A DNA stretch of 64,000 nucleotides, taken from positions 2,914,001 through 2,978,000 of the forward strand of contig NZ_CP149787.1 of the NCBI RefSeq assembly GCF_037914945.1, in the 5' to 3' direction. Shown in pieces: positions 1-64,000 of this stretch; the first letter of the stretch is position 1, and each line of letters opens with the position of its first letter. Below the pieces are notes generated by a model that did not search any database, was not told the origin of the DNA, and worked only from the letters and a program-made list of their open reading frames with translations. The position numbers and the translations under genes were made by a program. This stretch comes from Haloterrigena sp. KLK7. Its GTDB lineage: Archaea > Halobacteriota > Halobacteria > Halobacteriales > Natrialbaceae.

Positions 1-188
1 TCGATTCCCGCGTCGACGAGCGTCGCTTCGTCGGCCCCGTCGCCCTGAACCGTCTCGAACCCGTCGGACTCGGCCCGATCGATCCGATCGGGGTCGTTGT
101 CGACCACGACGACGTCGTGGCCCTCCTCGGTCATGATCCGAGCGGTTCGCGACCCGACTCGTCCGTATCCCACGATGACGAATCTCAT
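1..188 (-). CDS. TrkA-N (RCK N) domain protein, partial at window edge
   Basis: Only the first 62 or so residues are inside the window; the rest lies beyond base 1. The protein opens with a strand and a nucleotide-binding loop, VGYGRVG, followed by an acidic end of the second strand (VVVDND), the pattern of a Rossmann-type TrkA-N/RCK domain. Such domains bind NAD(H) or ATP and gate potassium channels or transporters. The start is the ATG read from base 188. Whether it is a free Trk subunit or part of a channel cannot be told from the visible part. Confidence 0.75.
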   Translation of the reverse strand, partial: MRFVIVGYGRVGSRTARIMTEEGHDVVVVDNDPDRIDRAESDGFETVQGDGADEATLVDAGI

Positions 189-294
189 GGTGCGTGGGTA
201 CACGGCCCGAGGTAAAATACGTTGGCTCGCGAACGCCACCGAGAACTGGACGTTCGTGACGGTCCCGGTCGGCGACTCGAGTAGCGTCGTAATC

Positions 295-1656
295 CTACCC
301 GACGACCAGCACGCGCAGATCGTTCAGGTTCGTCCCCGTCGGTCCGGTGCGGATCAGTTCCCCGCGCTCCTCGAGGTAGGGGAAGACGTCGTTGGCCGCG
401 AGCGTCTCGCGGGCCCGCTCGGCGTCGTCGACGGTCGTTTCGTCGACGATCGCCCCCGCGACGTCGGTCGCACCGTCGATCCCGTCCGTGTCGACGGCGG
501 CGACGGTGATCCCGCCCTCGAGGTCGAGGGCGGCGCTCGTCGCGAACTCCTGGTTCGGCCCGCCCGTTCCGTCGCCCCGCACCGTCACCGTCGTCTCGCC
601 GCCCGAGAGGATCACCGCCGGCGTCGAGACGGGGGTCCCCGTCGCCAGCACTTCTTCGGCGACGGCGACGTGGGTCGTGGCCGCCTCCCGAGCTTCGCCA
701 CGGACCCGCGAGGAGAGGAGCAGCGTCTCGTACCCCCGCTCGGCGGCCGCGTCGCGGGCCGCCTCGAGGACCGTCATCCCGTCGGCGACGACGTGGTTCG
801 ACACGGTCTCGAAGGCGGGATCGTCGGGGCCCGGCGTCTCGTCGATCTCGCCGTCTGCGCCGCGCTCGAGGCGGTCGGCGACGGCGTCGGGTACGTCGAT
901 CCCGTACCGATCGACGACCGCGAGCGCGTCGTCGAAGGTCGACGCGTCGGGGGCCGTCGGACCGCTGGCGATCACGCTCAGATCGTTGCCGACGACGTCG
1001 CTCAGGACCAGCGAGACGACCGTCGCGGGGGCCGCCCGGCGGGCCAGTCGGCCGCCCTTCAGCGCCGAGCAGTGTTTCCGGACCGCGTTGATCTCGCCGA
1101 TGTCGGCGCCGCACTCGAGGAGCGCGTTCGTCGTCTCCTGGAGCGCCTCGAGGGTGACCTCGCCCGCGGGGGCGGGCATGAGCGCGCTCCCGCCGCCGGT
1201 GATCGCCGCCAGCACGAGCGTCCCCTCGTCGGCAGCGTCGGCGGCCGCGAGCAGTTCGCGGGTGCTCTCGACGCCGCGCTCGCTGGGCACCGGGTGGTCG
1301 CCCTCGAGAACGGTGACGCGCTCGGTCTCGACGGGGTCGTCCGTGACGACGACGCCGCCGTCGATCCGATCGCCGAGGGCGTCCTCGAGGGCCGCGGCCA
1401 CCTGTGCGGCGGCGTTCCCGCCGCCGAGGACGACGACCTCGTCGTAGGCCGCGAGGTCGTAGCCGTCGTCGCCGATTCGGAGGGTGTCGCCGGTGGCTCC
1501 GCCGTCTCGAGACTCCGCCGGAGTCTCGCTCCCCTCGACGGTCACCGCCTCGCGGATCACGCGCCGCGGATGGCCGGCCTCGATGCCGGTTTCGACGCAC
1601 TCGAGAGCGAGATCGCGCGCGTCGGTGGTCGCCGCCCGCTCGCGGTCCTCGATCAC
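295..1656 (-). CDS. Glycerate 2-kinase (DUF4147/MOFRL family)
   Basis: A 453-residue protein matching the two-domain archaeal glycerate kinase architecture. The N-terminal DUF4147 half has the glycine-rich stretch VLGGGNAAAQV (about residue 77) and AITGGGSALMPAP (about 155). The C-terminal MOFRL half has SGGETTVTV and GGPNQEF (about 350-375). The family phosphorylates D-glycerate, usually to 2-phosphoglycerate, feeding lower glycolysis and, in haloarchaea, sugar or glycerol catabolism. It is a cytoplasmic enzyme. The gene stands alone, divergent from the purine permease on its right. The length is normal and all conserved blocks are present. Confidence 0.87.
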   Translation of the reverse strand: MIEDRERAATTDARDLALECVETGIEAGHPRRVIREAVTVEGSETPAESRDGGATGDTLRIGDDGYDLAAYDEVVVLGGGNAAAQVAAALEDALGDRIDGGVVVTDDPVETERVTVLEGDHPVPSERGVESTRELLAAADAADEGTLVLAAITGGGSALMPAPAGEVTLEALQETTNALLECGADIGEINAVRKHCSALKGGRLARRAAPATVVSLVLSDVVGNDLSVIASGPTAPDASTFDDALAVVDRYGIDVPDAVADRLERGADGEIDETPGPDDPAFETVSNHVVADGMTVLEAARDAAAERGYETLLLSSRVRGEAREAATTHVAVAEEVLATGTPVSTPAVILSGGETTVTVRGDGTGGPNQEFATSAALDLEGGITVAAVDTDGIDGATDVAGAIVDETTVDDAERARETLAANDVFPYLEERGELIRTGPTGTNLNDLRVLVVG

Positions 1657-1900
1657 GCGGTCTCACCCGACGGCCGTTCGGCCGGTCGGTCCGTTCCGGT
1701 TCCCGCAGCGATCGCTGTGTCGACGGTCGACGGGACGGCTCGCTCGCGTTGCATGGACGGTGCGTTTACTCGAATCCACTATGAGAGTTCGGGTCTATTA
1801 CCCGTGGGTAGTGTGACCGGTAGACGTGTTCCGAGAACCCGAGATTTCGAACCGGTATCCACGAATATGTATCGATACGCGGCGAGTCCGGACGAGAACC

Positions 1901-1909
1901 TTTAACTAA
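1901..1909 (+). promoter_or_regulatory. TATA-like element of the NCS2 permease gene
   Basis: The AT-rich word TTTAACTAA lies 29-37 bases before the ATG at 1938 in otherwise GC-rich DNA. This is roughly the spacing for a haloarchaeal promoter giving a leaderless or very short-leader transcript. The 281-base gap between 1657 and 1937 shows nothing else beyond promoter DNA for the two divergent genes. Confidence 0.5.
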
Positions 1910-1937
1910 TCCGTCTTGCTATGCTCGAGCATCCAAT

Positions 1938-3365
1938 ATGGGGGCACTCGCAGCGTTCTTCGGTTTCGACGAGCACGATACCGACCTCGAGACGGAACTG
2001 ATCGCGGGAATCACGACGTTTCTGGCGATGTCGTACATCATCGTCGTCAATCCGGCCATCCTGAGCCAGGCGATCCAGATCGAGGGCTACGAGCAGCCCG
2101 AGATCTTCCAGATGATCGCCGTCGCGACGATCCTCTCGTCGGTCGTCGCCATGCTCGTGATGGCCTTCTGGGCGAATCGGCCGTTCGGTCTCGCGCCCGG
2201 GATGGGGCTGAACGCCTTCTTCGCGTACACCGTCGTGCTGGGGCTGGGCGTCCCGTGGCAGGTCGCGCTCGCGGCGGTCTTCGTCGAGGGGATCGTCTTC
2301 ATCCTGCTGACCGCGGTCGGCGCTCGCCGGTACATCATCGAGCTCTTTCCCGAACCGGTCAAGTTCGCCGTCGGGGCCGGGATCGGCGTCTATCTGCTCT
2401 TCCTGGGACTGCAGGAGATGCAGATCGTCGTCGACGACCCTGAGACGCTCGTCTCGATGGGGAACGTCGCGACGAGCGCCGTCGCCGCCCTGTCGGTCGC
2501 CGGGCTCGCGCTGATGCTCGTCCTGCACGCTCGCGGCCTTCGGGGCGCGATCGTCATCGGTATCGTCGCGACGGCGATCGCCGGCTGGGTGCTCACGCTC
2601 GCCGGCGTGGTCGACTCGGGCACCCTCGTCGACGCCCGCACCTACGATCAGGTCACCGGCGGCGGGATCGTCGACCTGATCGCGAGCGTCCAGTACGACT
2701 TCACGCCGCTGATCGCCGGCTTCGTCGACGGGCTGGGGATGATCACCGACGATCCGCTCGTCTTCGTCCTCGTCGTCTTCACGTTCTTCTTCGTCGACTT
2801 CTTCGACACCGCGGGGACGCTCATCGGCGTCTCCCAGATCGGCGGCTTCCTCGACGAGAACGGGGACCTCCCCGAGATCGAGAAGCCGCTGATGGCCGAC
2901 GCGGTCGGCACCACCGTCGGCGCGATGATCGGCACCTCGACCGTGACGACCTACATCGAGTCCTCGACCGGCGTCGAGGAGGGCGGCCGAACCGGCTTCA
3001 CCGCGCTCGTGGTCGGCGCCCTCTTCTTCCTCTCCCTGCTCATCGTCCCGCTGATGAGCGCGATCCCCCAGTACGCGACCTACCTCGCGCTGGTCGTCGT
3101 CGGAATCATCATGCTCCGGGGCGTCACCGACATCGACTGGCAGGACCCGGCCTGGGCGATCGCCGCCGGCCTGACGATCACCGTTATGCCGCTGACCGCG
3201 TCGATCTCGAACGGGCTCGCCGCCGGGATCATGAGCTACCCGCTGGTCAAGGCCTCGACGGGCGAGGCCGACGACGTCTCGCTGGGCCAGTGGACGCTCG
3301 CCGCCGCGTTCGTCCTCTACTTCGCGACGTACTTCGCGGTCGACGCCGGCATGTTCTCGTTCTGA
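1938..3365 (+). CDS. NCS2-family purine permease (AzgA-like)
   Basis: A 475-residue polytopic membrane protein with about 12-14 hydrophobic segments. It starts like AzgA-type guanine/hypoxanthine/adenine permeases: a short FFGFDEH segment, then TELIAGITTFLAMSY and IIVVNPAIL. The central FVDFFDTAGTLIGVSQ and the following ESSTGVEEGGRTG are the substrate and cation region signatures of this branch. The likely role is uptake of purine bases by ion symport at the cell membrane. The exact base transported cannot be read from the sequence. No pathway partner is adjacent. Confidence 0.88.
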   Translation: MGALAAFFGFDEHDTDLETELIAGITTFLAMSYIIVVNPAILSQAIQIEGYEQPEIFQMIAVATILSSVVAMLVMAFWANRPFGLAPGMGLNAFFAYTVVLGLGVPWQVALAAVFVEGIVFILLTAVGARRYIIELFPEPVKFAVGAGIGVYLLFLGLQEMQIVVDDPETLVSMGNVATSAVAALSVAGLALMLVLHARGLRGAIVIGIVATAIAGWVLTLAGVVDSGTLVDARTYDQVTGGGIVDLIASVQYDFTPLIAGFVDGLGMITDDPLVFVLVVFTFFFVDFFDTAGTLIGVSQIGGFLDENGDLPEIEKPLMADAVGTTVGAMIGTSTVTTYIESSTGVEEGGRTGFTALVVGALFFLSLLIVPLMSAIPQYATYLALVVVGIIMLRGVTDIDWQDPAWAIAAGLTITVMPLTASISNGLAAGIMSYPLVKASTGEADDVSLGQWTLAAAFVLYFATYFAVDAGMFSF

Positions 3366-3459
3366 TCCCGGACTGCAGATCGGTATTCCCACCGCCTCGA
3401 CACCGGCAACCGCTCGGCCGACCGGTGACCTCATACGTCTTCCGGAGCAATACACGGGT

Positions 3460-3717
3460 ATGGCTGACATCACGATGTACGAACTGCCCGGCTGTCCGTA
3501 CTGCGCGAAAGTCCGCTCGAAACTCGACGAGCTTGACCTCGAGTACGACGTGATTGAGGTCCCTCGATCGCACGACGAACGGACCGAAGTCGAGAAGGTC
3601 AGCGGCCAGACCGGCGTGCCGGTCATCACCGACGAGGCGAACGGCGTCGATGCCATGTCGGAGAGCGACGATATCGTCGAGTACTTAGAGGAGACGTACG
3701 GCGAGGGCGCCGCGTAG
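3460..3717 (+). CDS. Glutaredoxin family protein
   Basis: An 85-residue thioredoxin-fold protein with the redox motif CPYC at residues 11-14, directly after the first strand (ITMYELPG). The cis-proline segment TGVPVI (about 51) and a C-terminal helix (DDIVEYLEETYG) complete a normal short glutaredoxin. Such proteins reduce disulfides or mixed thiols; haloarchaea use gamma-glutamylcysteine rather than glutathione, so the natural reductant is uncertain. A monocistronic gene; the ATG at 3460 is the only sensible start. Confidence 0.88.
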   Translation: MADITMYELPGCPYCAKVRSKLDELDLEYDVIEVPRSHDERTEVEKVSGQTGVPVITDEANGVDAMSESDDIVEYLEETYGEGAA

Positions 3718-3820
3718 GACGCCGGATCGCACGGAAGACTGGTTTTTCGACGGCGGATCGCGCGGGAGTCAGCGGCCTGGCGGAGCGTCGATTCGCGACC
3801 GGCTACGCCGCTCGAGGGCA

Positions 3821-4030
3821 TCAGTTCCGCCACAGGAGCCGGTCGAAGAGCAGGTCCATCGCGGTGAGCGTGGGGTAGCCGACGGCGAGGTACACGGCGA
3901 CGGCGAGGACCGCCTCGGAGACGGTCTCGACGCTCGAGCCGTAGTTGAACGCGAGCAGCGCGGCCGCCATACCGCACGTCAGGAGCGCGCGCCGGCGACT
4001 GGCGAGAGGGACTGCGGACTGTCTCGGCAT
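3821..4030 (-). CDS. Small two-helix membrane protein, unknown function
   Basis: A 69-residue protein with a basic N-terminus (RQSAVPLASRRR) followed by two hydrophobic segments at about residues 15-30 and 38-58. It ends with a charged FDRLLWRN tail. No motif links it to a known family. It sits alone between convergent and divergent neighbours. The ORF is supported by haloarchaeal codon bias and by plausible membrane topology only. Confidence 0.5.
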   Translation of the reverse strand: MPRQSAVPLASRRRALLTCGMAAALLAFNYGSSVETVSEAVLAVAVYLAVGYPTLTAMDLLFDRLLWRN

Positions 4031-4148
4031 CGGGTTCCGATCGATAGTTATTCCACTGCGATGAAAGGTATTGCCATCGAATCGATTCGGTGGCGAGAGC
4101 GAGGGCGGGACTGCAGGAATGGAGAGCGGAGGAACGGAAACGGCGACG

Positions 4149-5120
4149 TCAGGCGGCCTCTTCGCGGTCGGCGCGCTCCCGGATGACCTTCCGGAGCTCG
4201 GCCGCGTCGCGGAGCTGCTCGAGTTCCTCGCGCTCGACCAGCGCGGTGCCGTCGACGGACTCCTGTTTGGCGCGGTCGACGACGTAGACCGAGTGGGTGT
4301 GGGTGACGTGGCCGATCGAACTCATGATCCGGGCGCGCTTCTCGGCGGCCTTCGTGAACTCGGAGTGGCCGGTGAGCACGACGTCGTCGTCCTTCTCTTC
4401 CTCCTCGTGGCTGACGGCCTTGAACGGCGAGCGGAGCGTCGGGTGGACCTCGTAGCCGGCCCGGGTGAGGACGGCGACGACCTCCTCGTCGTCGGGGTCG
4501 GCCTCGGGGTCGTCCGGCGTCGCCTCCGTCTCGTGGACGTCGTCGGCCCCCTCGAGGACCGAAACCGGGCTCGTCAGCGGCGCGTCGAACAGGTCCTCGA
4601 GCTCCATCGCGACCTCGACGGAGGCGTTCATCCCGTCCTCGTACTTCGAGACGGTCCGCCGGGAGACGCCGAGTTCGTTGGCCAGTTGGCCGAGGCTCCA
4701 GTCGCGGTCCTGCCGTTCGTCGGCGAGTAAGTCGCCGTCGATGTTGACGTAGAGACCGCCGGGCGCCGCGTAGATCAGCGGCGGTACCTCCTCGATGAAC
4801 AGGTTGTACGCCGTGTCGGGACTGAGGACGGGGACGCCGTGACGGAAGTAGGTCACGTCGGGTTTGAGGTCCTCGTCGCGACTCCGCAGGCCGATGACCA
4901 GCGGCGTCGCGTCGAGGTAGGTGCCGAGCCGTCGCATCTCGTGGCCCGTCGCCTCGTTGAACGCGTCGATGTTGCCGAGGATCTTGACCAGAATGAGGTC
5001 CTCTCCCCGGCGCGCAGCGATATCGAAACTCTTCGGCCGGATCGCACACCGGTCGCTGACCACGAATCCCGCGTCCTCTAACATCGCGGTTACGTTGCCG
5101 ACCAGTGCGGAGCGGGACAT
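4149..5120 (-). CDS. Archaeal HTH-type transcriptional regulator (KaiC/RecB-like N-domain plus Cro-type HTH)
   Basis: A 323-residue protein of a family found widely in archaea. Residues 1-115 look like a nuclease-fold N-domain ([21 protein letters not shown]). A Cro/C1-type HTH follows at about 140-165: [21 protein letters not shown]. The C-terminal third is acidic and charged. The domain order matches the archaeal putative HTH regulators whose targets are mostly unknown. It is divergent from tiaS across a 214-base region that holds AT-rich promoter words, including TATACTTATATA near 5203-5214. Confidence 0.75.
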
Positions 5121-5334
5121 ACGGGTACGTAAGCTATTCCTCGTATAAGACGTTTTCCCCGGGATATCCGGGTGCCGTGTCGCGGTTCGCGCCCGTATCG
5201 CCAGTATACTTATATACCGGTTTCCGTTCCCCGGCGATGATAGGTCGGTACCGTGTCTCGATTCGCCGCCGATCGCGGTATCGAGACGGATCCGTCCCGA
5301 AAGGCGTTACTCGGCGCCGGCCCAATCGCCGTCG

Positions 5335-6624
5335 ATGACCGTCGTCGGACTCGACGATACCGATTCCCGCGACCGCGGGATGTGTACGACCTACGTCGCC
5401 GCGCGGATCGCCGAGCGACTGCGACGGGGAGGCACCGCGGTCGAGCGCTGCCTGCTCGTGCGACTCAATCCCGCCGTCGAGTACAAGACGCGTGGGAACG
5501 CCGCGCTGGCGATCCACACCGACGCCGACCCCGATCGAGCGTTCGATATCGCTCGCGAGCGCCTCGAGTCGCTGGCCGAAACCGCCGACGAGCGGACCCA
5601 TCCGGGGCTGGTCGTCACCGACGACGCGCCCGACGCCGTGGCCGACGACGTGAGCGCGTTTACCCGGCAGGCGATTCGGGACCACCTCGAGATCGCCGAC
5701 GCCGTCGCGCTCCTCGAGCGCCGCGGCTACCGCTCGTGGCACGTCGGCGACGGTCGCGGACGGATCGGCGCGCTGGCCGCCGTCGGTGCCTGGAACGCCC
5801 TCTCGGAGTGGACCACCGAGTACATCTCCTACCGCGAGTCCGACCGCTGGGGGACGCCGCGCGACGTCGACCGCGAGAGCGTCTTCGCCGCCGCCGATCG
5901 GGGCTACCCCGACGTCTGGGACACGGTCGACCGCGGCGAAGGCGAGGCCGTCTGCGTTCCCCACACCCCCGGGCCGATCCTCCACGGAATCCGCGGCGAC
6001 GATCCCGACGCCGTCCGTGACGTCGCCGACCGCATCGAGAGCGAACCCGTCGCCTCGAGCCAGTCGTTCGTCACGAATCAGGGGACGGACGTCCACCTGC
6101 GGAAGGGAACCCTCGAGTCGGTCGCCGACGGCCGCGCCTATCGGGTCGACGGCCGCGTCGCCAGCGACCCCGAGACGCGTCGCGGCGGGCACGTCTTCGT
6201 CGACCTCGAGGGCGAGACGGGTACCTGCGACGGCGAGCCCCGACGCCTCGAGTGCGCCGCTTTCGAACCGACGAAACGGTTTCGCGACCGCGTCCGGGCG
6301 CTCCGGGTCGGCGATCGGCTCACCGTCTGCGGCGAGGTCGCCCGCGGGACGCTCAAACTCGAGAAGTTCGCGGTTCGGGACCTCGTGACGACCGAGCGCG
6401 TGACGCCGACCTGTCCGGACTGCGAGCGCCGGATGAAGAGCGCCGGCCGGAATCAGGGCTATCGGTGCCGGGACTGCGGGACGAGCGCCGACGGAAAGGC
6501 GGAACGTCCGCTCGAACGCGACCTCGAGCGGGGCTGGTACGAGGTCCCGCCGTGCGCGCGACGCCACATCGCGAAGCCGCTGGTTCGGGGCGGGTTCGAC
6601 GCGCCGACGCACCCCGAACGATAG
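5335..6624 (+). CDS. tiaS: tRNA(Ile2) 2-agmatinylcytidine synthetase TiaS
   Basis: This enzyme uses ATP and agmatine to convert C34 of tRNA(Ile2) to agmatidine, so that archaea read AUA as isoleucine. The 429-residue protein begins with the diagnostic GLDDTDS (residues 5-11) and GMCTTYVA. The kinase-like catalytic domain continues to about 260 (VHTPGPILHGIRGD, SFVTNQGTD). An OB-fold follows at about 270-350, then a zinc ribbon with CPDC (about 364) and CRDC (about 382). Length and domain order are normal for the family. It is cytoplasmic and essential in studied archaea. Confidence 0.93.
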   Translation: MTVVGLDDTDSRDRGMCTTYVAARIAERLRRGGTAVERCLLVRLNPAVEYKTRGNAALAIHTDADPDRAFDIARERLESLAETADERTHPGLVVTDDAPDAVADDVSAFTRQAIRDHLEIADAVALLERRGYRSWHVGDGRGRIGALAAVGAWNALSEWTTEYISYRESDRWGTPRDVDRESVFAAADRGYPDVWDTVDRGEGEAVCVPHTPGPILHGIRGDDPDAVRDVADRIESEPVASSQSFVTNQGTDVHLRKGTLESVADGRAYRVDGRVASDPETRRGGHVFVDLEGETGTCDGEPRRLECAAFEPTKRFRDRVRALRVGDRLTVCGEVARGTLKLEKFAVRDLVTTERVTPTCPDCERRMKSAGRNQGYRCRDCGTSADGKAERPLERDLERGWYEVPPCARRHIAKPLVRGGFDAPTHPER

Positions 6625-6633
6625 TCCCGACCG

Positions 6634-6915
6634 TCAGAAGATGCTCCGCCGACTGGGGGCGGCGCTCGAGGCGGTTCCGACGGCGGAACCGGGGAGTTCC
6701 CCGACGCAGTCGGAACAGTACCGGTAGCCGAGGTCGTTCTCCGCGCCACAGTCGGGGCAGACGACCGTCCCCGCGTCTCGGTCGACGGTCGCCTCGCGCT
6801 CGGCGGCGGCGCCGGCCCGGAGCGATCCGGGCAGATAGCGCGTGAGGGTCCCGACGAGCACCAGGTGGACGGCGAACAGCAGCACGGATCCCAGGACGAC
6901 GGTTACTGGATCCAT
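6634..6915 (-). CDS. Small membrane-anchored zinc ribbon protein
   Basis: A 93-residue protein with one N-terminal hydrophobic helix (about residues 5-25), then a double CxxC zinc ribbon: CPDCG at about 53 and CSDC at about 67. This arrangement is common among small haloarchaeal proteins of unknown role. It overlaps no other gene and ends 9 bases after the tiaS stop, in convergent orientation. The function is not recognised. Confidence 0.6.
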   Translation of the reverse strand: MDPVTVVLGSVLLFAVHLVLVGTLTRYLPGSLRAGAAAEREATVDRDAGTVVCPDCGAENDLGYRYCSDCVGELPGSAVGTASSAAPSRRSIF

Positions 6916-7108
6916 ACCTACTAGGAAATTCTGCCGAGGTCCATTTGAATGTGACGCCGCGAGAGCGATTGCCGACGATCGGTGCCTCGATCCACGCCAC
7001 CTCTGACGATTCAGTCAGTTATCGATCCCGATCGATTCGGCAATTATTTCGTTCATCGACACGATTCGAAAGAAGAAATGATATACGAGCGATAGCTATG
7101 TGCCGAGT

Positions 7109-8323
7109 ATGGTTTCAGTACTGACCCGACGCCGACTCCTCGGCGTGGCGGGCGGGTCCCTGCTCGGCGCTTTCCTCCTCGGTCCCCGCGTCGGCGGGTC
7201 GGACCACGTCGATCCGGACCTCGAGGCGGGATGGCGACAGCCGCGCGCGGACTCGAGAAACGTCGCGTGGACGGCCGATCCCGGCCCCGGAGCGGACGGA
7301 ACGGTGGGGTGGCAGCTCCCGCTCGATACCTACCGTCGGTTCGAGCACGCCGGACTCGCGCTCGCCGACGAGACGCTTTTCGTCCCGACTCACCGATCGC
7401 TCCGGGCGCTCGACGTCGAGAACGGGACCGAACGGTGGCGATACGCGTATCGGGAGTCCGCGTCGGGAGGGCTGTTCGACCGCCCGCAACTCGACACGGA
7501 ACCGCGGGTCCGCGACGGCGTCGCCTATCTGGTGTTTCAGACCGGCGTCTGCGCGCTCGACCTCGACTCCCGACGACTCCGCTGGCGCTACGACCTCGAC
7601 AGCGGCGCCGACGGGCTCCACCTGTTCGGGAACACGGTGTACGTGACGGGCCGCGTCGACGGCGACGATCGACTGGTCGCCCTCGACGCGGACACCGGCC
7701 TCGAGCGCTGGCGCAGAACCGGGCGCGTGGTCCCGCTGGCCGCCCGCAGCGGGCTTCTCGTCGGCGCGCGCTACGACGACGGGCGACTGCTCGGGCTCGA
7801 GCCCGAAACCGGAACGCGACGCTGGCTGAGCGGCGCCGAGATCGGCGCCTCGTCGCTGATTCGGAGTCAGGTCGCCGCGGTCGACGATCGCGTCGTCGGT
7901 ATCGAATCGACCGGCGACCTGACCGCCCTCGAGGCGGCGACCGGCGAGGGTCGCTGGACCGTCTCGGACGCCGCCGCCGACCCGAACACGTATTGGCGTT
8001 CCATCGCCGTCGATCCGGCAGAGCGAGCGGTCTATCGGTCCCATCCCGATACGGGCGCGATCGCTCGGATCGATTTCGAGGGCGACGAGGCGTGGCGGAC
8101 CGACGAGCCGGCCCTCGAGTTCGGCGTCAGCGTCGGCGGCGAGACCGTCTACGCGTCGACGACCGACGGCCTGCTCGCGCTCGAGGCCGACTCCGGCGAC
8201 GAGCGGTTCCGCGTCTCGATCGACGGCGGCGCGACCGACCCGCTCGGCAGCACGCCGCTGATCGACGGTGACCGCGTCTACCACCTGCTCGGCGAGACGG
8301 TCTCCGAGGTGCGTCCGCGATGA
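7109..8323 (+). CDS. PQQ-like beta-propeller repeat protein, Tat-exported
   Basis: A 404-residue secreted protein. The N-terminus carries a twin-arginine signal (LTRRRLLGVAGGSLLGAFLL). The remainder consists of propeller blades with the repeating pattern ALDxxxGxExWR (ALDVENGTERWR, ALDADTGLERWR, GLEPETGTRRWL, ALEAATGEGRWT, ALEADSGDERFR). Such PQQ-like propellers act as scaffolds or enzymes outside the cell; no catalytic signature was seen. The ATG at 7109 is preferred over the GTG at 7100 because an AT-rich ATATAC element lies about 27 bases before it. The gene overlaps the next by four bases (ATGA), so they form one operon. Confidence 0.78.
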   Translation: MVSVLTRRRLLGVAGGSLLGAFLLGPRVGGSDHVDPDLEAGWRQPRADSRNVAWTADPGPGADGTVGWQLPLDTYRRFEHAGLALADETLFVPTHRSLRALDVENGTERWRYAYRESASGGLFDRPQLDTEPRVRDGVAYLVFQTGVCALDLDSRRLRWRYDLDSGADGLHLFGNTVYVTGRVDGDDRLVALDADTGLERWRRTGRVVPLAARSGLLVGARYDDGRLLGLEPETGTRRWLSGAEIGASSLIRSQVAAVDDRVVGIESTGDLTALEAATGEGRWTVSDAAADPNTYWRSIAVDPAERAVYRSHPDTGAIARIDFEGDEAWRTDEPALEFGVSVGGETVYASTTDGLLALEADSGDERFRVSIDGGATDPLGSTPLIDGDRVYHLLGETVSEVRPR

Positions 8324-8745
8324 GCCGCGCGACCGACGTCGCCGGCCGAGTCGGCCGGACGCTCCTGATCGCGGTTCTCGTCTCGCCGGCCGTCTGGCCG
8401 GTCGGGGAGCTGCTCACGTCGGCGGGCGAACTGACGGGCGCGGCCGTTCCGAACTGGGTGGTGCCGATCGGCGTTCTCGGAGTCGCGTTCGTCCTCGCGG
8501 AAACGTACGACGGACCGACGGAACGGCTGTTACCGACTGCGCTCCTGACCGCGGTCCTGTTCGTCGGCGCTCAGTGGCTCGTCGGGCTCCGCGGAGCGAA
8601 CGCGATTTCGATGCGACTGCTGGCGGCCAACGCCCTCGTCTATCTGGCCGCGCTCTCCGGCGCGATCGCGATCACGTTCGAGACGGGACTGTGGCAGCGG
8701 ATTACGTCCCGGTTCGGCGGAGCGGACGTCGACACGGGCGAGTGA
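8320..8745 (+). CDS. Membrane protein encoded with the PQQ-repeat protein
   Basis: A 141-residue protein with about four hydrophobic segments (residues 12-32, 42-63, 70-90 and 105-125) and an acidic C-terminal tail. It starts inside the stop of the preceding propeller gene (ATGA overlap), which implies translational coupling and a shared function at the membrane. No family motif was recognised. Confidence 0.6.
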   Translation: MSRATDVAGRVGRTLLIAVLVSPAVWPVGELLTSAGELTGAAVPNWVVPIGVLGVAFVLAETYDGPTERLLPTALLTAVLFVGAQWLVGLRGANAISMRLLAANALVYLAALSGAIAITFETGLWQRITSRFGGADVDTGE

Positions 8746-8802
8746 TCGTCGTCGATTCCCCGTCTTCGACTCGTCCGCCGCGGTTCCGAACGCCACCGCC
8801 GA

Positions 8803-9786
8803 TCATCCGGTCAGTCGAGCGCTGCGATCCCAGCCGCGGCGCTCGAGGCGGCGCAACAGGTTCGCGACCACCGACAGGAGCGGCAACTCGAGCAGGGGAC
8901 CGATCACCAGCGCGAGCGCGATCAGCGGTTCGTTCGGGAAGGCGACGACGGCGATGGCGAGCGCGGTCGGCGAGTTGCGCGAGAGGATCGTGCAGTTGAA
9001 GCAGGCGACCTCGCGGTAGGAGAAGTCGAGCACCCGACCGATCGCGAGCCCGACGGCGAAGTTGACGGCGTAGAACGCGAGGAGCGGCGCCGCGAGCAGG
9101 ACCAGCACGTCCGGGCGCTCGAGGACGAGCCGACCCTGCGAGGCGAACATCGCGGCGACCGCGAGCGCGAGGAAGACGATCTGGACGGGGCCCAGTTTCG
9201 GCAGGAAGACGTCCGTCAGCCACTGGCGGCCCCGCAGTCTCGTCAGACCGTACCGCGCGACCGCGGCGAGGGCGAGCGGGACGACCAGGACCAGCACGAC
9301 TCCCTCGAGGAGGATTCGCAGTCGGAGGTCGACGAGCGTGCCCGCGAAGAGATAGAGGTAGACGGGCAGCAGGACCAACTGGAGCACGAGGTTGTACGGC
9401 AACAGCGACGTCGCCAGCGGGACGTCCCCGTTGGCCAGATCGGTGAAGATCAGATACCAGTCGGTGCAGGGAGTGACGAGTAACATGAGCAACCCGACCC
9501 ACAGCGCCGGGTGCTCGGCGAGGAAGACGGCCCCGAGCCCCACCGCCAGCAGCGGGTTCCAGACGAAGTTCACCGCGAGGCTCGAGCCGACGACCCGTCG
9601 GTTCCCGAAGGCCCGTCGCAGCCCCTCGAGGGGGATGCCGGCGAAGGAGGCGAACAACATCACCATCAGGAACGGGAAGATGAGCCGGTCGGCGAGGACG
9701 GGTACGCCGGACACCTGCGCGGCTCCGAGGCCGACGGCGATCCCCGCCATCACGAACAGCGTCTGGAACCGTTCGAAGGCGTTCAC
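8803..9786 (-). CDS. ACR3/bile acid:sodium symporter (BART) family transporter
   Basis: A 327-residue membrane protein with about ten helices. Conserved features of the ACR3/SBF fold include LAVNFVWNPLLAVGLG (about 71), MLLVTPCTDWYLIFTDLANGD (about 100) and the second crossover region REVACFNCTILSRNSPTALA (about 262). The TPCTDW cysteine motif is the position of the essential cysteine in ACR3 arsenite exporters. Arsenite export is therefore plausible, but no arsR or arsC gene is next to it, so other substrates remain possible. Confidence 0.78.
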   Translation of the reverse strand: MNAFERFQTLFVMAGIAVGLGAAQVSGVPVLADRLIFPFLMVMLFASFAGIPLEGLRRAFGNRRVVGSSLAVNFVWNPLLAVGLGAVFLAEHPALWVGLLMLLVTPCTDWYLIFTDLANGDVPLATSLLPYNLVLQLVLLPVYLYLFAGTLVDLRLRILLEGVVLVLVVPLALAAVARYGLTRLRGRQWLTDVFLPKLGPVQIVFLALAVAAMFASQGRLVLERPDVLVLLAAPLLAFYAVNFAVGLAIGRVLDFSYREVACFNCTILSRNSPTALAIAVVAFPNEPLIALALVIGPLLELPLLSVVANLLRRLERRGWDRSARLTG

Positions 9787-9948
9787 GGCCGCCAGTACGG
9801 ACGGTCGGGTTGAGTGGATGTCGGTCTCGCCGCTTCGATCGAGTCCTCGAGTCGGGGGACCAGTAGACGGACGGAGACGACGACGTCAGCGACGGAACTA
9901 GATGGGTTCGGGGAGACGACTGCGAGTTAACGAGAGGAAGGCCGCGAG

Positions 9949-10152
9949 TCAGCGAATACTGATTCCGCGACGCGCGAGGTAGTCGCCGACCGCCTTGATC
10001 TCGACGGGGCTGCCGATGATCCGACACCGCCGGTCGTCCTCTCGGACGACGGTCACGGTGAACTCGTCGGAAAGCGGCGGCTCGAGGTCCGCGAGGGTCT
10101 CCCGCGGAAGGACGATCTGTGTGCTGTCGCGAAGCCGCGCCGCGTCTGGCAT
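9949..10152 (-). CDS. Small conserved haloarchaeal protein (VNG_1110C-like)
   Basis: A 67-residue soluble protein with the pattern of a small strand-rich domain: RLRDSTQIVLPRETL, then FTVTVVREDDRRCRIIGSPVEIK and a final helix. It resembles the haloarchaeal family usually named VNG_1110C, from memory of that family's conserved IIGSPVEIK block. The function is unknown. It stands alone, convergent with the transporter gene and divergent from the beta-helix gene. Confidence 0.6.
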   Translation of the reverse strand: MPDAARLRDSTQIVLPRETLADLEPPLSDEFTVTVVREDDRRCRIIGSPVEIKAVGDYLARRGISIR

Positions 10153-10457
10153 CGCTTACTCGCTATCCAGTGGCGTCGTTTATGCATGTCGAATTCACTT
10201 ATGAGAATTACCCGTACCGAGTAGTACGAGTCGATGATCGTCACGGAATCGAAGGCACCGCCGGTCGGATACTCCATCGGTGGTACCCGATCGCGGTCGG
10301 CGCGGTCCGCTCTCTGCGGCGACGATATCCGTCTATCGGCCCGTCGTCAGTGGCTCAGTTACTCGTATTCGGGGCCGGAATTATATGTGTAACTAGATAA
10401 AAATTGCCTGCATGTAGCGCATACTCAAGTTTCTATTCCGGTCCACGTTGATCTGTT
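10153..10457. other. 305-base intergenic region, divergent promoters
   Basis: No coding sequence of credible length was found here. The right half is unusually AT-rich for this genome (ATTATATGTGTAACTAGATAAAAATT around 10380-10405 contains several TATA-like words), which may serve the beta-helix gene or mark insertion of foreign DNA. No clear inverted repeat was seen. Confidence 0.4.
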
Positions 10458-11825
10458 ATGTTCGGCAACGACGCTGAGGCGGGAGTCGACCGACGATCGT
10501 ATCTCACGGGCAGTGCCGCACTGGGTCTGCTCTCACTCGGCGCTGGCAACGCGGTCGGTAGTGGAGACCGGCGAGACCAGACCGAGACGAAAGCGAAAGA
10601 GCAGCGTGTGAGGGAGATCGACGAGTGCACGACGATTACCGAGTCCGGCCGCTACGAACTCGTGACCGATCTCACCGCCGCGCCGGGTGACACCTGTCTC
10701 GAAATTCGAGCGAGTGACGTCACGCTCGACGGTAACGGTCACACTATCACCGGACGGGATGCGGCCGCGCCCGCTGACGACCGGTTCCCGTTCGATTCGG
10801 GTAGCACGGGTGTGCTCGTGCGCCCGCCCGGAAGCGAGACGCGGCGAACGTGCGGAACGGAGCGCGATCTGTCACGAGTCTCCGTGGAGAACCTCATCGT
10901 GGAAGGCTTTCACACTGGTATCGCAGTGTACGAGACGGCGAAGGCCGAACTCGTGGGGACTCACGTGAAAGAGACCAGTCACGGCATCTTCCTCTTCCGA
11001 GCGATCGGTAGCGTTCTCTCGAGGAACCGCGCCGAGAGTAACAGCGAAACCGGCTACTCCCTGCTCGATGCGAGCGAGAATATTCTCAAAGAGAACGAGG
11101 CAGTCGGTAACAGCGACGCCGGGTTTCGACTGGACCGGTTCAGTACCGGATCGACCGGAAATCTGCTGCTCGAAAACGCGGCCGCGGACAACTTCTCAGA
11201 CGGGATTCGAATCACGGATTCCGACTCGAATGCCGTGAAGAGAAACGCGACCTCCGGTAGCGCTACCGGGATCGCTATCGAGGACTCTCGGAAAATCCTC
11301 GTCGAGAACAACGACGCGGGTGCGCTCGACACGGCGATCTACCTGACCGGTGCAGCGGAGAATACGCTGTCGGGTAACGATGCGGTGACGGAAACCTTCG
11401 GTATCCGTCTCTCCGAATCACATCGAAACGCGATCGCTACCAATGACAGCAGTCGAATCTCTCTCGAGTCGTCCCATCAGAACACGCTGAAACGCAACAG
11501 TGCGAGCGGAATACAGGGGATCGTACTCGACCGATCGCACGAAAACACGCTCGAAGGCAATACGGCGAACGATTCCCTCTCTGCGGGTATTCTTCTCTCC
11601 GAATCACACGAAAATCGCCTGCTGAAGAATACTGCCGACGAGAACAGGACGTACGGGTTCCGGTTGGAGAACGCCAGTTGGAACACCGGTCGCGGCAATA
11701 GTGCTCGGGACAACGGCGACGGTCCGATCGAAATCGTCGGCGGTGACGGCAACGAGATCGAAGTCAACGGCGTCCGGTACACCGACGATGAGTTCGATTC
11801 GCAAAACGCGGGGTCGTCGAACTGA
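10458..11825 (+). CDS. Exported right-handed parallel beta-helix (NosD/PbH1-like) protein
   Basis: A 455-residue protein with a twin-arginine signal at the N-terminus (VDRRSYLTGSAALGLLSLG). After a short charged linker, it has a pectate-lyase-like lead-in (CTTITESGRYELVTDL, then VTLDGNGHTITG at about 90-100). About ten PbH1 turns of the form NxLxxNxAxxNxxxGI follow, from about 200 to 430. This is the NosD/CASH carbohydrate-binding fold. It is likely to act at the cell surface. Its AT-rich upstream region and lack of operon partners make its role unclear. Confidence 0.75.
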   Translation: MFGNDAEAGVDRRSYLTGSAALGLLSLGAGNAVGSGDRRDQTETKAKEQRVREIDECTTITESGRYELVTDLTAAPGDTCLEIRASDVTLDGNGHTITGRDAAAPADDRFPFDSGSTGVLVRPPGSETRRTCGTERDLSRVSVENLIVEGFHTGIAVYETAKAELVGTHVKETSHGIFLFRAIGSVLSRNRAESNSETGYSLLDASENILKENEAVGNSDAGFRLDRFSTGSTGNLLLENAAADNFSDGIRITDSDSNAVKRNATSGSATGIAIEDSRKILVENNDAGALDTAIYLTGAAENTLSGNDAVTETFGIRLSESHRNAIATNDSSRISLESSHQNTLKRNSASGIQGIVLDRSHENTLEGNTANDSLSAGILLSESHENRLLKNTADENRTYGFRLENASWNTGRGNSARDNGDGPIEIVGGDGNEIEVNGVRYTDDEFDSQNAGSSN

Positions 11826-11919
11826 GAACGCACAGCTGCGTTTCGAATCCCCTGTCGTTTCCGACGCGACGTGCGATTCTCGAAAGTGTTTTTCGGCGCG
11901 GGCGGTTGGACACTAGCAA

Positions 11920-13029
11920 ATGGGGCTCGAGGAGGAGATCGAGGAGATCGAAGACGAAATCGCCAACACGCCCTACAACAAGTCGACCGAGGCCCACATC
12001 GGCCGGCTGAAGTCGAAGCTCGCGGAGAAGAAGGAAAAGCTCCAGAACCAGAGCTCGGCCGGCGGCGGCACCGGCTACTCCGTCGAGAAACACGGCGACG
12101 CCACCGTCGCCCTGGTCGGCTTCCCGAGCGTCGGCAAGTCGTCGCTGCTGAACTCGCTGACCAACGCCGAAAGCGAGACGGGCTCCTACGAGTTCACGAC
12201 GCTGGACGTCAACCCCGGGATGCTCCAGCACCGCGGAGCGAACATCCAGATGCTGGACGTCCCCGGGCTGATCGAGGGCGCGGCGTCGGGCCGGGGCGAC
12301 GGCCAGCAGGTGCTGGCGGTCGTCCGGAACGCCGATCTCATCGTCTTCATGCTCTCGGTGTTCGAGATCGACCAGTACGACCGCCTGCAGGAGGAGTTAT
12401 ACGACATCAACATCCGCGTCGACCGGGAGCCGCCGCGTGTAACCGTGCGCCCGAAGATCAAGGACGGCATCAAGATCACCTCGAGCACCGAGCAGGACCT
12501 GGACGAGGAGACGATCAAGCAGGTCCTCCGCGAGCACGGCTACGTCAACGCCGTCGTCAACCTCCAGGAGAACGTCACCATCGACCGCCTGGTCGACGGC
12601 CTGATGGAGAACCGCGAGTACATTCCCTCGATCACCTGCGTGAACAAGGTCGACCTGATCGATCCCGACTACAAGGAGACCGTCGACGCGCAGTTGCGCG
12701 AACGCGACCTCGATCCCGAGGACGTCACCTTCATCAGCGCCGAGCAGGAGAAGGGCCTCGAGGTGCTCAAGGACCGCATCTGGGAGAACCTGGGTCTGAT
12801 CCGCGTCTACATGGACAAACCCGGTCGCGGCATCGACTGGGAGGAGCCGCTGGTCATCGAGCGGGGGACGACCGTCGGCGAGGCCATCGAGAAACTCGGC
12901 GGCGAGATGGAAGAGCGGTTCCGCTTCGCCCGCGTCACGGGCCCCAGCGCCACCCACGACCAACAGCAGGTCGGGAAGGACCACGTCCTCGAGGACGAGG
13001 ACGTACTGAAGCTGATTCTGCGCCGGTAG
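11920..13029 (+). CDS. DRG-type (Rbg/Obg superfamily) GTPase
   Basis: A 369-residue cytoplasmic GTPase. A basic helical N-terminus (YNKSTEAHIGRLKSKLAEKKEKL) precedes the G domain with G1 GFPSVGKSS (about 67), G3 DVPGLIEGA (about 112) and G4 NKVD (about 242). A C-terminal TGS domain ends at residue 369. This is the archaeal and eukaryotic DRG family, which associates with ribosomes and translation factors. Length and motif order are normal. The ATG at 11920 is the only start that keeps the conserved LEEEIEEIE opening. Confidence 0.92.
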   Translation: MGLEEEIEEIEDEIANTPYNKSTEAHIGRLKSKLAEKKEKLQNQSSAGGGTGYSVEKHGDATVALVGFPSVGKSSLLNSLTNAESETGSYEFTTLDVNPGMLQHRGANIQMLDVPGLIEGAASGRGDGQQVLAVVRNADLIVFMLSVFEIDQYDRLQEELYDINIRVDREPPRVTVRPKIKDGIKITSSTEQDLDEETIKQVLREHGYVNAVVNLQENVTIDRLVDGLMENREYIPSITCVNKVDLIDPDYKETVDAQLRERDLDPEDVTFISAEQEKGLEVLKDRIWENLGLIRVYMDKPGRGIDWEEPLVIERGTTVGEAIEKLGGEMEERFRFARVTGPSATHDQQQVGKDHVLEDEDVLKLILRR

Positions 13030-13267
13030 AAGGCGTACGAACCCGAAACTGACGACTGTGAGGCGTGATCGACGTCATTTCTATTCGGCTGTAATTCCTA
13101 CTGGATTCGATACTGCGGGTCTCATATTACGCACAGATATATCGAACGATAGGTCCGGCAGCGGGTAATCTCCCACACGAGCGGCGTTCGATGTGATACA
13201 GTTATTGATCAGACAGTATTCGAACCGGAACGATGAAAAATATCCGGCGGCCCCAAGACTAGTAGAT

Positions 13268-15034
13268 ATGATTGCTATCGGGTGGCTCTCACAGGTGGTC
13301 GATTGGCTCGGGCAGTTGATCGATTCAGGGATACTCTCGCTCGTCCCGCCGCTACTCGCGATCGTCCTCGCGATCGTAACCCGCCGACCGATGTTCTCGC
13401 TGTTTCTCGGTATCTGGTCGGGCGCGGTCATCCACACCGGCGGCCTCGGCATCGCACAGACGTTCGACTGGATCGTGGACGCGATCATCGCTGACGACGG
13501 TTTTCACGTCCAGATTCTCGTGTTCACGCTCCTACTTGGTTCCGGCGTCGCGCTCATCTGGCGGCTCGGCGGCGCGATCGCCGTGCGCGACTGGGCGACC
13601 GAAAACCTCCGGTCCCAGCGGGCCGTCGGGCTGACCACGTGGGGTCTCGGAGTCCTCATGTTCTTCGACGACTACGCCAATACCGCGATCGTCGGAAGCA
13701 CGATGCGCGAAATCTCCGACGAGCTGCGGATCTCCCGCGAGAAGCTCGCGTACATCGTCGACTCGACGGCCGCGCCCGTCGCGACGCTGGGCATCTCGAG
13801 TTGGGTCGCGTTCCAGCTGTCCCTGATCAGCACCGCGTACGAGGACATGGGCGTCGCGGACGAGGCACCTAGCGCGTTCTGGACCTTCATGGGGTCGATC
13901 CCGTACAACACCTACGCCTTGCTGGCGATCGCCATGGTCGGCATCGTCGTCTACACCGGTCGGGACTACGGCGAGATGCTCGACGCCGAGCATCGGTCGC
14001 GCACGACCGGTGCGGTCAACCGCGAGGGCGCACAGCCGCTCCAGAAGGTCGAGGAGGACCTGGGCGAACCGATCGACGATCGACCGATGCTACGGACGTT
14101 CTTCGCGCCGGTCGCCGTCCTGATCGCGGTGACGCTCGGGAGAGCGTTCTGGACGGGGTACCAGACCTGGCAGTCGAGTCAGGCCGAAGCGGGTGCACCG
14201 ACGTCGATAGGGGCCGCTATCGAGGGCGACGGGGCCGTCGACGTGCTATTCTCGACCATTCAAGTGCTGATCGACATCGTCGGCGAAGCCGCCTTCGCGC
14301 CGGCGCTGATCTGGGGCTCGTTCGCGATGGTCGTCGCCGCGATCGCGATCGGGATCGGCTACGGACTCTTCGACATCGGCGACGGCGTCGACACCGTCAT
14401 CGACGGCTTCGGCATCATGCTGACGGCGGTAACGATCCTCGTGCTCGCGTGGACGATCAGTAGCGTCGCCGAAGTGCTCGGAACGGGCGAGTACGTCGCC
14501 ACCGTGGCCGAGCCGTACATCACTGCGGAGTTGCTCCCCGTCCTCGTGCTGTTCGTCGCGGCGTTCGTCGCGTTCACGATGGGGTCGTCGTGGGCGACGA
14601 TGGGACTCGTGACGCCGATCGCCATCCAGATCGCCTACGAGTTCGGGAGCGGGTTCGAACTCGTTCCGGTCGCCGTCGGCGCCGTCTTCTCCGGCGCGAT
14701 CTTCGGCGACCACGCCTCGCCGATCTCCGACACGACGGTGCTTTCGGCGACGTTCAGCGGTGCCGACCTGATCGACCACGTCCGCACGCAACTCCCCTAT
14801 GCCGCGACCGTCTTCCTCGTGGTCGTCGGCTGTTACCTGCTCAACGGCTACCTCGGCGTGCCGCCGTTCGTCTTCCTGCCGCTCGGCGTCGTCGCCCTCG
14901 TCGGCCTCGTCGTCGGCCTCTCGAACCTCGACGCCGACAGAAAGGGTCTCGAGCCGGTCGCGACCGATCCGGTGGCCGATAGCGCAGAGCCCGATGCCGA
15001 GATCGGCGCGGATTCGACCGAACGGAACGAATAG
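13268..15034 (+). CDS. Na+/H+ antiporter, NhaC family
   Basis: A 588-residue membrane protein with about 12 hydrophobic helices. Family signatures include LVPPLLAIVLAIVTRRPMFSLFLGI near the N-terminus, MFFDDYANTAIVGSTMREISDELRISREKLAYIVDSTAAPV (split here over about residues 140-180) and the C-terminal SSWATMGLVTPIAI plus GDHASPISDTTVLSAT. These are typical of NhaC/arginine-ornithine-type antiporters. It probably moves sodium out or exchanges a metabolite. The ATG at 13268 is chosen because the upstream extension is hydrophilic and AT-rich, reading as promoter DNA. Confidence 0.88.
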   Translation: MIAIGWLSQVVDWLGQLIDSGILSLVPPLLAIVLAIVTRRPMFSLFLGIWSGAVIHTGGLGIAQTFDWIVDAIIADDGFHVQILVFTLLLGSGVALIWRLGGAIAVRDWATENLRSQRAVGLTTWGLGVLMFFDDYANTAIVGSTMREISDELRISREKLAYIVDSTAAPVATLGISSWVAFQLSLISTAYEDMGVADEAPSAFWTFMGSIPYNTYALLAIAMVGIVVYTGRDYGEMLDAEHRSRTTGAVNREGAQPLQKVEEDLGEPIDDRPMLRTFFAPVAVLIAVTLGRAFWTGYQTWQSSQAEAGAPTSIGAAIEGDGAVDVLFSTIQVLIDIVGEAAFAPALIWGSFAMVVAAIAIGIGYGLFDIGDGVDTVIDGFGIMLTAVTILVLAWTISSVAEVLGTGEYVATVAEPYITAELLPVLVLFVAAFVAFTMGSSWATMGLVTPIAIQIAYEFGSGFELVPVAVGAVFSGAIFGDHASPISDTTVLSATFSGADLIDHVRTQLPYAATVFLVVVGCYLLNGYLGVPPFVFLPLGVVALVGLVVGLSNLDADRKGLEPVATDPVADSAEPDAEIGADSTERNE

Positions 15035-15082
15035 ACCGCCGCCTTCGCCACGCTTTTTGAGGTCGCAGGCGTTCTCTCGCGT

Positions 15083-15877
15083 ATGGACGGAACGCTCGAC
15101 CACACGATGATCCGCGTCTCGGATCTCGAGGAGTCGCTCGACTGGTATCAGACCCACCTCGAGTACGAGGAGAAGGATCGCTTCGAGGGCGACGGCTTCA
15201 CGATCGTCTATCTGGGGCCCGAGGACATGCACGAGGACGGCGCCATGCTCGAGATCACCCACAACGAGGGCGAAGAGCCCGAACTGGGCGATGCCTGGGG
15301 CCACATCGCGGTGCGAGTGCCGGACGGCGAACTCGAGGACTACTACCAGCAGCTGATGGACGAGGGCGTCGAGGACTACCGCGATCCCGAGTCCTGCGGC
15401 GGGAGTTACGCGTTCGTCAAGGACCCCGACGGCCACGAGATCGAGATCGTCCAGCGCGACCCCGACGAGGGCGCGCTGTGGTCGATCGACCACACGATGA
15501 TCCGCGTCGAGGACGCCGACGAGGCGCTGGGCTTCTGGACCCGCAAGTTCGAGTACGACGAGGTCGGCCGCTGGGAGGCCGACTCCTTCGCGAACTACTT
15601 CGTCGAGCCTCGAGACGCCCCGCCCGAAGCGATGTCCGTCGAGCTGACGTACAACTACGACGGCCGCAGCTACGACATGGGCGACGCGTGGGGCCACCTC
15701 TGCGTCCGCGTCGACGACCTGAACGAAGATTGGGACGCTCTGCTCGAGCGAGAGGCGCCCGACTACCGTGATCCGGAGAGCAACGACAACATGTACGCCT
15801 TCACTACGGATCAGGACGGCCACGAGATCGAACTGATCGAGCGCGACCTCGAGGCCGACTCGCTGTTCCCGTTCTGA
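15083..15877 (+). CDS. VOC family protein, two tandem glyoxalase-type domains
   Basis: A 264-residue protein with two VOC modules: residues 1-130 (LDHTMIRVSDLEESLDWY ... DPDGHEIEIVQRD) and 132-264 (IDHTMIRVEDADEALGFW ... DQDGHEIELIERD). Each has the metal-binding His near the start of its first strand and the terminal GHEIE glutamate, so both halves can form metal sites. Family members are glyoxalase I or extradiol dioxygenase relatives. A tandem glyoxalase acting on methylglyoxal adducts is plausible but unproven. Confidence 0.82.
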   Translation: MDGTLDHTMIRVSDLEESLDWYQTHLEYEEKDRFEGDGFTIVYLGPEDMHEDGAMLEITHNEGEEPELGDAWGHIAVRVPDGELEDYYQQLMDEGVEDYRDPESCGGSYAFVKDPDGHEIEIVQRDPDEGALWSIDHTMIRVEDADEALGFWTRKFEYDEVGRWEADSFANYFVEPRDAPPEAMSVELTYNYDGRSYDMGDAWGHLCVRVDDLNEDWDALLEREAPDYRDPESNDNMYAFTTDQDGHEIELIERDLEADSLFPF

Positions 15878-16125
15878 TTCGGTCGGAACGCGTTTCGACG
15901 GACGGCCGCTTCCACCGCTTGCCGATCGCTCGCCGTCCCGGAGGTCGCTGTCGATGTCGACTGGTCTATGACGATCGCGCCAGTACTCAGGACGTTCGTC
16001 GTTGCGGTCGCTGACCGCGTCCGTTACCGTTCCCATTTCTTCTCGAGTGTAACACCGACGCGAAGGAGACGCTGCTCGTCGTCAATCGAAGTGGATTCGA
16101 CGTGCCGTGCAGTCGACCGAGCGTC

Positions 16126-16284
16126 TCACTCGCTCGAGGCCCCTGCCGTCTGAGTCTCGGATTCTGCGGACCGCTCCTGAAGCCGTTGTTCGGCCGCGTC
16201 GCGGTCCTCCGGATAGCCGATGTCGGTCCGCCGGCCGTCCATTCGGACGGCGTCGACGGTCCGTCCCGTCGGCGACGACGTGTA
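16126..16284 (-). pseudogene. Possible C-terminal remnant of a sugar nucleotidyltransferase
   Basis: An open frame of about 52 codons on the minus strand has coding-like bias and reads GRTVDAVRMDGRRTDIGYPED, then an amphipathic RDAAEQRLQERS. This resembles the end of sugar-phosphate nucleotidyltransferases, where a DGxxxDIGxPED segment is common. The frame has an in-frame stop just upstream and no remaining N-terminal domain, so it would be a relic. The rest of the 248-base stretch from 15878 to 16125 shows nothing recognisable. Recognition is by eye only. Confidence 0.3.
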
Positions 16285-16289
16285 TCAGT

Positions 16290-16499
16290 CTACTGTCGGG
16301 GCTTCTCTCGGGCCGCCGGCAGACACTCCTCGCTGCAGTAGTGGTACTCGAACACGTCCTCGCCGTCGCGGACTCGCCACGTCAGTCGCCGGTCGCGGGG
16401 ACCGATCTCGGCGTCGCAGGTGCGACACGTCGACGTCTCGCGGATTCGGTCGCGACTCGAGGGCAGCGCGGGTCCGTCGTGCAGGTGTTCCTGTTCCAT
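16290..16499 (-). CDS. Small zinc-finger protein, haloarchaeal
   Basis: A 69-residue protein with a four-cysteine site: CRTC at about 25-28 and CSEEC at about 55-59, with an aromatic strand EYHYCSEEC typical of small zinc-binding treble-clef proteins. The ATG read from 16499 is preferred over one 45 bases upstream, because a TATA-like element (GGCTTAG on the minus strand) lies about 27 bases before it and the N-terminal extension would run through it. The function is unknown. Confidence 0.6.
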   Translation of the reverse strand: MEQEHLHDGPALPSSRDRIRETSTCRTCDAEIGPRDRRLTWRVRDGEDVFEYHYCSEECLPAAREKPRQ

Positions 16500-16657
16500 A
16501 CGGAGACGAGACGGACGACCGACTAAGCCGGTCGGCTGAATCACGGTACGCCTTATACCGAGTCAGCGAGGACGGCGGTAGTTGAAACGACAGGGACTCG
16601 AGGAGGAACAACGACGGCGACAGACGGTCGCGGGGGTGAACTCCCGGCCGCGCGCGA

Positions 16658-17239
16658 CTACCGGAGCAACTCGAGCACCGTCAGGGTCTCGAAGGGGAAC
16701 GACTCGTCGGCGACGGCGACGGCGCTGAAGCCGTGCTCGCCGGCCTCTTCGACTACCTCGTCGACCCCAGTCAGACTGCTAACCAGTAGGTAGACCCTCC
16801 CGTCTGGCGCGAGCACTCGACCGACGTCCGCGAGGAAGGGATCGATGACGGCGCGGCCGTCCTCGCCGCCCGAGAGGGCGCGTTCCATCCAGTCGTCCCA
16901 CTCGTTGTCGGGATCGGTCGGCAGGTACGGCGGGTTGAAGACGACCGCGTCGAGGGCGCCGTCGGCGACGGGGGCGACCAGATCGGCTCGGACCGCCTCG
17001 AGGCCCGACTCGCGGGCCTGTCGAACCGCGTGGGGGTTCAGGTCCGCGGCGATCACGCGCGCGGGCGTGTCGTCGTCGATTCGGCCCGCGACGTAGCCCG
17101 ACCCGGTGCCGACCTCGAGGACGACCGAGCCCTCGTCGGCGTCGGCGAGGCGTTCGCAGGCCGCGTCCGCGAGGAGGTGCGAGTCCTCGGCGGGCTGGTA
17201 CACGTCCGTCTCCACGTCCCGTCGGTCTTCGAGTCCCAT
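16658..17239 (-). CDS. HemK2/Mtq2-type protein methyltransferase
   Basis: A 193-residue class I SAM methyltransferase. Motif I is LEVGTGSGYVAGRI (about 41-54) and the catalytic NPPYLP (about 104-109) is the N-methyltransferase signature for glutamine or nitrogen substrates. The short length without the PrmC N-terminal helical domain matches archaeal and eukaryotic HemK2/Mtq2, which methylate the GGQ glutamine of the release factor aRF1. It directly abuts the mscS stop, at the end of the ksgA-mscS transcript, and is cytoplasmic. Confidence 0.85.
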   Translation of the reverse strand: MGLEDRRDVETDVYQPAEDSHLLADAACERLADADEGSVVLEVGTGSGYVAGRIDDDTPARVIAADLNPHAVRQARESGLEAVRADLVAPVADGALDAVVFNPPYLPTDPDNEWDDWMERALSGGEDGRAVIDPFLADVGRVLAPDGRVYLLVSSLTGVDEVVEEAGEHGFSAVAVADESFPFETLTVLELLR

Positions 17240-18418
17240 TCAATCGTCCTCCGTGCGCGTCATCCGTTTCGCCTCTCGCTCCGTGCCGTCGCCGTCGTCC
17301 GCTCGCCCGGCGTCGCTCGCTCGAGGGGGCCCCTCGTTGATCCGGAAGCCGTTCGTCTCGGCCCGACCGGACAGTTCGCGCTGCGGGTACGGGATCTTGA
17401 TCTCCTCGTCCTCGAAGGCCGTCTTGATCGCGTTGATCGCGTCCGTTCGGGCCTGCCAGCGACGTCTGGCGGACGGGCTGTCGATCCAGAACCGCACGCC
17501 GATGACGACCGCCGAATCGCCGAAGGACTTACTGACGACCTGGGGCGACGGCGCCGTGAGCGACCGATCGAGATTTTCGACCGTCGTCTTGGCGATCTCC
17601 GCGGCCCGATCGACGTCGCTCTCGTAGTCGACGCCGACGTCGATCTCGATACGCAGCCGGCCGCGCCGCGAGCGGTTCGTGACCGCGCTCGAGGAGATGA
17701 CGTCGTTGGGGATCATGATGTACTCGCCGTCGAACGACTGGATGCGGGTGTTGACGATCGAGATGTCGGTGACGATCCCCTCGTGATCCTCGACCTCGAT
17801 CCAGTCGCCGATCTCGAAGGGGCGGTCGAACATCAGGACGAAGCCCGCGAGGACGGTTCCCAGCGTCTGGCGGGCGGCCATACCGACGACGATACCGAGG
17901 AACCCGGCCCCGACGAGCAGGCCGCCGAGGTCGTCGACCCAGACGCCGAGGACGACGACCAGCGACACCGACCAGATGATCACCTGCGAGATCCGGTGGG
18001 TGACCTCCCGCTGGTGGTCCGTGACCGCCGACGCCGAACTCAGCACCTCCGTGATGATCCGCTTGACGAACCGCGTGACGATCAGCGTCCCGATGACGAG
18101 GATGAACGTGACCGCCGCCCGGACGAAGACGGTCTCGTCGAGCCCCAGCCCCTCCGAGTAGAGCGTGTAGACGTCGCCCGTGAGGCCCCACACCTCGAGG
18201 ACGACGCTGAGGGCGATCACGCAGGTCCCGATGAGGAGGGCCGTCGAAGCGATGTCGCTGTACAGCGGTTTGGTCCGCTCGCAGAGCCAGTCCTGCAGCC
18301 GCCGATAGGACAGCAGGACGGCCAGTAGGGCGGCGACCGCCGCGACCGTCACCGCGATCCGGAACTCGGTTCCGAACGCGTCCGACAGCCGGTTGAGAGC
18401 GGTCAGTGGCACGGACAT
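17240..18418 (-). CDS. Mechanosensitive channel MscS family protein
   Basis: A 392-residue membrane protein. About four N-terminal helices (residues 18-160) lead to the pore and beta domain: GFLGIVVGMAARQTLGTVLAGFVLM (described in pieces: GFLGIVVG at about 175, then LGTVLAG) and PFEIGDWIEVEDHEG. The typical YIMIPNDVISSSAVTN and a mixed alpha/beta C-terminal domain complete it. Such channels release solutes on osmotic downshock, which matters in a halophile. It lies between ksgA and the HemK-like gene on the same strand. Confidence 0.88.
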   Translation of the reverse strand: MSVPLTALNRLSDAFGTEFRIAVTVAAVAALLAVLLSYRRLQDWLCERTKPLYSDIASTALLIGTCVIALSVVLEVWGLTGDVYTLYSEGLGLDETVFVRAAVTFILVIGTLIVTRFVKRIITEVLSSASAVTDHQREVTHRISQVIIWSVSLVVVLGVWVDDLGGLLVGAGFLGIVVGMAARQTLGTVLAGFVLMFDRPFEIGDWIEVEDHEGIVTDISIVNTRIQSFDGEYIMIPNDVISSSAVTNRSRRGRLRIEIDVGVDYESDVDRAAEIAKTTVENLDRSLTAPSPQVVSKSFGDSAVVIGVRFWIDSPSARRRWQARTDAINAIKTAFEDEEIKIPYPQRELSGRAETNGFRINEGPPRASDAGRADDGDGTEREAKRMTRTEDD

Positions 18419-18541
18419 AGGTTCACGCGTCTCTCGAGCGAATGGTTCCCGCAGGCTTGTGTATCCGTCGGTCGAACGCGATCGGGGTCGGGCCGATTCG
18501 CGTTCGTCCGGCGGCGCGTCTCACCGCTCGCCGTGCCACCG

Positions 18542-19393
18542 TCACTGGCCCTCGCCGATCTCACTGACCTCGGCCGCGAGCTCGGCCAGCGCCGCGAACT
18601 CCGCAGGCGCCATCGCGTCGGCCCGCTTGCGGAGGATCTCCTCGTCGGCCGCCTCGACGACCGCGTCGGGCGCCTCGAGCCCGGAGATGTGCGCCGTGTT
18701 GCGGATCGCGTTCCGGATCGTCTTCCGGCGCTGGGTGAACAGCGCCTTCACGAACCGCAGGAAGAAGGCCTCGTCGCCGACCTCGTAGTCGGGGTCGCGG
18801 GGCTCGAGGCGGACGACCGCGCTCTCGACGGCCGGCGGGGGCGAAAAGGCCTCCTTGGGGATCGTCTCGACGATTTCGGGCGCCGCGTAGTGCTGAGTCG
18901 ACACCGAGAGGCGGCCGTAGTCGGACGTCCCGGGCTCGGCGACCATCCGGTCGGCGAACTCCCGCTGGAACATGAGGACGAGGGGGCGCCCCTCGGGAAG
19001 CAGGCGGAAGGTGATCTCGCTCGAGACGCCGTAGGGGAGGTTCGAGACTGAGGCCGTGAAGTCGGGCAGGTCGACCGCGAGGGCGTCGCCCTCGATCACC
19101 GTCAGCTCGTCGGCCGCGATCTCGTCGGCGAACTCCTCGCGGAGGAAGTCGGCGAGGTCGGGGTCGCGTTCGACGACCGTCACCGCGTCGCCCTCGTCGC
19201 CCGTCGCCAGCAAGCGATCGGTCAGCGCGCCCGTCCCGCCGCCGATCTCGAGCAGGTGGCTCGTATCGGCGCCGATTTCTTCGAGGTGAGTCGGCAACCG
19301 GTCCAGCACCCGATCGTCGATCAGAAAGTGCTGGTCGCGGTCCGGATCGCCGCGGACGCCCGCCCGGGCGATCAGTCCGTCTGGATCTCTCAT
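18542..19393 (-). CDS. ksgA: 16S rRNA dimethyladenosine transferase KsgA/RsmA
   Basis: A 283-residue rRNA methyltransferase that dimethylates two adjacent adenines near the 3-prime end of 16S rRNA. The SAM site reads LLEIGGGTGALTDRLL (about 46-61). The substrate motif is NLPYGVSSEI (about 118). The start DQHFLIDDRVLDR (about residue 20) is the family opening. Its place after DUF655 and the L21e/Rpb4 genes is a conserved archaeal neighbourhood, here interrupted by the gene at 19740. Confidence 0.93.
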   Translation of the reverse strand: MRDPDGLIARAGVRGDPDRDQHFLIDDRVLDRLPTHLEEIGADTSHLLEIGGGTGALTDRLLATGDEGDAVTVVERDPDLADFLREEFADEIAADELTVIEGDALAVDLPDFTASVSNLPYGVSSEITFRLLPEGRPLVLMFQREFADRMVAEPGTSDYGRLSVSTQHYAAPEIVETIPKEAFSPPPAVESAVVRLEPRDPDYEVGDEAFFLRFVKALFTQRRKTIRNAIRNTAHISGLEAPDAVVEAADEEILRKRADAMAPAEFAALAELAAEVSEIGEGQ

Positions 19394-19739
19394 TGACTGC
19401 GTTTTCGCGGGGACGGGTGTAAACGCACCGTCTCGCGGTTCCGATACGGTGTGGAACTCGAGCGCTCGCTTCGGTGGGCGGCCGGCAGCGAGGTGTCACG
19501 AAACGGGGCGCTCGGCACCGCTTCCGGCCTGAGACCGGTTCCGACGACCGATTACGCGACCCTGGCGCGATCGGAGTTCGGGTGACGTGCGGTACCCGAA
19601 TCGGGGCCGACGGGTCCCGCGGAAGCGCCCAGCGGACGGCGACGATCCGCCGCCGCGCGTCCACCGTGTTGGTCACTGACGGGTCTTTCAGTGAATCGAA
19701 CCAGATCAGTTTCGACGGTGCCGGTGGAACGCCTATGCG
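19394..19739. other. 346-base intergenic stretch, no gene seen
   Basis: The region between the divergent ksgA and the exported protein gene. Both strands have short frames only, without family motifs. GC content is as in the neighbours, with no long inverted repeat and no strong TATA word except weak TTTCAGTGAATC near 19687. It may be debris from the event that brought in the plus-strand gene at 19740. Confidence 0.4.
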
Positions 19740-20315
19740 ATGCGTTATCAGAGACCAGCCATCTCGCTCGTCCTCCTCGCGGTACTGGCCGGCGCTGCCG
19801 GTCCGGTCACGGCTCACGAAACGCGGACCGTCGAGGGGTACGACGTCACCTTCGGCGGGGCAGAAGAACCCCTCATCACGGGCGAACGAATGTGGTTGGA
19901 AGTCGAAATCGTCGATAACGAGAGCGGCGAGCCGGTCACGGGACAGGCCGAAGCGCTGCGGATGTACGTCCAGAACGAGGGGAACGAGAGGGTCGAAATC
20001 GACCTCAGCGAAGCGCACGGTGAAGACGGGGTGTACGAGGCACCGGTCGTCTTCACGGAGCCCGGTGAATACGTCGTCCATCTAGAGGGAAGCATCGGAG
20101 ACACCGAGGTTCACACTCACTTCGAAACGGAGGTCCACGACCGGAGCGAGATCGAATACCCCGGTGACGACTCGCAGACCGTCAACAGCAGTGACGATTC
20201 ACGGACCGCCGACAATCAGACTGAAGCGGCTGCCTTCGGGTTCGGTAGCGTCGCGGTCGCCGTAACGGGTATCGCGGGGATCGGTGGCGCGCTCCTGACG
20301 TACCGGCACCGCTGA
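19740..20315 (+). CDS. Exported, membrane-anchored YtkA/FixH-like domain protein
   Basis: A 191-residue protein with a Sec-type signal peptide (LVLLAVLAGAAGPVTAHE, cleavage near residue 26), an immunoglobulin-like beta domain (about 27-130) and a C-terminal hydrophobic helix ending TYRHR. The beta domain has the pattern of YtkA/FixH/CopC-like accessory domains (WLEVEIVDNESGEPVTG, then DGVYEAPVVFTEPGEYVVHLEG). Such domains are often linked to metal handling, but no metal ligand set is obvious. It lies opposite in strand to the translation block around it. Confidence 0.6.
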   Translation: MRYQRPAISLVLLAVLAGAAGPVTAHETRTVEGYDVTFGGAEEPLITGERMWLEVEIVDNESGEPVTGQAEALRMYVQNEGNERVEIDLSEAHGEDGVYEAPVVFTEPGEYVVHLEGSIGDTEVHTHFETEVHDRSEIEYPGDDSQTVNSSDDSRTADNQTEAAAFGFGSVAVAVTGIAGIGGALLTYRHR

Positions 20316-20426
20316 CCCGTCTCACCGGTGGTGCTCCCGCCGAAGGCGGGAGTCGTCCTCGCCGGATTCCTCTCCAACGAACGAGAGCGCGAAAAACCCG
20401 TGACCGCGCTCGAGCGAAGCCGTTCG

Positions 20427-21029
20427 CTACTGGTTCTGCTCCTGCTCGCGCCGGCCGACGAACGTCTGGTACTTCAGGTCGTCGTCGCGCAGTTCCTCGA
20501 GGATCCGTTCGACGAGGATCTCGTCGGGATCGTGTAGTCCCGAGACGCGTTCCGAGAGCTCCTCGAAGCTCTCGAAGGGCTTGCGCTTTCGTTCGTCGAG
20601 GATGCCGTTGCGGAGTTTCTTCCCGATCCCGGGCAGGAGGTTCAGCTGGTGGAGCCGCAGCGTGATCGGCTGGGCGTCGTTGTAGAAGTCGACGAACCGC
20701 TCTTCGTTCTCCTCGACGAGGTCCGCGACGACGTACTCGAGTTCCGACTGGGCGCCCGAGGAGAGGTCTTCGTAGTCGACCCGCCGGGCTTCGGTGACCA
20801 CGTCGCGTTCGGCGGCGGGTTCGACGACGACCTCGCTGCCGATCGTGAGTCGCTCGTCCTCGTCGAACGCGACCTGATAGAGCTCGAAGTCGTCGATCTC
20901 GAGGGCGTAGCCGGCCGGCGATTTCTCGTACTGTGGACGGCTGTCGTCCGAGAGCCCGTGCGCGAGATAGTCCAATACGACTGCGCGACGGACGTCCGCC
21001 TCGCCGCTATCGGATTCAGTCATTGTCAT
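20427..21029 (-). CDS. DUF655 family protein
   Basis: A 200-residue archaeal protein of the DUF655 family. The N-terminal half is a small beta domain (VVLDYLAHGLSDD at the start). The C-terminal half contains a helix-hairpin-helix nucleic-acid binding unit: LNLLPGIGKKLRNGILDERKRKPFESFEEL, with LPGIGKK at about 129-135. Its fixed position between rpoF and ksgA in many archaea suggests a role in RNA metabolism or ribosome assembly. The exact function is unknown. Confidence 0.85.
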   Translation of the reverse strand: MTMTESDSGEADVRRAVVLDYLAHGLSDDSRPQYEKSPAGYALEIDDFELYQVAFDEDERLTIGSEVVVEPAAERDVVTEARRVDYEDLSSGAQSELEYVVADLVEENEERFVDFYNDAQPITLRLHQLNLLPGIGKKLRNGILDERKRKPFESFEELSERVSGLHDPDEILVERILEELRDDDLKYQTFVGRREQEQNQ

Positions 21030-21069
21030 AACCGTACGGCGACGGCGTACTTAAAGAGTCGGCCCGCAG

Positions 21070-21426
21070 TCAGGCGTACTGGGCGACGACGTTGAGGATC
21101 TCGTCGAGTTCGTCACCCGACAGCGAGTACCGTTGCTGTGCGTACACCGAGCGGAGCTCGTCGCGGTTGCGCGGCAGGAGGTTGGCGATCTTGTACGCCG
21201 TCGGTTCGTCGACCTTCTCCAGCTCCTGGAGCTGGTCGACGAGTTCCTGTGCCTCCGCGGGCTCGAGGACGGTAAACCGGTTGACGTGCTCGACTGCGCG
21301 TGCGAGCTCGTAGGGCAGTTCCCGATCCTCGTCTAGCGCCCGTTCGGCTTCGATGTCGGCGAGCAGCTCCTTCGTTTCCGAGACCGTGAGGAACTCCTCG
21401 TCGACGATCTCCTTGAAGATCGTCAT
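21070..21426 (-). CDS. rpoF: DNA-directed RNA polymerase subunit F (Rpb4 homologue)
   Basis: A 118-residue helical protein matching archaeal RpoF: EFLTVSETKELLADIEAERA near the start (split at TVSETKELL), then a middle FTVLEPAEAQELV and the C-terminal HRDC-like helices ending LDEILNVVAQYA. It forms the polymerase stalk with RpoE (Rpb7). It begins 6 bases after the rpl21e stop and precedes the DUF655 gene, the usual archaeal order. Confidence 0.9.
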   Translation of the reverse strand: MTIFKEIVDEEFLTVSETKELLADIEAERALDEDRELPYELARAVEHVNRFTVLEPAEAQELVDQLQELEKVDEPTAYKIANLLPRNRDELRSVYAQQRYSLSGDELDEILNVVAQYA

Positions 21427-21432
21427 GCTCGC

Positions 21433-21741
21433 TCAGATCCGGGACTTCTCTTGGTTCTGGGCGCGCATGTGCGCGGCGGTGACGATCAGCGTCTTCTCCT
21501 TGCCGCTGTCGCTGATCTGGACCTTGAAGGCGTCGCCCTGTTTGCCGACGACTTCGCCGGTCTGACCGTCGAAGCGCGGGTGGAAGCGTCCGTTAGGGAC
21601 GCTCGGGTCGATCTTCAGGTGGACCTTTTCGCCTTCCTCGTACTCCTGAATCGCGCGCTGTGGCGACGAGGTACCGCGGTCTCGAGGTTCGTTCGCGAGT
21701 TTTCTTCGGGATCCCTGACGAGGGCCATTAGAGTTCGGCAT
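21433..21741 (-). CDS. rpl21e: 50S ribosomal protein L21e
   Basis: A 102-residue ribosomal protein. It starts [20 protein letters not shown] and continues with [35 protein letters not shown] and the C-terminal ITAAH-like segment [10 protein letters not shown], all typical of archaeal L21e. The ATG read from 21741 is chosen because upstream residues in the same frame are low-complexity and do not match the family start. First gene of the rpl21e-rpoF-DUF655 transcript. Confidence 0.93.
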
Positions 21742-21963
21742 AGTCGTACGACGGTGTTGTCCGGTCGGCGTTATAAAACGCACGTATTCGTACGGCCGCG
21801 GCAGCGACGCCCGGATCGGCCCGCAGTCGGCCGGTAGTGACGGCGAACTCGGGCGGCGACAGGAGCCGTTCACCGGCCGGAGAGCGGTGGGTCGGCCGGT
21901 TCCCGCTCACTGGGAGCGTAGTGGGTGTTTATTGAAGAGGGACTGTGGTATCCACACGCATTG

Positions 21964-22653
21964 ATGCGTCAGTACGAACTTCGGCTCTCGCCGCAGCGTG
22001 GGTGGTTCCATCCGTTCGAAAAGCGGATCGATCGCCGGGAAGGGGTCGACCGCGTGGCGATCCACCGGATCCGTCTCCGCCCCGACGGACTCGGGGTGAT
22101 GGTCTACGAACTCGCGGGGGAGTTCGAACGCGTCGAGGCGCTCGTCGACGAGGAGCTCGGCTCGCTCGGCTACTGGATCGAGGAGTTCGGTGACCGGATC
22201 TTCGTCTGCTCGCGGTTCGTCCCCAACGAGACCGTCACCGAACTCCTGCGGGTGACGCGGGACTTTCAGGTGTTCCTCGACCCGCCGCTGACGTACGTTC
22301 GCGACGGCGACCTCAAGGTGTCGCTGTTCGCGACCGAGGAGTCGTTTCAGCGGGCACGGTCGGTCGTGCCGGACGACGTCGACCTGTCCCTCGAGACGAA
22401 GCAGCCGTTCGAACCCGAGGAGAACGTCTTCCTCGCGTCGCTCACGCCGAAACAGCGCCGGCTGTTCGAGACGGCGATCGAGCTGGGCTACTACGGCTCG
22501 CCCCGAGAGACGACCTACGAGGAGATCGGTCGCGAGGTCGGCATCGCGGGCGGGACAGTCGGCGAGCATCTCCGGAAGATCGAGGCGAAACTCGTCGATC
22601 ACGTCGTCTCGGCCTCCGTCACGGAGTCGCCGAAGCGCCGACAGATCCAGTGA
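21964..22653 (+). CDS. Bat-type HTH transcriptional regulator (HTH_10 domain)
   Basis: A 229-residue haloarchaeal regulator. The first 150 residues form the N-domain seen in many bacterio-opsin-activator-like proteins. The C-terminal HTH_10 domain reads LTPKQRRLFETAIELGYYGSP, then TTYEEIGREVGIAGGTVGEHLRKIE (about 175-215). Targets are unknown. The ATG at 21964 is favoured over the GTG at 21925 because an AT-rich TTTATTG element lies about 30-37 bases before it, placing the GTG inside the promoter. Confidence 0.82.
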   Translation: MRQYELRLSPQRGWFHPFEKRIDRREGVDRVAIHRIRLRPDGLGVMVYELAGEFERVEALVDEELGSLGYWIEEFGDRIFVCSRFVPNETVTELLRVTRDFQVFLDPPLTYVRDGDLKVSLFATEESFQRARSVVPDDVDLSLETKQPFEPEENVFLASLTPKQRRLFETAIELGYYGSPRETTYEEIGREVGIAGGTVGEHLRKIEAKLVDHVVSASVTESPKRRQIQ

Positions 22654-22743
22654 GGCGGTTCCCGGCCACTCGGCGGGTCCCGCCGAGAATTGCGGCCGCC
22701 CCGCAGGAGCAAGAGTCACCCCGCTCGAGGCCGTTGGACCGGT

Positions 22744-23949
22744 ATGGACGACTCCGACAGCGACGGTGACGGCGCCGACGACCGCGGCGAGCGGGAACCA
22801 CACCGAATCGAGACCCGCTCGATCCACGCCGGACAGGAGCCCGATCCCGAAACGGGCGCACTGATGACGCCGATTCACGCCAACTCCACCTACAAACAGG
22901 ACGCGCCGGGCGACCACCGCGGCTACGAGTACTCCCGGACCGGGAACCCGACCCGGACGGACTTAGAGGAAAACCTCGCGAGCCTCGAGAACGCCGAGTA
23001 CGGCCGCGCCTTCGCCAGCGGGATGGCCTCGATCAACACCGTGCTCAACCTCCTCGAGGCCGGGGATCACGTCGTCACTGGCAACGACGTCTACGGCGGC
23101 ACCCACCGCATCTTCACGCAGGTGTACGAGGAGTACGACCTCGAGTTCTCGTTCGTCGACATGACCGACTTAGACGAGATCGAGGCGGCGTTCCGCGAGG
23201 AGACGGCGCTGCTGTGGCTCGAGACGCCGACTAATCCGCTCATGTCGATCGTCGACATCGCTGGCGCGGCCGAGATCGCCCACGAGCACGACGCGCTCTG
23301 TGCGATCGACAACACGTTCGCGACGCCGTACCTCCAGCGACCGCTCGACCTCGGCGCGGACATCGTCTCGCACTCCCTGACGAAGTATCTGGGCGGCCAC
23401 TCGGACGTCGTCGGCGGTGCGCTCCTGACGAACGACGAGGAACTGGACGAGCGACTGGGCTTCTACCAGAACTCCGTCGGCGCGACGCCGGGCCCCTTCG
23501 AGTGCTTCCTCGTCCTCCGGGGCACCAAGACCCTGCCCGTCCGCATGGACCGCCACTGCGAGAACGCCCGCGCCATCGCCGAGTGGCTCGACGACCACCC
23601 CGACGTCGACCGCGTCTACTACCCCGGCCTCGAGTCTCATCCCGGCCACGAGATCGCCGCCGAGCAGATGGACGACTTCGGCGGAATGTTGAGCTTCGAA
23701 CTCGACGCGAGCTTAGCGGAGACCGGCGAGGTCGTCTCGAGCACCGAGGTCTTCACGCTGGCCGAGAGCCTCGGCGGCGTCGAGAGCCTGATCGAACAGC
23801 CGGCGCCGATGACCCACGCCGCGATTCCCCGCGAGGAACGCGTCGAAGCGGGGCTCACTGACGGCCTCGTTCGCGTGAGCGTCGGCATCGAACACGTCGA
23901 CGACCTGATCGGCGACCTCGAGCGAGCGATCGAGACGGCGCTCCACTAG
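22744..23949 (+). CDS. Cystathionine gamma-synthase/lyase-type PLP enzyme
   Basis: A 401-residue trans-sulfuration enzyme of the Cys/Met-metabolism PLP family. After a 20-residue acidic tail it reads IETRSIHAGQEPDPETGALM, YEYSRTGNPTR, and the PLP lysine in SHSLTKYLGGHSDVVGG (about 205). The C-terminal SLGGVESLIEQPAPMTH completes the active site. The reaction joins or splits cystathionine in methionine or cysteine metabolism; synthase and lyase cannot be separated by eye. The start at 22744 excludes a basic, non-homologous upstream extension. Confidence 0.87.
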   Translation: MDDSDSDGDGADDRGEREPHRIETRSIHAGQEPDPETGALMTPIHANSTYKQDAPGDHRGYEYSRTGNPTRTDLEENLASLENAEYGRAFASGMASINTVLNLLEAGDHVVTGNDVYGGTHRIFTQVYEEYDLEFSFVDMTDLDEIEAAFREETALLWLETPTNPLMSIVDIAGAAEIAHEHDALCAIDNTFATPYLQRPLDLGADIVSHSLTKYLGGHSDVVGGALLTNDEELDERLGFYQNSVGATPGPFECFLVLRGTKTLPVRMDRHCENARAIAEWLDDHPDVDRVYYPGLESHPGHEIAAEQMDDFGGMLSFELDASLAETGEVVSSTEVFTLAESLGGVESLIEQPAPMTHAAIPREERVEAGLTDGLVRVSVGIEHVDDLIGDLERAIETALH

Positions 23950-23968
23950 GTACCGCGGCGCCGGCGCG

Positions 23969-24964
23969 TCACGCCGCGGACCGGCGCGCGAGTTGCGAAC
24001 GGAAGATCGGCACGAACCCCTCGAGATACGCCCGGGCGTCGACGGACTCGATCTCGCCGCAGTAGTCGGTGCCCCGCTCGTACTCGCGACGCCACCGTTC
24101 GACGAACGCGGTCTCGATGCCGGCGTCGCGGATCCGTTCGACGATCGGGTCGACGGTCGCGTCGGCCGGCGACGACCGGATCGCCCGGAGTTCGTCCGCC
24201 GACACGACGCCGGACTCGAGGGCTCGCGCCACGACGCCCGCGCTGTAGTCGCCCTCGGCGAGCTCCCGCTGCCAGGTGGCGATCCAGTTGCCGATCCGCG
24301 CCATCCGCTGGCCGCAGGCGACGAGGTCCCGAACGGCCGCGAGCTCGCTCGTCTCGAACGCCGACGCGTTCGCGAGGTCGATATCGGCGAACGGGAAGAG
24401 CATCATGTTGTAGACGTCGTACGTCCAGAGCTCGCGTTCGCCGGTGAGTCCGGGATACCGACCCAGCAGCGCCGAGTAGTCGACCGACTGAAGCGCCTGC
24501 CGCACGTCGAACCGGAACAGGGGCTCGAACTCGTCGGCCCGCGGGCTCTCCCGGTACAGCGACAGCAGCGCGTCCCAGAGCTCCTGCTGGAACCGCACGT
24601 ACTCGCCGTCGACGCCGTCGCGGGTCGGATCGGCGGGTCGCGAGTCGAACGGAACGAGCAGCAGTTCCTCGAGGGTGGCCCGGTCGCCGTGTCGCTCGGC
24701 GACGTCGTCGATGACGGTGATGAACATCGTCGCGAGCACCTTCGCGTCGCGGACGCGTCGGCCGCACTCGTCGTCGACACACGACAGGCGGAACTCGGGT
24801 TCGACGGCGTCGAACCATCGCCACGTCGAGCGATCTCGATCGGCGATCCGCTCGTCGTACGCGTCGACCAACGGCTGGACCGTCTCCGAGAGCGTCCGCG
24901 TCCGTGCGTCCGCGAACGGGTCCGTCTCGACCTCGAGCGTGGGAAACTGCGACTCGGCTGCCAT
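23969..24964 (-). CDS. Class I terpene synthase (cyclase) homologue
   Basis: A 331-residue, all-helical acidic protein. Two metal-binding signatures of class I terpene synthases are visible in the expected order and spacing. The first is the aspartate-rich DDVAE at residues 86-90, in the context MFITVIDDVAERHGD. The second is an NSE triad, NxxxTxxxE, with N226, T230 and E234 in RIGNWIATWQRELAEGD. The length fits single-domain microbial cyclases. The predicted reaction is ionisation of an isoprenyl diphosphate and cyclisation; substrate length is unknown. No prenyltransferase is adjacent. An isoprenoid synthase-fold protein with another role remains possible. The promoter carries a palindrome (24986-25005). 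Confidence 0.7.
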   Translation of the reverse strand: MAAESQFPTLEVETDPFADARTRTLSETVQPLVDAYDERIADRDRSTWRWFDAVEPEFRLSCVDDECGRRVRDAKVLATMFITVIDDVAERHGDRATLEELLLVPFDSRPADPTRDGVDGEYVRFQQELWDALLSLYRESPRADEFEPLFRFDVRQALQSVDYSALLGRYPGLTGERELWTYDVYNMMLFPFADIDLANASAFETSELAAVRDLVACGQRMARIGNWIATWQRELAEGDYSAGVVARALESGVVSADELRAIRSSPADATVDPIVERIRDAGIETAFVERWRREYERGTDYCGEIESVDARAYLEGFVPIFRSQLARRSAA

Positions 24965-24985
24965 CGATTATCTGGTATGTAACAG

Positions 24986-25005
24986 GAGTCAAAAATACTT
25001 GACTC
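24986..25005. promoter_or_regulatory. Perfect 7-base inverted repeat over the terpene synthase promoter
   Basis: GAGTCAA and TTGACTC are separated by six bases (AAATAC). On the minus strand this covers an AT-rich TATA-like word about 27 bases before the terpene synthase ATG at 24964, the position of the core promoter of a leaderless transcript. A bound repressor would therefore block transcription. The divergent MBL gene could share it, as a second AT-rich stretch (TATATTATAT, about 25024-25033) lies on the other side. Confidence 0.5.
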
Positions 25006-25103
25006 TAATTGTTTAAATCATTGTATATTATATGCTGGGAAGACGAGCAGACGCGGGAAAACGGACGGACAGTCCTTTCGTACTGGGCGCGGACGACTCG
25101 AGT

Positions 25104-25796
25104 ATGTCGGCAGACGAACGCGACGCGGGCGTCCATACGCTCCCGATCACGGTCGAGTACGGTAGCCGAACGATCACGCTCACTCCGACGCTCGTCGAGA
25201 CCGAGCGCGGACTGGTCCTGATCGACGCCGGTCCGCAGGGCGCGCTCGAGGGCATCCGAACGCACCTCCGGACGCTCGGCTACGCCCTCGAGGACATCTG
25301 GCTCGTCGTCCTGACCCACCACGACGCCGATCACGCGGGGGGTGTCGACGACCTGCTCGAGGCCGTCGACGCGGTCGTCGCGACCCACCGCGAGGAGGCG
25401 CCGTACGTCACCGGCGAGCGCGACCCCATCAAGGGCGACGGCGACCGCTATCCCCCCGTCGACGTCGATCTGGAACTCGCCGGCGGCGTCCGGGTCCCGA
25501 CCCTCGCCGGCCCGATGGACGTCCTCGAGACGCCCGGCCACGCGCCCGGACACATCTCCTTGCACTTCCCGGAGGACGGTCTGCTGATCGCCGGGGACGC
25601 CCTCGTCGCGGACGACGATGATGGCTCGCTGTCGGGTCCGAAACCCGAGTTCACGCCCGACACGGATCGCGCCCTCGAGTCGGTCGGCGAACTGGCCGAC
25701 CGGGAAATCGACCACGTCGTCTGCTATCACGGCGGCTACGTCGACCGCGGGAGCGAGCGGATTCGAGAACTCTACGAGCGCGGACTCGAGGACTGA
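25104..25796 (+). CDS. Metallo-beta-lactamase fold hydrolase
   Basis: A 230-residue MBL-fold enzyme with the full metal set: THHDADHAGG (HxHxDH, about 74-83), TPGHAPGHIS (third His, about 152), GDALV aspartate (about 172) and CYHGG near the end. It resembles the glyoxalase II/YcbL-like or lactonase group, but substrate is not evident. The ATG at 25104 is preferred; an upstream in-frame ATG at 25032 lies within the AT-rich promoter. It is divergent from the terpene synthase gene. Confidence 0.82.
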   Translation: MSADERDAGVHTLPITVEYGSRTITLTPTLVETERGLVLIDAGPQGALEGIRTHLRTLGYALEDIWLVVLTHHDADHAGGVDDLLEAVDAVVATHREEAPYVTGERDPIKGDGDRYPPVDVDLELAGGVRVPTLAGPMDVLETPGHAPGHISLHFPEDGLLIAGDALVADDDDGSLSGPKPEFTPDTDRALESVGELADREIDHVVCYHGGYVDRGSERIRELYERGLED

Positions 25797-26463
25797 CGGG
25801 TTTCAAACCGCCGTTCGCTCGCTCGAGATGCGAACGGAACCACCGTTTCTGATAGTGGTAGGTACGAAAAGACGGAGGTTGGCCAACCCCTTGTACTACC
25901 CCTCAACCCTTTCGGGAGTACGAGGGTTTTCCAAGTCGCACGTTTCGGACGTGTCTCGCTGACCACCGATCACCGGCAGTCCCTGCATCCGCCTTCAGTG
26001 GAGAGGGCTTGGCGTTTCCTGCCTCCAGTCGTCAGCGATTGGAACCTCTCAGTAACGTCGGGATGGGTGCTGACAGGGAACCCGAATCGTATCTGTGAGG
26101 TAGCCATACTATGCACTGAGGAAAGCAGCGCATGGAATTCTGGCGCTATCCGTGGTGTGCGTCCTTCCATTTGTTATATTGTGAGTGACGATCGAATACA
26201 TTATGCCTATATAGTTTGGAGCGTGATCGGGACAGTTCAGAGGACGTGGATAACTCCCAAAAGACGGCTATAGATGCGAGTCGTCTGTTTCTCCCGTACT
26301 GAGCGGCGATACTACTCTCGAGCGAGGGACCGCTGCGAATGCCGGCTCTCCGACTCGAACTGCCGAGGAGCGCAGCTGTCCCGTTCGAGCCGTCGGAACG
26401 GACGCTGTCCCTGCAGTTGCCACGGCGCCGCCTAACCCGTTCGGAGTGTGAGTTCGAACCGAA
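25797..26463. other. 667-base gene-poor region with small hairpins, possible decayed mobile element
   Basis: No intact gene was found. GC content drops compared with neighbours, especially around 26160-26225. Two small hairpins are visible: CACGT-TTCGG-ACGTG near 25938-25952, and a CCCTC/GAGGG pair at about 25900-25925. A short plus-strand reading frame near 26040-26095 (EPLSNVGMGADREPES, then a stop) looks by eye like the tail of an IS200/IS605-type TnpB protein, but this is a weak resemblance. A structured RNA is an alternative. Confidence 0.3.
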
Positions 26464-26928
26464 ATGAGCTTCCTCTCCCGATCGGATCAGCGAAGCGACA
26501 GCACCGTCGGCCGGTCCGACGAACCCGAAGCGCCGTCGGAATCGGACGTCACCGAGAGCACGGCGTTCCGCGTCGGACGGCTCCTCTTCGGCGGTATCCT
26601 CGCGTTCAACGCCGTCGATAACCTCCGGAACCTCGAGGGGCGAGTCGCCTACGCCGAGTCCAAGGACACGCCGCTGGCCGGCGTTTCGGTGCCGGCGATC
26701 AGCGGCAGTCTGCTGCTGGGCGCCGTCAGCATCGTCTTCTGGCGGGCGCCGGCGGCGGGCGCCGCGGCGATCGCCAGCTTTCTCATCGGAACGACGCCGA
26801 TCATGCACGACTTCTGGAACGAGGACGATCCCCAACAGCAACAACAGGAGATGACGCACTTCCTGAAGAACGCCGCGCTGCTGGGCGCCGCGCTCGCGTT
26901 CCTCGGGATCGGGCAACGCGGCCGGTAA
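26464..26928 (+). CDS. DoxX family membrane protein
   Basis: A 154-residue protein. A 35-residue acidic, Ser-rich N-terminus precedes the DoxX-type fold of four helices (RVGRLLFGGILAFNAVDNL, then GVSVPAISGSLLLGAVSIVFW, IASFLIGTTPIMHDFW and LKNAALLGAALAFLGIGQ). The conserved MHDFW is typical of DoxX-like proteins, which associate with quinol or thiosulfate oxidation or stress systems. No partner gene is adjacent. Confidence 0.8.
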   Translation: MSFLSRSDQRSDSTVGRSDEPEAPSESDVTESTAFRVGRLLFGGILAFNAVDNLRNLEGRVAYAESKDTPLAGVSVPAISGSLLLGAVSIVFWRAPAAGAAAIASFLIGTTPIMHDFWNEDDPQQQQQEMTHFLKNAALLGAALAFLGIGQRGR

Positions 26929-27077
26929 CGCGGCGCCGTCCGCCTCGGTGATCCGTCGCTCGAACTGTTACCAACCCAAGGTGTTTTCTTCGAGGCGACT
27001 CGACAGCTGAACATGAGCCGCCGCACTCGAGACGGCGTCGCGACCGAACGCTCGGGCGATCGCAGGAGGTGCGGTAG

Positions 27078-27605
27078 ATGACGCGCGACCGTCGCGTTCG
27101 TCGGTTCCGATCGGCGGACGCCGCCCGCGTCCGAGAGATCCACGAGGCGGCCATGCGAGACGTCGGCGCCTACGTCGAGGACGTCCCGGACGAGGACCTC
27201 GAGGCGATCAGCGAGACCTACCTCGAGGCGGGCGGCGAGTTCCTCGTCGGCGAACGTGAGGGACGAATCGTCGCGATGGGGGCGTTCCGACCGCTCGACG
27301 AGACGGATTTCGCCGCGCAGGTCGTCCCCGACCTCCCCGAGTCGACGGTCGAACTAACCAGAATGCGCGTCGATCCGGACCACCAGCGACGGGGCTACGG
27401 GCAGCAGATCGCCGAGGAACTCGAGCGCCGTGCCCGCGAGCGAGGCGTTCACTGCATCGTCCTCGATACGATGCCGATCCTGACCGCGGCGCGTCGACTC
27501 TACGAGAAACTGGGATTCGAGGAGGCGGCCCGCGAGCGAGTCGAGGGATTCGACGAGCCGCTCGAACTGCTATTCTACCGGAAATCGCTGTGCGGTAACG
27601 ACTGA
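27078..27605 (+). CDS. GNAT family N-acetyltransferase
   Basis: A 175-residue acetyl-CoA-dependent acetyltransferase. The acetyl-CoA loop reads MRVDPDHQRRGYGQQIAEELERRA (RxxGxG type, about 92-115, given in part), followed by TAARRLYEKLGFEEA at about 135-150. The substrate amine is unknown. It is convergent with mutS, 16 bases apart. Confidence 0.83.
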   Translation: MTRDRRVRRFRSADAARVREIHEAAMRDVGAYVEDVPDEDLEAISETYLEAGGEFLVGEREGRIVAMGAFRPLDETDFAAQVVPDLPESTVELTRMRVDPDHQRRGYGQQIAEELERRARERGVHCIVLDTMPILTAARRLYEKLGFEEAARERVEGFDEPLELLFYRKSLCGND

Positions 27606-27621
27606 CCGCAGCGTAACCGCG

Positions 27622-30348
<2,727 letters not shown>

Positions 30349-30489
30349 ACCTCAATTCCGCCGTCGGACGCGGAAATAGCTTGCTGGATCGGCGCCGAGC
30401 GCTCCGTTTCCGAAACAGTTCAGGTGTCGAGACTGTCAGGAAACGGAAAAAGCGTATTACGCTCGATCGCACAACTCCACACGAACAGC

Positions 30490-31953
30490 ATGGCCACCCG
30501 TTCGTCGACCGCGAGTCGCGTCCTCGTCTGTCTCGTCGCCCTCCTCGTCTGCGGCGCTTGGACGGTCGGGATCGTCGCCGCCGCGACCGGCGGGTCCGCC
30601 TCGCTCGAGACCGACGACGGTTCGCTCACGGGGACCGTCGACGAGACGGACGACGAGATCGAGAACGCGACGAACGATACTGATAGCGAGATCGAGAACG
30701 CGACGAACGAGACGACCGACGGGAGTCAAAACGCGACCGATGACACGACTGACGGGACCGGTGAGGCGGTCGACGAGACGACCGACGAAATCGACGAAAC
30801 CGTCGACGAACCCACCGATCCCCTCGAGAACGGGACCGAAACGGCGACGGACGTGGCCGACACGATCACCGACGAAACGACCGATACAGTCGACAACGTC
30901 ACCAATGAGACGGCCGGGACGGTCGACCGAACGCTCGATAACTCGAGCGGCGCCGTCGCCGGTAGCGGCGAACTCAACGGATCGATCGGATCGGGGTCCG
31001 TCGATCTCGAGGCGTCGGCGTCCGCGTCGACCGGCTCGAGCGACGACACGGACGAGGGCGATACCGCGGGCGCGACCGATTCCGCCGGCGGTGTCGGCGG
31101 CGGTGGCGCGGTCCCCGACGGCTCCTCGTCGGCGACTGACGCCGTCCTCGTCGGCCTGCTCGGGACGATCACCGCCGCGGGGGCCGCCAGCGCCGCCGGC
31201 GGGGCGGCCGGAGCCGGCGCCGGTGTCGGTGCGAGTACCGGAGCCGCTGCGGGGTCGGCCGGCGCCGCCGGCACTAGCGCAGGCGGCGCCGCGGCCGGCG
31301 GCGCGACCGGCCTCGCTGCGAAGTGGCTCGGTCAGTCGTCGGTCCTCCGGTACCTCCGGCGGGTCGGGTCGCTCGTCCCGTGGAAACTCGTCCCGATCTT
31401 CAGGTACAGCCGCTACGACGATTCGGACCCGCTCGAGAACGATCGGCGGCGGACGATCTACGAGACCGTCGCGGACGATCCCGGCTGTTACCTCTCGGAA
31501 GTCAGCGAGCGCAGCGGCGTCGCCCTCTCGACGGTCCGCCACCACGTCCGCGTCCTCGAGGAGGAGGGGCTGGTCGCCGCGGCCAAGGTCAACGGCAAGC
31601 GCCGGTACTTCCTCGAAGACGACGGGATGACGGCCGACGACGGCGACGCGATCGCCGACGTCGAACTCCACGCCGCCCTCGCGGAGCCGGCCAAACGCGA
31701 GGTGCTCGAGACGCTCGCCGACCTCGGGTCGGCGCCGAACGGCCGTCTCGCCGACGAACTCGAGCGCGACCCGAGTACCGTCTCCCACCACCTCTCGGCG
31801 CTCGAGGAGGACGGGCTGGTCGTCCGCGAGAAGGACGGTCGGTCGGTCGTCAACGAACTCGTGCCCGCGGTCGAAACGACCCTGCGAAGCGAGGACGCGG
31901 CGCTCGAGGACGTATCGGCCGAGACGTCGGCATCGGCGCCCGCCGACGACTGA
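30490..31953 (+). CDS. Membrane-anchored double winged-HTH regulator with acidic surface domain
   Basis: A 487-residue protein. Residues 10-32 form a signal-like helix. Residues 38-205 are a low-complexity, extracellular-type stretch rich in Asp, Glu, Thr and Asn, with repeated NATN/NETT sequons (candidate N-glycosylation sites). A Gly/Ala-rich hydrophobic segment lies at about 215-280. The cytoplasmic part has two winged helices: SEVSERSGVALSTVRHHVRV (about 335-355) and LADELERDPSTVSHHLSAL (about 418-436). The layout suggests a one-component sensor passing an outside signal to DNA. The start at 30490 places the signal helix at the N-terminus. Confidence 0.72.
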   Translation: MATRSSTASRVLVCLVALLVCGAWTVGIVAAATGGSASLETDDGSLTGTVDETDDEIENATNDTDSEIENATNETTDGSQNATDDTTDGTGEAVDETTDEIDETVDEPTDPLENGTETATDVADTITDETTDTVDNVTNETAGTVDRTLDNSSGAVAGSGELNGSIGSGSVDLEASASASTGSSDDTDEGDTAGATDSAGGVGGGGAVPDGSSSATDAVLVGLLGTITAAGAASAAGGAAGAGAGVGASTGAAAGSAGAAGTSAGGAAAGGATGLAAKWLGQSSVLRYLRRVGSLVPWKLVPIFRYSRYDDSDPLENDRRRTIYETVADDPGCYLSEVSERSGVALSTVRHHVRVLEEEGLVAAAKVNGKRRYFLEDDGMTADDGDAIADVELHAALAEPAKREVLETLADLGSAPNGRLADELERDPSTVSHHLSALEEDGLVVREKDGRSVVNELVPAVETTLRSEDAALEDVSAETSASAPADD

Positions 31954-32001
31954 CGGAGGGGACGATCGGCAGTAGGAGGACGTCTGAAATCGACTTCCCT
32001 C

Positions 32002-32787
32002 TCACGTACCGAGTCGTGACGTCCCCGGCGCCTCGAGGGTCGCGTTGACGACGATCCCGACCATGAGCAGGACGGCTGCGAGATAGAGACTCGTGAGGAT
32101 GATAATGACACCGCTGAGCACACCGTATATCGCGTATCGGCCGGCGTTGGCGGCGTAATAGTGGACCCCGGTGTGAACGAGCGTCCAGCCGAACGCGGTC
32201 ACGAGTGCTCCCGGGAGCGCGGCCGACGGCGTAGTCGCCGACCGCGACGGGACGTAGTACATCGGCAGGAAGGCGACGGTGAGCGCGAGAACGAGGACGA
32301 CGACTCCCGAGAGTCCGGCGACCGGCCCGACGGGCGGCAGCGGGAACAGCGCGCTCGTCCCGACGATCGCGACGATCGCCAGTCCGATAGAGCCGAGGAC
32401 GACGACGGCGTCGCGAACCTGGCTTCCGAGCGGACGCTCGGGTACCCGCTCGATACGCTCGACGACCGCTAGGAAACCGACGGCGACGTTCGCACTACTC
32501 CAGGCGAGGACGCCGACCGCGAACAGCGCCGCCCAGGTTCGTCCCGTCGCGGTCGTCGTCGCCTCGTAGACCAGCCGCTGGGCGCCGGGCGTGAGAAATT
32601 CCGGTGTCGTGCCGTGAATCCGGGTGACGAGCCGCTCGCCGACGAGCGCGAACAGGAGCATGAGCAAGGGGATGAACGCGACAAACGCGTAGTACGCGAG
32701 CGCGGCCGCGGGATACTTGACGTCTTGCTCGTAGACGACCCGGACGACCGTTGCCGCGGACTCGATCGCCTCGGCCAGGCGCCCCAT
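32002..32787 (-). CDS. YihY/BrkB family membrane protein
   Basis: A 261-residue protein with about six helices. The N-terminus has VKYPAAALAYYAFVAFIPLLM, the YihY signature in which a conserved aromatic AYYAF core follows a cytoplasmic helix. Later LGSIGLAIVAIVGT, LPMYYVPSR and YAIYGVLSGVIIILTSLYLAA complete the fold. The function of the family is not settled. It is transcribed toward the HTH regulator gene. Confidence 0.83.
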   Translation of the reverse strand: MGRLAEAIESAATVVRVVYEQDVKYPAAALAYYAFVAFIPLLMLLFALVGERLVTRIHGTTPEFLTPGAQRLVYEATTTATGRTWAALFAVGVLAWSSANVAVGFLAVVERIERVPERPLGSQVRDAVVVLGSIGLAIVAIVGTSALFPLPPVGPVAGLSGVVVLVLALTVAFLPMYYVPSRSATTPSAALPGALVTAFGWTLVHTGVHYYAANAGRYAIYGVLSGVIIILTSLYLAAVLLMVGIVVNATLEAPGTSRLGT

Positions 32788-33011
32788 ACGCCCACTACGG
32801 TCATGCGGCCCAAACCGCTGTCCCCCGACAATTCCAGGCCGCTCGACGACGTCGTTCCCGAACAGTTCGTCACCTCGCTCCCCGGACCACCGAGACGATC
32901 GCGATCGGGGTCCCGTGGAATACTCGAGTCGAGCCCGCGAGAGCGGGTCGAGCTACCGGTCTCGGCGATCGTAGCAGCGGCGATCGTCCCGTAGACCGTC
33001 CGTACCGGGAG

Positions 33012-33350
33012 TCACTCGATGGCGTCGGTCGTCTCGAAATAGCGATCGGCGTGCGCACTACAGCCCGGATTGAATGCCGCGTCACAGGACGGACACCGGT
33101 AGTCGGCCTCGAGGTACACTGGAACGGTCAGTTCCGTCTCGCAGACGCCACACAGCACCGACGGGTCGTCGAAGCGATCGCGCGGCCACGGAACGGCGTC
33201 GTGGTCCGTCGTCTCCTCGTGACAGCGGTAACAGGGATAGTAGCGCTCGCAGCAGGCGAATTTGAAGGCGACGACGTCGCGATCGGTGTGGTAGTGGTCA
33301 CACCGGGTCTCGGAACCGACGTCGACGCCGCGAACGGATGGGTCAGACAC
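33012..33350 (-). CDS. CHY zinc finger protein
   Basis: A 112-residue protein of the CHY-type zinc finger family. The ligands are laid out as CDHYH (about 17), CCERYYPCYRCHE (about 33-45), CGVCE (about 68-72), CPSCDAAFNPGC (about 86-97) and H. This set binds three zinc ions in eukaryotic Pirh2-type proteins; the archaeal forms are of unknown function. It ends the minus-strand run beside gvpO but with a 123-base gap. Confidence 0.82.
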   Translation of the reverse strand: MSDPSVRGVDVGSETRCDHYHTDRDVVAFKFACCERYYPCYRCHEETTDHDAVPWPRDRFDDPSVLCGVCETELTVPVYLEADYRCPSCDAAFNPGCSAHADRYFETTDAIE

Positions 33351-33473
33351 GGATCGTCGGTCGAACCGACGAGCGGACGGGACTTCGAGGTTTCGACCGA
33401 CAGGTTCGCGACAGCGGTGGCTCTCGGTGCCCGACGAACCGGGCCGGTATCGGACGGCTTCGGCGGTGATCCC

Positions 33474-34037
33474 TCACTCGAACGACGTCGTATCGCCGCG
33501 CCGGTAGCGGTCGAGACGACGGTAGCCGTGGACGGTCGCGTTCTCGTCGAGTTCGATCTCGTAGCGACCGACGATGTCCTGCGTGTCGGGGACGGCCCGC
33601 CGCTCGACGACTTCGACGACCGCGCGCCAGCCGTCGTCGGTCGGCGAGATCTCGCTGACGGCGTCGAACTCCCGGCCGATGAGTTCGCCGGCGGTCGACT
33701 GGACGGTCCGGCGAACCGCGAGGACGCCCGCGATCTCGTCGTGATCGGTGTCGACGTCGGCGTCTACTTCCTCGGGATCGGTCTTCTCCTCGCCGGTCAT
33801 GTCGACCGCACCCAGTTCCTGGCTCTGGGCCTGCGACTGCCGTTCGTCGTCCTGTGCCGCTTCGTCCTGTTCGTCTTCGACTGCTTGACTGTCACTCACG
33901 GTTGGATCACTCTCGTCGTGCTGATAGCAGAAGCCGTCCTCCTGGGCCGGCCGCGAACAGCGCTCGCCGTCCTCGGTCAGCGCCCGACACTGGTCCTGCG
34001 CTTGCTCCGCTGATTGCTGGGTATCGGCTTCGGCCAT
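33474..34037 (-). CDS. gvpO: Gas vesicle protein GvpO with N-terminal zinc-knuckle-like extension
   Basis: A 187-residue protein. The C-terminal 90 residues are a normal GvpO domain (VRRTVQSTAGELIGREFDAVSEI, given in part, and DDGWRAVVEVVERRAVPDTQDI, then GRYEIELDE and YRRLDRYRRGD). GvpO is required for vesicle formation. The N-terminus carries an extra motif, CRALTEDGERCSRPAQEDGF, then CYQH: a C-x8-C-x9-C-x2-H pattern like small zinc-binding knuckles. A long acidic, Gln-rich linker joins the two. It is the last gene of the gvpA-gvpN-gvpO transcript. Confidence 0.88.
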   Translation of the reverse strand: MAEADTQQSAEQAQDQCRALTEDGERCSRPAQEDGFCYQHDESDPTVSDSQAVEDEQDEAAQDDERQSQAQSQELGAVDMTGEEKTDPEEVDADVDTDHDEIAGVLAVRRTVQSTAGELIGREFDAVSEISPTDDGWRAVVEVVERRAVPDTQDIVGRYEIELDENATVHGYRRLDRYRRGDTTSFE

Positions 34038-34118
34038 TGGCGTGTGCTGAACCTGTCGCGTGTATTCGTCCGTGTCTAGTCTAGGTACCGTGATTCGTTC
34101 TCAGCGGCCGGCGCCGAG

Positions 34119-35174
34119 TCAGACCGACTCGGCGATCTGCGTCCGGAGCTGCGAGACGTCCTCTGGCCCCTCGCCGGCGATCTTCGGCGCGAGGACGTCC
34201 ATGAAGACGTCGGTCAGCAACTCGTCGTCGAACTCGCCGACCTCGCCGTCGCCGTCTCCGTTTCGCTGGCCGTCGAAGACCGCCAGCCCCTTCGCGGCCG
34301 TGATCGCCGCCCGCGTGCCGACGACGAGGTCGAGTTCGTCCCGCAGCGCTCGCGTCTTCGCGACGATCGCCTCGACGTCTTCCTCGGAGAGATCGACGTG
34401 AGACTTGACGATCTCGCGCTCGGTCTCCTCGTCGTAGTAGTCGATGTGGACGCCGACGAAGCGGTCGAGCAGCGCGTCCTGCTGTCGGTGAACGCCGGCG
34501 TACTCGACGTCGTTCGAGGTGAAGATCGCCCGGAACTCGGGGTGGACGTCGATCGTCCGATCCTCGCCGCGCTTGCCCGGTCGCTCGAGGACGCCCTCCT
34601 CGAACACCGAGAGCAAGACGTTGTGCGCCGAGGGGTCGCTACGCGAGAACTCGTTGTAGACGAGCGTCGCGCCCTCCCGGACGGCCACCGAGAGCGGGTT
34701 GTCGACCCACCGTTCGCGGACGACCTCGGTCTTCTTGCTGACGCCGCCGACGAACTGGTCGGTCTCCTTGTACCGTTCTCCGCCGGCGTTCGCACCGACG
34801 AGCGCGGCCGTGTCGACGGACTCGTCGCCGTTGATCCACACGACCGGTCGGCCGCGCTCGGCGGCGGCCGACAGCGCAAGCGCCGTCTTCCCACAGCCCG
34901 TCGGGCCGATCAGGTGGACCGGCTTCTCCGCCTCGAGCCAGCCGGTGATCCGGCTTCGCAGCGAGGCGACGGCGTCGGTCTCGATGAACGGTTCGGGAGC
35001 GACGTCTTCGGGAGCCGAGAGGGGACCGTCCCCGCTCTGCGCGCTCGACGACGACGTCCCGTTCGACGACTGCCGGGCGAGTTTCTTCTTCGCACGCCGT
35101 CCCTGCTTCTCGGAGCGGTCGCTCGTAATCTTCCGACCTCTGACCTTGCGCTTGCGCGACGAATCGTCGGCCAT
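34119..35174 (-). CDS. gvpN: Gas vesicle protein GvpN (AAA+ ATPase)
   Basis: A 351-residue MoxR/NorQ-type AAA+ ATPase that promotes vesicle growth. After a basic 60-residue N-terminus (RKRKVRGRK, KQGRRAKKKLAR) comes Walker A GPTGCGKT at residues 90-97. Walker B is TLVYNEFSRS (about 170), and EFRAIFTSNDVEYAG (about 215) is the sensor region. The gene starts 6 bases after the gvpA stop. The basic extension is longer than I expect for haloarchaeal GvpN. Confidence 0.92.
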   Translation of the reverse strand: MADDSSRKRKVRGRKITSDRSEKQGRRAKKKLARQSSNGTSSSSAQSGDGPLSAPEDVAPEPFIETDAVASLRSRITGWLEAEKPVHLIGPTGCGKTALALSAAAERGRPVVWINGDESVDTAALVGANAGGERYKETDQFVGGVSKKTEVVRERWVDNPLSVAVREGATLVYNEFSRSDPSAHNVLLSVFEEGVLERPGKRGEDRTIDVHPEFRAIFTSNDVEYAGVHRQQDALLDRFVGVHIDYYDEETEREIVKSHVDLSEEDVEAIVAKTRALRDELDLVVGTRAAITAAKGLAVFDGQRNGDGDGEVGEFDDELLTDVFMDVLAPKIAGEGPEDVSQLRTQIAESV

Positions 35175-35180
35175 GGAGGG

Positions 35181-35471
35181 TTATTGGGTGGCGGATTCGG
35201 GTGACGATTCCGGACGCGGTTCGACCTCGAGCTCCTCCAGCTCCTCGAGGTCGCCCTCCGCCGTCGCTTGCTCAATTTTCGCGATCTCCTCCGCGTAGTG
35301 CAGGAAGGTGTCCACGGAGGCGACGACGACGCGGGCCTCGATCGTCAGGAGTTCGATCCCAACGACCGAGATCCGCGCCCAGACGTCGATGACGACGCCC
35401 TTGTCGAGGATGCGATCCAGTACCTCCGCGAGACTCGAGGAGTCGGGTCTCCGACCTGATGATGCTGCCAT
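35181..35471 (-). CDS. gvpA: Gas vesicle structural protein GvpA
   Basis: This 96-residue protein is the main wall protein. Residues 11-68 match GvpA almost exactly: [40 protein letters not shown] and [13 protein letters not shown]. The N-terminus has an extra SSGRRP and the C-terminus an acidic 25-residue tail ([17 protein letters not shown]), making it about 20 residues longer than Halobacterium GvpA. The ATG read from 35471 follows a TATA-like TTACGAA (minus strand, 35494-35500) at the right distance. Confidence 0.94.
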
Positions 35472-35650
35472 ACGGACGATGGTACAGCACGGGTTCGTAA
35501 CACGACAAGGGCTGCGTCTGCAAGCCGCCGTCTCCGGATCGATCGCTCGAGCGACCGATCGGTGCCGTCGCCGCGGGCTGCGATTGCAAGCACCACGATG
35601 ACCCATCGCGGCGGTGAATCTCACGTGACGAGTTCCTCGAGTACCCGCAG
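35472..35650. promoter_or_regulatory. gvpA/gvpF divergent control region with paired 17-mers and a central palindrome
   Basis: Two 17-base direct repeats, GGGCTGCGTCTGCAAGC (35509-35525) and GGGCTGCGATTGCAAGC (35575-35591), differ at two bases. Almost midway between them is a near-perfect 24-base palindrome (35537-35560; arms of 12 with one mismatch; core TCGCTCGAGCGA). The first repeat sits just upstream of the gvpA TATA-like element, where activator sites lie in other haloarchaeal gvp loci. The sequence is unlike the GvpE site I know, and gvpE is absent. Confidence 0.5.
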
Positions 35651-35809
35651 GTGAGGGCCGGCGAGGCGGATTCCGGCGGCGCTCCCCGGGTAGTCGACCC
35701 CGTTCCCATGATATCCCGATCGATCCGTCTCGAGGCCGTGGACGAATCGCGCCCGCGCTTGCGGGCACGAGCAGCGCCGCCGTTCGACGCCGGGGTGATC
35801 GACCGATGA
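35651..35809 (+). CDS. Candidate small ORF coupled to gvpF
   Basis: An open frame whose stop overlaps the gvpF start by ATGA at 35806-35809. It may begin with GTG at 35651 (52 residues) or ATG at 35708 (33 residues: a basic, Arg-rich peptide with [19 protein letters not shown]). There is no homologous family I recognise. The evidence is the overlap and the need for an upstream mRNA leader, as gvpF has a strong Shine-Dalgarno site (GGTGATC, 35794-35800) rather than a leaderless start. It could be a chance frame. Confidence 0.3.
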
Positions 35810-36429
35810 CCCACCGATACGTCTACGGCGTGATGAACGACGACCCCGTCGAGTTCGAGACCGACGCGGTCGGCGGCGCCGACCGCGTCTACACGGTCTC
35901 GCACCGACGGCTCAACGCCGTCGTCTCCGACATCGACACGACCGATCCGGAGGAGACCGACGAGGACGCCCAGCGACACGACGACGTCCTCCGGGAGATC
36001 ATGGAGCGCGACGGCGGCCGCACCATCGTCCCGATGCAGTTCGGGATGGCCTTCGAGAACGATCGGGCACTGAAGAACGTCCTTCGAGGCGCGAGACCGG
36101 CGTTCCGCCGCGCGATCAACGACATCGAGGGCCGGGAGGAACTCGGCCTCAAGGTCGTCCGCGAGGAGGACGCCGACGTCGATACCGACGCGCTCGAAGA
36201 AGCCGTCGCGGACGCGCTCGAGCCGATCGCCGCCCAATCGGTCCCCAACGACCTGTTCAGCGATCGGCTCGTGCTCAACCGGTCGTACCTCGTCGACCGC
36301 GACGAGCGCGAGCGGTTCGACGAGGCGGTGGCCGACCTCGAGGCGGAGTACGACGACCTCATGTTCCGCTACACGGGGCCGTTCGCGCCGTACAGCTTCG
36401 TCGACGTCAAGATCGGAGCCCAACAGTAA
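35806..36429 (+). CDS. gvpF: Gas vesicle protein GvpF
   Basis: A 207-residue GvpF/GvpL family protein. It opens [16 protein letters not shown], then [20 protein letters not shown] and [20 protein letters not shown] (typical of the N-domain), and ends [20 protein letters not shown], the conserved C-terminal signature. GvpF is a minor essential vesicle component that binds GvpA. First recognised gene of the rightward operon; the ATG at 35806 follows a good Shine-Dalgarno site. Confidence 0.93.
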
Positions 36430-36431
36430 CC

Positions 36432-36686
36432 ATGTTCATCCTCGACGACCTCCTGATCCGACCGTTCGTCGGCATCGTGGACACGCTGCACACGATGGCG
36501 CTGAGCGAGATGTACGACATCGAGGCGCTCGAGGACGACCTCAAGGAGAACCAGTTGCTGTACGAACTCGGCGAGCGCTCCGAGGAGGAGTACCGGCGCC
36601 GCAAGGACGAACTCGAGGAGGAGATCGAAATCGCCCGCGACGTCCACGAGCGACTCGCGAGCGGCCGCGTAGAGGTGAAACGCTGA
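36432..36686 (+). CDS. gvpG: Gas vesicle protein GvpG
   Basis: An 84-residue protein with the GvpG pattern: FILDDLLIRPFVGIVDTLHT followed by a charged coiled helix (ALEDDLKENQLLYELGERSE, then EEYRRRKDELEEEIEIARDV). It is essential in vesicle formation in studied haloarchaea. The stop overlaps the gvpH ATG by one base. It starts two bases after the gvpF stop. Confidence 0.92.
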   Translation: MFILDDLLIRPFVGIVDTLHTMALSEMYDIEALEDDLKENQLLYELGERSEEEYRRRKDELEEEIEIARDVHERLASGRVEVKR

Positions 36687-37375
36687 TGTCACCAGACGAC
36701 CACACACCCGAGGACCGACGCGACGAATCGAGCGACGACCAGGGCCACTGGCTCACCAGCCTGCTGTCGGCCCTCGAGTGGCTGGACGAGGCCTCCCGCT
36801 CCGGCCAGCGCCGCGGCGATCGGACGACTATCGACTACGACGTCTCGATCCGGACCGGTGACGCGCTCACCGATCGACCGGCGGGCGATCGACGTCCGTT
36901 CGCCGGCGGCGCGGACGATCGCGATCGGTTCGACCGCGGACGGGACTCCGAGTGGAATCGACCGCGGACGCGCCGGTACCGCGGCGACTCGTCCGAATCG
37001 TCGCCGTCGACCGCGCCCTCGAGCGACCACCACGTGACGACGCGGGAGGCCGAAGACGAACTGCTCGTCACCGCCGACGTGGCCGGCGCCGATCCGGACG
37101 ACGTCACCGTCGGATTCGACGGTGCGACGCTCGTCGTCGGGGTCGAGGACCGCGAGATCGATCGGGTCGACGTCCCGTGGCGCGAGCGAACGGCCGAGGC
37201 GACGATCAAAAACGGCGTGCTCTCCGTGCGGATCGAACCGGCCTCGAACGACGGGGCGGACGGAGCGTCGGCGTCGGACACGGAACCGGAACCCGAGGCG
37301 TCCGAGACGTCGTCGGAAACGGAGACCGAGACGGCGACGGACTCGGACCCCGAGACGGAGGACGACGATGAGTGA
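36686..37375 (+). CDS. gvpH: Gas vesicle protein GvpH (Hsp20-like)
   Basis: A 229-residue protein. The N-terminal 100 residues are charged and disordered in look (HWLTSLLSALEWLDEASRSG is the recognisable GvpH block). The alpha-crystallin-like domain covers about 115-180: HVTTREAEDELLVTADVAGA, then VTVGFDGATLVVGV, ending ATIKNGVLSVRIEPA. The C-terminus is an acidic Glu/Thr/Asp tail. GvpH binds and stabilises other Gvp proteins. A Shine-Dalgarno AGGTGA precedes the start. It overlaps the next gene by eight bases, ATGAGTGA. Confidence 0.88.
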   Translation: MSPDDHTPEDRRDESSDDQGHWLTSLLSALEWLDEASRSGQRRGDRTTIDYDVSIRTGDALTDRPAGDRRPFAGGADDRDRFDRGRDSEWNRPRTRRYRGDSSESSPSTAPSSDHHVTTREAEDELLVTADVAGADPDDVTVGFDGATLVVGVEDREIDRVDVPWRERTAEATIKNGVLSVRIEPASNDGADGASASDTEPEPEASETSSETETETATDSDPETEDDDE

Positions 37376-38420
37376 CGACGCGGCCGACGCCGGAGAGACC
37401 TTCGACGCCCTCCTCGACGAGGCGGAGGACTCCCTCGAGAACCTCGATGAGTATCTCGGCGGCGTCGAGAACGTCGAAGAGCTCGACGACAGCGCGCTCG
37501 AGACGATCGTCGGCGACGTCGAGACGCTCGTCACCGTCGTCCGAGAGACCGAGGAACTGCTCGAGGCGATCGACCTCAGCGAACTTCCCGAGGCCGTCGA
37601 CGGCGACGACCTCCTCGAGGCGATCGAGATAGGGAAGATTCCCGAGGTGCTGGCAGACGACGAACAGGGCGCGAGCGACCTCGTGAATTTCACGCAGCTC
37701 TTCCGGGCGATCAACCTGTTGAACGCCTGGAACGCCACCGATCTCACCGATATCTGGAAGGAGAAACGCGAACTCCAGGACGCCGTCGACGAACTCGGGG
37801 ACGGCGAGGACGCCGGCATGGTCGAGGACGCGGTTTCGGACGTCGTCGGCGGCGGTGACGACGAGGGCGGCCTGATCGGCGGCGACGACGACGACCTGAT
37901 CGAGATGGACGCCGGCGACGCGAAGCAGGCGCTGGGCGACATCAACGTCGCGGAGGATCCGGAGGCCTATCAGATCGCCATTCAGGAGCAGGCGCTGAAG
38001 GGAATCGACGCGTTCCGGTCGGCGCTGCTCGAGACCCACGAGAAGTTCGAGCAGCTCTACGAGATGAACCGGGAGAAGATGCGCCGCAAGGACACCAGCA
38101 CGAACTCGCGGAACCCGACCGCGGCGGCGACGATTCCGACCGAGCGCCGCGACCTCGGCAGCGGCGCCCGCTACTCGACGGTGCCACAGGACGTCAAGCT
38201 CTCGACGGCGCCCAGCCGGAAGCGAATCTACGGCCGCCGGTTCGAGATCGAACGGGAGAAACAGCGACGGCGGGAGAACGGCGGGCAGGCGAACAGGCGA
38301 GGAGCGGCGAATGACGGGCGAGCGAATCAGCGAGGGGCGGCGAATGACGAGCAGGCGAATCAGCGAGGGACGGAGAACGACGCCTCGGAGCAACAGCAGC
38401 GGAGGGAAACCAATGAGTGA
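37368..38420 (+). CDS. gvpI: Large gvp operon protein in the gvpI position (GvpI-like C-terminus)
   Basis: A 350-residue protein where gvpI (about 140 residues, basic) is expected. The first 220 residues are acidic and helical (FDALLDEAEDSLENLDEYLG, then NLLNAWNATDLTDIWKEKRE). I know of no GvpI with such a domain. The last 110 residues are basic and Arg/Gln-rich, with GARYSTVPQDVKLSTAPSRK, RIYGRRFEIEREKQRRRENG and three 11-residue repeats, which fits GvpI. The acidic part could come from another haloarchaeal family. The gvpI label rests on position and composition. Confidence 0.6.
   Translation: MSDDAADAGETFDALLDEAEDSLENLDEYLGGVENVEELDDSALETIVGDVETLVTVVRETEELLEAIDLSELPEAVDGDDLLEAIEIGKIPEVLADDEQGASDLVNFTQLFRAINLLNAWNATDLTDIWKEKRELQDAVDELGDGEDAGMVEDAVSDVVGGGDDEGGLIGGDDDDLIEMDAGDAKQALGDINVAEDPEAYQIAIQEQALKGIDAFRSALLETHEKFEQLYEMNREKMRRKDTSTNSRNPTAAATIPTERRDLGSGARYSTVPQDVKLSTAPSRKRIYGRRFEIEREKQRRRENGGQANRRGAANDGRANQRGAANDEQANQRGTENDASEQQQRRETNE
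38283..38381 (+). repeat. Three in-frame 33-base tandem repeats in the gvpI-like gene
   Basis: The units at 38283-38315, 38316-38348 and 38349-38381 encode GQANRRGAAND, GRANQRGAAND and EQANQRGTEND. Each is 11 codons, so copy changes keep the frame. This makes a likely length-variable tail. Confidence 0.8.
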
Positions 38421-38577
38421 TACTATGCTACCAACGGCGATTCGACGGCGACTCGAGGTACTGACGGCCGTCGGGCTGGCGACCGTCTCGCCGCCGACGG
38501 ACCCGACCGGGCCGACGGCCGCGGACGTGACCGATTCGACGCCACCCGACGGCGGAGGTGACGGCCGTGGTCGATGA
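38413..38577 (+). CDS. Small ORF between gvpI-like gene and gvpJ, unknown
   Basis: A 54-residue frame that starts in the stop of the previous gene (ATGAGTGA), the same eight-base junction as gvpH/gvpI. A Shine-Dalgarno word GGAGGG lies at the right distance. It overlaps the gvpJ start by 11 bases. The peptide has a short, mildly hydrophobic helix (RRRLEVLTAVGLATV) and a Pro/Asp/Thr-rich tail. No known Gvp protein matches. It could be a vesicle minor protein or only a coupling device. Confidence 0.45.
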   Translation: MSDTMLPTAIRRRLEVLTAVGLATVSPPTDPTGPTAADVTDSTPPDGGGDGRGR

Positions 38578-39157
38578 CTTCCAGCCGAGCCGTCAGAAGG
38601 CCGACCTCGCGGAGGTCGTCGAGATGCTGCTCGACAAGGGGATCGTCATCAACGCCGACATCGCCGTCTCGATCGGCGACACGCAATTGCTCGGCGTCCA
38701 GCTCCGGGCCGCCATCGCTTCCTTCGAGACCGCGGCCAAGTACGGCCTCGAGTTCCCCGAGGGCACCGACATGCGACGGGTCGCGGCGGCGGTCGACGAC
38801 CCGGAAATCGCCGAGATGGATCGACCGAATCCGGTGATCGATCCCACGCGGGGCGTCAACGCCACCGCCGACGAGCAGTCCGAAGACGGGAGTGACGCGT
38901 CGGACGAGGCGAACGGCGACTCGAGCGACGACGGCGCGGAGAGCTACGAGATGCCCGACCGCGGGGTCTCTCACCTCGGCGCGCGACCGGACCCGGACCG
39001 GCCGACCCGCGGCGGGTTCGATCTGCTCAGCGACGACTCCGATTCCGACGATGACGGTGAGAACGGGACGGAATCCGACGGTGACGGGGACGCCGAATCG
39101 ACCGAGAGCGGCGACGGCGAGGAAGCCGAAGCGACGAACACGGAGGGAGACGCATGA
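38567..39157 (+). CDS. gvpJ: Gas vesicle protein GvpJ with long acidic tail
   Basis: A 196-residue GvpA/J/M family protein. The core (about 8-85) reads KADLAEVVEMLLDKGIVINA, DIAVSIGDTQLLGVQLRAAI and FETAAKYGLEFPEGTDM. The last 110 residues are a disordered Asp/Glu/Ser-rich tail that I have not seen described at this length for GvpJ (Halobacterium GvpJ is about 114 residues). The GTG at 38567 is chosen because GGAGGTGA at 38554-38561 is a near-ideal Shine-Dalgarno site eight bases before it and overlaps the other GTG at 38558. Confidence 0.88.
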   Translation: MVDDFQPSRQKADLAEVVEMLLDKGIVINADIAVSIGDTQLLGVQLRAAIASFETAAKYGLEFPEGTDMRRVAAAVDDPEIAEMDRPNPVIDPTRGVNATADEQSEDGSDASDEANGDSSDDGAESYEMPDRGVSHLGARPDPDRPTRGGFDLLSDDSDSDDDGENGTESDGDGDAESTESGDGEEAEATNTEGDA

Positions 39158-39498
39158 CCCAGATCGACGTCGGCGACGGCGAGGACGCGCGCCAGGGGCT
39201 GGTCACGCTCGTCGTCACCGTCGTAGAGATCCTGATGGACGCCTTAGAGCGCGAGGCGGTGCGCCGCATGGAGTCGGGGAACCTCGCCGACGAGGAGATC
39301 GAACGGCTCGGCGAACAGCTCGCGACGATCGAGGCGGAGATCGAGCAACTCAAAGAGGACGAGGGGATCGAGGACGGCGTCGACGACCTGCGCGGCGACC
39401 TGAACGGACTGGTCAACGACGCGATCGAACAGCTCCACGGCGAACCGCGAGCCATGAATAAACCCGGCTACTCCGTGCTCGGAGGTGACGAGGAGTGA
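39154..39498 (+). CDS. gvpK: Gas vesicle protein GvpK
   Basis: A 114-residue GvpK protein: DARQGLVTLVVTVVEILMDA, then LEREAVRRMESGNLADEEIE, matches the family core, followed by a coiled helix. It is an essential minor vesicle component in studied species. The start overlaps the gvpJ stop by four bases and follows GGAGGGAG. Confidence 0.93.
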   Translation: MTQIDVGDGEDARQGLVTLVVTVVEILMDALEREAVRRMESGNLADEEIERLGEQLATIEAEIEQLKEDEGIEDGVDDLRGDLNGLVNDAIEQLHGEPRAMNKPGYSVLGGDEE

Positions 39499-40445
39499 GC
39501 TCCGAACGGTCCGACGAACGGCTCGAGGACATCGCCGACGCCGAAAGCATCGACGACCTCGAGGGGATCGACGATTTCGACGACCTCGAGGAGGCCGTCG
39601 ACGACGCGATCCCCGAGATCGACGACGGGCGGTACCTCTACTGTATCGTCCGGGCCGACGAGGGCGCGGCGTTCGAGGCGACCGGCGTCGACGGCGAACC
39701 CGTCTCGATCGTGGCCGCGGACGGCATCGGCGCGGTCGTCCACGAAACCGACGGCATCTACGATTCAGCGGACCTCACGCAGGTCCGCCGCTGGCTCGTC
39801 CGCCACCAGACGATCGTCGACGAGGCCGCCCAGGAGTTCGGCACGCCGATCCCGTTCCAGTTCGACACGATCCTCCGGGGCGGTGACGAGGGCGTCCGCG
39901 AGTGGCTCCGCGAGGAGTCCGATACGCTCGACCGCGCGCTCTCGGGACTGGCGGGCCACTGGGAGTACCGCGTCGAGGTCGCCGAGATCGATCCCATCGA
40001 CGACGACGCGCTGATCGAGCGCGACGACCGACTGGGGGAGCTCGCCGATCAGATCGACGACTCCGGGTCCGGGACGTCGTTCCTGCTCGAGAAGAAACTC
40101 GAGCAGCGCCTGACCGAACTGCGGGCGGCCCGCCGCGAGTCGATCACGGCCGATCTCCAGGAGCGACTCGCGGACGCCGCGCGGGAGGTCCACAGCCTCG
40201 AGCGGTCGCCGACGGCGTCGTTGTCCGATGACATCGCCGACGAGGCCGAACAACGCGACGGCGAAACGCTCTGTCGACTGACGCTGCTCGCCCACGAGGA
40301 CGAGGAGGAGGCGATCGGCTCGATCCTCGACGACGTGGCGGCAAACGACGGCTTCGAGGTCCGGTTCACGGGGCCGTGGCCGCCGTACACGTTCGCGCCG
40401 GAACTGGGCGGCGACGAATCGACCGATACCCAGCCACACCCATGA
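39495..40445 (+). CDS. gvpL: Gas vesicle protein GvpL
   Basis: A 316-residue GvpF/GvpL family protein. An acidic 45-residue extension (SDERLEDIADAESIDDLEG) comes before the core RYLYCIVRADEGAAFEATGV, then VRRWLVRHQTIVDEAAQEFG and TPIPFQFDTILRGGDEGVRE. It ends GFEVRFTGPWPPYTFAPELG. GvpL binds several other minor Gvp proteins. The GTG start at 39495 overlaps the gvpK stop and has GGAGGTGA nine bases upstream. Confidence 0.93.
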   Translation: MSSERSDERLEDIADAESIDDLEGIDDFDDLEEAVDDAIPEIDDGRYLYCIVRADEGAAFEATGVDGEPVSIVAADGIGAVVHETDGIYDSADLTQVRRWLVRHQTIVDEAAQEFGTPIPFQFDTILRGGDEGVREWLREESDTLDRALSGLAGHWEYRVEVAEIDPIDDDALIERDDRLGELADQIDDSGSGTSFLLEKKLEQRLTELRAARRESITADLQERLADAAREVHSLERSPTASLSDDIADEAEQRDGETLCRLTLLAHEDEEEAIGSILDDVAANDGFEVRFTGPWPPYTFAPELGGDESTDTQPHP

Positions 40446-40867
40446 GACCCCGAAAGGACGAAGAGACGCTCGTCGACGTGCTCGACGTACTGCTCAGGGA
40501 CGGCGCCGTCCTCCGTGCGGACGTCATCGTCTCGGTCGCGGGGATCCCGCTGGTCGGTCTCAAACTCACGGCCGCCATCGCCGGGATGGAGACGATGACC
40601 GAGTACGGCTTCTTCGAGGAGTGGGACGTCGAACGGCGCCAAACGTCGGTCACTCGCCGTCAGCACAAGAAGAAAAAGAAGCGAAAACGGAAGCGGGCGC
40701 CGGACGAACTCGAGCGGATCACGGTCGGGTCGACGCCGGAGGGCGAGCGATCCCGCGACCGCGGCGACGAGTCGCCTCGAGAACGCACCGACGAGCGCTC
40801 TCGGCCGGACAGCGACGAGCGATCCGAGGGGGACGATCCCGAACGCTCCCGAGCGGACGACGAGTGA
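40442..40867 (+). CDS. gvpM: Gas vesicle protein GvpM with poly-basic and charged tail
   Basis: A 141-residue GvpA/J/M family protein. The core (about 6-60) reads ETLVDVLDVLLRDGAVLRAD, VIVSVAGIPLVGLKLTAAIA and METMTEYGFFEEW. The tail after residue 70 is unusual: HKKKKKRKRKRAPDE followed by a Glu/Arg/Ser-rich stretch to the end. The ATG at 40442 overlaps the gvpL stop by four bases. Last gene of the rightward operon. Confidence 0.91.
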   Translation: MRPRKDEETLVDVLDVLLRDGAVLRADVIVSVAGIPLVGLKLTAAIAGMETMTEYGFFEEWDVERRQTSVTRRQHKKKKKRKRKRAPDELERITVGSTPEGERSRDRGDESPRERTDERSRPDSDERSEGDDPERSRADDE

Positions 40868-40950
40868 GATCACTCGAGAGCCGAGTTCGAGAACGGAGAG
40901 CCGAATCGGTGGACGAGCCGAACGTGATCGGCGACGGATAGCCGTCCAGG

Positions 40951-41166
40951 TCAGGCGTGCTTCGGTCGTTCCGTGGTGAGCTCGACGTCGCCGGAGACGT
41001 CCTCCGTATCGCGGTCTTCGTCGTAGACGTACTGACCGGTAGCCCCGCAGAGCGTACACTCGTAGGTCTCGGAGATCTCGTTGATCATCTCCCCGTCCTC
41101 GAAGTAGACGCGGCTCTGCGTGATCTGCAGGAATTGGGCGGTCTCGCAGTTACTGCAGGTGATCAT
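40951..41166 (-). CDS. Small zinc ribbon protein, haloarchaeal
   Basis: A 71-residue protein with two CxxC sites: CSNCETAQFLQ at the start and CTLCGATGQYV at about 37-47. The pattern is a simple zinc ribbon. The acidic C-terminus ends TERPKHA. The function is unknown. It is convergent with gvpM and not part of that operon. Confidence 0.65.
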   Translation of the reverse strand: MITCSNCETAQFLQITQSRVYFEDGEMINEISETYECTLCGATGQYVYDEDRDTEDVSGDVELTTERPKHA

Positions 41167-41476
41167 ATCCGATCGAAGGCCACGACCGGTTGTAGTTATC
41201 CGGCTTGTAACCGAAAGTGGGACCGATCTATGCGCTTCTTACCTACAGTTTGACAGCCGATCGGGCGGCGGTCGGAGCGACGCGACCGTCGCTCGGAAAA
41301 CCGGATCGTTCTCAGCAGTAACAACAGCATAATCGACCGACGGCGGTACGATTGCACGACGCGGTATAGCGAGATTAGTGACCAGAAAACCCCGTTCTAC
41401 CCGCCGATCGATCGCGGTATTCGGTCACTTCGAAACCCGGCGAGCCGGCGGTCCGGTGATCGGTCCGCGTTCCGGT
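41167..41476. other. 310-base intergenic region, no gene seen
   Basis: Promoter DNA for the zinc ribbon gene is likely at its left end. A small hairpin with perfect 7-base arms, GAGCGAC and GTCGCTC (41275-41281 and 41288-41294), lies near the middle. Somewhat AT-rich (AGCAGTAACAACAGCATAAT near 41315). No open frame with a family motif was found. Confidence 0.4.
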
Positions 41477-42493
41477 TCACTCCGCGGTCGGCACGTCTAT
41501 TCGGTCCCCGGTTCGGGCCGCCTCGTAGGCTGCTTCCGTCAGCGCGGTCACCCGGAGGGCGTCCCGAGCCGTCGCCGGCGGTTCACCGTCGGTCCGGACG
41601 CTCTCGAGGAAGGCCTCGGCGCGAGTCCGCTCGGCCCGGGCGTCGATGTAGGGGTCGTACTCGCCCGCGTCGTCGTCGATCTCGGTGACGGTTCGCGAGC
41701 CCCACTGGCGACCCTCGAGGTAGACGGCGCCGTCGTCGTCCCAGATGTGGACGTGCTCGCGGACCGAGGGGGCGTCGCCGTTGAAGGAGAAGGTCCCCGT
41801 GGCGCCGTTAGCGAACCGGACGTCGAGGTGAGCGCGCCGATCGACCCGTTCGTCGTCGTCGTGAAAGTCCATGCTCGCCGCGACGGACTCGGGCTCGAGG
41901 CCGGTCGTCCAGAGGACGCCGTCGAGGACGTGGCTCCCGGTGTCGTAGAGGAAGCCGCCGCCCGAGAGGTCGGGATCGAGCCGCCAAGTCCCCCGCGAGT
42001 CGTCGATCCAGTCCTGAGTGATCGACGCGGTCAGCCAGTTCGGTGTCGCGTCGTCGAATCGCTCTCTGGCGGTCCGAAACGCCGTCTGGAGGTGGCGCTG
42101 GTAGCCGACCATCAGCGTCTCCGAGGACCGCTCGGCTCGATCCGCGAGGTCGCGTGCGCGCTCGAGGTCCGTGGTGAGCGGTTTGTCACAGTAGACGTGA
42201 CAGCCGGCCTCGAGGGCCGCGACGACCTGCTCGTAGTGGAGCGTGTGGGGCGTACCGACGAGGACGGCGTCCAACGGAGCGTCCTCGAGCATCTCCGCGT
42301 AGTCGGTGTACTGCTCGGAATCCGGGACGTCGAACGCGGTGCCGGTCTCCGCGAGCCGCTCCGTATCGAGATCGCAGAGCGCCTGTACGGTCGCGTCGCC
42401 GCGTCGGTGAAACTGCCCGCCGACGGTCGTTCCGATGTATCCGAGCCCGACGATTCCGAGCCGAAGCGGCTCCGCTAAGCCATCCTCGTGCAT
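41477..42493 (-). CDS. Gfo/Idh/MocA family oxidoreductase
   Basis: A 338-residue NAD(P)-dependent oxidoreductase. The Rossmann start is LRLGIVGLGYIGTTVGGQFH (about 10-29). The EKP-type motif is CHVYCDKPLTT (about 129-139), with the catalytic lysine in DKP. The C-terminal domain has GGGFLYDTGSHVLDGVLWTT with the conserved Asp and His. Such enzymes act on sugars, inositols or their derivatives. The zinc alcohol dehydrogenase gene lies upstream on the same strand after a 435-base gap. Confidence 0.86.
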   Translation of the reverse strand: MHEDGLAEPLRLGIVGLGYIGTTVGGQFHRRGDATVQALCDLDTERLAETGTAFDVPDSEQYTDYAEMLEDAPLDAVLVGTPHTLHYEQVVAALEAGCHVYCDKPLTTDLERARDLADRAERSSETLMVGYQRHLQTAFRTARERFDDATPNWLTASITQDWIDDSRGTWRLDPDLSGGGFLYDTGSHVLDGVLWTTGLEPESVAASMDFHDDDERVDRRAHLDVRFANGATGTFSFNGDAPSVREHVHIWDDDGAVYLEGRQWGSRTVTEIDDDAGEYDPYIDARAERTRAEAFLESVRTDGEPPATARDALRVTALTEAAYEAARTGDRIDVPTAE

Positions 42494-42928
42494 GGACCGC
42501 TAGACGGGAGACAGGCCCAATTATCTTCGCCCGTCGTGGGCCCCGTGAAGTGTGTCGCGGACGAACCGAGGCACTGAGCGGCGATTTCGTCACCGTTTCG
42601 GTGTGTAACCGTCTGGTTAGCCGTCGCCTGTCAACGGTTTGGGGAGACTACTGTCGGCCAAGCGCCTGCATAACAATGGGTGACACTTGCATTGCTCCGG
42701 CTGCGGGGAAGACGACCCCGCCGGGTACGCGCTCAACCGAGACGACGCGCTGACCAGTCGATTGCGTGCGTTCGTGCCCGGATGCTCGGAAGTGGACTCG
42801 CCCCCGCTTCGAGTTAGCTCATGTCTCTCACGCCAGGGCGGGCTCCCGCCCCCGCCCGGGTTTCCGAAACCGATACCGCGACCAGCAACGGCTCCCGTCC
42901 CGACGGGACCGCTGCTCGGCCGAACCGC
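42494..42928. other. 435-base intergenic region with a possible relic zinc-motif frame
   Basis: A plus-strand frame from a TTG near 42687 reads HCSGCGEDDPAGYALNRDDA, with a CxxC pair, and then degenerates into Pro-rich sequence. It has no good start or downstream domain, so it is probably a relic or chance frame. GC-rich hairpin-forming sequence (GGGCGGG and CCCGCCC around 42837-42858) lies near the dehydrogenase stop and could serve in termination. Confidence 0.35.
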
Positions 42929-43990
42929 TCAGAAGTCGGTGACGACCGGGATGCCGACGGTCTCGTAGTCGTCCATCGACGCCAGCGTCTCGGGCAGGTC
43001 GTCGAGCGAGAGCCGCTCCCCGATGATCTTGCTCGGCTCGAGCGTGCCCTGTGCGATCAGCTTGAACAGTTCCTCGTAGCGGACCAGCGGCATGCCGAAG
43101 GAGCCGTGGAAGTCGATCTCCTGCATCGTCATGACGTCGACGGGCAGTTCGATCTGGCCCTCCTCCTCGCCGGTCGTCAGGCCGACCTGGACGTGGCTCC
43201 CCCGCGTACCGAGGCTGTTGACCGAGTTCGTGCAGGTCTCGGCGACGCCCAGCGCGTCGATGGAGACGTCGGCCCCGCCGTCGGTGATCGACTGGACCTC
43301 TCGGGCCGCGCTGTCGACCTCGGTAACGTTGACGGTCTCGCGAGCGCCGAGCTCCTCGGCGCGCTCGAGTTTGTCGTCCACGAGGTCGATTCCGATCGGA
43401 TGCGCGCCCAGCGCGTCCGCGATGTGGATCGCCGATAGCCCGACGCCGCCACAGCCGTGGACGGCGACCCAGTCGCCGGGACGGAGGTCGGCGCGGTCGG
43501 CCAGCGCGTGGTAGGCGGTCATAAAGCGGCAGCCGAGCCCAGCCATCTCGTCGTACTCGACGGTTTCGGGCAGTTTGACGCAGTTGAAGTCGGCTTCGCG
43601 GACCGGGAACGCCTCCGCGAAGGCTCCCTGGGAGTACTCCGACAGCCCCAGCGGAATCACCGTCTCGCAGTTGTTCGCCCGGCCCTCGCGGCAGTGGGGA
43701 CAGCTCCCATCGCCGAGGTGGAACGGGACGGCGACGCGATCGCCGACCTCGAGGGTCTCGACGTCCGACCCGACCTCGGAGACGACCCCCGCGGGCTCGT
43801 GACCGAGGATCTGTCCTTCCGGGACCCCCGCACCGATCCAGCTCCAGTCGCCCTGCCAGGCGTGCCAGTCGCTGCGACAGACCCCGCAGGCCTCCGTCTC
43901 GACGACCACTTGATCCGGCTGCGGCTCCGGATACGACACGTCCTCGATCGCCAGCGGCTCCCCGTGTTCTTCGATAACGGCTGCTCGCAT
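42929..43990 (-). CDS. Zinc-dependent alcohol dehydrogenase (MDR superfamily)
   Basis: A 353-residue medium-chain dehydrogenase. The catalytic zinc ligands are in ETEACGVCRSDWHAW (about 32-46) and GHEPAG (about 64). The structural zinc site is reduced compared with the usual four cysteines: CPHCREGRANNCE (about 96-108). The NAD(P) site is VHGCGGVGLSAIHIA. It probably oxidises an alcohol or reduces an aldehyde in the cytoplasm. The substrate cannot be inferred. Confidence 0.86.
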   Translation of the reverse strand: MRAAVIEEHGEPLAIEDVSYPEPQPDQVVVETEACGVCRSDWHAWQGDWSWIGAGVPEGQILGHEPAGVVSEVGSDVETLEVGDRVAVPFHLGDGSCPHCREGRANNCETVIPLGLSEYSQGAFAEAFPVREADFNCVKLPETVEYDEMAGLGCRFMTAYHALADRADLRPGDWVAVHGCGGVGLSAIHIADALGAHPIGIDLVDDKLERAEELGARETVNVTEVDSAAREVQSITDGGADVSIDALGVAETCTNSVNSLGTRGSHVQVGLTTGEEEGQIELPVDVMTMQEIDFHGSFGMPLVRYEELFKLIAQGTLEPSKIIGERLSLDDLPETLASMDDYETVGIPVVTDF

Positions 43991-44069
43991 ATGCCGCTAG
44001 TTCCATCGGATACCACAAAAGTTTATGAGGAATAACTGGAACGGAAACGTGTAAGCGGTTTATCGCGGC

Positions 44070-44462
44070 TCAGGCGAGCAGTTCCGCGCTCTCCGAGGAG
44101 AGTTCGACGGTGACGTCCTGTCGCGTCTGGTCGCTGATCTGATCGATGTTCCGCGTCAGCACCTCGAGAACGTCCTCCGGTTCGGGGTAGACCAGCAGGT
44201 TCCCGTCCCCGTCTTCCATCACCAGTTGCGTGTCCGCCAGCGTCACCTGATCGTTCTCGATGTGGGCGACGATCGCCGGTAGCGCCTCCGCGCCGCCGAC
44301 GTCGCCTTCTTCGACCTTCGCGATGTACAGCGAGTCGAGCCCGATCAGGTCCTTGTACTCCCGGACGCGCTCGGCGCAGGCGACCATATCGCGCGTGATC
44401 GCGGTCTTCCCCTCGTTGCCGTGGGTCCCCTCGTAGCAGTGTTTGCAGACGCGGAGTTCCAT
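44070..44462 (-). CDS. Conserved haloarchaeal protein with CxxC start, unknown function
   Basis: A 130-residue protein. The N-terminus reads ELRVCKHCYEGTHGNEGKTA, a CxxC pair followed by a His, which may bind a metal. The remainder is a mixed helix-strand domain with acidic segments (VEEGDVGGAEALPAIVAHIE). I do not recognise the family. An ATG six bases upstream (MRM) is equally possible as start. Confidence 0.6.
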   Translation of the reverse strand: MELRVCKHCYEGTHGNEGKTAITRDMVACAERVREYKDLIGLDSLYIAKVEEGDVGGAEALPAIVAHIENDQVTLADTQLVMEDGDGNLLVYPEPEDVLEVLTRNIDQISDQTRQDVTVELSSESAELLA

Positions 44463-44687
44463 GCGCATACGTCGTCGTTCGGTATCGTCCCGCAAGGGAA
44501 TTTCGCAGGCGAGGACGTCAGTCACCCACAATTTGACAAGTTAGTGAGATGTCCCGAACTGTAATCGATCGATACCGGTCCTCGTCGCCGACCGTTCGAG
44601 ACGAGAGCGCGTCTAAAACGGCATTGATCAAGTATATCCCCTATTGCGGGGGCGGCATTGAAGTCCGTCCGCGCGTACGTTGTGACG

Positions 44688-46517
44688 ATGGCACGGGAGC
44701 ATCCGGCGCGCGTCCTCCGGGTCGATCTCACCGCTCGAACCGTCGCGAGCGAGCCGATCCCGGACGCGTGGCTCGAGCGGTACGTCGGCGGGAAGGGCCT
44801 CGGCGCGCGGTACCTCTACGCGGAACTCGAGTCCGGGACCGACCCGCTGTCGCCCGAGAACGTGCTGGCGTTCGCGACCGGCCCGGTGTCGGGGCTGACC
44901 CCCGGCGAGCCGCGGTACGCGGCGATCACGAAATCGCCGCTGACGGGGACCTTCCTCGATTCGTACAGCGGCGGCGAGTTCGCCGGCCGGCTGGCGGGAT
45001 CGCTCGAGGACCACCTCGCCGTTCTCGTCACGGGCCGGGCCGACGATCCGGTCGTCCTCTCGATCGACGACGGGACGGCGACGATCGAGTCGGCCGCGGA
45101 GCTTCGGGGCGCGGACGCCGCGGAGACCTGCGCGGCGTTTCCCGACGCGGGGGTCGCCTGTATCGGCCCCGCGGGGGAGCGGAAAGTCCAGTACGCGACG
45201 ATCGCCGCCGACGGCGGGGACCACCACGCCGGCCGGGGCGGCGCCGGCGCAGTGATGGGATCGAAGAACCTGAAGGCGGTCGTCGCCCGCGGCGACCCGC
45301 CGACCGGACTCGAGGCCCTCCGCGAGCGCTACGAACGCCGTTTCGCCGACAGCGAGGAGGGGCGCTGGCAGTCGGCCAGCGGAACGCTCGAGACCATCGA
45401 CGTCGCGGACGCGGTCGGCGTGCTCCCGACGCGAGGCTGGCAGGAGCGGCGGTTCGACGGCGCCGACGACCTCGGCATCGAGGCGGTCCGCGAACGGTCC
45501 CACGAGCGCGAACGCGAGGACGACGCCGTCGCCGGCGGCTTCCGAGTCGACACCGACGAGGGGGAGTCGGTCCCGCGGGGCGCCGCGCCGATCGTCCTCG
45601 GCGCCGGCCTCGGAATCGACGACTTCGACGCCGTCGCGACGCTGGGCGCGATCTGTGATCGGCTCGCGCTGGACGTCATCACCGCCGGGAACGCGGTCGC
45701 CTGGGCGGTCCGGGCGAGTCAAGAGGGGTTGCTCGAGCGCGACCTCTCCTTCGGCGACGAGGACGCCGCGCGGGACGTGATCCGAGAGATCGCGACCCGC
45801 GAGACGCCGCTGGGCGACGCGCTGGCCGACGGGATCGACGCCGCGGCCGCCGCGTTCGGCGGCGCGGACCTCATCCCGACGGTCAAGGGGATGGACTACT
45901 CCTCGTACGACCCCCGCGGCGCCGAGACGATGGCGCTGGCCTACGCGACCAGCGACCGCGGCGCCTGCCACCGGCGGGCCCGACCCGTCGAGTCCGAAGC
46001 CGTCGGCCGCGCGTGGCCCGACGACCGCGCCCGCGTCGCCGCCGTCGCGGGCGAGCAAAACCGGCGAGCCGTCCTCTGGAGCCTGATCGCCGACGACTTC
46101 CTCGAGGACGCCCTCTCCGAGGACCTCGGCGCCGAGTGGCTCGCCGCGGTCGGCTACGACGTCGACCGCGCCGGCCTCGCGACCGTCGGCGAGCGGATCT
46201 GGACCCTGATTCGCCTGTTCAACGTCCGCGAGGGCTTCTCCCGCGAGGACGACGCCCTGCCCGACGCCCTGCTCGAGCCACGGGACGACGCTGACGACGC
46301 GAGCGGTGACGGTCTCGATCCCGACCGATTCGACGCGCTGCTCGAGCGCTACTACCGGTATCGCGGCTGGGACGACGAGGGCCGACCGACCCGGGAGACG
46401 GTGGAACGGCTCGGTCTCGCGGACGTCGTCGACGACGAGACGCCGATTCCCGAAGGGGACGGTCCGCCGTCCGGCAGCGAACCGGACCCTCCCGCGGAGG
46501 TGAGCGACGATGACTGA
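44688..46517 (+). CDS. Aldehyde ferredoxin oxidoreductase family protein lacking the Fe-S cysteines
   Basis: A 609-residue protein of the tungsten-pterin AOR family. Pterin-binding features are present: VGGKGLGARYLYAELE (about 33-48), LTGTFLDSYSGGEFAG, GRGGAGAVMGSKNLKAVVA, and YSSYDPRGAETMALAYATSD. In AORs a CxxCxxxC motif follows the region near VLPTRGWQERRFDG and a fourth Cys lies near the C-terminus. Here no CxxC exists in that interval or near NVREGFSREDD. So the [4Fe-4S] cluster is probably absent. The next gene overlaps by eight bases and may be its partner. Confidence 0.82.
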   Translation: MAREHPARVLRVDLTARTVASEPIPDAWLERYVGGKGLGARYLYAELESGTDPLSPENVLAFATGPVSGLTPGEPRYAAITKSPLTGTFLDSYSGGEFAGRLAGSLEDHLAVLVTGRADDPVVLSIDDGTATIESAAELRGADAAETCAAFPDAGVACIGPAGERKVQYATIAADGGDHHAGRGGAGAVMGSKNLKAVVARGDPPTGLEALRERYERRFADSEEGRWQSASGTLETIDVADAVGVLPTRGWQERRFDGADDLGIEAVRERSHEREREDDAVAGGFRVDTDEGESVPRGAAPIVLGAGLGIDDFDAVATLGAICDRLALDVITAGNAVAWAVRASQEGLLERDLSFGDEDAARDVIREIATRETPLGDALADGIDAAAAAFGGADLIPTVKGMDYSSYDPRGAETMALAYATSDRGACHRRARPVESEAVGRAWPDDRARVAAVAGEQNRRAVLWSLIADDFLEDALSEDLGAEWLAAVGYDVDRAGLATVGERIWTLIRLFNVREGFSREDDALPDALLEPRDDADDASGDGLDPDRFDALLERYYRYRGWDDEGRPTRETVERLGLADVVDDETPIPEGDGPPSGSEPDPPAEVSDDD

Positions 46518-47334
46518 CCGGATCGATCTCGACGACCTCGAGACCGGCGCCGACGAGGACGACGCGGAGTCGGGGAACCGCGGCGACTGGCTGTGGCGCG
46601 ACGACGGACCGTCCGAACCGGCGGACGACGTTGACTCGCGATCAGCAACCGCAGACGACTCCGACTCCTCGTCGCCGAACGCGCCGGCGGATACCGACGA
46701 CGCGGGTACCGCGAAAGCGGGTGCGGAGACGAACGAATCGGATCGCGCTCCGGCGCCCCACGTCCCCAGGACGGACGAGAGCACGCCCGTCGGGATTCCC
46801 ACCGAGGGATCTCAGTCGAGTAACGGAGCCTCAAGCGGACCGACGGATTCGACGACGGGAGCGAGCCACGGCGGGACCGAGTCGATGCGACCGATGGGTT
46901 CGGAGCCGTCGGACGCGTCGAACGCCGCCGATACCGCCGAGCCGGCGTCGGGCCCCCACGGTGGCGGCGTCGACGAGATGACGACGGCCATCACCTACGG
47001 CGCGCTGCGGCGACTCGAGCACCCGGCCGCGGTCGTCGCGGACGCCGCCGGGTGGAGCGACTGGGTCGGCATCGTCGGCGACGTCCCCGCGCACGCGATC
47101 CAGAAGTTCCAGCGCGACCGCGGGATCGACGTGGACTTCTTCAACGGCACCGGGACCGGCCCCGGCGAGCGCCTCGCCGAGATCGACCGCAACTCGATGT
47201 TCTACGCCGACCGCATGGTCGTCGTCGGGCTCGAGGGCGAGGACGAACCGATCGCCGAAGCGGCCGGCTGGGAGTTCGTCCCGCTCGAGACGGCGGCCGA
47301 GAAGGCCGACTGGAGACTCGCGGACTCCGAGTGA
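46510..47334 (+). CDS. Haloarchaeal protein with acidic N-terminus and conserved C-domain (DUF7124-like)
   Basis: A 274-residue protein. Residues 1-155 are low-complexity (Asp, Ser, Thr, Pro and Glu-rich). The C-terminal 120 residues form a compact domain: TYGALRRLEHPAAVVADAAG, WVGIVGDVPAHAIQKFQRDR, then VDFFNGTGTGPGERLAEIDR. It resembles a haloarchaeal DUF that often lies next to AOR genes; the DUF number is from memory. GGAGGTGAG precedes its ATG, and it overlaps the AOR stop, so the two are cotranslated. Confidence 0.65.
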   Translation: MTDRIDLDDLETGADEDDAESGNRGDWLWRDDGPSEPADDVDSRSATADDSDSSSPNAPADTDDAGTAKAGAETNESDRAPAPHVPRTDESTPVGIPTEGSQSSNGASSGPTDSTTGASHGGTESMRPMGSEPSDASNAADTAEPASGPHGGGVDEMTTAITYGALRRLEHPAAVVADAAGWSDWVGIVGDVPAHAIQKFQRDRGIDVDFFNGTGTGPGERLAEIDRNSMFYADRMVVVGLEGEDEPIAEAAGWEFVPLETAAEKADWRLADSE

Positions 47335-47463
47335 GTCGTTCCCGCTCGGTCGCCTCGAGACCCCGAGTAGACGGTCAGTCCTCGAGTGGTCAGTACCGAC
47401 GACAGTTCGGCTCGCGAACCGGTGGCGCGGGGAATTTTTATCGTGGGAGTGGTCAGAAGTCAC

Positions 47464-47721
47464 ATGGGTATCCGTACCGCGATCGAACACAATCTGCTCG
47501 TGACGGCGGGGCTGTTGTTCGCCATCGGCTGGACCGTTGTGATCGGCGCACAGATCGTCAATCAGATGGGGCCGATCGTCGGCGGGAACTGGGTCGGCCA
47601 GCACGGCCTCGGGGGCCTGATGGGGCTGCTCGTCATCGTCGCGTTCCTCGGCCTGTTGATCGCGTCGTTCGGCGCGCTCGGCGAACCCGACCCCGCACCG
47701 GAGGAGTGGCCGCCACAGTGA
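47464..47721 (+). CDS. Small two-helix membrane protein, haloarchaeal
   Basis: An 85-residue protein with hydrophobic helices at about 10-32 and 47-72 and an acidic tail (GEPDPAPEEWPPQ). The ATG at 47464 follows an AT-rich TTTTTATCG about 25-30 bases upstream. It ends one base before the next gene. No known function; its neighbours suggest nothing specific. Confidence 0.6.
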   Translation: MGIRTAIEHNLLVTAGLLFAIGWTVVIGAQIVNQMGPIVGGNWVGQHGLGGLMGLLVIVAFLGLLIASFGALGEPDPAPEEWPPQ

Positions 47722-47722
47722 G

Positions 47723-48082
47723 ATGACCGGCGACGATCGACTCACCGTCCCCGTCAGCGACCGGTTCCGGGCGGCGGCGACCGACTGGGGCGACAACCGC
47801 CTCATGGACGAGGACGACGCCCTCGAGACCAAGGCCGAACAGGCGCTGCTCGAGATCGAACACCTCGTCGCCGACGCGACCGAGGTCGAGTTCACCGTCG
47901 AGGACGGCGAGATTCGTCACAGCCCCAGCGACGAACTCGCGGCCTTCCTCGACCGGCAGGCCGACGACTACGGGCTCGAGCCCGCGGACGTCCTCGCGAT
48001 GCACGTCGACCTGTTCGCGCGGGTGTTCCTCGAGGGCGAGGAGACGGAGTCGGCGGATCCGGACGATCCGCGCCCGTGGTGA
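47723..48082 (+). CDS. Small acidic soluble protein, haloarchaeal
   Basis: A 119-residue acidic protein, mostly helical by appearance: DRLTVPVSDRFRAAATDWGD at the start, TKAEQALLEIEHLVADATEV in the middle and LEPADVLAMHVDLFARVFLE near the end. It begins one base after the preceding membrane protein gene, so they are cotranscribed. I do not recognise the family. Confidence 0.6.
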   Translation: MTGDDRLTVPVSDRFRAAATDWGDNRLMDEDDALETKAEQALLEIEHLVADATEVEFTVEDGEIRHSPSDELAAFLDRQADDYGLEPADVLAMHVDLFARVFLEGEETESADPDDPRPW

Positions 48083-48184
48083 TCGGCGACGCCGCTCGAA
48101 CGCTGGGAGTCAGCCATCGAGGGACGCCGACCTGTACGCGAATCGCGGGAAAGCTATAATCCTGTGGCTCGTGAACACGTAGCT

Positions 48185-48352
48185 ATGACGCACACCGACT
48201 GGAAACCGACGCCGGCTCTCGAGTGCTCGTGCGGTAGAGCGGTGTGGGACCACGAGGCGCCACACCGCATCAACGACGGCGAGGTCGACGGGGACGTCTC
48301 GTTCAGCGACGAGGTCCTCGAGGGGTTCCGGGACGAAGAGAGAGCGGAGTGA
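48185..48352 (+). CDS. Small protein with CxC motif, unknown function
   Basis: A 55-residue peptide: HTDWKPTPALECSCGRAVWD, then HEAPHRINDGEVDGDVSFSD. The CSCG and two His residues could bind a metal. The ATG at 48185 has a TATA-like CTATAATCC about 27 bases upstream, which suits a leaderless transcript and rules against the earlier ATG at 48164. Confidence 0.5.
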   Translation: MTHTDWKPTPALECSCGRAVWDHEAPHRINDGEVDGDVSFSDEVLEGFRDEERAE

Positions 48353-48398
48353 CTGCTCGTTTTTCGATCGATCCGTTGACCCGATCCGCGAGGGCCCG

Positions 48399-48593
48399 TC
48401 AGTAGCCGGTGACGTCCTCGAAACAGCTCCCACATCGCTCGATCGCGGCCGACGTTCGGACCGTTTCGTCGGAGACGACGCGCGTACGGTCGTGAGTCGC
48501 GCTCACGAGCGAACCGCACGCCGTCGTGCGGGCGCTTCCGTCGTCGCGCGGTTTGTGTGCGGTGTTCGTTTGGGGGTTGAGAATGCGAGTCAC
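48399..48593 (-). CDS. Small cysteine-rich haloarchaeal protein
   Basis: A protein of about 64 residues with the haloarchaeal pattern NTAHKPRDDG...TACGSL...ERCGSCFEDVTGY, which I know from small zinc-binding proteins of unknown role. The single Cys in ACGSL and the CxxC near the end give three cysteines plus a His. The GTG read from 48593 is favoured because a TTAGGATTAAG element lies about 27 bases before it; an ATG at 48662 would run through that element. Confidence 0.5.
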   Translation of the reverse strand: MTRILNPQTNTAHKPRDDGSARTTACGSLVSATHDRTRVVSDETVRTSAAIERCGSCFEDVTGY

Positions 48594-48820
48594 GGCAGTA
48601 GCCACGCGAGAACCGCGCTTAATCCTAACACCCACATAGTTGGTATGAGCCGATCCGGACACTCAGGCTCCGCGACCTGTCTCAGAGCCACAGCTCTGTA
48701 TTCGCCACGGGATCGTTGACATGCGACGCTAACGGTTGCTAGAGCCGGATCTCGATCGACTGTGCGAAGACCGTCTCCCGACACGCAACGATTATCGGTG
48801 TCGGTATCTTTCACCCATAC

Positions 48821-49165
48821 GTGACTTCGAATATTCCGTTCACGTCGGGCGGAACGAACAGCGTCGTCGCCGCGCTGTCCGTTCTCATCGGAGCGATGGC
48901 GTTCGGGTACGGGCTACTCCTCGTTCCGGCGTCGGTACTGGGTGGCGGCTGGATCGCCGCGATCGGTCTCGCCCTGATACTCTCGGGACTGTTCGCCGCC
49001 GATGCGGTCGCTGATCGGCTGGGGCTCGCGCCGAACCGCCGACGCCGACTCTCGTTGCTCTTCGCCGCCCTCGCCCTGGTCCTGGCGGTCGCGTTCGTCG
49101 CCATCAACGGCGCGACCTTCGAGTCGGAAGCGTTCGAGAGCGCCGCGGCGGCGATCCGCGGTTAA
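48821..49165 (+). CDS. Small membrane protein, unknown function
   Basis: A 114-residue protein with about three hydrophobic helices (residues 12-35, 40-62 and 78-98) and a basic RRRRR-like loop (LAPNRRRRLSLLFAA). The start is a GTG at 48821. It is convergent with the TorD-like gene. No family was recognised. Confidence 0.5.
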   Translation: MTSNIPFTSGGTNSVVAALSVLIGAMAFGYGLLLVPASVLGGGWIAAIGLALILSGLFAADAVADRLGLAPNRRRRLSLLFAALALVLAVAFVAINGATFESEAFESAAAAIRG

Positions 49166-49205
49166 CGCGCGAGTCACGGTCGCGACTACCGCGCCGGTCG
49201 CGGAC

Positions 49206-49838
49206 TCAGGCCATGCTCATCGCGATCTCCTCCTCGAACGCGACGGTTCCCTCGAGGATCGAGGCGACGGCCTCGTAGAACCGTTCGTCGGTGGTCTCCC
49301 GGACGTCGGCGGCGAACGACGGAATCCACTCGGAGAGGTGTTCCTCGTGGAAGACGCGCTGATAGCCGACGGTCTCCTCGTAGCCCGCCCGCTGTTGGCG
49401 GATCAGATAGCGGAGGAAGGCGAGTTCGACGGCGACGTAGTCGTTCTCCTCGGGATACTCCTCGGGCGGCGACCAGCCCGCCGCGCCGTAACTGGCCTCC
49501 ACTTTCGCCAGCCCCGCGCCGCGGAAGTCCGTGTCCTCCCGGTAGTAGGTCTCGTGGGGGAGGATCGGCGGCCGCGGACCGACGAACAGTCGGGTGAACT
49601 CGCGCTCGAGGTCGTCTCGAACGGCGTCGACGTCTCGCTCTCGGTTCTCCTCGATGAACGCCTCGAGGGCCGAAAACCCCTCGTCTAGTTCCTCGCCGGC
49701 GCCCTCATCGGGCAACAGCACGTCCTCCGAGAGGATCGCCTCGACGAACGCCTCGCTCGGCACGTCCGCGAACGCGTCGATCAGGAAGTTCACCAGCTCG
49801 AGCCGTGCTTCGTATAGCGCCTGTTGGTTTACGCTCAT
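49206..49838 (-). CDS. TorD/DmsD-type molecular chaperone
   Basis: A 210-residue helical protein of the redox enzyme maturation family: LVNFLIDAFADVPSEAFVEA, then EREFTRLFVGPRPPILPHET (YTRLFVGP-like signature with conserved Pro), and FLRYLIRQQ. Such chaperones bind the Tat signal or core of a molybdoenzyme until cofactor insertion. The expected client is the formate dehydrogenase encoded across the divergent promoter region. It follows the HdrA/MvhD-like gene on the same strand after 32 bases. Confidence 0.83.
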   Translation of the reverse strand: MSVNQQALYEARLELVNFLIDAFADVPSEAFVEAILSEDVLLPDEGAGEELDEGFSALEAFIEENRERDVDAVRDDLEREFTRLFVGPRPPILPHETYYREDTDFRGAGLAKVEASYGAAGWSPPEEYPEENDYVAVELAFLRYLIRQQRAGYEETVGYQRVFHEEHLSEWIPSFAADVRETTDERFYEAVASILEGTVAFEEEIAMSMA

Positions 49839-49870
49839 GAATGTGGGTCGATCGTGATCGTCAGTCGCGA

Positions 49871-52009
49871 TTAGCCGTTGCCGCGGTCGTAGAGCAGTTG
49901 CGCGCGACAGTCGCCGCAGTACTCGAAGACGCTCCCCTGCGCACCCGGCACGAGGCCGGCGACGGCGTCGCCGACCTCCGACTGGATCTTCCGCGCGGAG
50001 CCCTCGCTCGTGAAGGGCTTCCCGCAGTTGTTGCACTCGCGCATCTCGCCGTCGTGGACCGCGATCCAGGCGGGGTCGTCCGCGTCGTCGCGGTTCTCCG
50101 GCAGCAGCGAGCGATCGAGGCCGTCGCGCATCGTAATGACGTCCTCGACGCACCCCTCCTCGCAGGTCCCGCAGTTGACGCAGCGTTCGTGGTTGAACTC
50201 GAGGGTCGCCGTCTCCTCGTCGCGGCGGATCGCGTCGGTCGGACAGAGGTTCGCGCACGTGGGCGTGAGCGTACAGCCCTCGTCGACCTCCATTCGGCCG
50301 AAGTCCTTCAGGCCGCGAACGACCTCTCGGTCGGGGTCGACGTGCTCGAGGATCGCCCGGACGCTCTCGAGGGTCCAGCCGTGGCTGTCGAACGGCGGGT
50401 TTTCGCGGCCGGGGTCGATCTCACCGGTGGCCTCGTGCTCGCCGGCCGGAACCGGCGAGGGCTCGAGTTCGACGGCGAAGGTCGAGATCGCCTCGACGAA
50501 GGCGCCCGGTTCGTCGGGCTCGGGCGCGAAGAACGCGAATCGCTCGCCGAGCTCGAGGTCGCGGCTGGCCCGGTTGAGTCGGTCGACGAGATCGGCCTTC
50601 GGATCCGGTCCCGAGTGCAGGCAGTCGCCGCCGCAGCCGACGATCGCGACGCCGTCGGCGCCGCAGGCCAGTGCGTGCATCGCGTGGGCCTCGCCGACGG
50701 TATCGGTACAGTTGACGCGGACGGGGAGGATCGGCGGGTACTCGACCTCGGCCTTGCCCGCAGCGGACAGCCGGCCGTACTCCGCCAGCGCGTCGTCGGC
50801 CTCCTCGGAGCAGACGAACGCGACGATCGGCGATTCGACGTCCGACCCCGACCGGTTCAGGAGCCAGCCGCCCTCCTCGTCGGTCGGGCGCAGCAGGGCC
50901 TCGACCTCGCGGGCGATGCGCTCGTTCGAGGGCTCGCGCAGCCGCGTCGCGCCCGTCGGACAGGCGCTGGTACAGGCCCCGCAGTTCTGACAGGCCGCCT
51001 CGTGGAACGCGACCTCGTCGATCCTCGCGCGCTCGACCGCGTCGTGCGGGCAGGCCTCGACGCACTCGTTGCAGCCCGGCTGGCTCGAGTCGCCGGCCGC
51101 GCAGACGTCCATCTCGAGGTCGAGGTGGGCGGGTTTCTCGATCCCGCCGAGGTGCTTTCGCACCGCGGAGATCGTCGCCGCGTCGATCGGCGCGGTGTAG
51201 AAGCCGATCCGGCCGCCCCGCGTCCGCCGGCTCGCCGCGGGGTAGACGATCTGGTCGAACTCGAGCGTCCGCTGCGTCCCGTCCATCTCGATGGCGTCGG
51301 TGGGACAGACGTCGGTCCACGCGCCCTCGGGCGCGTCGGGATCGATGTCGACGGGGTAGCGCGTGACCGCGCCGTCGGGGCCCTCGTGGACGCACTTCAT
51401 GCAGGAGATGCAGTCTTCCGTAACGCGGGACTCGAGGCGGACCTCGAACTCGCCGAACCGGCCCTCGATGTCGACGACGCGGCCGCGTTCGACGGTCACG
51501 TCGTCGAGCTCGGCCGCCGCGTCGACGTACTCGTTCCCGTCGGCGATCAGCGTCACGTCGGCGTCGTCGGCGAGCGCGGCCGCGGTGTCGGGATCGGCGA
51601 CGACCGCGACGGTGCGGCCGGCGTCCCGCGTGAGCGTTCGGGACGGGGATTCGGCCTCGAGGCCGGCCTGCCGGGCGTTGACCACGCGGGCGGTCTTGGC
51701 CGTCGCGCCGGCCTCGTCGTGGACCCAGCCCGCGCCCTCGCGCTGGTCGACGAACGAGACGGCGTCGGGGTGGACCCCCTGTTGTTCGGCGACGCGCTCG
51801 AGTTTCCGCTGGACTCGCCGCTCGGGACAGGTGACGATCACCTGATCGAGGTCGTACTCGTCGATCACCTGCTCCATCGCGGGGAGGCCGTCCTCGCAGA
51901 GCAGCCGCGAACTCGCCGCGACGTCGACGCCCTCGATCCCCTCCCTGACCGCCTCGAGGTCGATGTCACACGTGTCGGCACAGGAACAAACGAAACTCCC
52001 GACCTTCAT
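49871..52009 (-). CDS. HdrA/MvhD-like multi-cluster Fe-S fusion protein
   Basis: A 712-residue protein. Residues 1-125 match the HdrA N-terminal domain (FVCSCADTCDID, then CEDG and REGAGWVH). The FAD domain that should follow is reduced to about 60 residues (132-192) with no GxGxxG. Cysteine-rich blocks follow at 200-235, 303-350 (two 4Fe-4S sets), an MvhD-like domain at 395-515 (VNCTDTVGEAHAM, VGCGGDCLHSG), two more 4Fe-4S sets at 579-620, and a zinc ribbon at 659-701 (CNNCGK, CGDC). It probably carries electrons between a ferredoxin pool and another redox partner. Confidence 0.75.
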   Translation of the reverse strand: MKVGSFVCSCADTCDIDLEAVREGIEGVDVAASSRLLCEDGLPAMEQVIDEYDLDQVIVTCPERRVQRKLERVAEQQGVHPDAVSFVDQREGAGWVHDEAGATAKTARVVNARQAGLEAESPSRTLTRDAGRTVAVVADPDTAAALADDADVTLIADGNEYVDAAAELDDVTVERGRVVDIEGRFGEFEVRLESRVTEDCISCMKCVHEGPDGAVTRYPVDIDPDAPEGAWTDVCPTDAIEMDGTQRTLEFDQIVYPAASRRTRGGRIGFYTAPIDAATISAVRKHLGGIEKPAHLDLEMDVCAAGDSSQPGCNECVEACPHDAVERARIDEVAFHEAACQNCGACTSACPTGATRLREPSNERIAREVEALLRPTDEEGGWLLNRSGSDVESPIVAFVCSEEADDALAEYGRLSAAGKAEVEYPPILPVRVNCTDTVGEAHAMHALACGADGVAIVGCGGDCLHSGPDPKADLVDRLNRASRDLELGERFAFFAPEPDEPGAFVEAISTFAVELEPSPVPAGEHEATGEIDPGRENPPFDSHGWTLESVRAILEHVDPDREVVRGLKDFGRMEVDEGCTLTPTCANLCPTDAIRRDEETATLEFNHERCVNCGTCEEGCVEDVITMRDGLDRSLLPENRDDADDPAWIAVHDGEMRECNNCGKPFTSEGSARKIQSEVGDAVAGLVPGAQGSVFEYCGDCRAQLLYDRGNG

Positions 52010-52164
52010 CCCGTCGTGCTATCCCATGCCACGATATGAACGTTGCGCCGAGTAAGCGCGAACTTCCCACGTCCTGGCGGAATAAACGAATCATATCTCG
52101 TGATTGTTCGAGTAATACGCGAATAACCTAGCCGATAGATAAATTCGTCCCGACTGACTCAGGC

Positions 52165-52174
52165 AAATATTGAT
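52165..52174 (+). promoter_or_regulatory. TATA-like element 27-36 bases before the fdh leader ORF
   Basis: AAATATTGAT lies in GC-rich DNA at the spacing of a leaderless promoter for the ATG at 52201. A second, weaker TTTAC element (52281-52285) lies before the formate dehydrogenase ATG at 52305. The rest of 52010-52304 shows only promoter DNA for the divergent HdrA/MvhD-like gene. Confidence 0.45.
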
Positions 52175-52200
52175 AGTGGGTACCGGGGAAGGCGCTAGGT

Positions 52201-52308
52201 ATGGGTGTACGTAGCACGCTATCGAACCGACGGGAAGGTGCACTCGCGAAACCCACGGAACGGTGCGCTCGTGACACTGCGTTTACAGTAAGGGACGTGG
52301 TGCCATGA
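52201..52308 (+). CDS. Candidate leader micro-ORF coupled to fdhA
   Basis: A 35-codon frame starting at an ATG that is well placed behind a TATA-like element. It ends in CCATGA, so its stop overlaps the catalytic subunit start (ATGA at 52305-52308). The peptide is basic (RSTLSNRREGALAKPTERCA, then RDTAFTVRDVVP). It may act in translational coupling or regulation. No homologous family was recognised and it may also be untranslated leader. Confidence 0.4.
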   Translation: MGVRSTLSNRREGALAKPTERCARDTAFTVRDVVP

Positions 52309-55300
52309 GCGCGGCGGACGAACCGGTCACGATCGACCTCGACCGGCGCTCGTTCATGAAGGCGAGCGCGCTCGCCGGCGGGCTCTTCCTCGGCGGCGGC
52401 GTGACGGGCCACGTCCTCGGCACCCAGGAGGAGCAGGAAGACGACGGCGTTCCCGAGGGCGAGGAGACGGCGAAGGTGATCTGCAACTACTGCGCCGTCG
52501 GCTGCGGCTTCAAGGCCGTCAAGGACGGCAACTCCTTCGTCGCTCAGGAACCGTGGTTCGAGAACCCGATCAATAACGGCTCGCTGTGTTCGAAGGGTGC
52601 GGGAATCCTCGAGACCGAGCACTCGCCCAAGCGGCTGAAACATCCCATGCGGAAGGAGGACGGCGAGTGGCGGCGGGTCACCTGGGACGAGGCGTATCAG
52701 GAGATCGTCGAGACGTGGGAGCAGACCGTCGAGGAGTACAGCCGCGAGAGCGTGATGATGCTGGGCAGTGCCCACCACTCGAACGAGGCGGCCTACGCCA
52801 TCCGGAAGCTCGCGGCGTTCATGGGGACGAACAACGTCGACCACCAGGCGCGGATCTGTCACTCGCCGACCGTCACCGGCCTCGCCAACACCTGGGGGTT
52901 CGGCGCGATGACGAACACGATCAACGACTACCGCAATTTCAACCTGCTGATCATCCTCGGGCAGAACCCCGCCGAGTCCCACCCGATCGCGATGCAACAC
53001 ATCCTCGAGGGCCAGGCGCGGGGCGGAACGATCGTCTCGATCGACCCCCGGTACACGAAGACGTCGGCCCACGCCGACTACTTCCACCGGCTCCGGCCGG
53101 GGACGGACGTGGCGCTGGTCATGGGGCTGCTCAACTACGTCCGCGAGCAGGACGGGCTCGCCGAGGAGTTCCTCGAGGACCGCGTGATGGGCTGGCCCGA
53201 CGTCGAGGCCGAACTCGATCAGTACGACCTCGATACCGTCGCCGACATCACCTGGATCGATCGGGAGGACTTAGAGGAGATCGGCGATCTGATCGTCGAG
53301 AACGCGCCCCGCATTCAGGTCGAGTGGGCGATGGGCGGCACGCAGCACAACAACGGAACCCAGAACATCCGCTCGTACGCCCTCTTTAGCCTCGCGACCG
53401 GGAGCGCGGCCCGATCCGGCGGCGGCCTGCAGGTCATGCGCGGCCACGCCAACGTGCAGGGCGCGACCGACCTCGGCGTCGACGCGAGCATCCTGCCGGG
53501 CTACTACGGCGTCGACGCGCCCGGCTCGTGGGAGCACTGGTCGACGGTCTGGAATCGGAGCCCCTGGACCAGCGGGAGCATCTCCTTCGAGGACCTCTAT
53601 CGGAACTTCGAGCGGATGCCCAACGAGATGTGGGCGGGCCTCGAGGTGCCCGCCGCGGTCGAAGAGGGGGAGTCCGACTCGGAGGACGAGGGCGAATCGC
53701 CGAACGGCGAAGAGGAGGACGGTGGCGGCGACGAAGGCGGCGACAGCGAGGGCAGCGAGGACGCGGGTCTCCAGGAGGACGCCCCCCTCGAGGATCCGGA
53801 TCCCCGGTCGATGATGTTCCAGCGCGGGCTGACCGTCGCCCGCTGGTACGAGGCCGCGCTGGGGCAGGAGGATCGACTGCTCGACTCGAACCTCTACCAG
53901 CCGAACCCGCTGAAGATGGCCTTCTTCTGGGGCCACTCGGCCAACTCCATCAGCGAGATGGACAAGATGAAGCGAGCCATGGAGGCGCTGGACCTGCTGG
54001 TCGTCGTCGACGTCTTCCCCTCGGTCGCCGGGACGCTGCCCGACGACGCGGACGTCCTCCTGCTGCCGGCCTCGAGTCAGTACGAGCACGTGCGGTCGGT
54101 CACGAACTCGCATCGGTCGGTCCAGTGGAGCGAGGCCGCCGCGACGCCGGCGCACAACTCGAAACCCGACCTCCAGATCATGCAGGAGCTGGCCGATTAC
54201 ATGGGCTTCGGCGAGCACTTCGACTGGGGGTCGGGACCGGCCCAACACAACGGTCGGAGTTCCTACGAGGACGCGCTCCGGGAGATCAACCTCGGGGTGC
54301 GCTCGATCGGCTACCAGCAGCCCCCCGAGAAACTCCAGCAACACCACGAGTACGACTGGGCGTTCAGCACCGAAGACCTGCGGGCGGAGAACACCGGCAC
54401 GCCCGTCGACGGGGACTTCTGGTCGCTCCCCTGGCCCTACTGGGGCGACGACCACCCCGGCTCGCCGATCATCTGGACGCAGGAGTCCGACCCCCGCGAC
54501 GGCGGCCACGACTTCCGGGTCAACTGGGGCCAACAGGCCCCGACGCCCGAGGAGTGGACCGAGATGGACGTCGACAAGGAGTACCCCTTACAGGAGACCG
54601 TCGACCAGCAGGGGGCGGACGGACTGAACCTGATCGCCGAGTCCTTCGAGGCGCCGTGGTGGGACGACGGAGAGATCGAGGGCGTACCGTCGTATCCCGG
54701 CTACGCGACCGTCCTGCCCGACGATCCCACGGAGGCCTCGAGTCAGACGCTGCCGGTGCAGGCCGCCCTCGACGAGGAGGTGTCGGTGTACGAGGCGGCC
54801 CAGGCGGTCAACGAGCAGTACGGCGATCAGGTGGACGTCGACCCCGCGGAGTTCGAGGAGTACGACAGCGCACAGCCCGACCCGCCGACGGGGCGCGGCA
54901 AGGCGCGCGCGGTCGTCTGGAACTTCATCGACACGGTACCGGTCCACCGGGAACCCGTCGAGAGCCCGCGACCGGATCTGGTCGAGGAGTGGCCGGCCAA
55001 CGGCCAGCAGACCAACTTCTGGCGGCTCGATCAGAACAACGCCAGCGTCCAGCAAACGGCGACCGCGGCGGTCCACACGGAACTCGGGAGCGACTTCGAG
55101 AGCGGCCGAACCGTCATCCTGACGTCTGGACGACAGGTCGAACACCAGGGCGGCGGCGCCGAGACGCGGAACAACAAGTACACCGCCGACCGGCAGCCGC
55201 ACATGTACGCCGAGATCAGCCCGACGCTGGCCGAGGAACTCGACGTCGTCGGCGGCGACGACCACGTCGTTATCACGTCGGCCGACAAGGGCTCGATCCT

Positions 55301-55649
55301 CGTGAAGGCCAACGTGACCAACCGCGTCAACGACGAGGAGGTCTTCCTGCCCTACCACTGGGGCGGGGTCTTCCACGGCGAGGACAAGACCCCGAACTGG
55401 CCCCACGGGACCGAGCCGCTGGCGATCGGCGAGAGCGCGAACATCATCACGCCCAGCGGGTTCGACGCCGAGACGCAGATGCAGGAGACGAAGTCCGGCG
55501 TCGTCCACGTCCAGAAGGCGACCCAACAGGTCGTCGACGACCTCGACATGGAGTTCATCGACTACCCGCAGGAAGAGAACGGTCTCGGCCGACAGAAGCG
55601 GTACGACGTTCGGGAGTGGGACATGGAAGAAGGCGGTGAGATACTATGA
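52305..55649 (+). CDS. fdhA: Formate dehydrogenase catalytic subunit, Tat-exported molybdopterin protein
   Basis: This 1114-residue protein should oxidise formate to carbon dioxide at a bis-pterin Mo or W centre. A twin-arginine signal is at 11-30 (DLDRRSFMKASALAGG), placing it outside the membrane. The first 4Fe-4S site is C60, C63, C67 and C95. The active site follows the FDH pattern QARICHSPTVTGL, with Cys185 in place of selenocysteine and His186. The pterin-binding C-domain (EISPTLAEELDVVGGDDHVV) is complete. A 48-residue acidic insert (about 453-500) is unusual. Start of a four-gene overlapping operon. Confidence 0.9.
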   Translation: MSAADEPVTIDLDRRSFMKASALAGGLFLGGGVTGHVLGTQEEQEDDGVPEGEETAKVICNYCAVGCGFKAVKDGNSFVAQEPWFENPINNGSLCSKGAGILETEHSPKRLKHPMRKEDGEWRRVTWDEAYQEIVETWEQTVEEYSRESVMMLGSAHHSNEAAYAIRKLAAFMGTNNVDHQARICHSPTVTGLANTWGFGAMTNTINDYRNFNLLIILGQNPAESHPIAMQHILEGQARGGTIVSIDPRYTKTSAHADYFHRLRPGTDVALVMGLLNYVREQDGLAEEFLEDRVMGWPDVEAELDQYDLDTVADITWIDREDLEEIGDLIVENAPRIQVEWAMGGTQHNNGTQNIRSYALFSLATGSAARSGGGLQVMRGHANVQGATDLGVDASILPGYYGVDAPGSWEHWSTVWNRSPWTSGSISFEDLYRNFERMPNEMWAGLEVPAAVEEGESDSEDEGESPNGEEEDGGGDEGGDSEGSEDAGLQEDAPLEDPDPRSMMFQRGLTVARWYEAALGQEDRLLDSNLYQPNPLKMAFFWGHSANSISEMDKMKRAMEALDLLVVVDVFPSVAGTLPDDADVLLLPASSQYEHVRSVTNSHRSVQWSEAAATPAHNSKPDLQIMQELADYMGFGEHFDWGSGPAQHNGRSSYEDALREINLGVRSIGYQQPPEKLQQHHEYDWAFSTEDLRAENTGTPVDGDFWSLPWPYWGDDHPGSPIIWTQESDPRDGGHDFRVNWGQQAPTPEEWTEMDVDKEYPLQETVDQQGADGLNLIAESFEAPWWDDGEIEGVPSYPGYATVLPDDPTEASSQTLPVQAALDEEVSVYEAAQAVNEQYGDQVDVDPAEFEEYDSAQPDPPTGRGKARAVVWNFIDTVPVHREPVESPRPDLVEEWPANGQQTNFWRLDQNNASVQQTATAAVHTELGSDFESGRTVILTSGRQVEHQGGGAETRNNKYTADRQPHMYAEISPTLAEELDVVGGDDHVVITSADKGSILVKANVTNRVNDEEVFLPYHWGGVFHGEDKTPNWPHGTEPLAIGESANIITPSGFDAETQMQETKSGVVHVQKATQQVVDDLDMEFIDYPQEENGLGRQKRYDVREWDMEEGGEIL

Positions 55650-56320
55650 CACAGGAAGAACCGTCCGGCCAGGTGATGAGTCAGGGCGTCATGAGCACCG
55701 GCGAGGGGATGCGGATCTTCCCCGACGTCGAGGCCTGTATCGACTGCGGCGGCTGCGTCGTCGCCTGCAAACGCACCTGGGACCGGGAGATCGACAACCA
55801 GCGCATCGACATCACGACCATGGCCGAGGGGGTCGCCGGCCCGCAGGGCGAGAACGCCGACAAGACCGACCGACTGGCCGCGGGGGAGAACCCCGGCGAG
55901 ACCAGCCTGCCGATGCAGTGTTATCACTGCGAGAACGCCCCCTGCGTCTCGGTCTGTCCGACCAACGCCCTCCAGAAGGAGGACGACGGCTTCGTGACGG
56001 TCCACGAGGACCTCTGTGTCGGCTGCCAGTACTGCCTGTCGGGCTGTCCGTTCGGCGCGCCGCAGTTCCCGGACAGCAACGACGGGACGGCCCAGATCTT
56101 CGGCACCGGCGGCATCATGGACAAGTGTACCGGCTGCCGCGAGCGCCAGGAGGCCCAGAAGGGGCCGGCCTGCGCCGAGGAGTGCGCGACCGACGCTATC
56201 CTCGTCGGCGGCACCGGCGAGATCGCCGACGAACTCGAGCGCCGAGACAGTCAGCCGTTCTTCAACGACGAGGCCATGGCGATCATCTTCGGCGAGGAGG
56301 AGGCTCAACTGTTCCAGTGA
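55646..56320 (+). CDS. fdhB: Formate dehydrogenase Fe-S subunit (four 4Fe-4S clusters)
   Basis: A 224-residue ferredoxin-type electron transfer subunit like FdnH. Four cluster motifs are visible: CIDCGGCVVACKRTWD (about 32-47), CYHCENAPCVSVCPTNAL (about 92-109), CVGCQYCLSGCPFGAPQ (about 125-141) and CTGCRERQ...CAEECATDA (about 159-183). No membrane helix is present, unlike E. coli FdnH, so it relies on the membrane subunits. The ATG overlaps the fdhA stop by four bases and has the Shine-Dalgarno word GGTGAG. Confidence 0.92.
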   Translation: MTQEEPSGQVMSQGVMSTGEGMRIFPDVEACIDCGGCVVACKRTWDREIDNQRIDITTMAEGVAGPQGENADKTDRLAAGENPGETSLPMQCYHCENAPCVSVCPTNALQKEDDGFVTVHEDLCVGCQYCLSGCPFGAPQFPDSNDGTAQIFGTGGIMDKCTGCRERQEAQKGPACAEECATDAILVGGTGEIADELERRDSQPFFNDEAMAIIFGEEEAQLFQ

Positions 56321-56322
56321 CC

Positions 56323-57069
56323 ATGAGCGACGACCGATCAGCGGACACGCACGACCACGCAGGCGACGACGTCCGGGCCGCGAGAGAGCGCGAGCGGACG
56401 ACCGACGCGGTCGACCGGACCGATCGGGACGCCGCCTCGAGCGCTCGGCAACGCGAGGCACAGGCCGGGGTACCGTCCGACGAACAGCGCGAGGACGCCG
56501 GATCCGGACGGGGGACCGGCGAGGGGACCGGTGGCGGCGACGACGGCGGCAGCGGGGACGGCGGCGGTTGGTCGGGCCGGATCGCCTTCTTGCTCAGCGC
56601 CCTGTTCGGCCTCGCGCTGGCGGTCGGCGCCGTCGCGCTCGTCACCGCCCGCGCGCCCTTCTTCGAGAACGTCCAGCGGATCCACCCGACCCTCGAGGGC
56701 GGCGGCGTCGGCGCCGACTGGATCGCCGGGAACACGGGCCCGATCCTCGAGGCAGCCATCGCGCTGGTCCACCTGGCCGACGTGGTCATGGGGATCTTCA
56801 TCCTCCTGATGGTGTTCATCCACTGGGCCGCGTTCCGCCGGCTGGCGACGCGGATGCGGCCGCCCGCGGGCTCGAGGCGCGCCAGCGAGAGCGCCGCGGC
56901 CACTGACGGAGGCGTTCCGGAGCCGGCAGGAGACGACGGCTCGGAACCAGCGGCCGACGACGCCTCGAGCGACGGTTCGGACACCTCGGGCGCCGGAACG
57001 GACGCGCCGGCCTCGAGCAGCGATCCGGCGGACGATTCCACCGGCGCCGACGGGGGTGATCGGCGATGA
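56323..57069 (+). CDS. Extra two-helix membrane subunit in the formate dehydrogenase operon
   Basis: A 248-residue protein. Long charged disordered tails flank a membrane core at about 85-185. Two helices are seen (RIAFLLSALFGLALAVGAVA, then AIALVHLADVVMGIFILLMV ending FIHWAAFRRLATRM). Two His residues, H149 region (LVHLAD) and FIHW, face the same helix about 16 residues apart and could ligate heme. There is no counterpart in the three-subunit enterobacterial enzyme. It begins two bases after the fdhB stop and overlaps the cytochrome b gene. Confidence 0.65.
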   Translation: MSDDRSADTHDHAGDDVRAARERERTTDAVDRTDRDAASSARQREAQAGVPSDEQREDAGSGRGTGEGTGGGDDGGSGDGGGWSGRIAFLLSALFGLALAVGAVALVTARAPFFENVQRIHPTLEGGGVGADWIAGNTGPILEAAIALVHLADVVMGIFILLMVFIHWAAFRRLATRMRPPAGSRRASESAAATDGGVPEPAGDDGSEPAADDASSDGSDTSGAGTDAPASSSDPADDSTGADGGDRR

Positions 57070-58103
57070 CGAATCTCGATCACGGGAAGTTCTCGCGGGT
57101 GACGACGATGTTCCACTCGCTGCTGGCGTTGACGGTGTTCATCCTGTTCTTCACGGGGTACGCCATCGCCTTCAACACGGAGCTGTGGTGGCTCGTCGAG
57201 CTGATGGGCGGCAACCAGGGCGTGCTCTCGATCCACCGACTGGCCGGCTTCGCGCTGATCGCGCTGACCGGCTTCTGGGTGCCCTACATGCTGCTCCGAT
57301 CGTCCAGTCGGTCCAACTTCAGGGGGATACTGCCGGGCCTGACCGACGCGAAGGCGTTCGTTCAGGACGTCAAGTTCGCCCTCGGACGGGCCGACGAGCG
57401 CCATCCGGCGGCTCGCCAGTTCGCGGGCTACAAGGCCGAGGAGGTGCCGCTGATGTCGTACATCGGGAAGGGCGTCATCTGGATCTTCACCGTCGAGTTG
57501 GTCCTGTTGATGCTCTCGGGGCTGCTCATCTGGCGCAAGACGTGGCTGATCGACTTCTACGACTCCCAGTCGGTCGCGATGGCATTCGTCGCCTTCCACG
57601 GACTGCTCGGGGTCATCATGCTGATGGGCGTGATGTTCCACACCTTCGAGCACGGCTTCCACCCGGCGTTCTACCCCGTCGAGATGAAGGCGTTCCTGCC
57701 GAAAGAGCACACGCCGAACTTCCACGGCGATCCGGACGAACACGAGACGACCGGGATCGAACGCCTCCGGCGCAAGTCCTCGTGGCGGTGGGCGACGAAC
57801 GTGATGGGCGTGCTGGTCGTCGTCGGCATCGTCAGCGTGATGATGGCCAGCCTCGAGTACGGCGGCTATCCGGTGCCGGACTCGCTGGTGTTCAACGAGG
57901 GGAGCGTCCTCCGGACGATCGGCATCAACGTCGGGATCTTCGTGCTGTTCGTCGGACTCGTCCTCTCGGTGTTCGGCAACGTGCTCCGGGCGCGGTACAT
58001 GCGCCAGCGCCGGAAGCAGCGGGAACGACCGGCCGAACGGACGCCCGCCGCGGACGGAAGCGGATCGACTCGCGACGACGGCCCCAGCGAGGCCGACGAC
58101 TGA
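57066..58103 (+). CDS. fdhC: Formate dehydrogenase cytochrome b subunit
   Basis: A 345-residue membrane protein with about five helices. Heme-ligand candidates are His6 or His17 near TTMFHSLLALTVFILFF, His60-region in LSIHRLAGFALIALTG, and the pair in VAFHGLLGVIMLMGVMFHTF EHGFHPAFYP (given in two parts). This is the FdnI-like cytochrome b fold which passes electrons to quinone. The start overlaps the previous stop (ATGA) and follows GGGGTGATC. Last clear gene of the fdh operon. Confidence 0.87.
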   Translation: MTNLDHGKFSRVTTMFHSLLALTVFILFFTGYAIAFNTELWWLVELMGGNQGVLSIHRLAGFALIALTGFWVPYMLLRSSSRSNFRGILPGLTDAKAFVQDVKFALGRADERHPAARQFAGYKAEEVPLMSYIGKGVIWIFTVELVLLMLSGLLIWRKTWLIDFYDSQSVAMAFVAFHGLLGVIMLMGVMFHTFEHGFHPAFYPVEMKAFLPKEHTPNFHGDPDEHETTGIERLRRKSSWRWATNVMGVLVVVGIVSVMMASLEYGGYPVPDSLVFNEGSVLRTIGINVGIFVLFVGLVLSVFGNVLRARYMRQRRKQRERPAERTPAADGSGSTRDDGPSEADD

Positions 58104-58262
58104 CCGCCGCGGTCGGTTTTCCCACCGTTCGTTCGGGTCGTCGCAGTCAGCCGCTCGGACTCGAGGCGATACTCGACGACTCGAGTCCGCTCCCGCTCGA
58201 GTCCGTCGGAAATCCGACGCCTCCGCGGGGGATTTACGTCGCTTCGCGTCGTATGCTATCCT

Positions 58263-58442
58263 ATGGCAGACCTCCTGTACTCGATCTACGCCGTGGCGGT
58301 GCTCGTCGTCGCGGTCGGCGGCCTCCTCGGGGTCGTCTTCGCGACGCCCGACGTGACCGACGAGCGGGAGTACCAGTACGAGGCGCTGGCCGTCGTCGCC
58401 GCCGTCTTCGTGCTGGCGATGGTCGGCAGTTTCCTGCTGTAA
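58263..58442 (+). CDS. 59-residue two-helix membrane protein
   Basis: A short frame with strong haloarchaeal codon bias. It reads ADLLYSIYAVAVLVVAVGGL as the first helix, a charged loop with DVTDEREYQYE, then a second helix ALAVVAAVFVLAMVGSFLL at the end. It lies 160 bases after the cytochrome b gene on the same strand. It may be an accessory of the formate dehydrogenase or an independent gene. No family was recognised. Confidence 0.55.
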   Translation: MADLLYSIYAVAVLVVAVGGLLGVVFATPDVTDEREYQYEALAVVAAVFVLAMVGSFLL

Positions 58443-58580
58443 CGATCGTCTCGGCCGACGGGACGATTCGCTCGCGTGAGTAGCGAAGCGACAGCTCGAA
58501 CACGACTAGGCCTTTCTTTCACAACGTTGTATCCGACTGCTTTGCTGCATATTTACAATGTTGTGTGTGCATTCCCCGGT

Positions 58581-59831
58581 ATGGAGTACCACGACTCCGA
58601 GACGGCGACGGCGGTTGCGGGTCGCGTAGCGGACTTCATGGACGAGGTCGTCATCCCGCGCGAACGCGAGGCGCTCGCCACCGGCGAGCGGATCCCGATG
58701 AGCGAGATCGAGGACCTGTGGGAGCAGGCCAAGGAGCGCGACCTGTTCGCGCCGCAGGTCCCCGAGGAGTACGGCGGGCAGGGGCTGGACTTCAGCGACA
58801 TGCTCCCATCCTTCGAGCAGGTCGGCCGCTCGCTGATCGGCGCGCTCGCCATCCGAGCCAACGCACCCCAGGAGGGGAACATGCACACCCTCGAGATGGT
58901 CGGCACGGAAGAACAGAAAGAGGAGTACCTCCGCCCGCTCGTGCAGGGCGAGATCTCCTCGGCGTTCGCGATGACCGAGCCCAAACAGGGCGGCGGATCG
59001 GACCCGAAGATGCTCCAGAGCACGGCCGTCAAGGACGGCGACGAGTGGGTGATTAACGCCCACAAGTGGTGGACCTCGGACGGACTCGACGCCGACTTCT
59101 ATCTGGTGATGGCCCGGACCGATCTGGACGCCCACCCCTACGAGGGCACCTCGATCATCCTCGTTCCGCGCGAGGCCGACGGCGTCGAGGTCGTGCGGAA
59201 CGTCCCCCACCTCGGCGGCCACGGCATCACCGAGCGCGAGGGCGGCCACGCCGAAGTGAAGTTCGACGACGTTCGCGTCCCCGTCGAGAACACGATCGGC
59301 GAGGAGAACGAGGGCTTTCGCATCGCCCAGATGCGCCTCGGCGGCGGCCGGCTCACCCACTGCATGCGCTACTCCGGGATGGCCCAGCGATCCCTCGAGA
59401 TCGCGAAGGCGTACCTACAGGAGCGCGAGGCGTTCGGAACGAAACTCGAGGACAAACAGGCGCTGCGCCACCGGATCGCCGACGCCGAGACGCGGCTGCA
59501 CGCCGCCCGCTGTATGGTCCGCCACGCCGCGCGCGAACTCGACCGCAGCGACGCCCGCATCGAGGTCGCCATGTCGAAGATGTTCACCGCGAACGTCACG
59601 CAGGACACCATCGACCTCGCGCTGCAGTGCTGTGGCGGCAACGGGATCGGGAAGGACCTCCCGATCGCCCACTTCTACGAGAACGTCCGCGCGTTCCGGA
59701 TCGTCGACGGCGCCGACGAGGTCCACCGCCGCTCGATCGCCCGCTGGGCCTTCGACGACGTCGACGAGACCGAGATCGAGAACGCGCTGCAGTTCGACGA
59801 GGACCTGCGCATCGACGAACTGGACGAGTAA
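58581..59831 (+). CDS. Acyl-CoA dehydrogenase
   Basis: A 416-residue flavoenzyme that makes the first double bond in beta-oxidation. FAD and substrate motifs are FAMTEPKQGGGSDP (about 135), WTSDGLDADFYLVMART, QCCGGNGIGKDLPI (about 350) and DGADEVHRRSIARWAF near the end. The ATG at 58581 is preferred because TATTTACAAT lies about 27 bases before it and the upstream in-frame sequence is that promoter. It is a single gene, but other beta-oxidation genes lie within 4 kb. Confidence 0.9.
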   Translation: MEYHDSETATAVAGRVADFMDEVVIPREREALATGERIPMSEIEDLWEQAKERDLFAPQVPEEYGGQGLDFSDMLPSFEQVGRSLIGALAIRANAPQEGNMHTLEMVGTEEQKEEYLRPLVQGEISSAFAMTEPKQGGGSDPKMLQSTAVKDGDEWVINAHKWWTSDGLDADFYLVMARTDLDAHPYEGTSIILVPREADGVEVVRNVPHLGGHGITEREGGHAEVKFDDVRVPVENTIGEENEGFRIAQMRLGGGRLTHCMRYSGMAQRSLEIAKAYLQEREAFGTKLEDKQALRHRIADAETRLHAARCMVRHAARELDRSDARIEVAMSKMFTANVTQDTIDLALQCCGGNGIGKDLPIAHFYENVRAFRIVDGADEVHRRSIARWAFDDVDETEIENALQFDEDLRIDELDE

Positions 59832-59891
59832 GCGGGCTCGAGGCGCGAGCGCGTTTTCAGACGGTACGTGAGCGCTCCGATGTAGGTCAGT

Positions 59892-59998
59892 TGCAGTGGC
59901 GCGCGCTGTCGGAGGGCCGAGCGATAGCGAGGGCCTCCGACGGAACTGCGCGAGGGATGAGCGACTGGAAGGAGCGAATCGGCTGGGGAGGGTGTGGC
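59892..59998. repeat. Dispersed haloarchaeal intergenic repeat with internal hairpin
   Basis: The stretch begins TGCAGTGGCGCGCGCTG and includes a hairpin with perfect 8-base arms GTCGGAGG and CCTCCGAC (59908-59915 and 59934-59941). It ends in GGCTGGGGAGGGTGTGG. A related start, TGCAGTGGCGGTGGCGCGCGCTG, recurs near 62320-62342 after the enoyl-CoA hydratase gene. I recall similar strings between genes in other haloarchaeal genomes. The remainder of 59832-60124 has no gene. Confidence 0.5.
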
Positions 59999-60124
59999 CT
60001 CTCATCGTTGCCACGGTAGCAGTGTCTCGGTAGCTGGTCCCGAACTAGATCGTCACGCCATCGATGTCCATTCGTAGTCGCAGATTCCGATCGTCAGAGC
60101 GGCGAAATCACCGTTCAGCGGCTT

Positions 60125-61294
60125 TCAAACTCGCTCGATGATCGTCGCGATTCCCTGCCCGAAGCCGATACACATCGTCGAGAGCGCCCGCTCCTGGCCC
60201 GTGCGCTCGAGTTCGTGAACCAACTTCGTCAGCAGCGCTGCGCCGGTCGCCCCCAACGGGTGGCCGTGGGCGATGGCGCCGCCGTTGACGTTCACCTGTT
60301 CCCAGGAGACGCCGGTCTCCTCGAGCCAGGCGGCGACGACCGAGGCGAACGCCTCGTTGACCTCGAAGAGGTCGATGTCCGCGAGTTCCAGATCGGTCTT
60401 CTCGAGCACCCCCTCCGTAGCGGGGATCGGTCCCGTCAACATCGTCACGGGGTCGACGCCGACGACTTCGGTCGCGACGATGCGGGCCATCGGCTCCCAC
60501 CCGTGTGCCTCGGCGGCCGCCTCGCTGGCGATCAGCAGCGCGCTCGAGCCGTCGACGATCCCCGAGGAGTTGCCGGGGTGATGGACGCCGTCGCCCTCCT
60601 CGCGGAAGGACAGCGGCAGATTCGACAGGGTCTCGAGGTCGGTCTCCGGTCGCGGGTGTTCGTCCTGTTCGACGGTGACCGACTCACCATCGAGTTCCGT
60701 CTCCACGGGGACGATCTGGTCGTCGTACCGCCCTGCCTCCCAGGCCTCGCCCCAGCGGCGCTGGGAGTCGACGGCGAGTTCGTCGAGTTCCGCGCGGTCG
60801 AAGCCGTACTCCGCGGCGATTCGCTCGGCGCCCTCGCCCTGGTGAGTCAGTTCGTCGACGTGCTCGAAGTAGGTGTCCGTGACGGCGCCCGCGCCGTCCA
60901 CGCCGTCGGCCCCGTCGGAGCCCAGCGGCACTCGAGTCATGTGCTCGACGCCGCCGGCGACCAGGACGTCGTGTTGGCCGGCCATCATGTTCGTCGCCGC
61001 GAAGGTGACCGCCTGCTGGCCGGAGCCGCACATCCGGTTGAGCTGGACGCCGGGAACGCCGTCGCCCCAGCCGGCGACCAGCGGCGCGATGCGGCCGATG
61101 TTGAGCCCCTGCTCGTCGATCGGCGTCACGCAGCCGTAGATCACGTCCTCGATCACCTCCGGATCGAACCCGGTTCGCTCCTCGAGGGCCGCGAGCGGTT
61201 TCGCCGCCAGATCCTGCGGGTGCGTGTCGCGGAAGGAGCCGCCCCGCTTGCCGAACGGCGTCCGGACCGCGTCGACGATGACTGCGTCGTGCAT
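60125..61294 (-). CDS. Thiolase (acetyl-CoA C-acyltransferase)
   Basis: A 389-residue thiolase. The nucleophilic Cys is in NRMCGSGQQAVTF (about 86-98). The other active-site blocks are VNGGAIAHGHPLGATGA (about 340-356) and STMCIGFGQGIATI (about 373-386). It cleaves 3-ketoacyl-CoA in beta-oxidation or condenses acetyl-CoA units. The ATG read from 61294 has GAATATTCG about 27 bases upstream. All residues are intact. Confidence 0.91.
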   Translation of the reverse strand: MHDAVIVDAVRTPFGKRGGSFRDTHPQDLAAKPLAALEERTGFDPEVIEDVIYGCVTPIDEQGLNIGRIAPLVAGWGDGVPGVQLNRMCGSGQQAVTFAATNMMAGQHDVLVAGGVEHMTRVPLGSDGADGVDGAGAVTDTYFEHVDELTHQGEGAERIAAEYGFDRAELDELAVDSQRRWGEAWEAGRYDDQIVPVETELDGESVTVEQDEHPRPETDLETLSNLPLSFREEGDGVHHPGNSSGIVDGSSALLIASEAAAEAHGWEPMARIVATEVVGVDPVTMLTGPIPATEGVLEKTDLELADIDLFEVNEAFASVVAAWLEETGVSWEQVNVNGGAIAHGHPLGATGAALLTKLVHELERTGQERALSTMCIGFGQGIATIIERV

Positions 61295-61474
61295 GCATTC
61301 ACGTACCACGGCGAAACGAATATTCGTTCCGTTCGGGCGAGGACCGTCACCGCCGCTCGAGACGGTATTAGGACTCGAGACGGCACTCTCGCTCGAATCG
61401 TCGTCTCGCCGAACGCGCGGCGCCCGTCGAAGGACGTCGGGTACTTACTTGGTGAGCGACGGTAACACGCAGTT

Positions 61475-62272
61475 ATGGACGACGACCTCGACGCGGTGCT
61501 AGTGGAGTTCGACGAGGAGACCGGCGTCGGCACGGTCACGATGAATCGGCCGGACGCGCTCAACGCCCTGAACGGACAGCTCCGGGAAGACATCATCGCC
61601 GGCCTGCGGCGCCTCGAGGCCGAAAACGAGGACGCCGACGGCGTCGCCCTGCGAGCGGTCGTCCTCGAGGGCGCCGGCGAGAAGGCCTTCTGTGCCGGCG
61701 CGGACGTCGGCGGCTTCTCCGAGGAGTCGGCCGGCGCGAGTTCCGAGCGCGGCCACTACGAGTTCATCCGGAACTTCCCGGCGCCGGTGATCGCGAAGAT
61801 CGACGGCTACTGTCTCGGCGGCGGCCTCGAGACCGCGCTCGCCTGCGACTTCCGGCTGGCCAGCGAGTCCAGTACGCTCGGCTTCCCCGAGGTCAACCTC
61901 GGGCTCCTCCCCGGCGCCGGCGGCGTCCAGTACGTGACGAAGCTGGCCGGCCCCGCGGTCGCGAAGGAACTGGCCATGACCGGCGAGTACATCTCGGCCG
62001 AACGCGCCGCCGATGAGGGCATCATCAACCACGTCTACGGCGACGAGGAGTTCGAGGACGAGGTCGACGCCTTCGTCACCGACCTCGCCGGCCAGGCGCC
62101 GCTGGCCGTCCAGGCGATCAAGGACTCCGCTCACATGGCCGTGCAGTCGGGACTCGAGGAGGGGGTGCGCTACGACAATCGCCTCTTCCGGGAACTGCTC
62201 GAGACCGAAGATCACGCGGAGGGCGCGGCCGCGTTCGACGAGGACCGCGAACCCGAGTTCGACGGAACGTAG
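61475..62272 (+). CDS. Enoyl-CoA hydratase/isomerase family protein
   Basis: A 265-residue crotonase-fold enzyme. The CoA oxyanion site is KAFCAGADVGGF (about 70-81). The second is GYCLGGGLETALACDFRLAS (about 110-129), followed by LGFPEVNLGLLPGAGGVQYV, in which the catalytic Glu position is filled (PEVNLG). It adds water to enoyl-CoA in beta-oxidation. The gene is divergent from the thiolase. TACTTAC lies about 27 bases before the ATG. Confidence 0.9.
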   Translation: MDDDLDAVLVEFDEETGVGTVTMNRPDALNALNGQLREDIIAGLRRLEAENEDADGVALRAVVLEGAGEKAFCAGADVGGFSEESAGASSERGHYEFIRNFPAPVIAKIDGYCLGGGLETALACDFRLASESSTLGFPEVNLGLLPGAGGVQYVTKLAGPAVAKELAMTGEYISAERAADEGIINHVYGDEEFEDEVDAFVTDLAGQAPLAVQAIKDSAHMAVQSGLEEGVRYDNRLFRELLETEDHAEGAAAFDEDREPEFDGT

Positions 62273-62295
62273 CTACTCGAGACGCCCGTTTTACT

Positions 62296-62310
62296 CCGCG
62301 CTCAGCGCGG
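62296..62310 (+). terminator. Hairpin after the enoyl-CoA hydratase gene
   Basis: CCGCGCT and AGCGCGG form a compact hairpin 24 bases after the stop at 62272, with TTTTA just before it. It may help end transcription or protect the 3-prime end, though archaeal termination usually needs only a U-run. Confidence 0.3.
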
Positions 62311-62379
62311 GGAACGGCGTGCAGTGGCGGTGGCGCGCGCTGAGTCCCCGGCCCGGAGCGATACGACTCCACCGTTCCG

Positions 62380-63117
62380 TCAGTCCCACTCCTCACCGAT
62401 ACCGCGCAGCGAGAACGGTCCGACGGGGAGGTTGTACCCCTCCTCGAGCGCTTTGTCGACCTGCGCTTCGGTCGCGATGCCCTCGTCGACGATCTCCTGG
62501 GCCTCCTCGCGCATCGCGGCGTGACAGCGGTTGGCGATGAAGCCGTAGGAGCCGGGGTCGTCGTCGATGGTGACGCTGGTCTTGCCGAGTTCGTCGACGA
62601 GCTCCTCCGCTCGCTCGACGACCGCCTCGTCGGTCTCGGGGGCCTGAACGATCTCGACCATCGACATGATCGGTACCGGGTTGAAGAAGTGCGTGACGGC
62701 GACGCGGGAGGGGTCCGAGACGGCGTTGGCGATCGACGTCACCGAGAATCCGCTCGTGTTCGAGTACAGCGGCTGGTCGTCGGTGACCTCGTCCAGGTCG
62801 CGGAAGACCTGGCCCTTGATCGCGAGGTCCTCGGTGACGGCCTCGATGACGAACTCGGTGCCGACAGTCGCCTCGTCGAGGTCCGTCGTGAACGTCAGCC
62901 GCTCTAAGACCGACTCCATTTCGTCCTCGGAGAGATAGCCGCCCTCGACGGCGTCCTCGAGGCCGTAGTTGCCCGATACGACGCGTTCGCGGGCCTCCGT
63001 AGCCAGTTCCTCGTCGATCTCGCGAACGCGGACCTCGTAGCCGTTGCGGGCCAGTACCTGTGCGATGCCGGCGCCCATGATACCGCCGCCGACGACGGCC
63101 GCCGTTTTGTGTTCCAT
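62380..63117 (-). CDS. 3-hydroxyacyl-CoA dehydrogenase, short C-terminus
   Basis: A 245-residue protein; family members are usually about 285. The NAD domain is intact: AAVVGGGIMGAGIAQVLARN (about 5-24), then VTHFFNPVPIMSMVEIVQAP, and YGFIANRCHAAMREEAQEIV. The C-terminal domain stops early, after GYNLPVGPFSLRG, in place of the usual aspartate-rich LxDxxGLD and the last 35 residues. The next bases in that frame show no residual homology. The ATG read from 63117 follows AACTATTATCG. It may be active or decaying. Confidence 0.8.
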   Translation of the reverse strand: MEHKTAAVVGGGIMGAGIAQVLARNGYEVRVREIDEELATEARERVVSGNYGLEDAVEGGYLSEDEMESVLERLTFTTDLDEATVGTEFVIEAVTEDLAIKGQVFRDLDEVTDDQPLYSNTSGFSVTSIANAVSDPSRVAVTHFFNPVPIMSMVEIVQAPETDEAVVERAEELVDELGKTSVTIDDDPGSYGFIANRCHAAMREEAQEIVDEGIATEAQVDKALEEGYNLPVGPFSLRGIGEEWD

Positions 63118-63174
63118 GATATCATAACCCACACAACCTTCGATAATAGTTTCGATCGGTTCAGTCGGTCGTGG

Positions 63175-63830
63175 TTAGGTTGTCGCACTGTACCAGACGG
63201 CAGAGGCTTGGAGCCACGATTCGGCTGTTGACGGTTTTGCGTGGCTAAAACAATTTGAGAACGAATAGGTTCGTCGAATTATATTACGAAAAACATGTTC
63301 AACAGCGTTCCGGTTTCCATGTTTTTCGTCTCGAAATCGGAGCCCAGATCGACGGAGTGCAGTCTGGAGATGGTTTGCTCCACCGGTGAGGAACACGGCA
63401 GCAGCAAGATCACGTTTCGCCGTGAGTTCCTGTAGGAATCGCTCTGTCAACGCGGTCGCAGTCGTTGAATACAGCCGTGTATGGAGTGTTTTGTTCGCTT
63501 GCGGATCAACCGCAGTGTCCAGCCAAGAGCGGTGTTCGTCACGTTGAATCACCGTCTCGTCGAGCGCGACGTGATTCGGGTTCTCGTCGGCTGCCGGCTG
63601 TCGATCGCACTCGTGAACCCGATCGTGGACTGCCTTGCGACTGTGTTTGGTACCGAACCTCTCTAGTTCTCGAACTGTATTCGAAAGTGAGAAAGAAGCG
63701 AGAGATGCGAGAGGAGAGCGAGATGGAGTCGAATATCAGGCTCCATCAGCTGACGCGGTGTCCGTTCTCGCTCCACGAAACTCGAATCAATCCAGTCGAT
63801 ACACCCACCGAGTCGGTCGGTTTTTGGCAT
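63175..63830 (-). pseudogene. IS6-family transposase with frameshift
   Basis: The first part, from an ATG at 63830, reads GCIDWIDSSFVERERTPRQL and then EPDIRLHLALLSHLS before running to a stop. A +/-1 frame change near 63700 gives the continuation SNTVRELERFGTKHSRKAVH, then NPNHVALDETVIQRDEHRSW with the catalytic Asp of DET, and TAVDPQANKTLHTRLYSTTA. The final block HGNRNAVEHVFRNIIRRTYS carries the last acidic residue. The order matches haloarchaeal IS6-type (ISH14/15-like) transposases of about 215 residues. No terminal repeats were assigned. The gene is broken. Confidence 0.78.
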
Positions 63831-63885
63831 CGAGCACCGCGAAATCGCACCGCCTCACTTTTCACGCGTACCGAAACAGCGCCGT

Positions 63886-64000
63886 TCAGTCCGCTTTCAC
63901 GGTCGACGTCGTGACGTCCGGGTTCCGAAGGAGCGGCAGCGAGACGATCAGCAGGCAGCTACAGACCAGCGCCGCACAGAGGACGTAGGTCAGCTGATAG
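63886..64000 (-). CDS. Membrane transporter C-terminus, partial at window edge
   Basis: Only the last 37 codons are visible, with the stop at 63886-63888. They hold one hydrophobic helix (YVLCAALVCSCLLIVSLPLL) and a short polar tail (RNPDVTTSTVKAD), as at the end of a major facilitator or similar transporter. The family cannot be set from this piece. The IS6 remnant begins 56 bases downstream of its stop. Confidence 0.55.
   Translation of the reverse strand, partial: YQLTYVLCAALVCSCLLIVSLPLLRNPDVTTSTVKAD

Follow-up and report, generated by a model that had tools for sequence, protein, structure and literature searches.

A 64,000-nucleotide stretch of the genome of Haloterrigena sp. KLK7 (the window) carries a gene that very probably encodes a soluble class I terpene synthase belonging to an archaeal family. 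We have strong support for placing the window protein in the class I terpene synthase superfamily, and activity is likely, though there are no activity data. The fold of a predicted model, the metal-binding motifs, their conservation, the spread of the family and its gene linkage were established here, while catalysis, substrate, product and regulation are inferred. Terpene cyclases open the routes to the largest class of natural products. Isoprenoid use in archaea is discussed mainly in terms of lipids, carotenoids and quinones. An earlier note on this DNA, made from the sequence alone, had remarked that class I cyclases are little described in archaea. This fits the open-access literature, in which our searches turned up no account of a class I terpene synthase from archaea; an earlier report elsewhere, in subscription papers or preprints outside that scope, is not excluded. 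Clusters labelled 'terpene' by antiSMASH have been reported in Halobacteria (PMC8600319, PMC10105419), and these resemble the present case in that they hold terpenoid genes in the same organism class. They differ in that, in the accessible portions of the two reports, no class I synthase is named in them. One of the reports also states that halocin and bacterioruberin are the only secondary metabolites to which an archaeal cluster had been confidently linked (PMC10105419).

The synthase is encoded on the minus strand, which the earlier note had left unspecified, by an open reading frame with an ATG start, 331 amino acids and a stop. The gene and its two motifs are located as follows.

23969..24964, minus strand: class I terpene synthase homologue, 331 aa (open reading frame, PF19086 at 19.7 bits, family and motif conservation, fold, purifying selection)
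24695..24709, minus strand: metal motif 1, DDVAE, residues 86-90 ([DN]Dxx[DE] in 90/90 homologues)
24263..24298, minus strand: metal motif 2 with flanking arginines, R223 to E234, RxxNWxxTWxRE (conserved across 90 homologues)

Because dN/dS between the window gene and five close relatives is 0.21-0.28 (NG86), the reading frame is a real gene under purifying selection. Translation of the frame agrees in every particular with the earlier note, which had described a 331-residue protein with DDVAE at 86-90, the triad N226, T230 and E234, and about 140 residues between the two motifs. The second motif reads NWIATWQRE at residues 226-234, with all three triad residues exact, and the distance from D86 to N226 is 140 residues. 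To gauge chance, we counted shuffles of the window protein in which [DN]Dxx[DE] was followed 130-150 residues on by Nxxx[ST]xxxE. Such a pair arose in 122 of 200,000 shuffles, about 6 in 10,000, so the motifs in a single sequence are merely suggestive and it is their conservation that decides.

Both metal motifs are present in each of 90 distinct haloarchaeal homologues, a count from which the degenerate copies L123-L128 were excluded; no homologue among the 90 has lost a motif, and the loss of motifs in close homologues is what the earlier note would have taken as a refutation. Fourteen residues are invariant: R43, W48, W50, V63, D87, D196, R212, R223, N226, W227, W231, R233, E234 and D239. 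Position 230 is threonine or serine throughout, and the second motif of the family reads RxxNWxx(T/S)WxRExxEGD.

Profile searches gave a divided answer. The comparison with the Pfam terpene synthase families that the earlier note had proposed succeeds for relatives of the window protein but not for the protein itself. The divergent members L080 (32.6 bits) and L111 (26.9 bits) exceed the 23.7-bit cut-off of PF19086 (Terpene synthase family 2, C-terminal metal binding), and 57 of 70 family members match this model at E<=1, the best at 2.3e-8. The window protein itself reaches 19.7 bits with PF19086, a narrow miss, and 12.9 bits against a second Pfam terpene synthase model with a cut-off of 26.3. 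Since it lies below both cut-offs, the family may escape routine mining. No NCBIfam model matches the window protein or five relatives, and phmmer against PDB sequences returned weak matches only. When a profile of the family was compared with PDB proteins, the best match was Sat1646 (E 0.037), which is weak alone. In that alignment the family's motif 2, RiGNWvtTWeRElaEGDyss, is set against RLSNDLASYERDIRSGDLNA, and the sequence of Sat1646 at the motif 2 position is RLSNDLASYERDIRSGD. A profile comparison with bacterial synthases from plasmids was likewise weak (probability 2%, P 0.023) and included only two sequences, too few to be informative.

The AlphaFold2 model of the window protein, built on 70 family sequences, is all-helical with a mean pLDDT of 93.8 and a pTM of 0.92. 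Motif 1 lies at the end of the helix spanning residues 65-91 and motif 2 lies within the helix spanning 205-236; helices D and H of class I enzymes are placed in this way. These placements bear only indirectly on a further refuting condition of the earlier note, motifs that do not face each other in the pocket. All 50 matches listed by VIA-align are class I terpene synthases of plant, bacterial or fungal origin, with Z scores of 20.0-21.9 (21.9 for bornyl diphosphate synthase and taxadiene synthase, 21.1 for LrdC, 21.0 for Sat1646) and rmsd values of 2.8-3.6 Å over about 250-293 residues. These scores far exceed the level that the tool states for helical bundles lacking a clear match. Neither prenyl diphosphate synthases nor squalene/phytoene synthases are among the VIA-align matches listed, an absence that does not by itself exclude them. 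The best Foldseek match in the PDB was a Streptomyces type I diterpene synthase (E 3.7e-5), and the Foldseek matches also included PcIDS1, FPP synthases and an archaeal GGPP synthase (5jfq). With a member of the deepest branch (L105) as query, the model had a pLDDT of 91.8; its VIA-align Z scores reached 21.5, and selinadiene and T-muurolol synthases headed the matches. In the predicted models, then, both the window protein and the deepest branch meet the expectation of an all-helical isoprenoid synthase fold, the absence of which would also have told against the earlier note. Its identification of the protein as a class I terpene synthase homologue is thus supported by the predicted fold, the motifs and their conservation in 90/90 sequences.

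Solved structures share only about 10-14% identity with the window protein. Similar to the PF19086 synthases (Sat1646, LrdC, epi-isozizaene and T-muurolol synthases), the archaeal protein has a predicted all-alpha fold, a motif spacing of 140 residues and a size near 330 aa, with DDxxE on one helix and NxxxTxxxRE followed by GD on another. In contrast to these enzymes, every archaeal member has NW in place of ND after the metal-binding Asn; W227, W231, R43, W48 and W50 are invariant in the archaeal family; and no conserved Arg is found around the place where the sensor usually stands. In bacterial synthases the Asn of the NSE motif is preceded, by about 46 residues, by a pyrophosphate-sensor Arg, and an RY pair lies near the C-terminus, the sensor Arg being a mark of bacterial-type enzymes and not of class I synthases overall. 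Alignment columns 172-191 of the archaeal family hold no conserved Arg (at best R in 28/90, at 181), and a conserved RY pair near the C-terminus was not found among the 90 homologues. The NW change together with the absence of the bacterial sensor Arg and RY pair indicates that the archaeal family, on its aligned residues, is a variant class I family and not a standard bacterial-type enzyme.

Bornyl diphosphate synthase and 5-epi-aristolochene synthase fall within the Z range of 20.0-21.9, tied with the best bacterial entries, although the archaeal protein, unlike the plant synthases, consists of the alpha domain only and is about 10% identical to them. Plant synthases have the motif RxxNDxxTxxxE, in which an Arg precedes the Asn/Asp of motif 2 by three residues, and R223 of the window protein likewise precedes N226 by three. 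Four arginines, R43, R212, R223 and R233, are invariant in the family. Of these, R212, R223 and R233 lie on the motif 2 helix and are candidate diphosphate-binding residues, a role that is inferred. Three basic residues typically coordinate the diphosphate in class I enzymes (PMC10563020), and our definition of the aspartate-rich DDxxD/E motif was taken from the same source (PMC10563020).

Homologues occur in 87 of 292 sampled Halobacteria genomes (about 30%) and in 35 of 77 genera; most are full length, with identity down to about 28%. Most Halobacteria genomes lack the synthase, among them one from this genus (G254), and it is an accessory gene in this class. One copy is present in the window genome, and two or three are present in some others (G262, in tandem, G121 and G198). 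Within single haloarchaeal families, the tree contains several deep clades (root undetermined), and this pattern fits duplication and transfer of an accessory family. A tblastn search of plasmid records returned haloarchaeal matches only, so that search, limited to plasmids, did not reveal the nearest bacterial relative. All six plasmid-borne homologues are labelled 'hypothetical protein' in the PLSDB gene table. Outside Halobacteria, intact relatives were found in five genomes of the same phylum (L118-L122), two of which, L118 and L119, have low GC (0.34). Other non-halobacterial genomes of the phylum hold broken or divergent copies (L123-L128), some without motifs, and the state of these copies implies that the gene is there being lost or changed in role.

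Around one synthase paralogue we identified a gene cluster (G202:C1, about 544-560 kb; L129:10963-16001 and L089:208-13221). It contains two P450s, two FAD_binding_3 proteins (FAD oxygenases), a UbiA prenyltransferase, a SnoaL-like protein, two methyltransferases, an alpha/beta hydrolase and a class III aminotransferase, and looks like a terpenoid or meroterpenoid cluster. At its edges are direct copies of succinate dehydrogenase membrane-subunit genes (L129:9832-10622 and L089:13764-14554, about 85% DNA identity); the arrangement looks like an insertion with duplication. Across the family, P450 genes lie within about 3 kb of 4 of the 87 loci, compared with 0.34 expected (P about 4e-4), two of the four being close relatives. 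In the deepest branch, L105 and L110 adjoin a TFIIB gene, a P450 and an unidentified family of 175-209 aa proteins without a Pfam match.

The family is also linked to regulators. A BAT-type regulator (PAS, GAF, BAT, HTH_10) lies within 1.3 kb of the synthase at 23 of 87 loci, either divergent to it or, in one clade, in the order BAT>HalOD1>synthase. Genomes encode roughly 3-44 BAT proteins, and adjacency by chance is expected at about one locus. Nearly all of the 23 linked loci belong to one clade of the tree, indicating that the linkage arose once or a few times and was then inherited, and did not arise 23 times over. A BAT regulator beside an isoprenoid enzyme has a precedent in Halobacterium, where the bop region, with its phytoene synthase gene, is under the control of Bat. 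At one locus (L074:6363-7877, G075:C2), a receiver, a HalX domain and the synthase are joined in one 505-aa frame (PF00072, 8.3e-17; PF08663, 8.1e-7). A PAS histidine kinase is encoded three genes away, and terpene synthesis at this locus is possibly controlled by phosphorylation. Its neighbours include an FAD oxygenase and a hydrolase related to those of the G202 cluster (50% and 48% identity). This is the only fusion that stands up: the N-terminal extensions in L026, L033, L035, L066 and L068 contain no extra Pfam domain and are probably over-extended starts. What the paralogues in G202 and L074 suggest about chemistry applies to the family and not to the window protein specifically, because they are only remotely related to the window gene.

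Several other readings of the protein were weighed against a terpene cyclase. The fold and motifs demand ionisation only, and would be satisfied by a class I enzyme that does not cyclise, releasing a linear alcohol or alkene or coupling prenyl units in some unusual manner. Altered chemistry could be the meaning of the NW change and of the lack of a sensor Arg, and prenyl diphosphate synthases such as PcIDS1 are among the Foldseek matches. We nevertheless consider a non-cyclising enzyme unlikely, since motif 2 is the N-T-E triad of terpene cyclases and not the second DDxxD of elongating synthases, the 50 VIA-align matches listed are all terpene synthases, and the UbiA/P450/FAD cluster of the paralogue suggests tailoring of a scaffold. 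A prenyl chain-elongating or squalene/phytoene synthase mis-read as a cyclase would share the superfold, and both 5jfq and FPP synthases appear among the Foldseek matches. However, neither PF00348 nor PF00494 matches the window protein at E<=10, its second motif is NxxxTxxxE with no second DDxxD, and such enzymes are missing from the VIA-align matches listed. Additionally, the two PF00348 genes of the genome sit elsewhere, consistent with the earlier note's statement that no prenyl diphosphate synthase is adjacent. This reading is disfavoured and can scarcely be maintained.

The receiver-HalX fusion in L074, the BAT-type regulators within 1.3 kb at 23/87 loci and the HalOD1 neighbours could also be accommodated by a catalytically retired, sensory domain that binds prenyl diphosphates and signals isoprenoid status. 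Across 90 sequences neither the metal ligands nor the candidate diphosphate arginines vary, a strictness needless for a non-catalytic sensor, and nearly all members are stand-alone proteins without signalling domains; we judge a sensory role very improbable. For the preferred reading, an active terpene synthase, Mg2+ would be bound by D86/D87/E90 and N226/T230/E234, and the diphosphate would be gripped by R223, R233 and probably R212. A prenyl diphosphate (C10-C25) drawn from the normal lipid and carotenoid pool would then be ionised, and the pocket would guide the cation to a cyclic, possibly linear, terpene. On this reading the family diversified across Halobacteria and in parts of the rest of the phylum, serving accessory, specialised metabolism; sensor-type regulators probably control it in several lineages. 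A bolder proposal is that this is an archaeal family of its own, with a changed signature (RxxNWxxTWxRE, no bacterial-type sensor Arg), which makes undescribed cyclic terpenoids on sensor demand through BAT/HalOD1 and, in the receiver-HalX fusion, under phosphorylation control. We advance it tentatively, as a real possibility that falls somewhat short of probable.

With a large archaeal branch annotated as hypothetical in the plasmid records consulted, many salt-loving archaea may make cyclic terpenoids that have not been sought, and since the family occurs in about 30% of the haloarchaeal genomes sampled, terpenoid chemistry in archaea can be tested directly. The altered motif 2 is a natural experiment that can show which elements of the class I active site are indispensable. 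Should the sensor linkage and receiver fusion prove functional, they would represent an uncommon form of control for a terpene synthase.

Tailoring genes were not found adjoining the synthase in the window, where the neighbouring genes are as follows.

25032..25796, plus strand: metallo-beta-lactamase-fold hydrolase, divergent, 68 nt from the synthase (PF00753)
22690..23949, plus strand: Cys/Met metabolism PLP-dependent enzyme, convergent neighbour (PF01053)
21925..22653, plus strand: HTH_10 (Bat-type DNA-binding domain) regulator, two genes away (PF24278, PF04967)

A hydrolase of the metallo-beta-lactamase fold adjoins the synthase in 25 loci, 21 divergent and 4 upstream and co-directional. 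This linkage suggests a functional tie, which is inferred and is not proof. The PLP-dependent enzyme is probably unrelated in function to the synthase. A palindrome in the 68-nt divergent promoter, GAGTCAA-N6-TTGACTC, was considered as an operator and rejected, being absent from the closest relatives. Elsewhere in the window, at 33474-36429, lie gas vesicle genes encoding GvpO, an AAA protein (likely GvpN), a GvpA-type protein and GvpL/GvpF.

Follow-up and report, generated by a model that had tools for sequence, protein, structure and literature searches.

The divergent start of the gas vesicle gene cluster in Haloterrigena sp. KLK7 carries two copies of a conserved sequence element, one at gvpA and one upstream of gvpF, and copies stand at the same two genes in most of the Natrialbaceae loci we compared. 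We believe that the copies are two independent promoter-proximal sites and not parts of one module. Judging from sequence comparison, a dedicated DNA-binding activator other than GvpE probably acts at the core of the element before each gvp unit, working there as GvpE does at its UAS. The cluster lies inside the window, which is the whole 64-kb stretch of DNA analyzed here, in a genome of 4,641,606 bases. The features that matter are these, with gvpG and then more gvp genes following downstream of gvpF:

33474 to 34037, minus strand: gvpO (PF05800, E 7.6e-28).
34119 to 35174, minus strand: gvpN, with an AAA_5 domain; the anchor for collecting loci.
35181 to 35471, minus strand: gvpA, 96 aa (PF00741, E 2e-16), heading the gvpA-N-O unit.
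35495 to 35526, minus strand: element A, GGCTTGCAGACGCAGCCCTTGTCGTGTTACGA, the gvpA promoter element, which starts 55 nt before the gvpA ATG.
35495 to 35503, minus strand: GTGTTACGA, conserved at the gvpA TATA position, -32 to -24 from the ATG, with a putative TATA/BRE role.
35512 to 35525, minus strand: core of element A, GCTTGCAGACGCAG, inside the first repeat; seven of its columns are invariant over the 90 loci with a core.
35537 to 35560, no strand: near-palindrome of 24 nt, judged a chance feature outside the system.
35575 to 35604, plus strand: element F, GGGCTGCGATTGCAAGCACCACGATGACCC, the proposed gvpF promoter element, on which profile R2 has its top hit within the window (E 6.9e-10, a value that is not independent since R2 was built from 44 sequences including this one).
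35578 to 35591, minus strand: core of element F, GCTTGCAATCGCAG on the minus strand and CTGCGATTGCAAGC on the gvpF strand, inside the second repeat.
35597 to 35602, plus strand: GATGAC, presumably the TATA-like sequence belonging to the proposed gvpF promoter (GATAAC in the family consensus of 79 loci).
35806 to 36429, plus strand: gvpF (PF06386, E 6.2e-46), heading the opposite unit.

The N-terminus of GvpO (33474-34037) also matches DUF5763 (E 4.4e-19), besides the GvpO domain.

The original prediction described two 17-nt direct repeats at nearly equal distances on either side of a 24-nt near-palindrome, and proposed that this symmetric module binds a new regulator acting in both directions. 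The repeats exist, at 35509-35525 and 35575-35591; they are 88% identical with two mismatches, their starts are 66 nt apart, and one of them does lie directly 5' of the TATA-like sequence of gvpA, which starts at 35471 on the minus strand. A pair of this kind is not rare as such. Pairs of 17-mers that differ at no more than two positions and lie 20-200 nt apart number 132 in the window, against 10.4 in order-1 Markov sequence. The repeats stand above chance through the core that each of them contains, GCTTGCA-N3-GCAG, because the host genome has exactly two copies of it and it is conserved across the Natrialbaceae. The pattern GCTTGCANNNGCAG is found in the 4,641,606 bases only in these two places, both at this site, and a reversed control pattern, richer in CG steps, is found 56 times.

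The palindrome is also present, with one mismatched pair, 11 and 14 nt from the two repeats, but it does not survive as a functional part. One such palindrome is seen in the window against a mean of 1.55 in order-1 and 1.1 in order-3 Markov sequence (20 simulations each), and it is absent from the matching 90-nt stretch of five congeners, where the best candidates have three to five mismatched pairs. On this chance frequency and this absence we reject it as an operator. Conservation in orthologous loci, the comparison by which the original prediction proposed to judge itself, thus holds for the repeats and not for the palindrome, and the near equality of the distances between them is accidental, since the spacing of the copies runs from 35 to 1304 nt over 78 loci.

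Independent support for element A comes from its conservation. GvpN matches were found in 92 of 125 Natrialbaceae genomes. Our set consists of 91 stretches plus the window, which gives 92 loci from 91 genomes; a GvpN place at a contig edge (G090) and a second place in G101 were left out, and the stretches are mostly about 20 kb, some shortened by contig ends. Of the 92 loci, 90 (from 21 genera) have the core in the 75 nt upstream of gvpA at up to two mismatches (72 exact, 16 with one, 2 with two), where by our estimate about 0.7 of 92 matches would be expected by chance. The two loci with no core before gvpA at that threshold, L137 and L138, are divergent clusters (GvpN identity 57-58%) that we kept among the 92. 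Over the 90 loci the distance from core start to ATG is 46-61 nt with a median of 55. Information content is about 0.1 bit per column in the upstream flank, rises to 1.15-1.87 bits in the element (five-column means) and falls to 0.46-0.83 downstream.

The family consensus of element A is GGCTTGCAgtcGCAGygCaAGcCGTGTTACGA, followed by a conserved A 12 nt further on in 87 of 90 loci. It ends in the sequence at the presumed TATA position: eight of the nine alignment columns of GTGTTACGA (22-30) carry 1.2-1.6 bits. The distance between core and ATG puts TTAC near -28, which suggests a leaderless gvpA transcript. One point against the explanation we prefer is that the CAAG half following the core is degenerate both in the window and in its congeners. 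One genome whose gvpN is broken or unmatched (G023) has a gvpA with only a degenerate element A (R1 E 0.004) and one core further upstream. A second 12-nt match in G116, 47 nt from element A, spans the gvpA start codon and we take it as chance. Outside the family, one outgroup promoter (L178) shares CAAG-N5-TTACG, as seen by eye.

We built profile R1 for element A from 48 sequences, and its best match in both the window (E 4e-08) and the host genome (E 3e-6) is element A, with E-values that are biased for A since the window's own copy is among the 48. When 150 of 1418 candidates in the host genome were scored, the second match was the F core (E 0.26) and the third a site at an orphan gvpA (E 0.33). 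This paralogue of 95 aa (L002 1363-1650, minus strand; G000:C1, ATG at 2197262) lies about 750 kb from the gvp cluster, and a degenerate copy of element A, a weak match agreeing at 24 of 32 positions, begins 62 nt upstream of the ATG of this paralogue. Over 392 genomes of the order R1 has a match at E <=0.01 in 74, and 72 of these are Natrialbaceae; there is no gvp match around either of the two outside the family (E 0.0056 and 0.0084; L208, L209). Some matches within the family are also away from gvp genes, namely second matches in G093 and G077 and one in G009 (L206, L207, L210), and with strict filters R1 missed GvpN-positive genomes, at least G018, G024, G086 and G099.

Across a collection of 84,980 species genomes, a stricter 20-base pattern from element A, which misses the window's own element, picks out 24 stretches. 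In each of the 24 the pattern is followed by gvpA on the same strand, and 21 show another core (at most one mismatch) within 1500 nt upstream; these stretches partly overlap the 92 loci and so are not an independent sample. They come from Natrinema, Natronorubrum, Haloterrigena, Halopiger, Halobiforma, Natronococcus, Natrarchaeobius and Natronolimnohabitans, all genera of the Natrialbaceae. The 14-nt core alone is not fully specific. It matches in 113 of 125 family genomes, including ones without a GvpN match, and the seven extra places that we inspected (L211-L217) have no gvp gene nearby. In four genomes where gvpN is broken or unmatched (G036, G065, G084, G049) both cores are present with at most one mismatch. 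The element is conserved amid a diverged background and tied to the promoters of a defined gene set, as a transcription factor site would be, and its regulon looks limited to gas vesicle genes.

Element F tells much the same story at the opposite unit. Seven loci without a gvpF match were excluded from the count, which leaves 85. The F core is present in 79 of them at up to two mismatches, a threshold at which we estimate that a few matches would arise by chance, and in 78 at up to one (68 exact, 10 with one); six have no F core even with two mismatches and G118 has it only with two. In the 78 loci it lies 94-419 nt before gvpF, with a median of 215. The consensus on the gvpF strand is ggCTGCgacTGCAAGCAccACgaTaACcC, and relative to its own gene the F core points the opposite way to the A core. 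Downstream of element F, at 35626-35650, TGACGAGTTCCTCGAGTACCCGCAG recurs in many aligned loci, close to where the gvpF transcript is predicted to begin, roughly 170 nt before the ATG in this genome. It may act as an initiator or leader element, or be a coding relic.

The idea of a symmetric module does not survive a comparison of loci. A chance palindrome that is not conserved would be its center, and the spacing of the copies is free, exceeding 300 nt in 11 of the 78 loci (a tandem core in G013, 25 nt apart, was not counted as F or in the spacing range). Genes can stand between the copies. In seven loci (G016, G033, G034, G036, G037, G039, G040; L082, L087, L088, L093, L094, L096, L148) gvpA and gvpF are separated by a gene that reads towards gvpF and encodes a small membrane protein (about 130 aa, SPW-like by eye), and in G060 by a larger ORF, protease-like by eye; the cores are still at gvpA and at gvpF. 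Then there are the split clusters. No gvpF was found within about 11 kb of gvpA, less at contig ends, in six genomes, and a search placed it 52-192 kb off or on another contig. Both genes keep a copy in 5 of 5 testable genomes (G027, G111, G112, G114, G117): an F-type core precedes the start of the gvpF match by 290-398 nt and the A core stays at gvpA, with one mismatch in G112. In the sixth, G116, gvpF is at a contig edge, outside the 5/5 count. Free spacing, intervening genes and retention of both copies in split clusters lead us to two independent promoter-proximal sites. We give no weight to an apparent helical phasing of the copies (R 0.34 at 10.5 bp, p ~0.005), since the 44 genus-spacing pairs behind it are related by descent.

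In the loci compared, the element and gvpDE were not found together. What the original prediction said of a missing gvpE is borne out for the stretch of about 20 kb around the site, which has no match to gvpD or gvpE, and tblastn with the H. salinarum GvpD and GvpE (E 1e-4) gives none in any of the 92 stretches. Conversely, in nine gvpDE-bearing loci (non-family loci plus the Halobacterium plasmid) the core is absent at up to two mismatches from the last 200 nt before gvpA. The same holds for that distance in all 16 loci compared, which are 13 non-family loci plus L137, L138 and L045; the 13 are those of 24 non-family loci with a gvpA match on the expected strand. The GvpE UAS has the consensus TGAAACGG-N4-TGAACCAA, and the family consensus, compared with it by eye, is unlike it, so the claim that the repeats differ from the GvpE-responsive sequence stands as well.

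What remains of the proposed regulator is the part that fits these results: the repeats are very likely regulator sites, both divergent units have one and its sequence is not the GvpE element, but the symmetric module finds no support. We would replace it with the following. Each divergent unit, gvpA-N-O on one side and gvpF onward on the other, carries one promoter-proximal candidate site with the core GCTTGCA-N3-GCAG. A dedicated sequence-specific protein other than GvpE probably binds each copy beside the BRE/TATA region, and the bound protein would recruit or stabilize TFB/TBP. In favor of this, the place of the core upstream of the presumed TATA position agrees with that of the GvpE UAS (PMC4390858) and of CsmR sites (PMC13286277). 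In this way gvpA, probably leaderless with its weak GTGTTACGA near -28, and the gvpF unit with its long leader would be activated in parallel. Both GTGTTACGA and GATAAC make poor TATA boxes. That the core faces opposite ways before gvpA and gvpF sits awkwardly with one activator that touches TFB in a single geometry.

The same sites could instead be operators of a repressor, which on binding would block TFB/TBP or the polymerase and so silence the gvp units. Two observations suit a repressor: the sites directly adjoin the presumed TATA position, and Vac-minus species have been reported from the same genera (PMC4390858). We nevertheless consider it unlikely. The core appears to lie upstream of the presumed TATA position and not over it, and the weak sequences at that position would fit a need for activation. 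The element could also be an extended core promoter that is read by a TFB/TBP paralogue without a separate regulator. Element A continues without a gap into GTGTTACGA, and Halobacterium salinarum has several TFB and TBP genes (PMC4390858). This seems improbable to us, as the exact core is present only twice in the host genome. The recognition of BRE and TATA is directional, whereas the shared core faces opposite ways at gvpA and gvpF and stands at different distances from the TATA-like sequence; the orientation argues against a plain extended BRE.

A relative of GvpE encoded elsewhere in the genome is a third candidate, since the host genome has a match to a PadR-like protein of about 168 aa (41% identity, residues 57-175), as do 87 of the 125 family genomes, and GvpE itself matches PadR in Pfam. 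We think it very doubtful that this protein binds the elements. It is found in 63 of 92 GvpN-positive and in 24 of 33 GvpN-negative genomes, which is no association (Fisher p 0.83), and it is absent from 29 GvpN-positive genomes at E 1e-5. The one copy we inspected (L140 1492-1992, minus strand) adjoins an ORF that we take to be an archaellum FlaE-type gene, and this suggests that GvpE has an archaellum-linked relative. The notion that the conservation reflects a short coding region or a leader RNA structure can be set aside as hardly credible: element A is readable as a recurring peptide and a GGCTTGC/GCAAGCC hairpin is possible in some loci by eye, but the reading phase with respect to gvpA divides 34/34/22 among the three possibilities, each frame has stops in 29-42 of 90 loci, the right arm drifts against an invariant left arm, and the core has opposite orientations relative to gvpA and gvpF.

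Two proteins encoded in the window were tried as the regulator of the preferred scheme and rejected. The first is a zinc-ribbon-like protein of 71 aa (40951-41166) beside gvpM, with two CxxC motifs and no Pfam family above the cut-off. It has matches in 83 of the 92 stretches, but family genomes that lack a GvpN match have it as well (116 of 125 genomes in all), and in G111 its match is more than 200 kb from both gvp parts. The second (30490-31953) is a predicted protein with two winged-helix domains (HTH_24, HTH_5) and a long N-terminal part, probably membrane-linked, near the gvp cluster; it has a match in 34 of 92 stretches.

A 2015 review describes several haloarchaea, including species of Halopiger, Natrinema, Natrialba and Natronobacterium, that have 11 gvp genes without gvpC and gvpDE and are Vac-minus, and it gives the expression of such clusters as not known (PMC4390858). 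A conserved element tied to gvp promoters in clusters without gvpDE indicates that these promoters are under selection. On balance we lean towards a second gas vesicle control system, unrelated to GvpD/GvpE, in most clusters of the family. It would have a dedicated regulator, a regulon of gvp genes only (gvpA, the gvpF unit and here the orphan gvpA) and selection that keeps the seven core bases in all 90 loci, and it would probably also be present in species considered free of gas vesicles. The element also points to two or more distinct modes of gas vesicle control among haloarchaea, and it can serve as a specific bait for the regulator and for the inducing condition.

We found no description of the element in the literature on gas vesicle regulation, searching titles, the beginnings of abstracts and motif letters in mainly non-subscription papers; among the papers listed for the motif letters none concerned haloarchaea. 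Three known systems deserve comparison. CsmR sites in Haloferax volcanii, TATCA-N4-TGATA upstream of BRE/TATA, for which the authors inferred positive regulation (PMC13286277), are, like our element with its presumed BRE/TATA, short, semi-palindromic, haloarchaeal and upstream of BRE/TATA, but the sequence is unrelated and CsmR acts on genes of motility and cell shape rather than on those of gas vesicles. The p-vac region has a separate promoter for gvpF-M, PpF, with a 169-nt leader; it lies inside gvpE and is GvpE-independent (PMC4390858). A separate gvpF promoter with a long leader is what we propose in the Haloterrigena locus too, but no gvpE was found there and the proposed promoter carries a conserved element.

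The closest parallel is the GvpE UAS itself. In Halobacterium salinarum and Haloferax mediterranei UAS_A and UAS_D are 20 nt long, two 8-nt parts with 4 nt between them, and lie directly upstream of BRE at divergent promoters, where a close distance between UAS and BRE is essential (PMC4390858). The core of element A would likewise stand upstream of the TATA position presumed for gvpA, one of two divergent gas vesicle promoters. Unlike the GvpE UAS, the family elements have another sequence by eye, belong to stretches with no gvpD or gvpE match, and do not overlap. The GvpE sites serve gvpA and gvpD, whereas the family elements stand at gvpA and gvpF, and both are kept when the cluster is split.
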